Source: Prototheca cutis (lineage: Eukaryota > Chlorophyta > Trebouxiophyceae > Chlorellales > Chlorellaceae). From it: 64,000 bases of DNA. A model generated the notes under the pieces. That model made no database searches. It was not told the origin of the DNA and was given only the letters and a program-made list of their open reading frames with translations. Position 1 is the stretch's first letter; each line of letters begins with the position of its first letter. The stretch lies in the NCBI GenBank assembly GCA_002897115.2, contig BCIH01000005.1:1489377-1553376 (forward strand), given 5' to 3'. The translations under genes and the position numbers were made by a program. Below are positions 1 to 64,000 of the stretch, piece after piece.

Positions 1-99
1 GTGTTTATGAGAGGCGATGCACCGAAGAAGCTTACCAAATAGGAACCCCAAGGAAAGCCAACACAACTGGCAATCGCTCACCACCCCGCACGGATTCAG

Positions 100-954
100 A
101 CGACGCACGATGACCTGTCGGGCCTTCCGGACAAGGCCATCTTCCAGATGAACGACACGCACCCGACGATCGCGGTGGCAGAGCTGCTGCGCCTGCTGAT
201 GGACGTGCATGGTCTGGAGTTTGAGGCTGCCTGGAGCATCACCACGCGCAGCCTGGCCTACACCAACCACACGGTCATGCCCGAGGCGCTGGAAAAGTGG
301 CCGGTGGCCGTGCTGGCCAAGCTCCTGCCCCGGCACATGCAGCTGATTGAGCAGATTAATGAGCACTGGCTGGCCAGCATCCGGGGGCACGTCGAGGCCA
401 AGGTCGCTGCTGCGGGCATTGAGGAGGAGGAAGAAGAGGAGGCTGTTGTCGAGGAGGAGGAGGAGACCTCGGCCACCAGCCCTCCGGCCCCGAAGCTGAG
501 CCCTGTGGAGCGTGCACTTCAGGCGTACAGCATTGTCCAGGAAAACCCTTGGAAGGCCGGGGAGATGCTGGTGAACATGGCGTACCTGGCGGTGGTTGGG
601 TCGAGCGCGGTCAACGGCGTGGCTGCCATCCACAGCGAGATTATCAAGGCCGACCTGTTCCCGCAGTTTGTTGAAATTTTTCCTGAAAAGTTCCAGAACA
701 AGACCAACGGCGTGACCCTGCGTCGCTGGCTGGCCTACTGCAACCCCCCCCTGGCGGCGCTGATCACCGAGGCCCTCGGGAGCGACGCGTGGATCAAGGA
801 TGCGCGGGCGCTGACCGGTCTGGAGGCCAAGGCCGACGACCCTGCCTTCCGGGCTCGCTGGCGCGCGGTCAAGGTCGAGGCCAAGGCCGCGCTGGCTGCT
901 CGGATCAAAGAGGTCACGGGGTACGACGTCCCCACTTCTTCGCTGTTTGACATT

Positions 955-989
<35 letters not shown>

Positions 990-1954
990 GCTCAATGCGG
1001 TGTCGCTCATCGCGCGGTACCAGGCCATCAAGGCCATGACGCCCGAGGAGCGGGCCAGCGTCGTGCCGCGCGTGGCAGTGTTTGGTGGCAAGGCCGCGTC
1101 GGCCTACTACATGGCCAAGAAGATCGTCAAGTTGATCAATGCCATCGGGGCCGTGGTGAACACTGATCCCGAGGTTGGCGACCTGCTCAAGGTGATTTTC
1201 GTGCCCAACTACAACGTCAGCGAGGCCGAGGTCATCATCCCTGCGGCGGAGCTGTCGCAGCACATTTCCACGGGCGGCACGGAGGCCTCGGGCACGTCCA
1301 ACATGAAGTTTGCGCTCAACGGCTGCCTGATCATCGGCACCATGGACGGCGCCAACATTGAGATTGGCGAAAACACCGGGTTTGAAAACCTGTTTGTGTT
1401 TGGTGTGCCGGCCGAGGACGTGCCCCGTCTGCGCGAGGAGCGCAAGGACTTTGTCGACTACGACCCGCGCTACACCGCTGNGCTGCAGGCCGTCAAGGAC
1501 GGCGTTTTCGGCGATGCCGAGTACTTTGCCGATCTCGTTGATTCCGTCACCGACATGACCAAGGGTGGGTTTTGTTGGTCGTTGGTTGAGGGGTGGGTGG
1601 ATGGGGGTTTGGGGGGGAGGGTAAGTTTGAGGCAGCGCGGATTGGAGCACATGGTCGTGTCTGTGCACCTGTCGGTAGAATATAAAAACGATGCACATGA
1701 TGTCACTCAGCCAATCAACCCAAACCCAAACTCCTTGACTCACAGGCAATGACTGGTTCCTGGTGGCCAACGACTTTGCGACGTACATGGACGCGCAGGA
1801 GCAGGTGGACAAGGTCTACGCCGACCAGGACGAGTGGACTCGGCGTTCCATCCTCTACACCGCGCGCAACGGCTTCTTCTCCTCGGACCGCACCATCAGC
1901 GAGTACGCAGAGGACATCTGGGGCGTCGTGCCTACACCCCCTCCCGCGGCTTGA
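100..1954 (+). CDS. Alpha-glucan (starch) phosphorylase, 3' part (5' end outside window)
   Basis: PLP-dependent phosphorylase that releases glucose-1-phosphate from starch. Two exons are visible, 100-1564 and 1746-1954. The first starts after a CAG acceptor, so bases 1-99 are intron and upstream exons are missing. Visible family blocks are MNDTHPT, TNHTVMPEALEKWP, NGVAAIHSEI, FQNKTNGVTLRRW, FDIQVKRIHEYKRQLLN and the PLP-lysine signature EASGTSNMKFALNG. The C-terminal exon ends with DRTISEYAEDIW, as in plant enzymes. An acidic Glu-run insertion followed by a Ser/Pro stretch (about 411-540) sits just before the GGxAVNGVA-like block, where plastid L-form phosphorylases carry a large extra loop. 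This suggests the plastid isoform, though the transit peptide cannot be seen. One N at 1482 leaves a residue undefined. Confidence 0.95.
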
Positions 1955-2587
1955 GTGGATTGGACCGTGGGGGAGCGTGGCCTGGGATCATCAAGACCCC
2001 GTTTGCTCCCTGCGCCTTGAATCCCGAAGCAGGAGATGGGAAGAACTGGGGAAATGCATGCATACATTTCCCGTTGCACCGAAAATTTCCCAGGCGCCTC
2101 TGCGCGCCACACGTTTGATGTGTTCCATCATCGTCGTGGCGGACCCCGTGCGCATGGCGGGTGGCGGGCAGGTCTGTCGACGGCCAGGCAGCTCGCGCAG
2201 GCGCAGCAAGAGTGCCTCTCAGATCTGGCCCCTTGCCTCAAAAATGCACCGCGGGCTCCACGACGATCTTTGTTTTCAGCGAGTTGAACCTTCTTGGCAG
2301 CACTGCACTTGCCCCCACCACTGCACGCACACGGACCGCTGGTATGTGTGCGGGGTTCCCGAACCTCCCTCTTGGCCATCCAGCAGTCGACTGCCTAAGA
2401 CTTGTTTGTTTTGGAGCCGGCCCTGCAGTCCCTCCGACGTGTCGTGCCACACTCGCATCGTCTGCCTGTCAATCAATCGATGGAGCTTTTGCAGGCGACC
2501 CGGTGCTCTGCGCAGCGACATGGGAGGGGGCAAGACAGCAGGGCACGCAGACACAAAATTCGCGGGGTCCCTGCCGCGTGGCCCGGC
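1955..2587. other. Convergent intergenic region (3' UTRs)
   Basis: It separates the stop codons of the phosphorylase (+) and the DnaJ gene (-). I see no conserved coding block. It probably holds both 3' untranslated regions. It includes an ATGCATGCAT motif near 2055. Confidence 0.6.
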
Positions 2588-4334
2588 TCACTTGTCTTCC
2601 TTCTTGCTGCCACGCAGCCAGTCGAAGAAAGACGGCGACTTGCCATGCCCATCTGCAGAACTTGAAGGTGCGCCGTCGGCCGACGGCGCATCGCCTGATG
2701 TCGACCGCTTGGGTTCCTGGGCACGGGATGCAGCGGCTGTTGTGCCACTGGTGGTTGAGGTCGCCCCTGAACTCTGGTGGCCCCCAGTGTGTGATGTCCC
2801 ACCCGAGCTGCCGGCGGTGGTGCTGCCAGACGAGGATCCCGTGGTCGACGACGACGCCGAGCCATCACCACCTCCCTGCCGCCGACCGCCGCGCTTGAAG
2901 TCTTCCAGCGCTTCGCGCTGCGCCGGCGTGAGATTGCGTGGCACGCGCACGCGCACGTGCGCGTACTGGTCTCCCCGAGCGCCCCGCCGCCCGACGGCGT
3001 CCATGGGAACCCCAAACCCCCGCATGCGCAGCTGGTCTCCGGGCTGCGTCCCGGGCTTGATGGTCAGGACCTTGGGCCCGTTGATCGTCGGCACTCTGTG
3101 GAAGTTGTTGGGAACAGGCAATGGTTGGTTGGGGTGGACTTGACAAGGCGCTGATCAGCCAGGGAAACACCGTGGACGGGGCAACATCCGCCTGCTTACT
3201 CGACGGTGGCACCCAGCGCGGCATCGACCATGTCGATGGGGATTTCGACAGACAGGTCGAAACCCTCGCGCTCAAATGTGCCCGAGGGCATGACTTGGAG
3301 CATGACCAGCAGGTCGCCAGCCGGCCTTCCCGGCGGCCCCGGCGCCCCGCTGCCCGCGAGCCGCAGCTCCGTCCCCGTGTCAACCCCCGCCGGGATGGTG
3401 ATCTCCACGTTCTTCCCGCCACCCGGGATGACGCCTGACAAGTCGATGCGACGGGTTGCGCCACGCATGGCGTCGGAAAAGCTGATTCGCAGTGTGGTCT
3501 GGATGTCCGGGCCACGGCTGGGCGCCCGCCGCCACTGCGCGCCGGCCCCTGGCCCGCCGGCACCAAACAGATCGGCGAAATTGACGCTCTGGAACCCTCC
3601 GCCTCCCTGCCCGCCGCGTGCTGCGCCGCCAAAGAAAGCGGCAAACAGCTCCTCGGGGTCGACGGCTTGCCCGCCCGCGCCAAAGGGTCCCCCGCCAAAG
3701 CCAGCGCCGCCAGGGCCTGGGCCGCCGCCCGACTCCATGTTTTGATATCCTGCGTGACCCAGCTGGTCATACAGCCCCCGCTTTTGAGGATCTCGCAGCG
3801 TATCGTAGGCCTGCTGCGCTTCCTGGAATTTTTGAGCTGCCTTTGGGTCGTCCTTGTTCGTGTCGGGGTGGTACTGCTTGGCCAGCTTGTAGTATGCCTT
3901 CTTAATCTCCGAATCCGAGGCCGAACGAGGCACGCCCAGCACGGCGTAGAAATCACGGCTGGCAGCAGTGTACTGCGAGGCGTGGAATCGACGCACGGTG
4001 CCTGCTGTGGTGTGTGTGCGTGCGTGTGTGGTGGGGGGATGGCGGGTGCATGGGTGGGGCTGTTTTGATTGGTTGCATCCCTCCCAATGCTGGTGAGTGC
4101 CCATGCACTCCCACACCCTCCACACAGCAGCAATGCCCAAGGCACAATCAGCAGCACATCCACCACATTCAGACCCTCCTCATACGCACCATACTCGTAT
4201 TCATTGCTGGGCTCAAAGCCCGGGAAGCCCGAGATGCATGCCGGGGCCACGGGCGCCGCGCCTGCACTGCCTGCCACGCGGGCGGGCTGGTGCAGGAGGG
4301 CCGCTAATTGCTGCAACCCAGCGCGCTTAAACAT
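2588..4334 (-). CDS. Mitochondrial-type DnaJ (Hsp40) lacking the zinc finger
   Basis: J-domain co-chaperone that stimulates Hsp70 ATPase, probably in mitochondria. Exons on the minus strand are 4334-4190, 4001-3200 and 3095-2588, giving 484 residues with consistent phases. The first exon is Arg/Ala/Leu-rich (starting [10 protein letters not shown]), like a presequence. The J domain starts at FYAVLGV and has the HPD triad in KQYHPDTN. A Gly/Phe-rich linker follows, then the substrate-binding beta domains ([47 protein letters not shown]). The CXXCXGXG repeats that normally sit between the first beta-domain strands are absent; the chain runs straight from [12 protein letters not shown] to VEITIPAG. 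The C terminus is a Ser/Gly/Thr-rich tail. The class is certain; mitochondrial location is inferred from the N terminus. Confidence 0.9.
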
Positions 4335-4795
4335 GTTTCCGCGTCAGTCCAGGCAATCTGTAATGCATGCGACGCGCATGAAGCTGCCTGGGCAAGGCCT
4401 GCCGGCGTCGAGCCTGGGGGGTTTCCCACGTCCAGGCACCCCCAATGCCCAGGCTCTTGTTCACAGCGATGGTGCGGGGCGTGGTAGGATGTGGGCCAAT
4501 TACAGCGTCATGTGCACGAGAATGACCTCTCAAAGCCGCGATCGGGCACAGCTTTGTTCCGGCATGCTCGGATTTCTGCCGTCATCACAGTGCTGGATTT
4601 TTCTTCCAGAAGCGGGGCCGTCCCGAAGGATTTCTGCGTTTGGACATCGGCGCTGTTTCCATGCGAACAGCGTGCTGTGCAACCAGATGCCTGGAAAGAA
4701 TCCCTGCTGTTCTTCTTCGTGTACACACACAGTGCTGGGTGCCTGCACCAACTTTATGCCGGCACCGACACCGGCCGCACATTTGCAATCTTCCC
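4335..4795. other. Intergenic, DnaJ promoter side / ThrRS 3' side
   Basis: Tandem minus-strand spacer. It should contain the DnaJ promoter and 5' leader and the ThrRS 3' end. Nothing coding is recognised and no clear element stands out. Confidence 0.5.
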
Positions 4796-7215
4796 TCACG
4801 CCGTCTCCTCAGGAGCGGGGGGCCTTTGGTCCTCAGCAGCAGCCGCCGAGGCGGCGGCCTTCTCAAAGCAGCAGTCGAGGGAGCGCTGCTCGCGCTCGCG
4901 TTCGAGGACGGCCAGGACCTCCGACAGCGCCCGCTCGCCATGGACTTGGTTGTCTCGGGTCCTAACGTTGACGGTGCGCTTGGCGCGTTCCTCGTTTCCA
5001 ACCACGAGAATGTAGTTGAACTGCGCGATCTGCGCTTCGCGCACCTTTTTCTGCATCTTCCGGTCGGCGGTGTCGACCTCGACGAAGAAACCGCGCTCGC
5101 GGATGGCGTCGCGCACCTCGCCCGCGTACTCGTAACTCGCTTCGGAGATTGGAACCACCATTACCTGGCGGGGGCTGAGCCACAGGGGCCACTTGCCCGC
5201 ATAGTGCTCGGTCAGAATGGCAAACATGCGCTCCACAGAACCCAGCACCGCGCGGTGGATGATCACAGGCGCGCGGGCCGAACCGTCCTCGGCCGTGTAC
5301 GCCAAGTTGAAGCGCTGCGGCATCTGGAAGTCCAGCTGCAGCGTCGCGCACTGGAACCGGCGGCGCAGCGCGTCAAACACGGTGATGTCAATCTTTGGAC
5401 CGTAAAAGGCCCCGTCTCCTTCTTCCACCTTGTCGCCCAGCCCGGCGCCAGACATGGCTCCACGCAGCGCTTCCTCCGCCGCATCCCACTGTTCGACGGT
5501 GCCCAGGAAATCATCGGGGCGCGTGGAGAGCACAGCCTCAAACTCCAGGCCCAGCACGCCGTAGGCTTCGCGCAGCATGGCCAGTTGGTGGGCCATCTCC
5601 GCTGCGATTTGGTCCTCACGTACAAACACGTGTGCATCGTCCTGCTGGAAGCGCCGGACACGCGTCAGCCCCTGCAGCGCGCCCGAGTACTCGTTGCGAT
5701 GCAGGACGCCGAATTCAGACAGGCGCAGCGGGAGCTCGCGGTACGACCGGGTACGGTGCCCAAACAGCAGGCAATGCCCCGGGCAGTTCATGGGCTTGAG
5801 GCCGTACTCGGCCCTTTCAACCTGGAAGCAAAACATGTTGTCTTTGTAGTGCCCCGCGTGGCCACTGGTGTGCCACAGGTCCATGTTGAAGATGTTTGGC
5901 GTGACGACTTCCTCAAACCCGTACTTCCAGTACAGGCGGCGCATGTACTCGATCAGCGTGTTGAACACGCGTGCGCCGCAGGGCAGGAAGAAACAAGACC
6001 CCGGGGACAGGGAATGGAAGAAGAACAGTTCCTGCGCAGCGCCCACGACCCTGTGGTCGCGCTTCTTGGCCTCCTCGATCCGGTGCTGGTACTCCTTGAG
6101 CTCCTTGTCGTCAGGGAAGGTGACGCCGTACACGCGCTGCAGCGGGTCCTTGGTCACGTCCGCGCGCCAAAAGGCACGGCTGGCCTGGGTCACCGCCACC
6201 GCTTTGAGCATGCCCGTATTGGGAACGTGCGGGCCACGGCACAGATCCACCATGGGCCCGCAGCGGTAGCACGTGATCTCGCGGTCGTCCGGCAGCGCGC
6301 TAATCATCTCCACCTTGAACTTGTTCTCGGCAAACATCTCCAGTGCCTCCTCGCGACTCACGCGCACGCGGCGGAAGGCCTGCTTCTCCTTGACGATGCG
6401 CTGCATGCGTGCCCGCAGCGTCTCGCGGTCGCCGTCCTTGAGCGTACGGTCGCCCAGGAAAGCATCGTAGTAAAAGCCCTCCTCGATGTCAGGGCCAATC
6501 GTCAGCTCCGCACCAAAGTCAAGTTCCAGTGCCTGGCCCAGCACGTGCGCGCTAGAGTGCCAAAAGGCCTGCCCAATCATGTGTTGAGGTAAGGATTGTT
6601 ATTACCGTTGCGTGTGTGTGGATTGAGTGGGTTGCAAGGGCGGGTGACAAGGAGGGTCCGGGTCTTGGTGCAGGCAGCACAGATTCAAGCCTTCCTCTCG
6701 TTGTATTGCACATCCCTATGCACACGGCAACGCCAATAGCAGTGACACCAACATCAACACTACATCCAAGAGCTCACCTCCTTGCCCTTCTTGCTCTCAA
6801 AGGTGTGGATGGCCAGGTTGCAGTCGAACTCCAGGGGCCGGAACAGGTCCCAGGCCGTGTCGCCATTGACTTCGGCCACCACCGCCTTCTTGGCCAGGCT
6901 CTTGGACAGGGCGTTGGCGATGTCCAGCGGGGTGGTCACGTCCTTGACCGCCTCCCGCACGCTGCCGTCGGGCAGGGTGATGTGCAGGGGCAGCGCAGCC
7001 TGCTTGGCCGCCTCGAGCAGGGCCTCCTCCCGCACCCAGTACTTGTCGAACAGCTCCACGCGCTTGGCAAAGTAAGGCTCATGCTCCTTTGCAATCTCCG
7101 ACCAGGGCTTCTCCTCCTTGGCTGGAGGGGCCGGGGGAGCCTTGTCCTTGAGGCTCAACGCGGCCATGGCCTCCACGCCATTGACAGGCTCGCCGCCACA
7201 GCAGTCCGCTCCCAT
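4796..7215 (-). CDS. Threonyl-tRNA synthetase
   Basis: Class II synthetase that charges tRNA-Thr. There are two exons, 7215-6778 and 6568-4796 (736 residues). The junction is SKKGKE|AFWHSSAHVLG in phase 0. Exon 1 encodes an N-terminal extension and the TGS domain (ITLPDGSVREA). Exon 2 encodes the editing/SAD domain with HSSAH and CYRCG zinc-type residues, then the catalytic core: motif 2 region RVRRFQQDDAHVF, LDFQMPQRFNL and motif 3 region HRAVLGSVERM. The anticodon-binding domain follows (QVMVVPIS...VEVDTADRKMQKKVREAQ). A 25-residue Ala/Glu tail ends it. I chose ATG 7215 because the codon just upstream is GTG. There is no obvious transit peptide, so it is probably cytosolic, although an unseen upstream exon cannot be excluded. 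Confidence 0.95.
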
Positions 7216-7487
7216 CACTGCGACCGGATCCTCGCCCCGAAATTATATGCAAAATTGGTTGTGCTCGAGCCTCTGATGGATCAGTCCTTGTGAACCGGGC
7301 TGGCCCTGCCTGCTGGTGGGTCTTGCGGGTGGCCTTTGGCCATTGGCCCACGTGCCTGGGATTGGGTGCAGTGGACAGCAGCACGGGGTAGAATGGCCCT
7401 TTAGTCAGGCCGACCAGAGACGATCTCAATCGTCCAAGCAATCTCCTTAAAATATTACAGTCATAAACACGGCACTCCCAACAGTGC

Positions 7488-8820
7488 CTACTTCCACTGG
7501 AGCGGGGCCTGGTTCCTTGGATTCAGGGGACTGCGCTGCCAATTCTCAAAGATCATGCTCTTGTACTGCATCAGTCGCAGTCCCGGCTTCTTCTCCTTCA
7601 TCAGTACCAACTGCTCCTCGTAATACGTCTCCCAAGCGGCCTTCGCCCGCCTGCCAGATGGGTGGGTGGGTGGGTCGGTGTGCGAGGGGGCCATCAAGAG
7701 ATGTGTCGGGGCGCGAGGAGGAAGGTCAGCGGGAATTCTATGACGGATTGGTGGCTGCGTTCGCGGTGCGCGATCAAGCCGTGTGTTGCTGTAGGCTCTG
7801 TCCAGGACCGCATGCAAACCCCGGCCTCACCGTGACCACTCTCAGAATCACAGGCTTCCAGGCAATAACAATGCAGGACACTGTCCTCCCACACCACTCG
7901 ATTACCGTTCAGGGTGCAGGTCCTGGGCGGTCTCTGTCACCCCAAGTTGCGACAGCGCCTGATCCAGGCCCCGGGCATCAACGCCTTCCAGCGCCTGTGC
8001 ATTCGCGTTTTCCACCTCCACAGTAGACGCGTATGCCTCCTCGCTCACCTGTGTGAGTAGTTTGTTTATTTGTCCATTCATGTATTTGCAAGGGGGGTTG
8101 TGCTTTGACAGTCTGTGCATACGCGATGTACCCAAGCCATGTCATTCAAGAGGAAAGAACGAACCAATGAGCATCCGTCAATCAGGGAACAGAACTCCCC
8201 AGAAAAAAACACGCACACCAAATTTCCCACCTCGCGCTTGGCAGCCAGGGATTTCTCGGCCGCCTCGGCCGCCACGACCTGCTGCTCGCGNTCCCGCTGC
8301 TGTGACAGCTGGTGATGCGTCATCTTGGGCTTGGGGGCGGCCTTCCTGGGACCCTTGGACATGGAGGCTTCCTCCTCAGCCGCCAGTCGCCGGGCCTCTG
8401 CTCGTCGTGCGGCAGCTTCCTCACGGCTCTTCTCCTGTATATTGGGGGATGTGCTTGCGTNCGTGCGGGCATGGAACAAGTGGATTCTTGCCACTGGCAG
8501 ATAGGTGACTCTGCCGCNGCAAGCCTTGAGACTGCCATCGCCGACACCAACGACCGGTCCGTGGATGCCCATGCGGTGGCCAACATCCCATGCACCCTGG
8601 GTTCATGGCCAGGCAATACACCAGTNGATACCCCCCTCCCCCNAAATCCCACCTGCTCCTCGCGTTTTGCGTCTCGTTTGCTCCGAGGATTGGTGTGCTG
8701 ACTCCAGTATNCATCGTCCTTCTGTCGGGCCTCTGCCTCCTGTGCCTGCTTCTTAGCTCCCGCCTTGCGGTCCNTTGCCTCCTGCACCTTTTCGTTCGTT
8801 CCCCATGCCTTCTTNGGCAT
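7488..8820 (-). CDS. CCDC124: CCDC124/Lso2-type ribosome-associated protein
   Basis: Homologue of CCDC124 (yeast Lso2 is the short relative), which binds idle 80S ribosomes and helps recovery from dormancy. Four exons, 8820-8653, 8434-8231, 8048-7906 and 7650-7488, give 225 residues, very near the animal length. The N terminus is a basic Lys/Ala coiled coil (KKAWGTNEKVQ, KRDAKREEQ) that in the family threads into the ribosomal tRNA channel. The diagnostic C-terminal block follows: DLHPERR, AAWETYYEEQL, KPGLRLMQYKSMIFENW and RSPLNPRNQ. Several Ns fall in exons 1-2, so a few residues are unknown. Splice phases all agree. The family assignment rests on the C-terminal match and is strong. Confidence 0.9.
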
Positions 8821-9471
8821 CCTGATCTAGACTACTGATGGACTCCTGTTGCCTGGCAAGGNTGGTCGAGGGACAAGACGTGTTAGGGAAAAGCACCTGA
8901 CAAAGAAGGGCACCCTACACGCCCTCGCCGTGCCCTGGACGGCTCGATGCTGCCCACTCCAATGTTTTCATATCGGTNCATTCGTCGTAGCATCACTCCT
9001 GTATGTGCTCGACGCGATCCCCATGTTTCGGAGCGGCACACGCTCCATGCATGCACCTGGGCAAAGTGATCGCCGACACCTATTGTCGGAGCAGTCCGTG
9101 GCCGGCGCTCCTCCTCCNACGCAGTGTGTTCAGCGGGAAAAAGAATTCTCTTTTCCACATCCTTTAATAGAATGCATGGAGATGCCTGGCGATGACGTGG
9201 GGTGAAGAGCACATGACGAGCAAGCCCGCCCAGCACGCGCCCGAACACCCTNGATCAGNTATGGGGCGGCGCATGCCTGGCCCAAGCANTTTGGAATTTT
9301 CCTCCAAAGCCCACGCACTCTTGCGCATGATTCTTACATCCAGGTCCATATGNATGCATTGTTNTTCTGCAGTCATGTGCCATGGTCACCACTGGGATTG
9401 GAATCGAACNACGACCTGTTCAACAACCTGCTTTTGCCTGCACAGACAGAAACACCTGACCAAACTCCTCC
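8821..9471. other. Intergenic, low-quality sequence
   Basis: Spacer between the CCDC124 start and the protease stop, with about eight isolated Ns. Short open frames run through it on both strands, but none has a recognisable domain. A CATGCATGCA motif lies near 9047. Confidence 0.5.
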
Positions 9472-11174
9472 TCAGAAGGGGTCTGCGACAACGTACATGG
9501 CATCGGCCGGAGCACCGCAGCCGTGGTTGTCGCGCGACACCTTGAAATAGCCGTCGTCGCCCCAGTGATCGCTCCACGAGTTTCGGACGATCCAGTAGTC
9601 TCCTTCTGGACCCGTGCCGTAGCCCATGAGCACCATGGAGTGGTCCAGGTCAGCCTTTTTGAACATGCAGCCCGGCTCCGCATAGACGCCCGAGGAGTAA
9701 AAGGTAAAAGAGTCTTGACTCGCGTCCATGGACACGGCCAGCGGCCCACGCGAGTAGACGGCTTCCATCAGCGCCGCGTCGTCAAAGTGCGGCACTGCTG
9801 CCCAGCCCTTGAACCGCGCGGCGGGCTGCGTAGTGTTGGCCATGCAGTACCCCGGCTGGCCCTTGTACTGGTACTGCGCGGTGCTGGCCAGACCCCCGGC
9901 CTTGACTGCGTACGCCACCGCCGCCCAGGCCTCGCCGCCGTCGCAAGCCGCTGCGTCACCCAGCTCCCCGGGGACGATGCCCCAGGAGCAGTCCATGATC
10001 TGCTGCTCCGACAGGGACACTTGTTCGCCCGTGGCCATGAACCACGCCGCCTCCATGGCCCCCGCGCCGCCAAAGGACCAGCACGAACCGCAGGAAGCCT
10101 GGTCCTTCACCACGATCGCATCGGCCCCGGTCCCACGCCAGTCCACAGAGGCAGGCACGCGTGTCTTGTCTGCGAGTGGTTTGTAGGGAAGCTCCCCCGG
10201 ACGGGAGGTATGGCGAACCGCGCTGTCTGCAGTACCAGCAGAAGATGAAGCCGTCACTACATCCGCCTGGTCGCTCGTCGCGTCGTCGACGCCCAGCAGC
10301 CTCGGGCCACCGTCCTCGTCACCGGCACGGCGTCTACGGAGCATTGTGCCGCGAAACTCGTCGCGGTGCCAGTCGCCAAACCTGTTCATGGCCATGGTAT
10401 ATGAAGCATTCTTAGCGTTGTGTGCGGCAATCATGTCGACGTTGCGCTGGAACACATCGGCGCGGGCGCGGTAGTCGGCCAGCGAGGCGTGGCGCCGGGC
10501 CGAGCCGTGGGGCCCCGCCAGAAAGGCGTCGTAGCTTGCGTGCCCCCCGCGGTACGATATGCGGGGCAACAGGGAGGCCATGCGGATGCTGGAGCCGCGA
10601 CGGGGACCGCCGCCGCCCGTGCGCAGCGGCTTGACCCCGGCGCACAGGTCGGGACTCGCAAACAATTCCGCGGCGGGGCGGCCGGGCGTGTAGGCCCCAT
10701 AGTCCAGCACCCACTCGTCAAAGTGGGACCCCGACAGCGCATCGTTGCCGTGCATGTGCAGCTTGACTGGTGCGCCCTCGGGCGTTGCGTAAAACAGGTA
10801 CTCCACCACTTTGGCCTGATGACGGGCCACGTAGCGCCACAGCTGCACGGGCCGGCCCTTGAGCGTGTCCTCACCACCATATTCCCATCCAGTCAGGTCG
10901 GGCAGCGCGGTTCCGTCCTCCATCCCACTGCTCCCGCCCCAGATCAGGCACACCAGCTTGTCAATCTGAGGCGTCAACTCCACTTCGCGGTCCTGAAGTA
11001 AGGGGTTTGGGCAAAGGGGGCCAGCAATATGATTGCATAGATAACAAGGCGGCGTGGCGTGATGATACTGTGAGCCGCGCGGCCAACTCCCTTTGGCCCT
11101 CCCTCCCGCCCACCCACCCGCCCGCCCATCAATATTACCACCCCACCCAATGCAAACACGGCCCTCCTTCCCCC

Positions 11175-11218
<44 letters not shown>

Positions 11219-11691
11219 GCACGCACGCACGCACCTTGGTGGCAATGATGATGACAGTGTCGTTGTAGGTGCCCATGCGGGTGCGCTTGGCCTTGGCATC
11301 GCGGTGGAAGCTCACGGGATAGCTGCACCAAGAGGACCAGGGAAGGGGTGGGTGAACAGAACCCTAACACGGGCCATTGGACAGGAACCAGCGTCGGTAC
11401 ATGGTCAGGGCGATACGCCAATTGAAAGGCATGGCGCTTCAATCGACATCAACATGCAGTGCGCGTCATCTACCATGGCCCCATGCCCAAACGGACGTGC
11501 CTGATGCCGTCGGGCTGGATTTTCTTGGTGTAGGGCAGGGAGAAGACGTACTCCACGCTGTACGAGTCCGGCCATGTCGGGGGCTTCGGATCGGCTCGAA
11601 GGGACGTAGGAATGGCTCTCTGCGTGGCGATGGCCCCAATGGCGCACAGGAGCAGCAGGGCCGGGATTGCCAGCCCGGACCGGGGTGCCAT
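9472..11691 (-). CDS. Papain-family (C1A) cysteine protease with large N-terminal domain
   Basis: Secreted or vacuolar endopeptidase. Three exons, 11691-11474, 11322-11235 and 10992-9472, give 608 residues. Residues 1-24 form a signal peptide (MAPRSGLAIPALLLLCAIGA). About 200 residues follow that resemble the N-terminal domain of counting-factor-associated protein D-like peptidases. Next come an I29-type inhibitor propeptide (YRARADVFQRNVDMI, NRFGDW) and the catalytic domain. The active-site Cys is in DQASCGSCWSF, the His in LDHSMVLMGYG and the Asn in RNSWSDHWGDDGY, so all three catalytic residues are present. Intron 2 starts directly with a GTGCGTGCG donor that runs into a (TG)n tract. Protease class is certain; the counting-factor resemblance is from memory of the family and less sure. 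Confidence 0.92.
11178..11234. repeat. (CA)n/(GCAC)n microsatellite in protease intron 2
   Basis: An uninterrupted CA tract runs into GCAC units. On the coding (minus) strand it is a TG-rich tract that begins at the 5' splice site itself. Confidence 0.95.
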
Positions 11692-12046
11692 GGTCTCCCG
11701 GCCCACCGAGGGTTGCGCCTGGAAGGGAGGCCTCGGGGGACAATGCAGATGTGCAATGGACGACAGACAACGCGCTTGTACGGTGGCTCATGTGAAGCTT
11801 GGGGTTGTCTGGCCCGTCGAATTGTACTGATTGTCCTCCGGACAGGCTCCCCCACCCCGCGCCCCCGGAGGAAGGGTTTTCGTGAGCAGCAGGGTCATGC
11901 TGCGTGGAGAATGGTGACCCAGCCTCCTCACAGAAGAAAGAATCAATCAGTCAGGACCCTTTCGGTTCATATCTGATCGTTCTTCTTGTTCAATGCAAGC
12001 GCCTACAGTCTGGGTGCAGCAATGGGAATGGAGGGATTTTCCACAA
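11692..12046. other. Intergenic, protease promoter side
   Basis: Spacer between the protease start and the IleRS stop, both minus strand. No coding block is recognised. It should hold the protease promoter and the IleRS 3' UTR. Confidence 0.5.
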
Positions 12047-15000
12047 CTACGCGGCTCCAGCGGTCTGCTTCTCCCCACCAGGAAATGGAGGCGGCCCCGC
12101 CTCGTACCCCGGCATGGCCTTGACGACCGGCACGCAGCGCTGGCACAGCATGGGGTGCGCCGCATCGCTGCCCACCGCCTCGCTGTAGTTCCAACACCGC
12201 GCACACTTGCAGCCTTTGGCACGGCGAAGCGCGACCCGGAGCGTGCCGCGCGATTCGTCGCCTGCAACCAACGGGATCTTGTCAGGGCTCATGATCGTCG
12301 ATGACTCGCGGTTGTCATCGTCGTGAGGGTCGTCCTCACTCAGCTCATCAACAATGGCAGCCTGGGAAACGATGCACGTGTTTTGCACTGTGTCCTGGCC
12401 ATTGTCGGCAGCCTGGAGACGCTGAAGCACCGCTCGCATCCCCGGATCGCTGGTCTCCACCTCCACCGCGGCCTCCAGGGAGCTCTTGATCAACCGTGCC
12501 GCGCGTGCGCGCTCCATCAACGCATTCGTCTCTGCACGGATCGCCAGCAGTGCCTGCATGGCCGCCTGCTCCTCTTCTGACAGTGCTGCGGTGTGCGTGT
12601 TTGCAGCGACACCGTCTGCTGTGGCCTCAACAGCGGCGGGCCAGCCGGCCTGGAAGACGGAGAGGTGGGGGGCAGACCAGGGCAGTGCCTGCCAGGCATC
12701 CTCGGCCAGGTGCGGTGCCAGCGGCGCGAGCAGCGGCAGCATGGTCAATAGGAGCGATGCCAGGGTCGTCTGCGCGGCACGGCGCTCTGGAGACTGCTCT
12801 GCTAGCACATACAGCCTGTCCTTGCATGCGTCCAGGTAAAAGTTGCTGAGATCCGCCACGCAAAACCGCTGCAGCGCCTGGTACACACGGAAGAACTGAT
12901 AACCCTCGTACGCCTCGCGGCATTCGGCTTCTAACGATGCCATCCGGTTCAGAATGTGCCGGTCCGCCAGCGCCAGGTTTTGCGGTGACTTGATAGCATC
13001 CCGTTCGGGGTCAAACCCGTGCAGGTTACCCAGCATGAAGCGCAGTGTGACACGGAGTTTGCGGTAGACGTCGGCGACACCGGCCAGGATGTTGGGCCCG
13101 CAGCTCTGGTCGCCCGTGTAGTCGACGCTGGCTGCCCACAGGCGCAACACGTCGGCGCCGTAGGCTGGCTGGGTCTTGGCGTCGCGGCCCCCCGCAATCA
13201 CCTCACGCGGGTCCATCACGTTGCCCAGCGACTTGCTCATCTTTTGCCCGGCCTCGTCCAGCGTGAAGCCATGCGTCAGCACTGTGCGGTAGGGTGCGCA
13301 GCCACGCACTGCCACCGCCGTCAACAGGCTGCTCTGGAACCAGCCCCGGTGCTGGTCAGAACCTTCCAGATACAAATCGGCAGGGAACCGTGGCTTGGGA
13401 GAGGAGGGGGGCGTCGCGTTCAGATCGTCTGCACGGGGGCAATCTGACACCACACCAGCAGCCACTCGAGCGCCATCGTCAGAGCCATGATCCAGAACGG
13501 ATGCCCAGGATGATCCCGAGTCGAACCAGACATCCATGGTATCGGTGCCCTTGACCAGCCCGTCCGCCAGGTGTCGTCTGGATTCGGGGAGGAGCTCGGC
13601 CACGCTGCGGCGCCACCACGCGTCCGACCCCTCGCGTTCGGCAATTGCAGCGACGTGCTCCAGCGTCTCGGCGTCCATGAGTGGCTCGCCGGTATTTGAG
13701 TCGTAAAACGCCGGGATGGGCACGCCCCAGGAGCGCTGGCGGCTGACGCACCAGTCGTTGCGGCCCACGACCATGGACGAGATGCGGGTGCGCCCCGCGC
13801 CGGGGACAAACGTCACGTCGCCCAGCGCCCCCAGCGCGGCCTCACGCAGGCCGTCCACGCTGGCAAACCACTGCGCGGTGGCGCGGATGATGACGGGACG
13901 CTTGCTGCGCCAGTCGTAAGGGTACTTGTGCGGGTAGCGTTCCCGCGCCAGCAGGCGCTGATTTTGCTCCAGCGCAGCAGTCACGGCCTCGTTACCGGCG
14001 CCCAGCACCTCCAGGCCCTCAAACTCCGGGCCCGCCTCGGCCGTGAACCTCCCGCTGGCATCCACGGGCGAGCAGACGGCGATGCCGTGCCGCGAAGCCA
14101 CTGCAAAGTCCTCGTGCCCATGCCCCGGAGCCATGTGCACAAGCCCGGTACCGCTGTCCGCCGTAACAAACTCTCGACCGTCTAGCACAGGCCTTGTGAT
14201 GGGAGCAGTGGATGGTTTTCCCATGCTTTCCTCCAGGGGGGAAGCGTACCTGCAGCCAATGAGCGCGCTGCCGGGGACCGTGCACAGCACCTTGAGTTGA
14301 GGAACAGGATTGTCAGCAGCCGAGGCGCTTGCCGAGGCGCTTGCCGCTGTACCAGGCCCAAGCTTGGCGGCCAGGGATTCCACGCGCCCAGCAGCGACGA
14401 CCAGCCGCCGTCCCGTCGGCATGTCGACGACAGCATACTCGAGCGCGGGGTGCACGGCCACGGCACGGTTGGCCGGCAGGGTCCAAGGTGTGGTCGTCCA
14501 CACGGCCAGCTCCGCACCCTGAAGATACTCCCGAGCCTCAGCAGGGACGGCATCCCCCAGCTCCTGCACCCTCAGCGCAACGTAGATGCTGGGCGACACG
14601 TGACCCTCAGGGTACTCCAGCTCTGCCTCTGCCAGCGCAGTCTGCGTGGACGGGCTCCAGTGCACGGGCTTGAGCCCGCGATAGATGTGCCCCGCCAGCA
14701 CCATGCGGCCAAACACCCGGAGCTGTGCGGCCTCGTACGCGGGGTCCAGGGTCAAATACGGCGCGTCCCAGTCACCCCACACGCCAAAGCGCCGGAACCC
14801 GCTGCGCTGCACGTCGATGGTCTTGAGCGCAAACTGCCGGCACCGGGCGCGCAGGCGGAGCGGGTCCAGCGACGCCAACTCGTCAGGAGGCAGCGACTGC
14901 AGCGCTTTCAGCTCGATGGGCAGGCCGTGCGTGTCCCAGCCAGGGATGTAGATCGCCTTGCGGCCCCGCAGCAGCTGGTAGCGGTTGATGATGTCTTTCA

Positions 15001-15737
15001 GAATCTTGTTCAGGGCGTGACCCACATGAAGGTCACCGTTGGCATACGGCGGGCCATCGTGCAGTGTAAACACATCCTGTGATGGACGGTGGCAGTGTAT
15101 TTTCTGTGGGGAGTCAGGCTTTTAATATTTTGGCGGGGCAGACTTTCTTGCGAAGAACTCATAACCCGAGAGTATGAGGCTATGCAGGTGCATAGCCTCA
15201 ATTCATCGCAACACAGCATGGTTCCTTAGAGCACAATTACAATGCGTCTCCAGCTATGCTCCATCAATCCACGCACCCCCGGGTTTTCGCGGCTGAGCCG
15301 CTCGTAGATGCGGTGCTCCTCCCAAAAGGCCTGGAGCTGCGGTTCCCTCACCACCGAGTTGGCCCGCATGTCAAAGGACGTGACGGGGAGGTTGACCGTC
15401 TTGCTGTACACTCCTGCATGGGTGACAAGGCAGTCACGCCTATTTTTAGTTCTGCACGGGGCAACGCAAGCATGCCCAGGAAACAACAGAAGCACCGCAA
15501 GCGCTACCGCTCCTGTACTCAACAGCAAATGCCTGTCGGCTGCCCTGCTAGCCAAACACGAATCCCACCTTCATCCTTTTGGCGTGGCTTTGCCTTTGCC
15601 GCAAAGCAGCGCAGCGCGGGATGCTGCCGAGCCGGCGGCAGGGTGCTGGTCCATCGCAGCAGGGTCCTCCCCCAGGCCCCCAGGGGCCTGGAGCCCACCT
15701 GCCAAATGCGCCGGGGTGCGGGGCGCGTCGCTGTCAT
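12047..15737 (-). CDS. Isoleucyl-tRNA synthetase, organellar (bacterial type)
   Basis: Class I synthetase that charges tRNA-Ile in plastid and/or mitochondrion. Exons are 15737-15569, 15413-15277 and 15076-12047 (1111 residues; phases 1, 0). Exon 1 encodes a typical Arg/Ala/Ser/Pro transit peptide ending near ALRCFAAKAK. Exon 2 carries the conserved N terminus SFDMRANSVVREP. Exon 3 holds the HIGH-type motif HVGHALNK, the KMSKS loop (QKMSKSLGN), the WDTHGLPIE editing-domain entrance, the GSDQHRGWFQSS block and a C-terminal zinc ribbon (CKCARCW...LCQRC) typical of bacterial IleRS. A contiguous open frame also allows a start at 15555, but the spliced start gives a real targeting peptide and skips a stretch without homology. 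Dual targeting is possible and untested. Confidence 0.95.
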
Positions 15738-16254
15738 GCAGCGATCGTATTACCCATGACATGCATATGGGCACCCATCCCAAGTCCTCGACGTGCCTGC
15801 AGCATGCAGGGCTGCGCCCGGGTCTGGGACACTATGGCTCACGGTCCTGGTACCGGGTTGCGCCACCAGCACCCCCCACCCCTGGTTCTCGTCCTGGGCA
15901 GCGCCCGGCTCATACCATGACAAGAAACACGATGAGTCAATTTCTAGTGGAAGGGCTTCATTCTTGAGGGGATCGTCGTTTCTCGGCCCGGCAACCCTGC
16001 CCCGATCAGGGCACACGGAGTTTGATGACGCGACATGGCCAGTGCATGCACGCAAGCTGGAGCGGAAGAGCCCGGAGTGCTGGAAATCAGGCAGGCCAGG
16101 GAACCCGGCCGGATCCCATCGGCTCCAGTTTCTCCTACCCTCAGCGACAAAACTTCACGGAAAAATGGGCCGGCAGGACATCTGACAAGGTACGCAGTTG
16201 CCTGCGCTCCCATGGCAGGGAGCAGCTGCTACCCAGAGCCTCTGCAGTCGTCCT
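15738..16254. other. Intergenic, IleRS promoter side / SYLF 3' side
   Basis: Spacer between the IleRS start and the SYLF stop. No conserved coding block is seen on either strand. Confidence 0.5.
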
Positions 16255-17532
16255 TTAGGACGCCGCGGCAGGTACGGGGTCGTCGCTCCACTGCAGGTCG
16301 CTCAGGCGTTTCTTGGCCTTGCTGTCCCGGCCCAGCACTGCCTCGTCCTCGGGCGAGGCCGAGCCGACGTTGATGGACCGCACGTTGCGCATCTTGCGCG
16401 TCGGCTGGTGGCCGACTTCACGCCGGCCTGAGGCCCCGGGAGTCTCGGCCACAAACTGCTGCAGCATGGTGTACATCAGCTCAAACTCGGCCGGTGGCGG
16501 CACGTCACCAGACAGGATTTCCTCCACGGAAACATTGCGCCCGTACACCGCTGCATTGAACGCCGTGTCCACTGCCGTCGAACCGCCTGACAATTTTTTG
16601 GGCGTTGGTGTTTGTGTTTGTGTTTGAGTTGGCGAATTGATGGGGCGTGCTGTGCGCGTGTCTATAAGAGGCCAGCTTCTTTAGGTTGACGGGTTTGGCT
16701 CACTTGCATAGAGCCAAGGTCCCCCCATCACCCAACCCCACCCCCACCCAACCCCATCCCCCCCAAAACAGCCCACCTTGGATGGAGATATCAATCATGG
16801 CTGCTTCAACCTGATAGTAGCGGGCAGTGACGCCGCCAAACTTGTCACGCTCGACCTTGGTCATGTCCTGGTGCTCAGAGCTGTCAAAGGACGCACGCTT
16901 GATCCTCGACCCATTCATGTCCAGCAGGAAGTGCACCGATGGGCCAAACTCACTCTTGCCCTTGAGGAAAGAGTCCACGGCTTGGCCATTTGCCAGCGCC
17001 AGGCACGTCCGTGCCTTGGTGTAGCCTGGGGAATTTTGGTGAATGGGTGAATGGGTGCGGGTGCATGCTTACGACGGGGAGCATGCATGAAGGAGATAAG
17101 GTCATGCTGCATCAGCAACAATGCATCCTCGTGCATGTCCCAATGGAGACGGCAAGCCGGCATTCAAGAGCCCGGGCCCTTGGCCCGCACCTTCCGCATC
17201 CCGGCCCCCCCCCCAAAAAAAAAAAGAAGAAGAAGAAGAAAAGCTCACCGCCGCAGAAGCCGGCGCCCATGCAGCTGCCTGTGATGAAAACCGGGGCCGA
17301 CCACTTGACCTGGGATCCCGGGATCTTGCGTATGAGGAAGCCTCGCTCGCTCATGTAGGTGACCATGGCCCCATACTTGCTCCGAAACATGATGGCAATG
17401 CCCTGCAACGGGGGGGGGGGGGGGGGGGGGGGNNNNNNNNNNNNNNNNNNNNNNNNNNNNNNNNNNNNNNNNNNNNNNNNNNNNNNNNNNNNNNNNNNNN
17501 NNNNNNNNNNNNNNNNNNNNNNNNNNNNNNNN

Positions 17533-17573
<41 letters not shown>

Positions 17574-17883
17574 AATGACACTTGCTGTGCTGAGTGAACA
17601 GATAGCAAATAGAAACTCCTGGTTAAGGTGGCCATGACGGTGTCGAACGCTGTTGGACAGTCGCTCCCTGATGGGCCCCATCATGGGCACCCCCTCTGCA
17701 GGCAAAGGGCCCATCCTGTCCGCCTCACACCAACCACCCCACCTCGGCTGTGACCACTGCGCTCTTCGGCATCACAGGCGTCTTGGTGCCTTCGCCAACC
17801 TGCTGAATAGAAGTAAGCTGCTGCAGGAAGAGGACCGCCTTGACAGCCCGGCGCTCCATCTTCTGGTGTGCCCATTCCGGCAT
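16255..17883 (-). CDS. SYLF (DUF500/Ysc84-type) lipid-binding protein
   Basis: The SYLF domain binds phosphoinositides and, in fungi and animals, links membranes to actin. Four exons, 17883-17743, 17402-17249, 17025-16777 and 16586-16255, give 291 residues. The order of family blocks is preserved: KMERRAVKAVLFLQQ, the GIAIMFRSKYG strand, then RGFLIRK...VKWSAPVFITGSCMGAGFCGG, DSFLKGKSEFGPSVHFLLD, YYQVEAAMIDISIQGG and FNAAVYGRNVSVEEILSG. The C terminus adds about 80 residues with no family match. No FYVE or SH3 domain is attached in this model. ATG 17883 follows a CAG, so an upstream exon remains possible. Intron 1 contains a poly-G run and an N gap, so its true length is unknown. Confidence 0.85.
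17411..17571. other. Assembly gap flanked by homopolymer G
   Basis: 100 Ns (17433-17532) lie between two G runs of about 22 and 39 bases, inside intron 1 of the SYLF gene. The poly-G has very probably broken the assembly or the read. Confidence 0.95.
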
Positions 17884-18932
17884 CTGCGTGGGTCGCAACC
17901 TCGACGGGACATGCTCATGCGCTTATTCCGCAAGGGCCCAGCCATGGCAATGACGCACTGTTCCAATGTCATGCATACACGCGCACCCCTTGAGATTCCA
18001 TGTCGATCGCGTTCTTCGCTATCTCGCTGCGAGCATTGCGGAGGGGGGGTTTGTCCAACCAGAGGTAGGGTTGTCCCAAGGTCTTGGCAGTGAAAGATGA
18101 GTCGCCAACAGCACCGATACAGCGATTAATGCACGTGATTTTATATCTCTTTATGGGCAGTGCGACGGCCCAGCCAGTTAGGTTTGGGGCTGAGCCCGGA
18201 CGTGCGCGATGGAAACAGAAACAGAAATGCCGGTGCTATTGCGGGTGGTGGGGTGACCCCAACTGTGGTAACGACATTTCAGGATCACCTATTGATCCCA
18301 TGACCGCGCGTATTCTGCCGCCGGCATGACGCCCTCGTGATAATAATATCATCTCGAGATTGAACAGCAGCAGTCCATCTGCCAGCGACTGGGGCAAATG
18401 CAGACCAAAAGGGGATTTGAGCGCTTGGCGGCTTGCCGGCAAAACTACCATGCACCTAGCATTCCTCTCAATCCAGGTGGCGTGTGGAGTGGGTTTCTGC
18501 ATCTGGGTTGGCTGAAAACACTCTGATTAGGACGGTGAGGGCGAGCATGAGCTGCCTATGGAGTGTGTCTTGCCCCACCCTGTGGCTTAACTCCATCTTG
18601 GCACAAAAAAATCTCAAGTCGCTCTTTACCACCATGATGGGTTTTCACAAGCATTGTTTGGTGAAAGCATGAATCCACGATCGGCATGCGTCTCAGGTCA
18701 GCAACGGCATGGCAATCACAAACGAACGTGCCCTCTTCTCAGCAACAACCAGGTCCGAGAGAACGGCGACATTCTCGAAAAATCCTCCATACCTCCTGCT
18801 CGCCGTGCAACAGATCAATGCGAGTTTTAATTAATATGATAATAATGTTTCATGAGACGAATCTTCCAATGCATGCATGAGGTCCTGAGGGCAGTCCCGC
18901 TCGTGTGACTGTGCAAGGTGGTGCCGACACCC
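17884..18932. promoter_or_regulatory. Divergent promoter region, SYLF (-) / RPAP2 (+)
   Basis: About 1 kb between two divergent starts. I see no gene. Parts are AT-richer than the surroundings (18330-18360 and 18820-18850), and an ATGCATGCAT motif lies at 18869-18878. Upstream noncoding exons of either gene could lie here. Confidence 0.45.
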
Positions 18933-21164
18933 ATGGCGTCGCTGGCTGCGGATGAGCGCGCTGCCCCCCCGGCTGCCCAGAAGCAGCTGGCGGCCAGCGC
19001 ACCACGCCCAAAGCGCAAGCCTATGACGCGAAAAGAGCTCAGAAGCAAGGCGGTGTACAGGGCCGTCGAAAAGTGCGTCGGGGTTGCGTGGACGGGACCG
19101 ACTGGTCCGGATGCAGGGAACGGGAGGGGAGGGCAACATGGCGATTTTCTTCCCCCAAAGCGCATGCAGACACCGTGCTCATGCTCACGGTGCATGTGTA
19201 ATGCGAATGCCGCGCAGGCTCATGGACGCCAGTGACATTTCCGAGCCCAAGCTCTGGGGCACCGCGCGCATCCTGGACGGCGCTGAGTTTCTACAGGTAT
19301 GCATGCCTGGCAGACGCGTTTACTCGCGCATGAGGGTTTGCAGAGAACACCAGGTGTAAGGTGCTTTGGGTGGACATCCTTCTGGGAGAGCATCATCGTG
19401 CTTCCCAAAATGCAATCCCTGGAGCAAACCCGGCTGTCCACTGTGCAGCTCGCCGAGGAGAGAGCACTGGCAGGTCTCTGCGGCTACCCCTGCTGCACGA
19501 CGGGCGGGGCTCCTGGGGTCAATATCACCCCTGTCAGCGCGCTCACCTCGCTGGTACGGGGAGCCGAAGGACAAGCGGAAGCGACGGACGTCGCCGACGT
19601 AACGTGCTGCGCCGACTGCGAGACCGCGGTGCGGCGGTTTTCAGCGCGCCTGGGAGATGCAGATCGTGCACAGAACCGGTTTGATTACCTGTTTGACCAA
19701 GCCAAAGCCGCCAGGGCGGCCAAAGCAGCCGGCAGGACAGGTGTGCCCGGCCCACGAGCGCCCAAGCGTCCCAGCCTGGCAGCCGGAACGGCTGAGACCC
19801 CAATCATGCAGGCCCAGATCAAGGTGGAGGTTTATTTCTGTGAATTCCACATGCATTGAAACTCCCTGCATGCTTGTGGTTGTGAGAAAAAGGGAGAATG
19901 CAAACGCGCTTCGACCTCGCAGGAGCGAGAACCGACGACAGCGCCGACCCCGGCTGCGCCGGCCCCGGCAGCGACTGCCAAGGAGGCGGCCCGTTCGGCC
20001 GCTGCGGTAGAAGGCTATGTTCCCCGTGGTACGCAGCAAATGAACAAGGCCGCGGCATCACGGTCTTCCTCGGGCCGGCACGTGCGATTTGCCACCGAGT
20101 TGGACGATGGGGGAATGGGCGGTGCTGCAGCATCCGATGCCAGGGCGGGTGTCGCTCCTCCAGCGACATCTTCAAGCTCCAAGCGTGACGGGCCGACAAT
20201 TGAAGCACCCACCTCTGCCGAAGCCGCTGAGCCCACCCCTGCGCCTGCTCGATTCGTAATGGAGGTGGAGGATGCGGACAGCACGGCGGAGGAGGGCCAT
20301 CGACCGGCGCTGGGAACCCTCTTTGGCCGACTGCGACTGGCCGAGGACGGTGAAGCTGAGAATGGGCGGGGTGCCGACAGCGCTGCCGCGACGTTTGGGA
20401 CTGCATCTGCGGCGGACGAGGGGAACCACAGCCTTCCGGGGTCCCTGCGCCGGGGACTGGCGGCGCTCAATCCGCATTTGATCGCCACGCTGCCGCCCGG
20501 CCACGGCGGGACGGCTGACGGCCAGAGCAGCGACGAAGAAAGCGATGCTGGATCGGCAAGCAGCGGCGACGAGGGTGAGCGCCTGCCGGGCCTGTCCCTG
20601 GACACGTCGTCGGACGAGGAGGAAGGTTACGGGAGCAATGATGGCGACGGTGATGGCGAGGGTTCTTCCTCCTCAAGCAAAGCCAGCCGTCCCAAGTACG
20701 CACCGTCTATGTTTTCGACGCTGTTCCGGCAGGTGGAGGCATGGTCGACACCTCAGACGCTGGCACTGGTGGGCTCGGACCCCGGTGCAGCCGCGCCAGA
20801 CTGGGCCCCAGGGGCTTCTGAAGAGGTCGCCGAGCCCGTCCGGCGGCTGCTGGCCACGGCGCTGCCGGGAATCTGTGCTGAGCTGGGCATCGTCGACCTC
20901 TCCACGGCGCGGGCAGGCGTGGCCGAGCTGCTGCGCACGCTGCGTGTCACGGGCGCGCCGCCGCCGTTCCGCACTGCGCAGTGGCAGCTGCTGCTCCTCG
21001 TCATCCTGAAGGTGCTGTCGCTGCGGCGCCTGACGAAGCTGAGGCCCGCATTTGAGACCCGGGACGGCATTGCGCGCCTCAATAATGCACTGGCTGAACG
21101 CTTGTTCACGGTGGAGGAATTCTACGCAGTTTTGGAGCTGCTGGTGCCGGACAGCGAGCGGTAG
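18933..21164 (+). CDS. RPAP2: RPAP2/Rtr1-type RNA polymerase II CTD phosphatase
   Basis: RPAP2/Rtr1 proteins associate with RNA polymerase II, act on phosphorylated Ser5 of its CTD and help polymerase import. Four exons, 18933-19072, 19218-19296, 19449-19829 and 19923-21164, give 613 residues. The diagnostic zinc module is present: ERALAGLCGYPCC (CxYPxC type) followed downstream by CCADCETAVRRF. EGYVPRG, typical after the zinc module in plant RPAP2 proteins, begins the C-terminal half. A long acidic Ser/Gly region (EESDAGSASSGDEGE) comes next, then a conserved-looking helical C terminus (RLTKLRPAF, LFTVEEFYAVLELL). The exact acceptor of exon 3 could shift by a few codons. The family assignment is strong; catalytic activity is not shown by sequence. 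Confidence 0.88.
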
Positions 21165-21580
21165 AGGAGGATGCCGGCGGGGAACCCTGGGTAGAAAAAG
21201 CCTTGCTGTGGCACCGCCCAAGTGTGAGTAATGCCAACTACCCCCCAGTGATGGCACAACAACGACGCATGCATGAATGCCGTGCCATGCAAAAATGGTG
21301 GGTGTGGCAGTGCATCCGCGATGTTCCCCCAAGCATGTCATCCCAGGCATTCCCCTGCCTCAACACCAGGCTCAGATTACGGGATCCCCAGGCGGAACTG
21401 CCCGCTCAGGGGGTGCAAAATTAATGGCCATTGAAATTTCCCAATGTATACAGCCTGGGCACACCAAGAACATGCGCCTGAAAGCCAAGGAACACTATTG
21501 TGATTCGGGACATGAGAGCTGGTGTTTAGAGGGCAGCGTGCTGGGAGGACTCTGGTCACCCCAGCCCCTGAGTTCGGCCC
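21165..21580. other. Intergenic, RPAP2 3' side / TPR-J promoter
   Basis: Tandem spacer between two plus-strand genes. No coding block is seen. It contains GCATGCATG near 21268. Confidence 0.5.
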
Positions 21581-23916
21581 ATGACCGCGGCGGTCGTGGA
21601 GGATTGGGAGGCCCTGCGGGCCAAGGCGGAGACATCTGCGGCTTCTGGAGATTATACGCAGAGCGTCATCGATTATGACGCGGCGATAAGGGCGCTGCGA
21701 AGCGCGTCGGACGGCGGGGAGGCGTCCACCATGCTGGCCGCCCAGTGCGAGGCCCTGCTTCAGCTCGAGGACTGGCCGGCGGCCGCCGGCCTGGCCAGGG
21801 AGCTGGCGGAGCTCGAGCCATCTTGGGACAAGGGTGAGATTGCCAAATTGGGCGTTGCATGGATCAGCGGGGACTGATTCCTGGCACTGGGCATGGCTGG
21901 GATGGCCGCTTGCTGGGCGGGCGAGGTATGCAACAGGTCGTGGACGAGTCGTGTATGGTGTTGAAGACTCGCGACGGTTTGTCCCGACCAGCCATGCCAC
22001 ATGTTACACTGGATGTCCAATACATACGCCCATATAAGCCCCCCCTCCCCCGCGCCCCAACAGCATGGGCACTGCTGGGCCGAGCGATGCAGGGCGAACG
22101 CAATCTGCATGCTGCACGCCGCGCTTTCCAGATGGGCCTGCAGCTCAAGCCCGATGACACCGAGCTGATGGCGCTCCTGGCTGCCGTGCTGGATGCGGAG
22201 CAGGAGATGATGGATGCCGACGAGCCGGGATTGCATCAGAGTGCGGCTGATGGCGGTGGTGACATTGCAGGTGCGGGCAGCTGGGATGCCAAAAAGCGAG
22301 GCACCCAACCTTCCTCAGCCCCAGCGGCAGAACCCTCAAATGTGCCGTCGCCTGAGGCCCTTGCATTGGCAGAGGCGCACCGCCTGGCCGGCAACGCCGC
22401 GTTCCAGGCCGGGCGCTTTGCGGCGGCGATCGCCGAGTACAGCGCGGCGCTGGTGGCGCTGCCCGGTTCGGCCGCCGTGTTGGGCAACCGTGCCGCTGCG
22501 GCGACGGCGCTGCGCCGGTTCCCGGCCGCGCTGGCCGACGGCCTGGCTGCATTTGCCGCCGACCCCAGTTATGCCAAGGGTCCCGCGCGTGCGGCACAGG
22601 CTGCAGCGTGCCTCGGCCGCTGGGACCAGGCCGATGAGCTTTTTGCAGCTGCAGCGGCGCTGGAGCCGGCCTGGTTGGCACGGCGGGGAGCGGCGAAACG
22701 CGCTGCAGAACTCTGCACCGCCGCTCGCTGTGCTTTGGACGACGCAGAAGCTGCTGCTGATGATGATGGTGTCAGCAAGGGAGAAAGTCGTGGCGTACCA
22801 GCGACAGCATCCCCGCCATCATCATCGGCGCTGGCCGCACTAAAGTCAGCAGAGGCCGCATGCGCAGCGCTCTCGCCGGCGTGCGAGCCTGGGGTGATTC
22901 TTCGTGCCGAGGCGTTGCTGGCGCTGGCCCGGCCCGCCGAGGCGCTGGCGACGCTGCGGGGGGCGACGCTGGAAGGCGACGACAGCGCGCCACGGCTGCT
23001 CGCACTGCGTGGGCGTTGCTTGTATGCCTGCGGCAACACGACGCTGGCGGAGCGGAGCCTCGCCGCGGCGTTGGCAGGCGACCCCGACTGCCCCGGCTGC
23101 GCGCGGCCGCTCAAGCGCCTGCGTGCACTGGCGGCAGCGAAAGAAAGGGGCAACACCGCGTTCCGTGCGGGACGCTGGGCCGACGCGCACGCGGCCTACT
23201 CCGACGCCCTGGCCGTCGACCCCGGTCTCCGTGCCGAGGCCGTGGCGCAGGCAGCCTGCAACCGCAGCGCCGCCGCGGCCCAGCTCGGCCGCTGGGAAGA
23301 TTCGGTCGCGGATGCAGAGCGCGCACTGGAGATCGAGCCGCGATATTCGAAAGCCCGGGCTCGACGAGTCGCTGCGCTCCAAGCGCTGAAAAAGTTTGAC
23401 GCTGCCGCGGAAGAGCTCCAGAAACTTCGTGAACAGGAGCCCGACTACCCTGGGCTTGAACGGATGAATGCAGACCTGCAAAAGGCAAAGAAAAAGGCCG
23501 AACGCGTCGATTACTATGCCATTCTCGACATCCAGGAGACGGCCGACGATGCGGCGATTAAAAAGGCGTACCGTCGTGCGGCGCTCAAGGCGCACCCCGA
23601 CAAGGCTGAGGAAGGGGCGCGGGAGGAAGCAGAGGTCAAGTTCAAACTCGTGGGCGAAGCGTACGCGGTGCTGTCTGACCCGGCCAAGCGTGCGCGCTAC
23701 GATGCCGGGTGGTCGGCCGCCGAAATCGAAGCCGGCGCGCCCGAGGGCGGCGGATTTGCCGGCGGCCATCCCTTCAGCGGCGGTTTTTCAGCCGCCCCTT
23801 CCGACCTGTTTGAACAGATGTTTGCGCAGCAGCGACGTGGAGGGTTCGGAGGGGGGATGCCCGCCGGATTTGGGCCCTCCTTCGCCTCTGGGCCACACTA
23901 CCGCTCACGCTGGTGA
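21581..23916 (+). CDS. TPR-repeat J-domain co-chaperone (DNAJC7-like)
   Basis: Co-chaperone with TPR arrays that hold Hsp70/Hsp90 tails and a J domain that drives Hsp70. Two exons, 21581-21833 and 22064-23916, give 701 residues, joined as [18 protein letters not shown]-like Ala-rich helix pairs run through most of the protein, for example [41 protein letters not shown] and [18 protein letters not shown]. The J domain starts at [14 protein letters not shown] and contains KAHPDKAEE. It ends in a Gly/Phe-rich tail ([14 protein letters not shown]). The architecture is that of DNAJC7/TTC2 and plant TPR-DnaJ proteins. No signal or membrane segment is seen, so it is probably cytosolic. Confidence 0.93.
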
Positions 23917-24260
23917 ATTGATGGCGTGTGTGGTGGGAAGTCGTTGGCATCTGAGATGCGTCGACAAGCCCGACACCGAGTCGTCTCGCACGCCGGAGCC
24001 CCTGGCTTTGTTTCACCCGCCAACCCCACTGCTGCCGTGGTGTGCAGCTGCGGCGGCAAACACCGCCCCCCCTCCTGCGCTTTACATCTGTTCCGCCATC
24101 AGCTTGTGCCTTGCAGCTTTGATGGCGGCCAGATGGCCACTTGCTCTGTTGCGAAGATTGTTGTTGGGTGACAGCACAGCACCATCAGAGAAGAAAGAGG
24201 ACGGGGCACCTGCCTCAAAGGACAAACACGCATGCACTTCCACGTCCAGAAACATCAAGC
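23917..24260. other. Convergent intergenic region
   Basis: 3' UTR space between the TPR-J gene (+) and bL35m (-). Nothing coding is recognised. Confidence 0.5.
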
Positions 24261-24898
24261 TCAGTAAAACCGGCTGGTGAAGCCCAGCTGCTTCATCTTC
24301 TTCGCAAACACCGTGGCCACAATGTTGGTCTGCTTCAGTTCCAGCCGGCGCCGGTTGGACTTGTTGAACCGCTTGTGCACATGGCCAGCCCGCTGGTACT
24401 TGATCTCGCCACTGGCAAGTGTCCGAAAGCGATCCTTGAAGGCGCTGCGGGGCAACGGAGGTGTCAGTGGCAGTTGTGCCGTCGTCCATCCGGCGGTGCC
24501 GTGCATGCATGGCCTGTGGCCCACTCCCAACCAGGAATATCCGTTTCTCATCGCCGGGAAGAACATGAAACGACGACCGCCCCAATAACAGTTCACATCT
24601 CGTCCAAATATACTCACGAGAACGGCTTCAGCTTGCCACCCTTGTACTTCGGGGTGGGTCCAGAGGCCATTCCCCTAAACTGCTGCATCCAGCACTGGAA
24701 CAGGGAGGCAGTCTTGCCAGTCTCCGCTGCGCACTGTGTCCCCGTAGGAACACGTCCAGTCACTCCCGCAGTCGCAAAGGTCCTGGCCAGAGTCACCTGC
24801 GGCCGGCAGACGGCTGCTGCGGGGCAAAAGGGGGTGATGACCATCACCCTCCCCACCAGTGCGGGCCTGAACACCGCCTTCAAAGCTGCCCAGGACAT
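24261..24898 (-). CDS. Mitochondrial ribosomal protein bL35
   Basis: Large-subunit mitoribosome protein. Two exons, 24898-24618 and 24444-24261, give 154 residues, joined as GGKLKPFS|AFKDRFRTL. The first about 45 residues (MSWAALKAVFRPALVGRV...TLARTFATAG) look like a mitochondrial presequence. The bL35 core follows: FKDRFRTLASGEIKYQRAGH with a basic HKRFNKSNRRRL block. It ends in AKKMKQLGF, as in plant mitochondrial L35 proteins. Its start lies 303 bp from that of eS8, on the other strand. Plastid location is less likely because of the plant-mitochondrial C-terminal signature. Confidence 0.85.
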
Positions 24899-25201
24899 GA
24901 CAACGGAAATATGCGAGTCCAATAAACGAATCAATTTCCTGTTAATCAGAACGCCATTCGCTGAGCGAGGGAAACGGATTGCGCTGCTGATTGCCGACTG
25001 GCGATGGCCAGGTGGTGGTGGGTCTGGGTGAGCAGGCCATTGGGGGGGGGGGAGAAGGGGGGGGGGGGCGCGCGCGATTTGACCTGGTCCAACAGTGGGC
25101 GCTCTCGCCTGCGTGCTGGAGCCCCGCAAAGCCAGCCGCACCAGCCGGCTCCTGCCTCTTTTGTCTAGGGGTGGCGGTGGACTGTTCACCCGTGTTTCAA
25201 C
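24899..25201. promoter_or_regulatory. Divergent promoter, bL35m (-) / eS8 (+)
   Basis: Only 303 bp separate the two start codons, so the promoters must overlap or lie side by side. The region contains a G-rich strand run (about 25039-25068) and no coding block. A shared promoter for a mitochondrial and a cytosolic ribosomal protein would allow coordinated expression; this is inference. Confidence 0.6.
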
Positions 25202-26407
<1,206 letters not shown>

Positions 26408-26814
26408 GCCCACTACCATGCCACGCGGCGGGGGAGTCCCCAACATGTAACGCACACCACAGGCAACAATGTTGAGGGTGGTTGGGCAGGCGGGTCCCAT
26501 CACGTGGAATGTCTGTCATGTTTGCGATAAAGAGCATGGCTTGGTGGTATTGTTGATACTGGCGATTAAACCAGGGAGCAGGCGTTCGTTCCAAAGCCTG
26601 CCCGTGATTGCGTTCAGCGGGGGCCAGCCGCGGAAACTGTGCACCAAGGTTTCGCACTTTCTTCACGCGGTTCCACGGACTCGGAGCCCTTGTGCGAAAA
26701 GATCACATCAAGGAATCGGGGAAAACCTGCACAAAGGCAGCGACCACGGCTCCATACCGCATACCCGTCCCGTGAGAACTCATTTGAACAGAGTGGTCGG
26801 TCACGAGAGGAAGA
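26408..26814. other. Intergenic, eS8 3' side / ATG8 promoter
   Basis: Tandem spacer between two plus-strand genes. No coding block or clear element is seen. Confidence 0.5.
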
Positions 26815-27777
<963 letters not shown>

Positions 27778-30126
27778 GGATTCCCGGCCAGGCCAGCCAC
27801 TCCATTCTCCATTCCCCGCTGGGCTGCACCGCGCCGCCCGCGTGTAGAAATTCGAGGGGCCAGGTTGGCACCCCCTGCGTTGCCAGGGCCCTTCACTGTA
27901 CCCGCGTCACTCTCCATCGTGCGCCCGGAGGGCTCGCTGGCCCTGTGTGTTTCTCTTCCCCCTTCCCATGCCACGCCACTGCGACTGTACCATGACACCC
28001 CGCCCAAGGCTGCTGCGCGCCGGGCACATGTAACTGCGAGCATACTGAAGTGTACAGGGCGAAAAGGGGCCGCGCGACGTGGTAGAATGAACCATGGGTA
28101 TGTAGAGCGATGCGGCAGGTACCATGCGGACCACGCAATGCGGCGGCAGACCCACGGTGGGGTGCGTCGCATGTCGACAACATTGATGATTCAAGGGCGG
28201 TGTACTTGTGGGGATCCTCAGAAATTCATTAAAAAAAATTCGGAAGAACAACTGAAAGGTCCATTTTTGCTATTGATGCAATTTATCTGCCTGAGGTGTG
28301 TGTGTGTGTGTTGGGGGGGGGGGGGGGGGGCACGCAGCGAAACAGAGCACCTCGGCCCTAGAATCGCCGCCGCCGCCGGCGGCAAGCCGGGTCAGTTGAG
28401 CGAGCGTCAACGCCGTAAAAAATAAACATCTCCACGTGATAATAAAGTATTTATAAGTAGTGCATCCTATCATGCCAAGTGCCATGCCATGCACATTCGT
28501 TCAAACATTTCATAGAGGGGTTCTTGAGGAGGGAGAGGAGAGGTCCGTCCTGATAGCGATGAGATGAGCATAGCGGTCTTGATCGCGATGAGGAGAGGGG
28601 GCGTCCCCTTAGCAAGGAAATGGGAAAAGAGCCTTTGCAGCGAGGTGAAGAACTCTCATGGCTAGGGAAAAGATGCAAGCAACTCCTGCCGAGTGACTCG
28701 GACCCGGGGAACGCCGGCGGGTTCACGCAGCAGCGGGGCCCACCGGGCCCAACGTCGCCGCGGCGAGAGGCGTGCAACGGGTGAAATGCAACGTGCCGCG
28801 CGGGTGGGCCCGGTGCACGGCCCCGCGCTGCAAAGCGCCGAAATACTAAAGGCAGAACATGCGTGGCGTCAGAGGAGGGGTGCGTGAAAACAGGCCTGAC
28901 CAGCCGACCTCACAAGCAAACACGTGTGGTCTTGCAGCAGGGGGGTTGTACGGCACAGTGGCGCAGCACACATCGCGGCGGTCCTGCTGCGGGCGAGGGG
29001 TCGCGGCACATGGGATCAAAGGGAGGAGGCACAGACTCATAAACATGGCACGTGTGCCTGGGTTTAGTATGCCCAACATTGGGGGAGATGGGGGGCGATG
29101 GTACGTGTGGAGGGAGGGGGCACAGGGGCTGGCAAGTGCAAGTGTTGATCAAAGTTCACAAGAGGTAAGTGATGCAAAGCTCCCCCCGGGCACGGAGCAA
29201 ACGTTAGGAGAGACGCCAGACCAGCAGGGCATTCGATGCGCATGTGACGAGAACAGCTTCGGGACCAAGACAGACGGATCGCGGTAGGGCCTGGGGAACG
29301 TTCTGGCTAGCGGCGCACGACATCAGAGCCTGGGGGGTGCCGGCCATGCAGCACCACACTCCCAGGAACGGGGATACCGGCCACGCAGCACGCCAGTTGA
29401 GGGGGCAGGTGCCCCAGGGTGGGCTAGGAGATGGCAATCGAGTGCCGGCGTTGGCGAGAAATCTGCCCACAGTCGCAAGGTGCAGTGGGTAAATAAAGCA
29501 GGGCCTGGAGGGCGGGCGAACCAAGCTCCTGTGGCGGCAATCACCCATCGAAAACGGCGGCGGCGGCGCCGCAACGGAAATGTGCCAAACGCCAACCGCG
29601 GCGCCACGCAACTTCCGTGGCACCAAAACAGAGGGCATCAAATCGGGTTTCCCCTCCTCATACATAGGAGGTGCGCCATGGCAACAGGAGCAAAACAAGG
29701 CGACAGCATGATGCCGAAACAAAGGCACAGAAAAATCTGACTACGCATGCCATGAGCAGCGTATCATTGCCCGGGGCGCACAGCGTGCGACGGCTACGCC
29801 AGCACGCGAGCCAGACCCGCGGAGGAGCGTGTTAGGGGGTGGACTCGCAAGGGCACTGACAGCGGTATCTCTTCTTGGCAGGGTGAATCATGTGGTCTTG
29901 GTATCAGCTGAGGGATGATCGGTGCAAAAGGTGGGTGTATTCTTTTTTGTTTTTCTTTTCGTGGGTGGAAACGGGGTCGGCGCATTCGACGCCGTGTGTG
30001 TGTGTGTGNGTGTGTGTGTGNGNGNGNGGGGGGGGNGGGGNGGGGNGGGGGGGGGATGGCGCCTAGGCACCAGAAGGGTGGGCGTTTCGGGGGATCCCTC
30101 CCAACCTGTCCCCTCTCAACCCCAGC
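27778..30126. other. Gene-poor block between ATG8 and the KH gene
   Basis: 2.35 kb between convergent genes with no recognisable protein. It holds a (GT)n-poly-G run (28298-28331), an unusually GC-rich stretch (28685-28845) with several short inverted repeats, and a pair of similar segments near 28545 and 28575 (TGATAGCGATGAG / TGATCGCGATGAG). Another GT/G run with several Ns is at 29996-30055. Long 3' UTRs or an unannotated noncoding RNA could explain it. Open frames such as 29204-29728 on the minus strand have no family signature. Confidence 0.5.
29996..30055. repeat. (GT)n followed by G-run with Ns
   Basis: A GT tract passes into a G-rich run with several uncalled bases, just downstream of the KH-gene stop codon. 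The base count is unreliable. Confidence 0.8.
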
Positions 30127-31978
30127 TCAAAAATACAGGCCCGCACCCGACCACAGATCGGCCGTGCCGTCCAGGGACGCCGGCAGCGCCGCCGGCGGGC
30201 TGACCAGGGTTGCAGAGTTCCCCATCAGTGGGCTCCCACACGCACCCGGCACCGGGCCAAGCTCGGTGCTGTTGCCGCTGCCAAAGCGCGACAGATCCAG
30301 CGTGCGCGGGGGCACGGGAACTGCATTCAGCGAGGGCGTCCCGCTGAACGCTTGCAGCTGCGACAGCAAGTCCAGCGTCATGGGAACAGACGCGGCCGCA
30401 CCGTGGAGACCCAGGCCCAGCGGCGCGCCACCGCCGTTCTGGAGCTGCAAGGCGGCCAACGCCCGCTGCAGCACCGCCGCGCCGTCGTGGCCGGGAGCCA
30501 CACCAAGCGTGCCGTCGTGACCGGGACCGACACCAAATGCACCGCCGTTCAGGGCCGCCAGCGCCGCTGGGGGGTTCGGGGCCAGCAGCGAGCTCAGGGC
30601 CGCCAGCTGCTGCTGCTGGTGCCGGAGCAGCGCGACGGCCACGGCACCGTCGTCGGCCACCTGCAGCGCCGCCACCGCCGCAGTCAACGTCATCGGCGAG
30701 TCGCAGGGCGGCGCCGCGGGAAACTGGCGCTGCGCGCCCCCGGCAAACGGGCCAAAGGCATGTGACGGACCGTGGGTGTTCGGCACGTGGGCATGCGCCA
30801 AGCCGCCGCCGTTACCATTACCGCCATTGTTACCGCCACCGCGACGGTCGCGGCCACGGCGGCCCGAGGTGCCCTTGAGCATGGCTGCCTGAGGTACCTG
30901 TGCGCGAGGCGGCGGCTGGTAGCAAAAGTCCACGCCCTGGATGCACTGAATGCGAGGCACGCTCTGGCCCGCGTACGCACCCTCGCACAGCTCCTTGTAG
31001 CGCTCCACGGCATCGCACAGGATGGTCGCCGCCAGAGCGACGCCCCCGGGGAGGCCCTCCACGCGGAACGTGCGTGTGGGACGCGGACACACATCGTCGC
31101 CGGGCAGCGTCCAGGAACGCACCTCGGCACCAGTCACGCGGCACACGTCGCGGATGGACGCACCCGCGGGGCCGATCACAAACCCGGCGGCCAGCAGCGT
31201 GATGCGCAGCTGAAGACCCCTGCAAGTGCGTGGGCCGGTCGGGTCAAGCGTGACGTGTTAGAAGTGCATGCATGGCACAACGTGCAGCTGCATTTATTCA
31301 TCAATGCACACGTCCCCCCATGTCTTGGGGTCCTGGGCAAGCATGGGTTCGTGGCAGCCAGTGCGAAGCTGGCCCACCACGGGAACGAGACACCCGTCCT
31401 GCCCTGCACGCAAACAGGTCATCACCCCAAATTTCACGCATACCCTGTGCTCGAAGGTTCTACGCCAACCACGCCCTGCTCCATGTCCTCGGCGGCCAGG
31501 GTTTGAGGCTTGGGCCCTGCAGTGGCTCCAATGGATGCGCTTGTCAGTACGGCTTCGGCCACCAAAACCCCCGCTCTCCCTGGCAGTACCAAGCCAACCT
31601 CAAACCCCAGGGGCCCCCTGGAGTAGAATGGTTTCAGCACATCCTACTCTGACATGCGGCGGCAAAACCGCCGTCATGGAGCCCAGTGCGGAGAGCAACT
31701 GTCCCGCTCATTGGCAGGGGAATCTCCGGTGAAACAATGACACATTGGTTCCGGACGTACCATTAGGCTGCGTCCACTGTCCGCCCTCGCTCGAGGTGAA
31801 GCTGTCGCCTCGAGAGTCGGAGTTGTTAACGCTGCTGGGCGATCCACAAACAGGCTTGGCACCAGGTGCCGGCATGGCGTCGGCGGGCGTGCCGGGCTTC
31901 AGCCCCGAAGGCCCGTCAGATTCGCTCGCCAGAGTGTGCTGGCCCATGTCGCTGGATAATGCCCCAGTCCTGCCAAGC
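30127..31978 (-). CDS. KH-domain RNA-binding protein
   Basis: Single-stranded RNA-binding protein. The exons inferred are about 31978 (or ATG 31947) to 31761, 31516-31444 and 31219-30127, giving 450 residues from ATG 31947. The KH core reads LQLRITLLAAGFVIGPAGASIRDV when cut at its GxxG loop (GPAG), followed by a diverged second half (FRVEGLPGGVALAATILCDAVERYKEL). After the KH domain comes an Arg/Gly-rich patch (GRRGRDRRGGGNNGG), like an RGG box. A long Ala/Gly/Leu/Gln-rich low-complexity C terminus follows. The small middle exon was placed because it alone keeps phase on both sides. Further 5' exons are possible. The target RNA is unknown. Confidence 0.7.
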
Positions 31979-33486
31979 CTGGAAAAGGTGTAGAAGCAAA
32001 TTGTTATGCACGCTCCGAAATGACGCTGGCATCTTCGTACTGCCGGGATCGGGTCGAACGGAAATCGAAACAGCCCGGCACCTACCGCGCAAGGTCCCCG
32101 GCATTCGCTCCAGTACAGAATTCCGAAGATCGCGCGAGGAGATTGCACATTTCGATGGCTGCACCAGCAATTATTTCAAGTGCGGTGATCGGAACAGGAA
32201 TGGGGCCAGTCCCGGTCAGTTTCCGCTACAACGGTTACATGCCCGGTGTTACGTGATACGCCAGGCTGTACAGGTTTTTTCCCAACGCGACCACCGCGGC
32301 GACCCCACAAAGACACCATTCGTTCAAAGAAGGTCTACCATTACCGTACATGTGCTCGTGGGGGGCCTACGGTGTACGCTCCTCTGCGCGAGCGCCGCTG
32401 GCGAGGCTCGCTGCAGGACACCAGCGGGAAGATTTAGGTCGTTCTCCTCAACATGAAAGAGCCCAACAAGTGATAAAATATCTCAGTCCAAACGTTTGTG
32501 CCAAGCGGGGGTTTGGGGGCGATTGATGAGCCATCCGGCTGGCGCGAGACGGCTTTCTTTGCCGGGCCCATCGGCCAATGGGGTCCTGCACGTGCTGCGC
32601 GGACGATGGGGGGCAAGCCCTGGCCACAGATTCTCGGAGGTGCCATTGTACGAAGAGGGCAACACGACGAACACAGAGGCGTCTCCCGTGGCGTCACCAG
32701 GTACCAAAATTATGCAATCGACAGTTCCGATGTTCCTTTAGGGCTTGAAAGGTGTTTGTTGTCTTGATAAAAACAATTGTTCGCAACGGGAGGGGATTTT
32801 GAACTGTGGCCAAAACATGCCCTGGAGTGGGGACTGCACGCCGTGTCAGCCAGTACACTTCCTCCGGTCATCATGCATTTTTTTGTGGTATTACGTTGTA
32901 AACCGTTGAGTCTTTGCTCGTCTCATCATAGTATCGCTGTATTGCGTGGGCCCAAATGAGCCGGGTCCGCCTTGCAAAGGTCTCAGGCCTCACTACCGCG
33001 TCCCATGCTGCGCCGAACAATCTGCGAGCAGAGCCTGTCCTCAGACTGCAATATTGGTTTGTGAGCATTGATCACACACGTGTGTGATTGAATTTTAGCT
33101 GTTGCTGACGCAATGGTTGGGCGGTCGCGTTCTTGCGACCCCGAGCTCGTGGTGTTGAGCAGGTGTCTGACCAGTTCTTTCAAAATCGCAGGCCCAACGG
33201 CAGGGCGAGGGAATGAAATGCCGGGAAATCGCCAATGATGATCTGACATGCGCCGCCGTGCATTGTATGCCGAGGCTTCTGGGTTGCCATGAAGGCATGG
33301 CCCGCGCCGCTGTGGGTAGCCTCTGTTGGTTTGACATGGCGCACGGGAGAGGGCAACAAAACGAGCGGACATGCAATGGCCCGCCCACGGAACGGAAGCT
33401 GTCCAAGTGAGCAAAACGGCCCACGTGCGTCGTGACACGGTTCCATTATGGCCAAATGAATATAAGAATGTTGTGAGATTCGCGGC
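31979..33486. promoter_or_regulatory. Divergent region, KH gene (-) / RlmN (+)
   Basis: About 1.5 kb with no supported gene. Open frames such as 31866-32456 (+) lack any family signature. It should hold both promoters and possibly 5' exons of the KH gene. It includes a perfect palindrome at 33072-33089. Confidence 0.45.
33072..33089. promoter_or_regulatory. 18-bp perfect palindrome with central CACGTG
   Basis: ATCACACACGTGTGTGAT reads the same on both strands and is centred on a G-box (CACGTG), about 400 bp upstream of RlmN. It could be a bZIP/bHLH site; function is inferred only. Confidence 0.5.
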
Positions 33487-34992
33487 ATGGCTCGCAAGCG
33501 GGTGCTGAGTCCGCAGTCGGTGTGGGACGAGCCACGCCTGCGGGAGGCCTTTGAGGCGCATGGCATCAAGGCGCGCCATATTCCCGTGCTGTACAGGTGC
33601 GCCCACAGGATGAAGATGTGGTCTGGTTCGTTTGGCACTTTCAGGGGCCTGATTGCCTCGCGGCCTCCGGCGCTCTCGCCTGCGTTCTTTCGGGAGTCCG
33701 CAGTCGCCCGGTTTTTCCCACACAGCCAGCGCACGCTCCTCGATGCGTGCGCGCGCAGGTACCTGCTGAGACACCCTGATGCCGGGTGGGACGCCGTGCC
33801 CGACCTCCCTCGTGCCGCGGTGCAGCTGCTGGAAGCGCAGTTCACACGCAGCAGCTCCCGCCTGGCGGGCGCGCAGGCCTCGGCCGGCGGCGACGTGGTC
33901 AAGCTGCTGGTGCGCCTGCAGGACGGGCTGGCCGTGGAGGCAGTGATCATGCTGTACGACACGCGCGCGCAGGACGAGCTGGACCCCGCGCCCCGCGGCG
34001 GCGAACGCGCCACGCTGTGCGTGTCGAGCGAGGTGGGCTGCGCCATGGCCTGCACCTTTTGCGCGACGGGGACGATGGGCCTCACCGCAGACCTCACCGC
34101 AGGCGAGATCGTCGAGCAACTCGTGCACGCCGTCGGCATCAGGCCCATCCGCAACATCGTCTTCATGGTCCGTGTCTGCTGTCGTGGCATAGATGGGGGC
34201 TGTGGGGTGTGCCCCTCAAAAAGAGTCCCCACCTAGCCCCAGTACACCCAGCTGAACTGCTCCCTGTCAGCCCATCAACCCTGTCNCCCCCCCCCCCTTT
34301 CAAAAAAAACCAAACAAACAAACAAAATGCAGGGCATGGGCGAGCCGTTGAACAATTATGAGGCGGTGCGTGCTGCCATCTGTACCATGGTGGATCCCAC
34401 AAGCTTTGCGCTGAGGCGGTCCTGCGTCACACTGTCGACGGTGGGCGTGGTGCCGCGGCTGCGCCAGCTGGCAGGCGACCTGCCCGGCGTGAGCCTGGCC
34501 CTGTCGCTGCACGCGCCCAGCCAGGAGCTGCGCAAGAAAATCGTGCCCAGCGCACGGGCGTACCCGCTGCCCCGCATCATGGCCGCGGTCGATGAGTACC
34601 AGGCGGCCAGCGGGCGCCGCGTGTTTGTCGAGTACGTGCTGCTGGGCGGCTGGAATGCGGACGAGGAACAGGCCCACGAGCTGGGGCGTCTGCTCCAGGG
34701 TCGGGACGTCGTGGTCAACCTCATCCCCTGGAACCCCATCCTCAGCCCGGCCATGGACTTTGCTGCGCCGAGCGCAGGGGCGGCTGAACGCTTCCGAGAC
34801 ATCCTCCGTCGACACTACGCCCTGCCGACCACCATCAGGCAAGAAAAGGGGCAAGACGTTGCAGGAGCGTGCGGCCAGCTTGTCCTCCAACAAGGCGGCA
34901 AAGGCTGCAGCGTGGGAGGGGGCGAGACGGCAACGCAGCCAGACCTGGAAGATCTGTTGATTGATGTGGGTGCGCGAAAGCCCACCCGATGA
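33487..34992 (+). CDS. rlmN: RlmN-family radical SAM rRNA/tRNA methyltransferase
   Basis: It forms 2-methyladenosine in large-subunit rRNA (and in some tRNAs) of bacterial-type ribosomes. Three exons, 33487-33596, 33759-34167 and 34333-34992, give 392 residues. The radical SAM cluster is [11 protein letters not shown] (CxxxCxxC). It is followed by [14 protein letters not shown] across the second junction, [40 protein letters not shown] and NLIPWNP. The C-terminal Cys that carries the methyl intermediate fits the GACGQL motif. Intron 1 (33597-33758) is 162 nt, in frame and free of stops, so its retention would add 54 residues. I prefer splicing because [21 protein letters not shown] restores the family N-terminal domain. 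No clear transit peptide is present, although an organellar role is expected. Confidence 0.92.
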
Positions 34993-35585
34993 CATCAACG
35001 ACTGTGTTTTTTGGGTGGGTGGGTGCGTGAAGTGCAGCAGTCCTTTGCCCGTCCCCGGTTCCCGCCTCGACCCAAAATGGTGGCACATTCCCCAGCAGCG
35101 GTGTCATGTGCCATGGAAAGGCACCCTTGCAACCCCTGCTTGTTTGTTTCACCCCGTGTCACTCTTGGTCGATGGGGCTGGCTGCGCTGTGTTGACCTCC
35201 AACATAATAAAACCAACGCAAATGGCCCTTGTCAACACTCTCTGCCCCATGCCATGCCCTTGTTGCTGACAACATTATCGCCCTATGGACAGACCTGTGA
35301 ACATGCACATCTGCAGGCACAAGGGACCGGCAGAGCCCAACTCTCAATCACCACTCCTGCGCCGCCAGTGGGTTGGCAGCCCGACAGCAACGCCGATGGC
35401 AACTTGCCAAAAAAAGCCCGACTACCTGCCTCAGTGGGCAAACTTCTCTTCGTACTACTCAGCCGCATTTTTGATGGGGTATTTTGGCCTCAGTGCATAG
35501 GCACCGTGGCGTAGCTGTGATCCGTAGGAGGCAGAGCTCCCCAGGCGACGGCACTGCGCGACACCCCATACCATTAACAGAGCGC
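34993..35585. other. Intergenic, RlmN 3' side / RRP43 promoter
   Basis: Tandem spacer between two plus-strand genes. No coding block is recognised. Confidence 0.5.
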
Positions 35586-36726
35586 ATGGCGGAGGAGGTG
35601 GAGGGCGAGGCCTTTGCCCGCCTGTATCCCCGAGAATACTATGCTAAATTCATAGCCCAGGACCTACGGCCTGATGGGCGCCTGCTGCACCAGGAACGGC
35701 CCCTGAGCATCACCACGGGGGCCGTGGGCACTGCGGATTCCTCCGCCCTGGTCAGAATAGGCAAGACCTCCGCCCTGGCGGGTGTCAAGCTGGAAGTTGC
35801 TCAACCAGATGATGAGAGGCCAGGGGAGGGCGTCCTCTGTGTCCAGGTGGGTGCACGTTCATGATAGTTGTGTACGGTGGGACGGGGCCGTTGTCTGGGC
35901 ACCGCTGGGCGATGGGTCCCCCTCAACCCCCCCGCAAAACACACACAAATCCATGTCCCAGGTGGAGATGCCGCCGCTGTGCTCGGCGGCTTCCCGGCCA
36001 GGCAGGCCTAGCCCTGAGGCGGCGCGGCTGACGGAGCGCCTGACAGACCTGCTGGACGACCCGGAACTTGTGGACCCGCGACAGCTGTCCATCTCTGGGG
36101 ACAAGGCCATCTGGGTGATCTATTGCGACGTCTATGTTCTGGACGCAGACGGGTCGGCCGCCGACGCCGTCACGCTCGCCGCGCTGACTGCGCTGCACAC
36201 GCTTCGCCTTCCCGCCGCGGCCGTGAGCCCCGAGGGCAACGTCGTGCGGGAGGGTGGAAGCGCAGAGGGCACGGCCCTGGCTCTGGGCCCCCTGCCTGTG
36301 CCCCTTTCATGTGGCGTCTTTGATGGTAAGCTTGTCGTCGACCCAACGGCAGCCGAGGAAGCGCTCATGGACGGCATGCTTCATTGCCTGCTGGATCCCT
36401 CGGGCAACCTCAGAGGTCCGCGAAAGGCGTTGGGCAGGGGAAATTTGTTTTCTGTTGAGAAGAAAACTTGGCACCACGACCATGTTTACTTGGGAGACCC
36501 AGTGGGCCTTGTGATCCCCCCTCCATATCGCTGGGTGCAGTGCATGCATTACATCCGCAGTTTTAAAGACAGTCAACGGCACAAAAAAAACACACGCGAC
36601 ACGGCTGCAGGGCTGAACAAGCTTGGTGGAGCGGGACGGAATCACGAGAAGCTCATACAACAGGCAGTCCAGGCAGGCCAGACCCGGCTCCAACGAGTCG
36701 GTGCCCAGCTCGCTGCCGCCAGCTGA
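35586..36726 (+). CDS. RRP43: Exosome core subunit RRP43 (EXOSC8-like)
   Basis: RNase PH-fold subunit of the ring of the RNA exosome (3'-5' RNA decay and rRNA processing); catalytically inert in eukaryotes. Exons 35586-35846, 35962-36415 and 36611-36726 encode 276 residues, the same length as human EXO8-type proteins. Visible blocks are FAQ-like YAKFIAQDLRPDGR, VGTADSSALVRIGKTSALAGVK, then VEMPPLCS (the EXOSC8 hallmark). After these come IWVIYCDVYVLDADGS, LAALTALHTLRLP and VFDGKLVVDPTAAEE. The last exon gives the C-terminal helix (GGAGRNHEKLIQQAVQAG). ATG 35586 starts the conserved N terminus; an in-frame upstream ATG exists at 35484 but adds unconserved sequence. Confidence 0.92.
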
Positions 36727-36952
36727 AGTTTTGCGGCGTGTCCTGCTACTGGCCCATGTCCTGGTGCCCCGGAGGAAAACACCTGTAACATGAGACGACG
36801 GTTGGTCGTCGACGGTGCATACCTACAGGCCCCGCTTGTGCGCGGGCACAAGCACTCCCGCAGCCATACTGCCCGGTTCTTTCACAGTACACAATAATCC
36901 CCCAGTGCACCACGCCCTCACTCACCTTGACTGACCGGCGTGGTAACCACAT

Positions 36953-38005
36953 TCAGGGCTGGGGCGTGACCACGGTCTCGGGCTGCTCCAGGGCGGGCGC
37001 AGGGCCCGAGGCCGAGGGCGTGCGCACCAGGTTCTTGAGCGAGGTGCCCAGGCGCTTGAACCCGGCACCCACAGCGTCGGTGGCTGCGACGACACGCTCG
37101 TTCTCCAGAACCTTGGTCGTGGCGTCCGCGACGGTGGACCCGGCCTTTGAAAAGGCGGCGGCCGTTCCCCGGCCGACGGCGCTCTCCCGCACGGCGTCGG
37201 CCGCACGACCGGCCTTCTCGCTGATCTTCAGCTTGGCATCCAGGTCGTGCACGGCCTTGCCCGCAGAGTCGGCCACCTCACGCGCGCCGGCGGCCACCGC
37301 CTCGGTGCCCCGTGCCCGCGACACGTCGCCCAGCCCGATGGCAAACTCCTCCTGCACCTCTTGCACGCTGTGAGTCACGTCCACAGACACCGCGCTCTCC
37401 AGCCAGGCCAGCAGCGCCTCGGGGTCAGAAGTGTCCCATAGGCTCGTCGACACCGCGCCGGACGTGGGAACCAGCTGCAGCGGGATGGAAGTGATGAACT
37501 GATTGTGCGGTGGTGACAGTTGGTGCTACACGGGGTTCCCCTCCTGAGTTGTGCCATTTTTGCAACGGGTTGAACGGCGAAAGTGCAAGATGCAGAAGGT
37601 GCACACTGGATCGTCGACATCATGGTCTAGACTAGCTCAGGTGTCCAAGGGAGCTGCCCAGGACGGACTGCCACCTCCCCTGCCCCGTGCCAGCACGAAG
37701 GTGTCGACCACCGCCACATGCAGGCCGCTCTGCGCTCCCGCATGCCCACGCTCTACAGCCCATGCACAGATACATGGCATGCCGCGTCCATCCACAGCCC
37801 CACCATGACCTAGGACCACGGCAACTAGAGAGCCGGGCGCCGGCCGTGCTGGCCAGGCGATCTGGGCACCCTCCCCGCCCCATACCTGGCGGCACTTGTG
37901 CTCAGGCGGCGTCTTCTTGTTGGTGACCAGGTCATGGAGAAGGATGGTCGAGAAGGAGACCTTGGAGGTCACCTCCACCGTGTGCACGGCAAGGACCAGC
38001 ACCAT
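36953..38005 (-). CDS. Unidentified helical protein (BPA1-like tail)
   Basis: I do not firmly recognise this gene. Two exons, 38005-37886 and 37498-36953, give 221 residues with phase 0 at the junction. The N terminus is a possible beta-rich domain (LAVHTVEVTSKVSFSTILLH). Then comes a Trp-containing linker (LWDTSDPEALLAWLESAV) and about 120 residues of Ala/Val/Gly-rich amphipathic helix (ATTKVLENERVVAATDAVGA). The helical part recalls the C-terminal tails of plant RRM proteins of the BPA1 (ACD11-binding partner) type and LEA-like coiled proteins, but no RRM is visible. No membrane segment is seen. Codon use and phase support a real gene; the function is open. Confidence 0.6.
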
Positions 38006-39481
38006 GGTTTTGAATCCTCCCTGTCACGGCAGGGAAGGGGCTGCGATCGTAGCAACTGCTGGTGCCGGGATCAGTGAAATGCTTGCTGTTCTGCACAAAC
38101 CTCTTCAGTCGTGCTCTTAATACGCTGGCAAGGCGCTGGGAATGAGGAAAGCCCGCTGGCGCCGATTTCGCAGCCTGCTGTCCCGGACCCCGCCGGGCTT
38201 GAATACGGTGACCATTTCTTGGTTTGACCGATTGGAACCAAGCCCCCACCACCCTTGCCTCTGCAGGGGCCTTGGATCACATACAGCACGCATACAGTTG
38301 GATACTGTCTTCTCAGATCAGAGCGGCATGCACGTTCAGGCAGCACACAGGATGACAGAAATTGGGGTCCACAGCCCCCAATATACAGTGCAGGGCAAAA
38401 ATGCTGAAACCTTCTCGAGACTGGTCGACTCCCATGTGAATAGGATGGGCATGTTTTTCAGACAAGATGCCTGTTGAATCGCATTCCCTTGCCACATGGC
38501 TCAGAGAATTGGTTTGGTTCCTTCTTGGCAGCAGGACAGGTCGTGCAGGGAGCAGACGCCTACGGTGCTGTGCCATCAGCTGGTGCTGCACCAACGAGAA
38601 GTGCCGGCCCCCGAACAGCGAGCATCGTCTCTGTAACAGAGACTTGATGGCGCGTCTGAACATGAGGCACATCATGGAACACCTGCGGGAGACCGCCGAG
38701 CGGCTGGAGCGCTTCCAGCGCCGCAGTGCTGATGAACATCCATCCATCCATCCTGGGGGGTTATAGCCTTTCCAGCAGGGGATCGGAACCCCGGAGCTCC
38801 TTCCCTCCCCCGGGAAGGGAAAGCAGCCCCGGAGGTGGTCCATCATTGAGGTGGTCCACCTTCCTATTGCCCTGTGGGGGGTGACAATTCACAGCCATCA
38901 GTGATGCCCAGCAACCCCGAGGGTGATGTGACGCTGTTGCTGGCTGAGCTGGTGGCATTATTTTTGCCCTGCATGGTACGAGCAGATCAGGTCAAGGGGG
39001 CAGTTTGGCGGCTAGTGCACGGGGACTCCTAGGACCGACACTGACATGGGGTGGAAAAACTGCTGCACGCCCAACAAAATCGCACGAAAGGAAAAGTGCA
39101 AGGTCGTTCCCAGCAGCGCGGGGGGGATTGCTGGAATGGCACCGCGGTGGTTGCCAGACCACCGGTGCCGTACAGCGGCCCGGGTGGGCCAAGGTGACGG
39201 GGTGCCATGCATTGCAGTACAGGGAAGCCCTGACAAGAAGATCAATATGTCTATGACGTGGCACGCAGGAGCTCTACTCACAGACAGGCGCACAGCAGGC
39301 TGCATGCATTACGCCGGCTCGAGAGGGAAGCGAGCTTTCGGCGACTAGTATACAATGGTTCCGCACGGGGAAAGAAGGGGGGTTAGATGAGAAAAAGGGG
39401 TTCATTGTGTGGGAGCCCCGAAAGGAGGCAGGGGAGTGTGAGGGGTTGGTCACCACTCCTCACCCATGACCCAATATTCCT
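38006..39481. other. Long spacer, possible unannotated exon
   Basis: 1.48 kb between two minus-strand genes. Most shows no coding signal. A short plus-strand stretch (about 38644-38766) encodes a charged helix (MRHIMEHLRETAERLERFQRR) with GC-ending codons and then a stop. It might be a terminal exon of an unrecognised gene. A TGCATGCA motif lies at 39301. Confidence 0.4.
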
Positions 39482-41393
39482 CTAACCCCACATCGTGGTA
39501 CAGGCGCCGTGACGGCCGCAGGGTCGGGGGCCCAGCCCCGCACGGATGGGCCCACCCTGCAGCAGTACCGACCGCAGGCCCAGAAAGGCGAGTGTGGACA
39601 GCGCCAGCATGGCAAACCGCCGGAACCGCGCCGCATCAAAGGCCTCACACTGCAGGGCCAGCTCGCGACGTGCCAGCCGCGCCTCTGCAGATGCCAGCCG
39701 CCGCTCGCTCGACCGTGCCCTGCGCAGGCACGGAGGGTGAGTGAGTGAGGGGGGTCATGACTTGGGTACGTTGCTGTTTGTTGGTAGATCGACGGGTCAT
39801 TCATGTTTTCATTTGGGACGGCATGGCTGAGCATGGCTCTCGGAACGCAAAAGCGCACGATGAGCACCGTCTCTGACCGACCGCCGACTTGTACGCACCG
39901 TTTCTCGGCCCGCGAGGCGGTATCCCGCAGTTCCTGCAGCTCTTCACGCTTGAGCACCCGCAGCACCGGCTCTTCCTCGGTGTCCCGCGGCGTGGTCACG
40001 GCCTCCATGACCGACGTGGGGCTGGTGTCGCTGGCAAACAGCATCCGCTTCACGTCGCTGCGGGGATGTGCTGACCCGGGCACAGCCCTGGGGTCCAGGG
40101 TCGGAAGTTCAGTCTGGGCGGTGGTCTGGGCGGTGTCAGGCACGGAGGTCATAGCTTCCGCCGCTGCGATGTCTCCCCCCCGCCCAGGGCCCCGAGCAAT
40201 CACTCTGGGTGGCCAGGGACGGACCTGGTAGTACCGCGGCTCGGCCCCCGAATCCCGCTGGGGCATCCAGGTCTCCGAAGCGCCCGAGGCGCCGCGGCCA
40301 CTTGCCCCACGGCCACCTTGCCTCGCGGCCACGACGGCGTCCACGAGGTCGAGCAAGCGGTCCACATCACCCTCTGCAGGCTCCAAGGAATCAATCGCCC
40401 AGACGCGGCCGTTGACCGCAGCCAGGAGGTCGTTCATCTCCGCAGGGGCATCGGCGAGGTAATCCGACAGTGAAGTCCTCGTCGCCCGGAGTGCATCAGC
40501 ACGGGTGACGACCAGGATGGCGTGCTGCAGGAACCCAGGGTACAGCCGCTCCAGTCCGGCGACGTATGCCGCCTCCTCCGCCGTGAACTTTGCCGTGGCC
40601 GGCAGTGCCAGCAGCACCGCGTGCACGCCCGCGGGCGCCAGGCGGCTCGACACGGCCCGCGCGTCCTCGACCGCGGCGCGCGCTTCGGCCGGCGCCTCCA
40701 GGCCCGCGGTGCCGCAGGTGTCGATCACCTTGAGCCAGCGCCCGTGCACGCGCGCGGTGGCCGCGACCGCTCGTCGAGGGCGCACGCCGGGGGACAGGCG
40801 TGAGGGGAAGGCCGGCGCACCCAGCAGGGCGTTGCCCAGCGCCGATTTGCCGTGACCGGCCCGGCCCAGCAACAGCAGCACCGTCGGCGCACGCCCCGCG
40901 TCCTCGGGCGGCGACGCAAACACACGAACCGGGACCTGCATGGGGCTGCTGAAACCCAGCAGCTCGCTGCCTTCTTCAGTGCCTGGGAAGGAGGGTGGGA
41001 ACAGGAGCACGATGATCACGAGCATGATGGCCAGGAATATTACAAGGAGTCACTCGCCTCCCACTAAACATTGGAGACAGTGCCAGGGGGTTCAGCCTCA
41101 TGTCCATGTGTCATGCACGCCATGCGCGAAGGGACAACCCTCCGCAGGCAAGCCTGCTTGCTTGACCAACACCCAACCGCCTCGCACCCGCCGCCCAACC
41201 AACCTGAGCAGAGGGCCGGACTGGCCGGGAAGTCAACAGGCAGGTCGGACGGGTCCACGCCGGTGAGGACTTCCCACTCTTCAGCCGTGTCCGCCAGGCT
41301 CATGCTGGACAGGGCCCTGGGCATCCCCGGAGGCGCGGAGGAGTCCACTGTGTGAGGGTCGCCGCGGCGCTCCTGGTCAGCCGGAGCGCTCAT
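39482..41393 (-). CDS. AIG1/GIMAP-type GTPase with C-terminal membrane anchor
   Basis: P-loop GTPase of the AIG1/Toc septin-like class. Three exons, 41393-41204, 40982-39899 and 39719-39482, give 503 residues. The G1 loop is GRAGHGKSALGN, the G3 motif is in VIDTCGTAG and the G4 motif is TRAD, so nucleotide binding looks intact. The domain is preceded by about 85 residues of acidic N terminus. A 150-residue Pro/Arg-rich linker follows, then a coiled coil (LKREELQELRDTASRAEKR, SSERRLASAEARLARREL). One hydrophobic helix (FAMLALSTLAFLGLRSVLL) lies 26 residues from the end, so it should be tail-anchored. Toc34 is also a tail-anchored GTPase of the plastid outer membrane, but the long linker and coiled coil differ. 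An in-frame TTG lies upstream; ATG 41393 was chosen. Confidence 0.8.
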
Positions 41394-41954
41394 CCTCGCC
41401 TGCGCAGTCCCCGACAGGAGTCGGCCCTCGCAACCCACTTTGGTTATCACGACACGAAACAGCTCAGGCAATATGTCCAGTCACGGCCTCTTACGTGGAG
41501 CGGAAGTTCCTGATTTTGAATCGGACGCGGTCAAGAGCCGGACGTGTTGAGAACCCTCGCCGACAAGCCCCGGCACCGTTCAAATACCTTGGACTCCCCG
41601 GACAGCCCTCGATAAGCCAGAGGGACATGATCTTTGATCACAATTGTCTTTGTGCACCTGCCTGGAGCGAGCTTGAATCGCCGTGCTCCACTGGGGCACC
41701 ATGACGCGAAGCTGGGATTTTCGCCAGGTCCCTCCCACCGTACGAAAGGTGAACTGCGCTCGGGCATGGCATACGCAGGGTGCCGCCAATCCACGCGCCC
41801 AACCGGCAGGACATGGACAGACAGGGCACGTTCATTTGTAATGAAGGAGAGATGAAATGACACTTACAAAAAAGGAAGCTGTAGGCGAGCGTTTCGTTGC
41901 GTTTGTGAACACCGGGGGGGGGAGGTGGGCAGCAGCAACTGCCCCACACTCACA
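41394..41954. other. Intergenic, AIG1 promoter side / ABCA 3' side
   Basis: Tandem minus-strand spacer. No coding block is recognised; it should contain the GTPase promoter and the ABCA 3' UTR. Confidence 0.5.
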
Positions 41955-42848
41955 TCAGTCCAGTGCAGCCGATTTAGCAGACGTTGTTGAGCAGAGTTTT
42001 ATAAAGACCTCCTCGAGCGTGGCATTCGACACACCCCAGTCCACGACGTCGAGCTCTCCCCTGCAATTGGAGAGGGCCAGGGGAATCAGGTGGTGGTTGT
42101 GCGAGGGAGCAGGCTCGAGGCCATAGAGCAGATTTCGCTCATGCTGAACAAGTCGTTCAGCACGCCAATGTGCAGCGCATGATCATGCATGAGCATGGAA
42201 GAAGAAAAGCCAACTAAGAAAACACTCCATCACGGTGTGTCGTTGAAGCCCAGAAGGCACAGCGGAACTGCCTTTCAACGTACGTCAGCTTCACTTTTTC
42301 CATTTGGGCAAAGACGGCTTCGACAGAGGTCTCTTCCAGCTGCAGTTCAAACTTTTGAGTCCCACCCAGGGCATAGATGAGGCGTGCGGATGGGGAGATG
42401 GCCTGCAGGGGACGGCGTGGTTTGCAGGAGGGTGTGAAGCAAGTGCGACCACATATCATTCCACCTCCTTGTAGGTGCTTTAACGCATGCAAGCATGGCA
42501 GCTTTGGAGCGTGGCATAGCATGCATCATGCCCACCATGACGCCCTACAGAATAATACGGGGTCAATGGGTGCCCATCCACAAAACGACGAATCCAGGAC
42601 GTACCCGTACAAGTGTGGCGGCCGCTGCCTCCTGGTGCGCCGGAGTCGTGATCGTGAACGACAGATACCCGCCAAATCGCGCCGTCAAGTCCTGTGTTTG
42701 GTGGGATGTGATGGATGGTGTGTCAAGTGCGTGTGGATGCCCTGGTACTTGGCACGCACCACGCGTCTTGAGCAGGCACTCCGACTGGACACCCCTCGGT
42801 CATCTTTTGCCTGCGATCCAAAACACAATGAGCCGCCTTCTTCCTTTC

Positions 42849-42922
<74 letters not shown>

Positions 42923-45900
42923 GACGTGCCTTGGGGTCTCCCAGGCAGTTTAGGGTGCCGTTCACAAAGATGCCCAGTCGATCACAGAGGGCTTCGGCTT
43001 CCTCCATGGAGTGCGTGGTCAGAACCACAGCCTTGTCTCGCCGCGCTTTCTTGATCACATTCCAGAGCAGGCGTCTGCGAGGTGTGGTGTAGTATGGGGT
43101 GAGGCATCGGTTGAGTGACGGCTCCTCCACAATGCGCCCTGTTTCCACCAGCGCATCCAGTGCCAAACAACAGACACAAATCCCTGATGTTCACCTGGAT
43201 GCAGGGTCCAGTCCTGTAGAAGGTTCGTCTAGATATACCACGAGTGGGTCACCCATGAGAGAGATGGCCACGCTCAACCGCCGCTTCATGCCACCACTGC
43301 AGCGAGGTGGGCAGGTGTGGGTGGGTTTGGGTGTGTGGGTATCAGGGCATTGGCCTGTGGTTGCCTGGGTTCGTGGTGAAGATCCCCGTCCAAGTAATCT
43401 GGCTTTTATCCTGCCAATCAATAAAGCTCCACCTCCCAATTTCAATCAACCCAATCAATGTCAAAAAGCTCAAGATCCCCCGCCTCCACCTGCACACAAA
43501 CAACAGCCCCACTCCGAATGAAAGATCCAGCGGCACCTGTAGCTGCCAACGAGGTCATTCCCCACCGAGGAAAGGTTGACTGAGGCGAGCCCCTCCTGCA
43601 CCGCTTTTGTGAGTTCTGGACCACGAAGATTTTTCAGACGGCCGTAAAACTGGAGGTGCTCCCTGCCCGTGAGCCCCGCCCAGAGGAGGTCGTGCTGGGG
43701 ACAGGCCCCCGTCAGCGCGTACACGGCGTCCATGTTGGTGCGGATGTCGTGGCCGCCGATGATGGCGCTGCCCGAGGAGGGTTCCAGGAACCCCTCCATC
43801 ATGCGGATGGTCGTGGTCTTGCCTGCGCCGTTAGGACCCAGCAGGCCAAAGCACTCACAGGTGGGAATGGCCAGGGACAGGTCCTGCACCGCCACTTTGG
43901 GTTTCTCGCCGTGCACGCCCGGGTAGATTTTAGCAAGGTGGTGCAGCAGGATTGCCGGCGGTGCAGGTGGGGGTGGTGCCTGACTCCCATCGTTGCTGCT
44001 CTGATTCTGGACCGAGTCCAGCCACACTCGGAAGGCTCCCTCGGCCCGAGCCGTCTCCAGTGCGATATCCGGCCGCTGCTGCACCATGGAACCTGCTCCC
44101 GCTGCAGTCAGCGTGGAAAAGGACTGGATTGCCGGCCCGGCCGTGCCATCACCATCATCGGCACCGTCCGACAGCGACAGGTGCACTGCCGATGCGCGGC
44201 GCTGCATGGTCTTGGTCGTCACCGCTGTGGGTGACAGGTTGCCCGCCAGGCTGATCTCGGCTTCTGCCAGTGACGGCTCACCGCGCTGCAGCGTCAACAT
44301 CGCCGCCAGCGCCTCCACCGCCCCGGGGCCGGCGTGCTTGGGAGGGACATCGATACCCCGGGTCGGCAGCTGCGGGGAGAGCACGGCCGCCGCGGATTCC
44401 ATGCCGTAGTAGCTCGCCAGCACTCCGCCGGGCGTGGGCAGGCCACTGGCACTGTAGTCACCGGCCTCGCCGATGCCATCACCATCCGAAGAGGAAGAGT
44501 CGTCTGATCCAGAGCTCGTCGCAGAGATGCGATGTTGCACACCCGCCGCGTCTTCGCTCCGATGCACCTTGTTCCAAAACCATAGGCCGGGGGCTGCTTG
44601 TGCCGTGCCTGGTCGTCCCTTCTCAGATGCTGTGGTGGATTTTCTGGGAACCGTGTCACCTTCCAAACCCTTGGGCCCAGTCGCCACGGAAGTCTTGTAC
44701 CGGACACCCAGGAAGAACAGCGGGTGCTTGCGCACACCTGTGCCGGACCCCCGCACCGCCTCAATGTACATTGCCACCTGTAGGCGATGTAAGTAGGGTT
44801 GGGTGCTTGGGTCCCTGTTTCATAGGGGAAGCTTGTCTGCCTTGCATGCACAATGCGTACATAAAGCGACCCCGTCCCCCCNNNNNNNNNNNNNNNNNNN
44901 NNNNNNNNNNNNNNNNNNNNNNNNNNNNNNNNNNNNNNNNNNNNNNNNNNNNNNNNNNNNNNNNNNNNNNNNNNNNNNNNNNNNNNNNNAAAAAAAAAAA
45001 AAAAAAAAAAAAAAACGCACAAAGGGGAAGACGGCCCACTCAATGAGGAGTGTGATCCAGACAGTCAGCATGCCGTTGTCATCGTCGTGCAGTGAGGACC
45101 ACGTCATCCCTGCGCCTCCGTTTCTATCTGCCAAGAATGCATATTGCGACAGCTCATACAGCCCTGCTTGTTGTGCGGTGGAGGTTGTTTGGGTGTTGAG
45201 GGGAATTTGGGGAGTGAAGTTGGACCAGTGCATCCCCAACAGAAACCCCTGCTTGCAATATGCTTGCCAAATCTGGGATCCAGCACACACCTCTGAACAG
45301 GGCAAAGGAGGGAAGCACTTGCAGCACGCGGGCCACTTCCAGCGGTCCATGCTCCACATACTGCACTTGGAATGACAGGTTGCTCTCATGTTTGGTCATG
45401 GATTCAGCTTCTAGAGAGAGCGCAGACAATGTTTCCCCCTCCCCTCGATTCATGTGCATCCTGCACGACTCCCACCCCAGGCATGCTGCACCACGGCTGC
45501 ACCGTGGCCGGAGCCGACCCCACGCCAACCCTGCCGGGCCCCTGACCAACAAACGGTACCTGAACCAGGACCAGGTTGGCCACGAATCCTGACACGATGA
45601 TCATGACGGTGGCTGTGAGCACGGCTGCACGGGCGTGCCGCGACACTCCCGCATAGAACAAGGACCAGGATGTCAGGGTGTTGCCCCAGATCAAGTAAAA
45701 CACCGCCTGTCACGGTATGAGGCGGGGAAGGGGGTATGTGTGTGTGGGTTTGGGGGGGGGGNGGGGGGTGAGTTGGCTGTTGGAGTGTCAGGTAGCAGAT
45801 CTGGAGATGGCCCTCCCACCCACCTACCTTTGGACCATGACCACCAAAACCAACTGACGTCCACCAGCCTCCCCCCCTTCCCCCCCAAAACCCACAGCTC

Positions 45901-47790
45901 TGCAGCCACACCTGGACGCCGTAGGAATTTTTGGTGAAGATTTTCAGCCCAATCCCTGCCCCGACGAGGACAAAGACCAGCATGAACAAGCAGTACATGG
46001 CCAGCATCCAGGCGTAGTTGACGGTCTGGTAGGCACCGTCTCGGAGGCCCTGCATCTTCATCATGATGCGCAGGTGCTCCTCCTTTTCCTGGACCAGGCC
46101 GTGCACGTTGACGGGGAGCAGGAGCTGCATGAACCACATCATGAACAGCGGACCCAGAAGGGAGCTGAAATCCAGCGTCAGGCGGCTGCTGCCGCGCGGC
46201 ATGTCCTTGACGCCCACCAGGGACGCCGAGGCGGCCGCGCCGCGAGCCCGTTTCAGGAACGCATTCGTCGCCAGGTTGAGCGGCGCGTTCCAGCGCTGGA
46301 CATCCGGTGGACCCGTGCCGCGGCCCGCAATGTCCGAGCTGTTCACCCACACCACCACCTCCATGAGGTTGGCTGACGTGGACCGCCAGTCGTACAGTGC
46401 CGACGGAATCAGATCCGCTGCCGGCGTCATGGTGGCGGGGCCACTACCGCCGGCAGCAGTAGTTGGAGTGCCGTCGCCTGCGCTGGCCCCTGTCGTGCCA
46501 GCATCGCTGCCACCCACCTGCCCCGCTGCACAGTCGGCACTGCGCCAGGCGCAGTAGACTTCTTGGGCCATGGCATCAGCCGTCGCCTGCCATGCCGGTG
46601 GCAGCGACGCACACGCCACGGGGAAACCCGTCATGTTGGCGATGCTCTCCCCGATGCTCTGCAGCGCCGCCAGGTCGGCGGGGCTGAGCGCGGAGCAGTT
46701 GGGTTGAAGAAAGTAGAGCGGCGGGCGGGAGGGAACCCCATCCTCTGCGCCTGCAGCCACAAACCCGGGCTCCATGAGCAGCGAGATGCTGGACCCGGCC
46801 TGCGTGCCCAGAACCAGGCCGAACTGGTGCAGGCCCGAAGACAGCGCGGCAGCAGCCTCCACAAATTGGGATTCTGTGCTGGGCGCCGACCCAGGAAGGC
46901 CCATACCCGAGCCTGAGGCAGGTTTATTGGATGGTGTGGGTTGGCTGCTCTGCATGTGCGCGTGCATGTGTCCGCCTACCCACCCACATAACAGGAGGCA
47001 AACACAGCCAACTGACCTTCGGTCCCGGATGACCCTGTTGCAGCTCGAGCCGCTGCCAGGACTGCCGCGGAAATGCTCATGGGCCGGGCCCACATGGAGG
47101 CCATCAGCTCTTCCGCGTACGTGCTGTTTGTCCCCGTGAACAGCATGGGCTGCACTGTCGCGGCCGCAGCACCGCTGGCCGCCGGACTGACCGGCAACTC
47201 GCCGGGCATGCTCACCAGCGCCGGCCAGAGTGGGGGCGAGGGCACAGCGCAGTACCCGACCTGGTCTGCGGTGGACCACAGGTAGCCGCAGTCATTGTCG
47301 TCATAGCTGCTGCAATCCGCGTAGGGACTGCAGGGCAGGTCGTCAGTGGCCTCGTAGCACTGGTAGGTGTAGGCCGGGGCGCCGGGGGTGCCCGCCGCGG
47401 GGTTTGCCAGCCAGTCGCAGCAGGACAGGCAGCGACAGCCACACTTGAAGGAGCGCGAGTCGAGCTGCCGGTTGATCACATTCTGGAGCACCCACAGGAG
47501 GCCACAGATGAAAAATGGCGCGGCAATGAGCAGGAGGTTGGTGGCCCAGCGCCGTTTCTGCATGCAAGGGAGGGCAGGTTGTGGGTTCCATTTGTATGCA
47601 GCTTAGGGTTATGGGCAGAGTTTAATACTTTGCGATTGAAGTCCAGGAGTAAGCACTCTCACAGGGATGAATGGACAGAGGGAAGCTGGCAGCCACCAAA
47701 CAGAGGACTCGGGAACTGCCCGCGTATCAGACTGTCCAAGCAAGCCAAGGTCACCTGGTATGCAAAGTTCTTCCTTGCCAGTGCATTGCA
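41955..47790 (-). CDS. Half-size ABCA-family transporter
   Basis: ABC transporter of subfamily A, probably moving lipids. Twelve exons in coding order: 47790-47755, 47557-47017, 46912-45912, 45706-45560, 45360-45291, 45163-45021, 44777-43537, 43296-43195, 43074-42930, 42691-42605, 42402-42284 and 42060-41955 (1245 residues, phases all consistent). The first exon reads [12 protein letters not shown], the usual ABCA N terminus, so at least one 5' exon is missing. TM1 is [17 protein letters not shown], followed by a large Cys-rich lumenal loop (CGCRCLSCC) and a helix cluster ([30 protein letters not shown]). There is one nucleotide-binding domain: [35 protein letters not shown] and [12 protein letters not shown] 250-residue Ser/Asp-rich insertion precedes it. 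Intron 9 is GC-AG and intron 6 contains an N gap. Confidence 0.92.
42851..42920. repeat. (CA)35 microsatellite in ABCA intron 9
   Basis: An uninterrupted 70-bp CA run. On the coding (minus) strand it is (TG)n beginning about nine bases after the GC donor of intron 9. Confidence 0.97.
44874..45015. other. Assembly gap with poly-C and poly-A edges
   Basis: 108 Ns (44882-44989) between a short C run and a 26-base A run, inside ABCA intron 6. On the coding strand the intron begins GTGCG followed by a T run. Intron length is therefore unknown; the flanking exons remain in phase. Confidence 0.95.
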
Positions 47791-48229
47791 CTGGAAAAGA
47801 AAGGATGACCTGCCCCTGCACACATGTGGATGTTAATGTTGGCATGATTCGCTGCGAGCTCTGGTGAGGACCCAGGCCAGCAATTGAATCGGACCCGACG
47901 CATTATTTCATGAAAGGGGGGAGGCCCGTGCGAAATGACCAGCCACGCCCAAGATGCTGCGCACCGGCCCCTGGAGCTCGTCATGGCGGTCATCCTTGGA
48001 GGAATGCACGTACTATACTCCTAGAATCCCGATCTATTCCAAGGGAACGGTCTCAGGACCTGTTGCGCACATCCGCGCAAGGTTCCATGTGGGGAAGCCC
48101 CAGGTTCGCCAACTGCCCACACGCCCTGCGCCCTCGATGGAGTCTCAAGGTGCAGATTGCCAAGATAACAAATAATGTAATACCATTACAGGACCGTAAC
48201 AGGGTCGCCGGAGCGCGCAACTGGCGTCG
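47791..48229. other. Intergenic, ABCA 5' side / SR gene 3' side
   Basis: It probably contains the missing first exon(s) and promoter of the ABCA gene. I could not place a start codon that splices in phase to 47790. Confidence 0.5.
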
Positions 48230-49905
48230 TCACAAGGGTCGAGGACGCCTGTCAGGTACATGCCTCGAAGTCGTCGGAGACCTCGATCGCGGGTGGGCCC
48301 TGGAGCGCGTTGCGATCCCTGCCTGGCCTGTCTGCCAAGGAAAACCCATCGATCTCATCACTTCAACATCAAATTGCATGCGGGATCCCGGTTCAGTGCT
48401 GGGGCACGAGCTCGGCACGAGTTCGGCGTAACGCCAGCGGTTCCATAAGCACGGGGCGGCAAGGGGATTTTGGTGGCAGGGGCCTCGGTGTCCCATGCCA
48501 TGGGTTCACACCAGCAAACGGCAGTCAGGGGGATCAATACCTTCTCACCGGACTGCGCCTCCTGGGGCTCCGGCTGTAGCGCCTTGGACTGCGGCTGTAT
48601 CGCCGCGGGCTTGGGCTGAACCTCCGGGGCTCGCCCTCACGAGCAGGCTCCTGTGGCCTTCCCCGCACCGGTGACCTGTGATTTCCATCAACAGGGAGTG
48701 CAGCTCATACTCCACCCTGCATCTGGCACAGCCTACGCGCATCTGCGGCATCATGCACACATGCAAGCGCACATGAATGCATGCATGCGTCCAAGCATAC
48801 CTGCTGTCGCCAGCGGGCTTGATGGGCTCGTAAGACGGGGACCCGCGTCGGCGCACCGGCTCGTAAGACGGCGACCCCCTGCCCCTTGGCGGCTCGTACG
48901 AGGGTGACCGGCGGGCGGCGGGACGGGGGCTCGGCGACCGGCGGCGGCCATAGGGGCTGCGGCGTGGGAGGGCGTTGCAGGGATTTTCCAGATGGAATTA
49001 TGTTCATGCGCTGACGAGGATTGTCTCGCGCACAGCTCAAAAATCACCTACCCCTATCCCGCTGGCACATCTGTTACTGCTACCAAGGAAAGCTGCAGGG
49101 GGGCAGTGACGAGCAAACAACCACGATATGTCCTGACACGGTGCTTCCAATAGGCAACACAACACCATGACCAGATCGCTCACCTGCGATCCCTGCCGCC
49201 AAACTGGTCCCGGCGAGGTCCCCGGCTCATCTGCACCCGCCAACCGTTGAAGCCGTCCAGCTTCCTGATGGCATCCTCTGCGTCCCGCACATCCTCAAAC
49301 TCGACAAAGGCTGCGGATGTTTATAAGGAGACAGGGGAAAGGTCTGATAACTGACCATCTGCATTGCATGCGGCGCAGCAGGGCGCGCATGCGTTTGCCC
49401 GCCTGCCCGGCAAATTATGATCATGAGAGGAACAGCCCTCACAGTAGACATCCGACCTCAGAAGGGGCGGTGGATGGTGATGTGAAGGTGTGGAGAAGAG
49501 GAAGGCACCGATGTGATGCTGATGACAGGGTGAGGCGACAACAAGCATATCGGGGAGGCCAGGGGAGGGGCAGCAGGACGACGGTGGCGATGGGGGTCGA
49601 CTGGAGAGGTCGGTCGCCGGGAGCAGTCGCCCCACCTGCTCCGTCGTCGCGCTGGACTTCGAACCAAAAGATACACCGGGGGCTACTCACCAAAGCCGGA
49701 TGGCTTGCGCGCCACCCAGACCTTTCGCAGGACGCCAAACCTGCTAAACTCCTCTTCCAGCTCCCGCTCGGGCACTCCCTCAGGAAGATTGCCTGGTCCA
49801 GGGGCATGAACATGTACACTGCGTCGGCAACAAAAAACTTCAGCGAATCCAACAGCGGCCAGGTCCGAGGAGAAGCATGAACGTACCGACCCAGACTTTC
49901 GCCAT
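48230..49905 (-). CDS. SR-family splicing factor (single RRM, RS domain)
   Basis: Pre-mRNA splicing factor with one RRM and an arginine/serine tail, closest to SRSF3/SRSF7 and plant RSZ proteins. Six exons, 49905-49887, 49792-49691, 49310-49184, 48956-48801, 48675-48549 and 48331-48230, give 210 residues. Splicing rebuilds the RRM MAKVWVGNLPEGVPERELEE (RNP2 = VWVGNL) and GFAFVEFEDVRDAEDAI (RNP1). The first coding exon is only 19 nt. No CCHC zinc knuckle follows the RRM, unlike RSZ/SRSF7. The tail contains repeats of the type RGSPSYEP and then RRYSRSP. The last exon (TRSRAHPRSRSP) is the least certain because its acceptor has a close competitor. Nuclear location is expected from the RS tail. 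Confidence 0.85.
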
Positions 49906-50380
49906 CGTCCTCCACGGGCCTGTGGCTCGCTACAGAGGGCTGCACAATGTGCACACTGTTCTTGGCACAGCGTTAGATGTTGAAGAATGCATCAATTATA
50001 CGCATTTTGTGCATTCTCATCCCGTTTGGGGGGATGCGACGGACGGCGAATGCCCCCCATATCGGGGGGACGCCGCAGGGAAATCCCGGACATGCAAATG
50101 CAAAGTGATCTCATCCGCTTCCCACACGTCCAGCAGGGGTTCCAGCAGGGGGTGACAACAAAATAATGCTCAGGACTCCAAGACCACGACACAAATTATG
50201 GTGGGTTTAAAGACCCAGAGCTTGCATGCAGGCGTGATGGGCCCAGGCTTCTTGTTGCGGTGTGCGAGGCAGCCGAGGACAGTGTCGTGGCTGCGTGAGC
50301 TTGGCCCGGGATGCAAGAGTAAGGGCGGTCGACAGGCGCCCAGATGCCTTTCGACTGAATGCGGACGCGAGAACCTAGAC
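49906..50380. promoter_or_regulatory. Divergent promoter, SR factor (-) / aminopeptidase (+)
   Basis: 475 bp between two opposed starts. No coding block is recognised. CCCCATATCGGGGGG-like short inverted repeats lie near 50055. Confidence 0.45.
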
Positions 50381-52355
50381 ATGGAGACGTTTTGCATCGA
50401 CGCCGCCGCGAGATCGGGGCGCTACGTCACGATGGAACCCTGCCAGAGCGGCGGCACAGCTGTCCAGCTGGTGGCTGGCCAGGCTGGCCTGGAGGCCTGG
50501 TTCAGGCAATCCTCCCATAAGGAGTGGGTGCAGCAGATTGGGTACGATCCAAGCTTTGGTCAAGTCGTACACCTGCCCCCGAACACGGTGAGGTTGTTGT
50601 GCAAGGTGCCTTGGAGTGATTGATTGTTTGTGGGAGGACTGTGCCAGAGGGAGGGGGTTTGCAGGGGCACCTCACGATCCCCGCGGTGCGGAACCCGCTG
50701 CTCCAAAGCCTCTTCCATGTCTATACAGTGCTACTGCGACAGAATACCCGTGCTACTCCCCCATACTATTTTAGGGAGATGCCAACGACAGCGGAAACCC
50801 TAGACCTGCACGCCGCCAGCAAGTGCTGGCCTCGGTGACCGACTTGCAGGGCCCTTGGGCGGTGGCTGGCCTGCCAGGCAAGCTGCTCCCGGGGACGTAC
50901 CAGCTGTATCCCAGTGACACGACATCCGGTGCGGCGTGGGAGGCCTCTTCCTGCCTGGGCTGGGCCCTGCAGCAGTACCGGTTCGAGCGGTATCGCAGCC
51001 CCGACGCCGGCGCCGCCCCGCGCGTCCTGCGTGTGCACGACTCCCCTGAGACCCGTGAAGCCTTGGATCTCGCCATGGCGACGTATTTCGTGCGGGATCT
51101 CATCAACATGCCGGCCGGCGCCCTCACCCCGGAGCGCCTGGCGGGTGAGGCGGCAGCCATGGCGAGCCGGCACCCGGGGGCCGAGGTCCGTGTGGTCGCC
51201 GGGGACGAACTGCTGTACAATGGCGAGTCGTATTTTCCAATGGTCCACGCCGTGGGTCGCGCCGCTGCCTGCCCTCCCCACGTCATCGACATCCGGTACG
51301 GGTGTCGTTGGTTGTGTGATGTGTGGAGTGTGATGTGGGAGTGAGGATTCCCCCTGCACAGCAACAGCAAAGCACGAGTTCCTAAAGCAGCAGCATCGAG
51401 CCCGCAAAGGTGTACCAAATCACACAAACACACCTGGGAACCCAGGTGGCGACCCAGTGAGGAAGGATCATCAACCCTCGCCGCTACCCCTCATGGCACG
51501 GCAACGCTGCCGCGACTGACGTTCATAGGCAAGGGAGTGACTTTTGACACAGGGGGCCTGGACATCAAGCCCGCAGCAGGCATGCGGCTGATGAAGAAAG
51601 ACATGGGCGGCGCTGCGCTGGTGCTGGCTCTTGCCCACCTGGTCATGTCCGCGGGGCTGCCCGTGGACCTGCGTGTTTTAGTGCCCGCCGCCGAAAACGC
51701 CGTCGGCCCCCATGCGGTGCGCCCAGGTGACGTGCTGTGCTCGCGCGCAGGCTTCAGCGTCGAGTGCACCAACACCGACGCCGAAGGGCGCCTGTTGCTG
51801 GCTGATGCCCTCTGCGCCGCAGGCGACTGCACTGGCTTTGTTGGTGCGCGTGGCAGCGGAGGATTGGGCACTGGCCATGGTGACGATGGCAGAGCCCCTG
51901 CTGGCACAACCACCGGCCACCCTGATTCATCAGACAAGCACCTTGTCATCGACGCGGCAACTCTGACGGGGGCAGCGCGCGTGGCGCTGGGGGCGGCCGT
52001 TCCCGCTTTCTTTACGAACGACGACGTGTTGGCAGGCGAGCTGGCGGCCGCGGCCGCTGCAGAGTGCGACCCGGTGTGGCGGCTGCCACTGCACGCTCCG
52101 TACGCGCGCGCGCTCAAGACCTCGTCCGTCGCCGACCTGATGTCCTGCCCCGAGGGCGGCCTGGCTGGTGCCATCACGGCAGCACTGTTTCTCCAGGAGT
52201 TTGTGCCTCGCGGTGTGGCGTGGTGCCATATCGACACCATGGCCTGGAACCTCAAGTCCGAGCCTGGCCGGCCAGAGGGAGGCGAGGCCAACGGCCTCCG
52301 AGCACTCTGGACGCTGCTCAAGCAACGCTACCTACCATGCAGCACCACAGACTGA
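50381..52355 (+). CDS. Leucyl aminopeptidase (M17 family)
   Basis: Dinuclear-metal exopeptidase that removes N-terminal residues, usually as a hexamer. Three exons, 50381-50587, 50820-51295 and 51458-52355, give 526 residues. The N-terminal domain is poorly conserved (WALQQYRFERY is the recognisable end). The catalytic domain has DLINMPAGALTPERLA, GKGVTFDTGGLDIKPAAGMR with metal-binding Lys/Asp, MKKDMGGAA, VPAAENAVGPHAVRPGDV and the signature NTDAEGRLLLADAL, so all metal and bicarbonate-site residues appear intact. An extra Gly/His/Asp-rich loop (about 51840-51930) interrupts the domain after the signature. The acceptor of exon 2 is inferred from phase only. The sequence resembles the bacterial PepA/PepB-like branch more than animal LAP3. 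Start METFC was chosen as the first ATG in the conserved frame. Confidence 0.9.
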
Positions 52356-52685
52356 TTGATAGACTGACGAGAGAAACGATCCACCTGGCGCCACAGCACG
52401 CCTTCTGGTCTGCTGTGACTGCCCCCACCTGAGCGCCCCGCTCATTGGCCTGGCGGACCGTGCTGATGTACTGCCTGCATCCTACCAGTCCTCTTCCACC
52501 AGGGATACCCACAATGGATGCATGCATGGTCGCGGGCCATGCCCCACGGTCGGTGCTTGGAGCTGTCATATATGCTCCGACAGAGAACGGCCGCATGCGT
52601 CGATTGTGGTCACTGAGGGGGCACTTAGGTATGGACTGCCATTATTAACAGCCGTTCATCTGCGAGAAACACACACCTCCATGCG
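52356..52685. other. Convergent intergenic region
   Basis: 3' UTR space between the aminopeptidase (+) and uL22 (-). It contains ATGCATGCATGG near 52519. Nothing coding is recognised. Confidence 0.5.
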
Positions 52686-53713
52686 TCATGGTTTTCTCTC
52701 CTTGACGCGGATGGTGAGGTGAAAGGTGGGTTTGCGGAGGACGTCGGCCTGGCCCCTCGCACGCGGCCACAGCCGCTTGAGCACCTTGCCTCCGTCAGCA
52801 AAGGCCTCAGCGACGTAGAGCCGCTTCTTGTCGGCTCCCGTGCCGTGCTCCGCGTTGGCTGCGGCCGAAAGCAGGGTGGCCATGATGGGTTCGCAGGCGC
52901 GGCGCGGCATGTACTCCAAGATCATGAGCGCCTCCTCGTAAGACCGACCCCGGATCTGATCCAGGACCAGCCGGACCTGCAGTGGTCGTTCACAACGAAA
53001 GATGCAGCCATGGGTGATTGCATGAAGAGCCGTCATCGTCGTGCACGCGACACCACAGCTGTGCAACTTACGATGGCTGTTCATGCATCAACGGTGCACA
53101 TGCCTCACCTTGTAGGGCGAGCCACGGGCGCCGCGCAAGCGGGCAATGCCCTCACCATCGCCGGGCTTCCTGGGGGCAGCCTGGGGCGCTGCCGATGTCT
53201 CTGGAACTACGACGTCGCCTAGCGCGGTTGCATCAATTGTGTCAGCTAGGCTAGCCTCGTCCATTGCATCCGCTAGGACAGTCTCATCGATCGCGCTGCT
53301 CAGGGTGGCCAGTTCCAAGGTCTGGGCATCATGTTCTTGCGGCTCTTCGTCCTCCTCCAAGACAGCTGATGGGAACACATCCTCCTCCTCTTGCGCCCTT
53401 GCGAGGACGCAGGGCCTGTATTGCTGTGCGATCCTCCTCAGCGTGGCGAGCTGGGCCGCCTGGTTGCACGGATCCGAAGGGAGTGGTGTCTGTCAGCCTC
53501 ATGTCGTCCGCACTCTCCGCCCACGTACATGGCTGACAGCATGAACCCATCAAAGCCATGACAACAATCACAATTTACGGAACCACATCCAACGCCTACC
53601 TGCCGAGCTCCCTGGCTCCACGCATTGCCGCGATTCGGCCCAAAGGCTGCCGTGCACCGGGCCAGGCGGCACACCGCGAGCAGCGGCGCCTGTGATGTCG
53701 TCGCATGAACCAT
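52686..53713 (-). CDS. Ribosomal protein uL22, organellar (probably plastid)
   Basis: Large-subunit protein lining the peptide exit tunnel. Three exons, 53713-53600, 53459-53109 and 52976-52686, encode 251 residues. Exon 1 gives a transit-like N terminus ([20 protein letters not shown]). Exon 2 contributes an unusual acidic Ala/Thr/Asp-rich segment with repeats like [20 protein letters not shown]. Then comes the uL22 start [29 protein letters not shown], followed by [32 protein letters not shown] and [15 protein letters not shown]. The core matches plastid and bacterial uL22. As far as I recall, rpl22 is missing from chlorophyte plastid genomes, so a nuclear copy is expected. A mitochondrial location is the alternative. 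Confidence 0.9.
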
Positions 53714-54112
53714 CTTCCAATGATTTATAGTATCATGCTATGACTAGAACATGCAGCAAGTTGGCCGGGCCTTCTAAACTGCATCGGTGCCGCATTGAGT
53801 ATAACACTTGAAGCTTGGTTCCTTTCCGTGGGATGGGGCCGGCCCCTTCGTGGCAGCCGCTGGCTAGGCCTCCACGCATAATTCCCAGTCATCATTCATC
53901 ACCCCAGTCCAGCTTGCCATTGGGGGTATCTTCTCGCGCACTAAAAATGTCGATACATTTGTAATTGTTCACTCTTCCAATCCCGTGAGCTGACCCACGA
54001 CATTCTCTTGCGCCAAACTGTGCTTCCCAGATCTCCCACAGCACATTGGTCTCCTCGTGGCCAGTGTATCAACCAAGGGGGACTTCTGGCTTACACCCTG
54101 GCACCCACAACA
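53714..54112. other. Intergenic, uL22 promoter side / FtsHi 3' side
   Basis: Tandem minus-strand spacer, AT-richer than average. No coding block is recognised. Confidence 0.5.
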
Positions 54113-58897
<4,785 letters not shown>

Positions 58898-59219
58898 TGG
58901 GACGGCTCGCCTTCAAGCACGAGCTCCCTGCCGCGTCCGAATGCACTTTAACAGCGTCATTCTCAACATTGATTCAATGACATATGAATGCAGCTCGTTT
59001 GGTATTGCCGCGATGTCATGACCCGCGAGGCGATTGCTTGCATGTGGTGCGAGATGATTGCCGGGGCCGTCGACCTGCACATGCAGAGGAGCGCTCCCCG
59101 CCTTGGGGCGCCCGCTGCTTGATGAGAGCAGCCCGGTATCGTGCAGGGCAAGCATTCTGTTATTTATTGCGTCATTTGCGGGACAGTAAGCGAACCAAAC
59201 TGTGCATGGCCAGGCGGCA
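58898..59219. promoter_or_regulatory. Divergent promoter, FtsHi (-) / small membrane protein-DPH4 locus (+)
   Basis: 322 bp between opposed starts. The plus-strand leader must begin here and may include the 5-codon uORF at 59206. No other coding block is recognised. Confidence 0.5.
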
Positions 59220-59223
59220 ATGA
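59206..59223 (+). other. Five-codon upstream ORF overlapping the next start (ATGA)
   Basis: ATG GCC AGG CGG CAA TGA. Its stop codon overlaps ATG 59220 as ATGA. Whether it is in the mRNA depends on the unknown transcription start. Confidence 0.5.
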
Positions 59224-59571
59224 CGGGTCCTGCCACCTCGCTGGGATGGAAGCCATGGGCTGCCGTGGGGATCATGCTCTGGGCGGCTGCGCTGCAGGTA
59301 CCCGGCGTTTCTGTGGGTGTGTGTGCGTCTGGGTTTGGGACTTGGAGGCTCTTCGATGCGGCACCCGATACGTTTTGGGGCATGCTGACCCCAGGACCAT
59401 GCCAATCTACCATGCCCATCTGGGCGGCCACGTCTCAGAATCTCTCCCCCCCCACTCAACACGCAGTATAACATGTGGAAGATCGAGAAGACTTCGGAAT
59501 TTCAGGAAAAGTTCAATGCTGATGACGCGCCAACCCTGTCGGTGCAGCTAAAATCCGGCCGCAGCGGGTGA
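59220..59571 (+). CDS. 60-residue single-pass membrane protein, unknown function
   Basis: I do not recognise this family. Exons are 59220-59297 and 59467-59571, joined in phase 0. The first exon encodes a short polar start and a hydrophobic helix (WKPWAAVGIMLWAAALQ). The second encodes a soluble tail starting YNMWKIEKTSEFQEKF with charged, then Ser/Gly residues. Size and layout resemble accessory subunits or assembly factors of mitochondrial inner-membrane complexes, but that is only a guess. Its TGA (59569-59571) is 14 nt before the DPH4 ATG, in a different reading frame, so it is neither a DPH4 exon nor a fusion. It could be the first cistron of a dicistronic mRNA. Confidence 0.6.
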
Positions 59572-59585
59572 GCCACTCGGTGCCC

Positions 59586-60035
59586 ATGGAACCCGCCGAT
59601 CACTACGCCACTCTGGGCATTGGCCCCGGCTGCGATGCTGCTGCATTGAGGGCAGCCTACCGCGCGCGTGTGCTGACCCTCCACCCTGACAAGGCCGCGG
59701 GCACCGGCGGCAGTGGGCCGGGCGAGGGCCCAGCCGGCGCCGACTGGGAGGCAGTGCAGCGCGCCTGGGCCGTCCTGCGCGACCCCGGCAGCCGTGCCGC
59801 CTACGACGCGGCGCGCGCCCTGGCGGAGCGTCGCGGCATGCACGTGCAAGTGCATGCGCGGCTGCAGGCAGCGGAGATGGCGATGGAGGAGGGCGCCGAT
59901 GGTCGGATCGTGCTGACGCACCCCTGTCGCTGCGGCGACGCCTTCCGGTTGGACCTCGAGGAAGCTGGGGAGCCGGAGAGTATCTTACTGGTTCCCTGTG
60001 CCTCCTGCTCCCTGTTTGCCCAGGTGCACACCTGA
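59586..60035 (+). CDS. DPH4: Diphthamide biosynthesis protein DPH4 (J domain + CSL zinc finger)
   Basis: DPH4 (DNAJC24) is a J protein needed for making diphthamide on elongation factor 2; its zinc finger can bind iron and serve the Fe-S enzyme Dph1-Dph2. It is a single exon of 149 residues. The J domain begins at once (MEPADHYATLGIGPG), has TLHPDKAAG with the HPD triad and ends DPGSRAAYDAA. The CSL-type zinc finger follows: HPCRCGDAFRLD and LLVPCASCSLFAQ, with the four Cys in place. ATG 59586 is the natural start because the J domain follows directly; the in-frame codon at 59568 is GTG. No intron or separate promoter space exists upstream, as the previous ORF ends 14 nt away. Confidence 0.93.
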   Translation: MEPADHYATLGIGPGCDAAALRAAYRARVLTLHPDKAAGTGGSGPGEGPAGADWEAVQRAWAVLRDPGSRAAYDAARALAERRGMHVQVHARLQAAEMAMEEGADGRIVLTHPCRCGDAFRLDLEEAGEPESILLVPCASCSLFAQVHT

Positions 60036-60483
60036 ACCAGGAGTGGGGGGTATGGAGGCGTGCTGCCATCTGTGCGGGGCTGCTGGGACGTGGCAGTGGC
60101 CCGACCAAGGAAGTGCCGAGGCCAGGGCGTGCCTTCCTGAGCAGAGCTGCGGTGTTGAAGAACAGACATTTCACACCTCCTGCATGCTGGCTTCCTTTGG
60201 TGTGGCCTGCTTACTTGAACAATTTGTGCCGCACATGTGGTGCTGGCGTGGTTGGCCTCTCCACGTCACGTCACGTCACGTCACGGGGTGTGCTCCCACC
60301 CTGGCATCCCCCCCCAAACCCCCGCCAACAAGCCAGCACCGGAAGAAGATGTTCATCTGCATTGATTGGCGCAGAAGTCTCTCGGGCCCATCTACCTGCA
60401 GCAGAGCTTTATTCAGTATTGCCAAACGACATTTGGTAGTGTGATGTAATTGTTCAAAGGAGCAAGGCAGCTGCTAGGCAAAA
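60036..60483. promoter_or_regulatory. Intergenic, DPH4 3' side / CHCH gene promoter
   Basis: Tandem plus-strand spacer. It contains the CACGT pentamer array at 60262-60285. No coding block is recognised. Confidence 0.5.
60262..60285. repeat. CACGT pentamer tandem array
   Basis: CACGT repeated 4.8 times, giving overlapping ACGTCA/TGACGT cores about 200 bp upstream of the CHCH-gene ATG. TGACGT is a classic bZIP (CRE/TGA) core; a regulatory role is inference. Confidence 0.8.
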
Positions 60484-60954
60484 ATGTGGTGGCCTTTCGG
60501 ACCGTCCGCGCCGGCAGTGACGGAGGAGCAGCGGGCACGACTCAAGCGGCGATGCGGTCTCAAGGTTGCCACACTGCGCAACTGCTTGGCCGCAAACAAG
60601 GACAATCCCGATGCATGCACAAGCGTGGAGGTTCAGGTGGGCGGGGTGGCGCATCGCGCGTAATGTGTTGCTGCCAAATGGGGATGCACTGCCTTCCCTT
60701 GGGTGACAGGACCTTGTGGCCAGGGTGGGTTGGAAATCCCCAGAACCTCGACGACCTACTGCGCACCCCGCACACAGGTCACGCACTGCTATGCAGAGGT
60801 CATGGATCCAGAGCAGGCCGCCAAGTTTGAGGCGTGCTTCAGGAAAGTGGTGAACAGCAGAGGCAAGGTGCCATACGACTCCTGCCAGGCCCACATCGAT
60901 GACATGCAAGCCACGCTCAAGAAGCAAAAGCTCTTCCCCTTTGTGGAGAAATAA
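60484..60954 (+). CDS. Twin-CX9C (CHCH) protein
   Basis: Small protein of the mitochondrial intermembrane-space type imported by Mia40 and folded by two disulfides. Two exons, 60484-60636 and 60778-60954, encode 109 residues; the junction is TSVEVQ|VTHCYAE. The twin CX9C pattern is exact: Cys24-x9-Cys34 (CGLKVATLRNC) and Cys45-x9-Cys55 (CTSVEVQVTHC), with the second motif formed only after splicing, which supports the model. Two more Cys follow (FEACFRK, YDSCQAH). The C terminus is basic and helical (MQATLKKQKLFPF). There is no presequence, as usual for this class. I cannot assign it to a named CHCH family (COX assembly and related). Confidence 0.82.
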
Positions 60955-61041
60955 AATGCGGTTACATGTGTATGTGCTCTCTCGTCACACTGCACTTTTC
61001 TTGCACTGCTTGTAGAATTTCCCCTCGGAGCTAGGGGTTCC

Positions 61042-64000
61042 TCAGTCCAGCGTGTACCCGGCTGCCGTTGCTCCTCGCTGCTGCCGCACCACGGTCCGCT
61101 TGGGCCCCTGCTGCGCGGCGGTGCCGGTTTTTGCCGGACGCTTCTTGCTGCTCGCCTGCACCAGTGATGGCCTTTCACTGCAGCGTTTGTGTGTGTGGGT
61201 GTGGGGTGTGTGTGTGTGTGTGTGTCAATTCGCGGACAGTTTATGCAGGAAGTGGATTTCCAGGGCAGAAGCAGATGGCTCGGTGCGCATGCACCCGCCA
61301 AGTCCCCTCTCCCAAAGCACGGCCATCGTGCGTACCTGAGGGCAAAGCTGTGGGCTACATGGCCCAGATGCAGGCGCTTGACATGGAAGATGTCCTTGAT
61401 GGCGGCAGGGTAGGCAGCGTAGGCCCGGACCCACGACCTGAACGCGGCGGCGGCCAGCGCGGCGAGCGTCTTGTCCCCGGCGACCATGCTCATGAGCGCA
61501 TGCTGCAGCGCCTGCGCCCCGCGGTGTCGCTCGAGGGGGACCTGCGCCCCCGGTTTGCCCGCGCGTCGGTCCCACCCCAGTGCATCGTCCAGCAGACGGG
61601 CCGCGTCCATCGCCCGGGGCCGGATGCCCTGCGCAGCCAGCAGGTCCAGAAAGCCCGCCTCGCCCGGTGCCAAAAGGAGAACGGCCTCCCCCGCCGCGCC
61701 GCCACGGCCCGCGCGCCCCACACGGTGCACGTACTCCTCGAAACTGGCCGGCGCGTCGACCTGCACGACGGCGGTGACCCCGGGAAAATCGAGGCCACGA
61801 GCGGCGACGTCCGTGCACAGCAGCACGCCGCGCTGCGCACGCATGAACTCTGCAAACGCCCGGTTCCGAGACACCTGGTCCATGTCACCGTGCAGCTTCA
61901 TGACGGGTGGTGTGCTTCGCGATTTTTTTTCCTGGCGGTGGCCGCCGTCAGCGGCATCATCGTCGCTGTCCCTGTCACTCTCGTCAACATCAGAGGCCGA
62001 TTCCATGCCGTCATCAGCACCCGCGCCGTCCGGCCCGGCGACAGAGGCCAGAGCCCCGTTCCAGGCATGCTGCAACAAAGCGTGCACAAACTCCACCGAG
62101 TCACGGGTGGACAGGAAGACCAGCAGGCGTGCGTGGGGCGCCCGCAACCGCGCCCGCAGCAGGCCCGCCAATGCCACGAGCCGAAGCTTGACAGGGACCT
62201 GTTTGTGTGCATTGGTGACGTGGCAGTTGAGTTGGTCGGGATTCCCTCGTTACGGGCCGATGCATGGCAGCATTCACTATTCCACGCTTGCTTGAAAGAA
62301 GACACAGGGGTCGCCTTGCTGGTCTTATTGACAACCAACACACCACCACAAGGGCCCATGGAGCAGGCACATCCCCAAGATGGACAGTGCATGCCCAAGC
62401 ACAAGCGCCGCACCTCGATGCAAAACTGGCGGATCTGGGTGGGGATCTCAAACTTGGCATTCGCAGCAGGGGCGGCAGCATCGTCGCCGTCTTTGGGCGC
62501 CGTGCCATCGTCCGGCTCCGCGTCATGCAAGCCTGCAAGCCAGCAGAAGGGGTGGTATCGTATCATGTTCTACATGGGACTGAATGTGGCCAGTGGGGTC
62601 TGTGCTGTGAAGAAAGAAAGACAGCACAGCATGCAAACAGCCCATGTCCCCGCAAGGCCCAAGGCACTTGCCGATGAGTTCTGGGGACTTCAAGCTGAGC
62701 GACGCAAACTGCTTGATCCGACTGCTGAGCGTCGCAGACAGGAGCGCCGTCGTTCGCCGGTGGCCGGCTGCCGCCTTGCCATCCAGCAAACCAAGGATCT
62801 CCGCTGTAAAGGAAAGAAAGTGCGGAGTTTGGTCGGCTTGGAGGCAACCCATTCAGACACAGTGGTCAGGGTACAGAGCAAATACAGCATTGCTGTGCAG
62901 CTGGAAAGACTCTTGATACGGATGTCTCTTCTGGCCCAGTCATGCATCACCAACTTGCCGCTCATCTCAGCAGGAGACACCCCTCCTCTAAGTTGAAATA
63001 CCCACATAGTTTTTGTTGAAAGCCCAGGTCCAGCAGCCTGTCCGCCTCGTCCAGCACCAGCCAGCTCAGGTTCTCCGCCCTGCATGGGGTGGAAGCGAGG
63101 TGCAAGTCTCACATACGGGGCACAAGTGACAGCACATTTGAAAAGTACACATGCATCTGGTGCTACAGTGCTGCAGTGTGCTGGCAACCTGTCAAAGCCA
63201 TCGTACATGAAGGCCTCTGTGTTCTGTAGGTGATCCAGCAGCCTGCCTGGTGTGGCGATGAGGATGGACACGCCTTTGCGAAGTCTCGCCTTTTCCCGGC
63301 TCCGACTCTCCCCGCCGTGCACGCTGCTGCCCACCTGCACGTGTGTGGGTGGGGGTGTGTTGGGGTGGGGGATGATGGGGTCTGGCTGGGTAGGCAGGCG
63401 GGCAGGCAGGTGGGTCAGGCAGGGTGACAAAGCACATCCTGAGCAAGCCGCACATTCCAAAAGTGACGCAGCATGGCTTGCACTTCCGCCAATGGCCGAC
63501 CAGCTGCCACCATGATGCGTACCAGCCAGAAGAATCGGCGCAGCAGGCCCGAGAGGACATTCTCCACCTGCATCGCCAGCTCGCGCGTGGGGCAGACAAC
63601 CACGGCCAGTGTGCCCTCGGCCCGGGATACACGCCGTGCACGCTGTGCCAGTGTGTCCACGATCGGAGCAAGGTACGCCAGCGTCTTGCCCGAGCCGGTG
63701 GGAGCCTCCACCAGCGCATCACGCTCGGACTGTTTGTATGGGTGTGGGGTGGTGAATTGTTGTTGCAGGAAGTATATGCACATGGCATTAAAAAATGGTG
63801 AGGGACAGTCGTCAACCATGGCACCAGGCAACCCCCCGTGCTTCAGTACCCTCAAACCACCGCGCCCCTCCCTTCCCATCCACCCCTTCTCAACAACAAC
63901 AGAAACACAAAAAACAGACCAGGAGGACGGGGATTGCATGTGCCTGCACGGCCGAGGGCTTTTCAAAGCCCAGGCTGGCCAGGTGCTTGGCCATGGCCTC
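61042..64000 (-). CDS. DBP7: DEAD-box RNA helicase DBP7/DDX31, 5' end outside window
   Basis: Nucleolar helicase for 60S subunit assembly. Visible exons are 64000-63920, 63729-63523, 63334-63189, 63079-63006, 62803-62672, 62532-62414, 62198-61336 and 61177-61042, all in phase. Motifs in order: Q-motif [79 protein letters not shown] and [10 protein letters not shown]. The [14 protein letters not shown] neighbourhood and the C-terminal [11 protein letters not shown] are typical of DDX31/Dbp7. An acidic Asp/Ser loop is inserted before [13 protein letters not shown]. The tail is basic ([14 protein letters not shown]). The intron after 62672 has a GC donor (GCAAGT). The N-terminal extension is outside the window. 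Confidence 0.94.
61189..61225. repeat. GT-rich tract next to DBP7 last acceptor
   Basis: GT-rich on the plus strand, hence CA-rich on the coding strand, ending just before the CAG acceptor of the last exon at 61178. Confidence 0.85.

Follow-up and report, generated by a model that had tools for sequence, protein, structure and literature searches.

A probable small spliced gene 14 nucleotides ahead of DPH4 in Prototheca cutis, an atypical candidate for a green-algal bicistron

Introduction

Are two open reading frames that lie 14 nucleotides apart on the same strand of a nuclear genome expressed from one mRNA, and if so, how do ribosomes reach the second? The question is raised by a locus of Prototheca cutis at which a short spliced ORF (ORF1) is followed by DPH4. 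It lies in a stretch of 64 kb, all of which we call the window, with a G+C content of 0.57-0.68; the genome searched comprised 19.9 Mb in 23 contigs. A preliminary description of the locus proposed a dicistronic gene that couples a membrane protein with DPH4, the latter being translated by leaky scanning or reinitiation.

Bicistronic nuclear loci of green algae were reportedly described by Gallaher et al. in 2021. The 43 bicistronic loci of Auxenochlorella have a median gap of 40 nt between their ORFs, against 2,518 nt between separate colinear genes, a first ORF with a median length of 291 nt, and a first start codon in a weaker context than the second (PMC11892635). In A. protothecoides, the median observed/expected ratio of AUG is 0 within the first ORF and 0.48 ahead of the second, a depletion that is a tendency of the class and no absolute rule (PMC11892635). 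Mutational tests show that the second ORF of these loci is reached mainly by leaky scanning, and one strong-context AUG restored inside the first ORF severely lowered expression of the second in a reporter (PMC11892635).

Results

Layout of the locus

The letters of the region were checked base by base. The coordinates in the preliminary description, its ATGA overlap, spliced ORF1, 14-nt gap and change of frame were all exact. ORF1 encodes 60 amino acids on the plus strand in two exons, the first (59220..59297) with 26 codons and a hydrophobic stretch, the second (59467..59571) with 34 codons and the stop TGA at 59569-59571. The intron between them (59298..59466, plus strand, 169 nt, GTACCC...CACGCAG) has a pyrimidine-rich acceptor and a donor that looks weak by eye. 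Read on in the frame of exon 1, it has a negative coding score (-19.4). DPH4 begins exactly 14 nt after the stop of ORF1, in another frame, and occupies 59586..60035 of the plus strand as a single exon; from one ATG to the other the distance is 366 nt. With the intron retained, ORF1 would become an 83-codon ORF (59220-59471), and 114 nt would then lie between its stop and DPH4.

Two further plus-strand ORFs accompany ORF1. Upstream, a uORF stops at TGA 59221-59223 and thereby overlaps the ATG of ORF1 (59220) as ATGA. It had been called a 5-codon ORF, and such an ORF (59206..59223, MARRQ) is indeed read directly from ATG 59206. The same frame, however, is open farther upstream to ATG 59122, giving 33 codons (59122..59223) in any transcript that starts upstream of 59122; the label "5-codon" is therefore conditional, as the length of the uORF depends on where transcription starts. 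Inside ORF1 and out of its frame, a spliced ORF of 18 codons is nested (59246..59471), of which an inner start at 59255 leaves 15 codons. It stops at 59469-59471, the stop that it would share with the intron-retaining form of ORF1, and 114 nt (59472-59585) remain before the ATG of DPH4.

Upstream, an intergenic gap of about 320 nt separates the locus from a divergent minus-strand gene with coding segments at about 56.5-58.9 kb of the window. An antisense gene over the region was considered and rejected: minus-strand stop-to-stop frames reach 220 aa, yet none of the called coding segments lies on that strand within 58889-61044. The best-ORF search, which accepts only ORFs that stop close to where the searched segment ends, returned no minus-strand ORF from 59190-59585. 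Downstream of DPH4, positions 60484-60954 hold a two-exon gene (spliced by eye) for a CX9C-like protein, with a score of 19.8 bits that is below the cut-off of 26.4, and ACGTC units stand in short tandem upstream of it near 60262-60285. Farther on, 61362-62168 of the minus strand encodes a Helicase_C domain and a C-terminal extension of the SPB4 type.

In one alternative, splicing would join exon 1 in phase to DPH4 by an acceptor before 59565, yielding a DPH4 of 182 aa with the hydrophobic segment in front. One AG in 59300-59585 does allow an open, in-phase join, but it has no preceding pyrimidine tract and a single AG of this kind is unremarkable. No fused form was seen in proteins P0001-P0004, but these were predicted from contigs without splicing and could scarcely be expected to reveal it. 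We regard such a fusion as extremely improbable.

Identity of the downstream gene

By its domains, the downstream ORF is DPH4, as it had been named. The protein of 149 aa is of the DNAJC24 type. A Pfam search found its J domain with HPD (PF00226, 46.3 bits) and a CSL zinc ribbon with the pattern CXC...CXXC (PF05207, 40.5 bits), and the best match among solved structures is human DnaJ homolog C24 (2l6l), aligned to residues 3-146 of the 149. Human DNAJC24 has the same two domains with HPD, and a segment rich in glycine within the J domain was the only notable difference seen. Five proteins passed an E value of 1e-5 with DPH4; the fifth had a J domain only and was left out of the alignment. In the five aligned sequences (DPH4 and four CSL-bearing homologues), HPD at 33-35 and cysteines 114, 116, 138 and 141 are invariant. 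DPH4 is complete and begins at the J domain, like DNAJC24 and the close relative P0001. Pattern matches to DPH4 numbered 94 in genome contigs and 6 in viral contigs, and no relative was confirmed among either.

Elsewhere in the genome, the CSL profile matched two places, the DPH4 locus and a locus on contig C4 that reads as DPH3, and the Diphthamide_syn profile (DPH1/DPH2-type) matched on C8 and C6. Therefore, the diphthamide pathway is present. Searches made exon by exon, in an assembly from which organelle contigs are possibly absent, matched neither Photo_RC (up to an E value of 1) nor chlorophyll a/b-binding proteins (up to an E value of 0.001) in the genome, and in each case one control genome matched. 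Taken with the genome size and the G+C content of the window, these negatives point to a non-photosynthetic alga of the Prototheca type; P. wickerhamii is reported to have 16.7 Mb and 64.5% G+C (PMC7941945).

Coding status of ORF1

When 59190-59585 was searched for the ORF with the highest score, with one intron allowed and a minimum of 50 aa and a stop within the final 60 nt required, the result was precisely the ORF1 model described above. Its codon score was matched by 5 of 5000 dinucleotide shuffles (1 of 300 in a first run) and by 4 of 2000 genomic 396-nt windows that lay clear of all called coding segments with scores above 14; therefore, ORF1 probably codes for protein and is a small spliced gene. 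The codon model came from simple iterative training on 264 kb taken from this genome and used only segments scoring above 40, so that DPH4 entered the training and ORF1 did not. Scored apart, both exons were coding-like, their scores being reached by 0.54% and 0.18% of 5000 stop-free non-coding pieces, a null that is somewhat low because all called coding segments were left out of it.

The homology searches gave ORF1 no relatives. No Pfam family was found by hmmscan even at an E value of 10, no relative appeared in the PDB or in the protein collection searched, and the two matches in its own genome were its own exons. The negatives from the protein collection say little about absence in algae, because spliced genes are missed in unspliced contigs. 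In these searches neither the protein nor the pair was found to be conserved. ORF1 might then be no protein gene at all, but one of several upstream ORFs that arose by chance in a 5′ leader belonging to DPH4, and the weak-looking donor would suit such a leader. The rarity of its codon score in shuffles and genomic windows, and the coding-like usage of both exons separately, make this very unlikely.

A membrane protein had been proposed for ORF1. Its Wimley-White octanol sum is favourable (-6.99), but the best 19-residue Kyte-Doolittle mean is just 1.12, and the usual cut-off for a membrane segment is 1.6. A membrane protein is plausible and only moderately supported, which is weaker than had been stated. 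A likeness of ORF1 to small respiratory-complex subunits was considered and is not put forward here. DUF4538 (MITRAC7-like) was tried as an identity and dropped, given the empty hmmscan result. The only reported genome match of that profile is a MITRAC7-like exon at C3:1175940-1176026, with 23.1 bits under a 27-bit cut-off.

AUG content, start contexts and other signals

ORF1 contains six internal AUGs against 2.3-2.7 expected (observed/expected 2.26-2.59; Poisson P 0.03-0.05). When ORF1 was recoded synonymously with the codon usage of the genome, the mean was 2.9 AUGs, and at least six occurred in 0.5% of 20,000 draws. Of these, four lie out of frame, two of which (59246 and 59255) combine a purine at -3 with G at +4. 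Ahead of DPH4 as a whole, the observed/expected ratio was 1.84-2.81, varying with the leader assumed. The start of ORF1 has G at -3 and A at +4, that of DPH4 C at -3 and G at +4. In a crude start profile, which is unreliable because it was built from 48 computed sites and has no clear preference for a purine at -3, ORF1 fell at the 35th percentile and DPH4, 59246 and 59255 all at the 4th; taken at face value, this ranking contradicts the simple reading of the last three contexts from positions -3 and +4. RNA structure around ORF1 and DPH4 was not unusual (z 0.75).

TGTAA was counted in sense and antisense in 264 kb as a possible poly(A) motif. The counts were 9 to 6 in convergent gaps and 32 to 27 in same-strand gaps, and in divergent gaps the motif stood on the 5′ side by 20 to 10, opposite to what is expected of a 3′ signal. 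Without a clear sense enrichment after genes, the motif neither excludes nor places a poly(A) site between the two ORFs. The one plus-strand TGTAA in 58900-61100 is at 60445, downstream of DPH4.

Comparison with published bicistrons

The ORF1-DPH4 pair, known here from its sequence, shares several traits with the bicistrons of green algae described by Duenas et al. in 2025 (PMC11892635): it is a same-strand tandem with a short first ORF (183 nt, against 450 nt for DPH4), a very short gap (14 nt, compared with the published median given above) and a complete downstream gene. It differs in AUG content, with an excess in ORF1 where the published first ORFs are AUG-poor. Therefore, of the routes that the preliminary description had allowed, leaky scanning is not supported at this locus. 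An ordinary bicistron, with ribosomes leaking past a weak ORF1 start as in Auxenochlorella, would fit the spacing, the size of ORF1 and the lack of G at +4 of its AUG, but it would have to pass six internal AUGs, four of them out of frame and two in the context of purine -3 and G +4, a load rarely reached by synonymous resampling. Since a single strong AUG sufficed to cut the second ORF severely in the published reporter (PMC11892635), we consider this explanation unlikely.

CDC26-TTM3 was tried as a positive-control bicistron. The sole CYTH match sits in an open frame of 865 aa whose N-terminal part, judged by eye, resembles a P-loop kinase of the TTM1/2 kind, and no match to the CDC26 profile turned up in this genome or in 14 control genomes, so that no CDC26-TTM3 control was obtained.

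The main text of the preprint of the bicistron study contains no DPH, diphthamide or DnaJ; its supplementary data sets list bicistronic loci, among which the pair may yet be found, and its conservation search includes Prototheca cutis (PMC11892635). Literature searches found nothing on the ORF1-DPH4 pair among the titles listed under Prototheca and bicistronic. Those for diphthamide, bicistronic and alga gave no match, and DPH4 with Chlamydomonas led only to Arabidopsis J proteins.

A DPH3-phosphatase tandem in the same genome

The DPH3 gene on C4 (78 aa; L002:1322-3289, near 1563291) is followed after 46 nt by the ATG of a same-strand ORF with a Metallophos domain (59 bits; start codon chosen by reading). 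The product of this ORF resembles a purple acid phosphatase, but the N-terminal profile of that family scored 20.2 bits, under its cut-off of 30. Like ORF1-DPH4, the tandem combines a small first ORF, a CSL zinc protein and a short gap on one strand, but here the diphthamide gene is the first ORF, whereas DPH4 is the second of its pair. Both CSL zinc proteins found in the genome, DPH3 and DPH4, thus occur in tight tandems.

Within the DPH3 coding sequence (237 nt) there is just one further AUG, which is in frame, and the gap of 46 nt is free of them. By AUG content alone, the DPH3 pair, unlike ORF1-DPH4, belongs with the leaky-scanning class, which makes DPH3-phosphatase the better candidate bicistron in this respect; it is a single comparison that was met in passing and not sampled. 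The start contexts (A at -3 and A at +4 for DPH3, C at -3 and A at +4 for the phosphatase) do not fit the bicistron class, since that of the second ORF is not the stronger.

Discussion

The best explanation overall, which we hold at about even confidence, is that ORF1 and DPH4 are two real tandem nuclear genes with one main mRNA, on which ORF1 would be the first cistron and DPH4 would be reached by reinitiation. Its first part, a common promoter and mRNA, we think slightly more probable than its absence. The promoter would lie in the gap of about 320 nt shared with the divergent minus-strand gene, and would drive both ORFs on one mRNA, from which ORF1 would be translated first and DPH4 at a low rate. 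The dicistronic arrangement of the preliminary description thus stands as the likeliest reading, given that ORF1 is probably coding, DPH4 is rightly named and the spacing is that of published bicistrons. The route to DPH4 has to be reconsidered, because on one mRNA an AUG-rich ORF1 means that DPH4 needs reinitiation, or else a promoter of its own.

Reinitiation straight from the stop of ORF1 is unfavourable. It declines with the length of the upstream ORF and needs distance for the eIF2 ternary complex to be rebound (PMC5972666), and here 14 nt follow an ORF of 60 codons. Restart so near a stop codon would call for a tethering element, of the sort found in some viral mRNAs (PMC5972666). By the same rules of length and distance, the ORF of 15-18 codons with 114 nt behind it is better placed (PMC5972666). 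Because ORF1 carries six internal AUGs, ribosomes leaking past its start would mostly be captured at 59246 or 59255, would read 15-18 codons and terminate at 59469-59471, and a fraction would rescan the 114 nt to the AUG of DPH4 at 59586. This resembles the reinitiation after short uORFs of the yeast GCN4 type, where a short upstream ORF is likewise followed by a scanning distance of more than 100 nt (PMC5972666). Unlike in the GCN4 model, the short ORF here sits within another coding ORF, and we draw the likeness purely by inference. That DPH4 is reached in this way is a tentative proposal, and we hold it to be rather doubtful.

The most serious competitor is a pair of nested independent transcripts, in which a promoter inside ORF1, in its intron or second exon, serves DPH4, and the ORF1 mRNA is polyadenylated within DPH4 or carries the whole of it in a long 3′ UTR. 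DPH4 would then be made from a short mRNA, to which the AUG-rich ORF1 is irrelevant, and this would account for the missing AUG depletion. Internal promoters yielding shorter isoforms are reported from Auxenochlorella (PMC12636532), and no poly(A) motif argues against such an arrangement here. On the other hand, the promoter must fit in the 366 nt between the two ATGs, and a spacing of 14 nt is typical of published bicistrons (PMC11892635). We give nested transcripts a substantial chance, though one well short of even.

Returning to the preferred reading of one mRNA with reinitiation after the short nested ORF, a further consequence would be that the output of DPH4 follows the level of eIF2 ternary complex by way of an out-of-frame ORF buried in ORF1. 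We think this improbable as matters stand. If true, leaky scanning and stop-start reinitiation would be joined by a third mode, one that would link the translational state of the cell to the modification of eEF2.

In green algae, bicistronic nuclear genes form a recognised class that is open to experiment, and the evidence supports leaky scanning as the principal way to reach the second ORF (PMC11892635). Judged from its layout, ORF1-DPH4 is an atypical candidate member of that class. With the right spacing and an AUG-rich first ORF, it would be a useful outlier, one that either points to another way of reaching the downstream gene or cautions against reading one mRNA from tight spacing alone.
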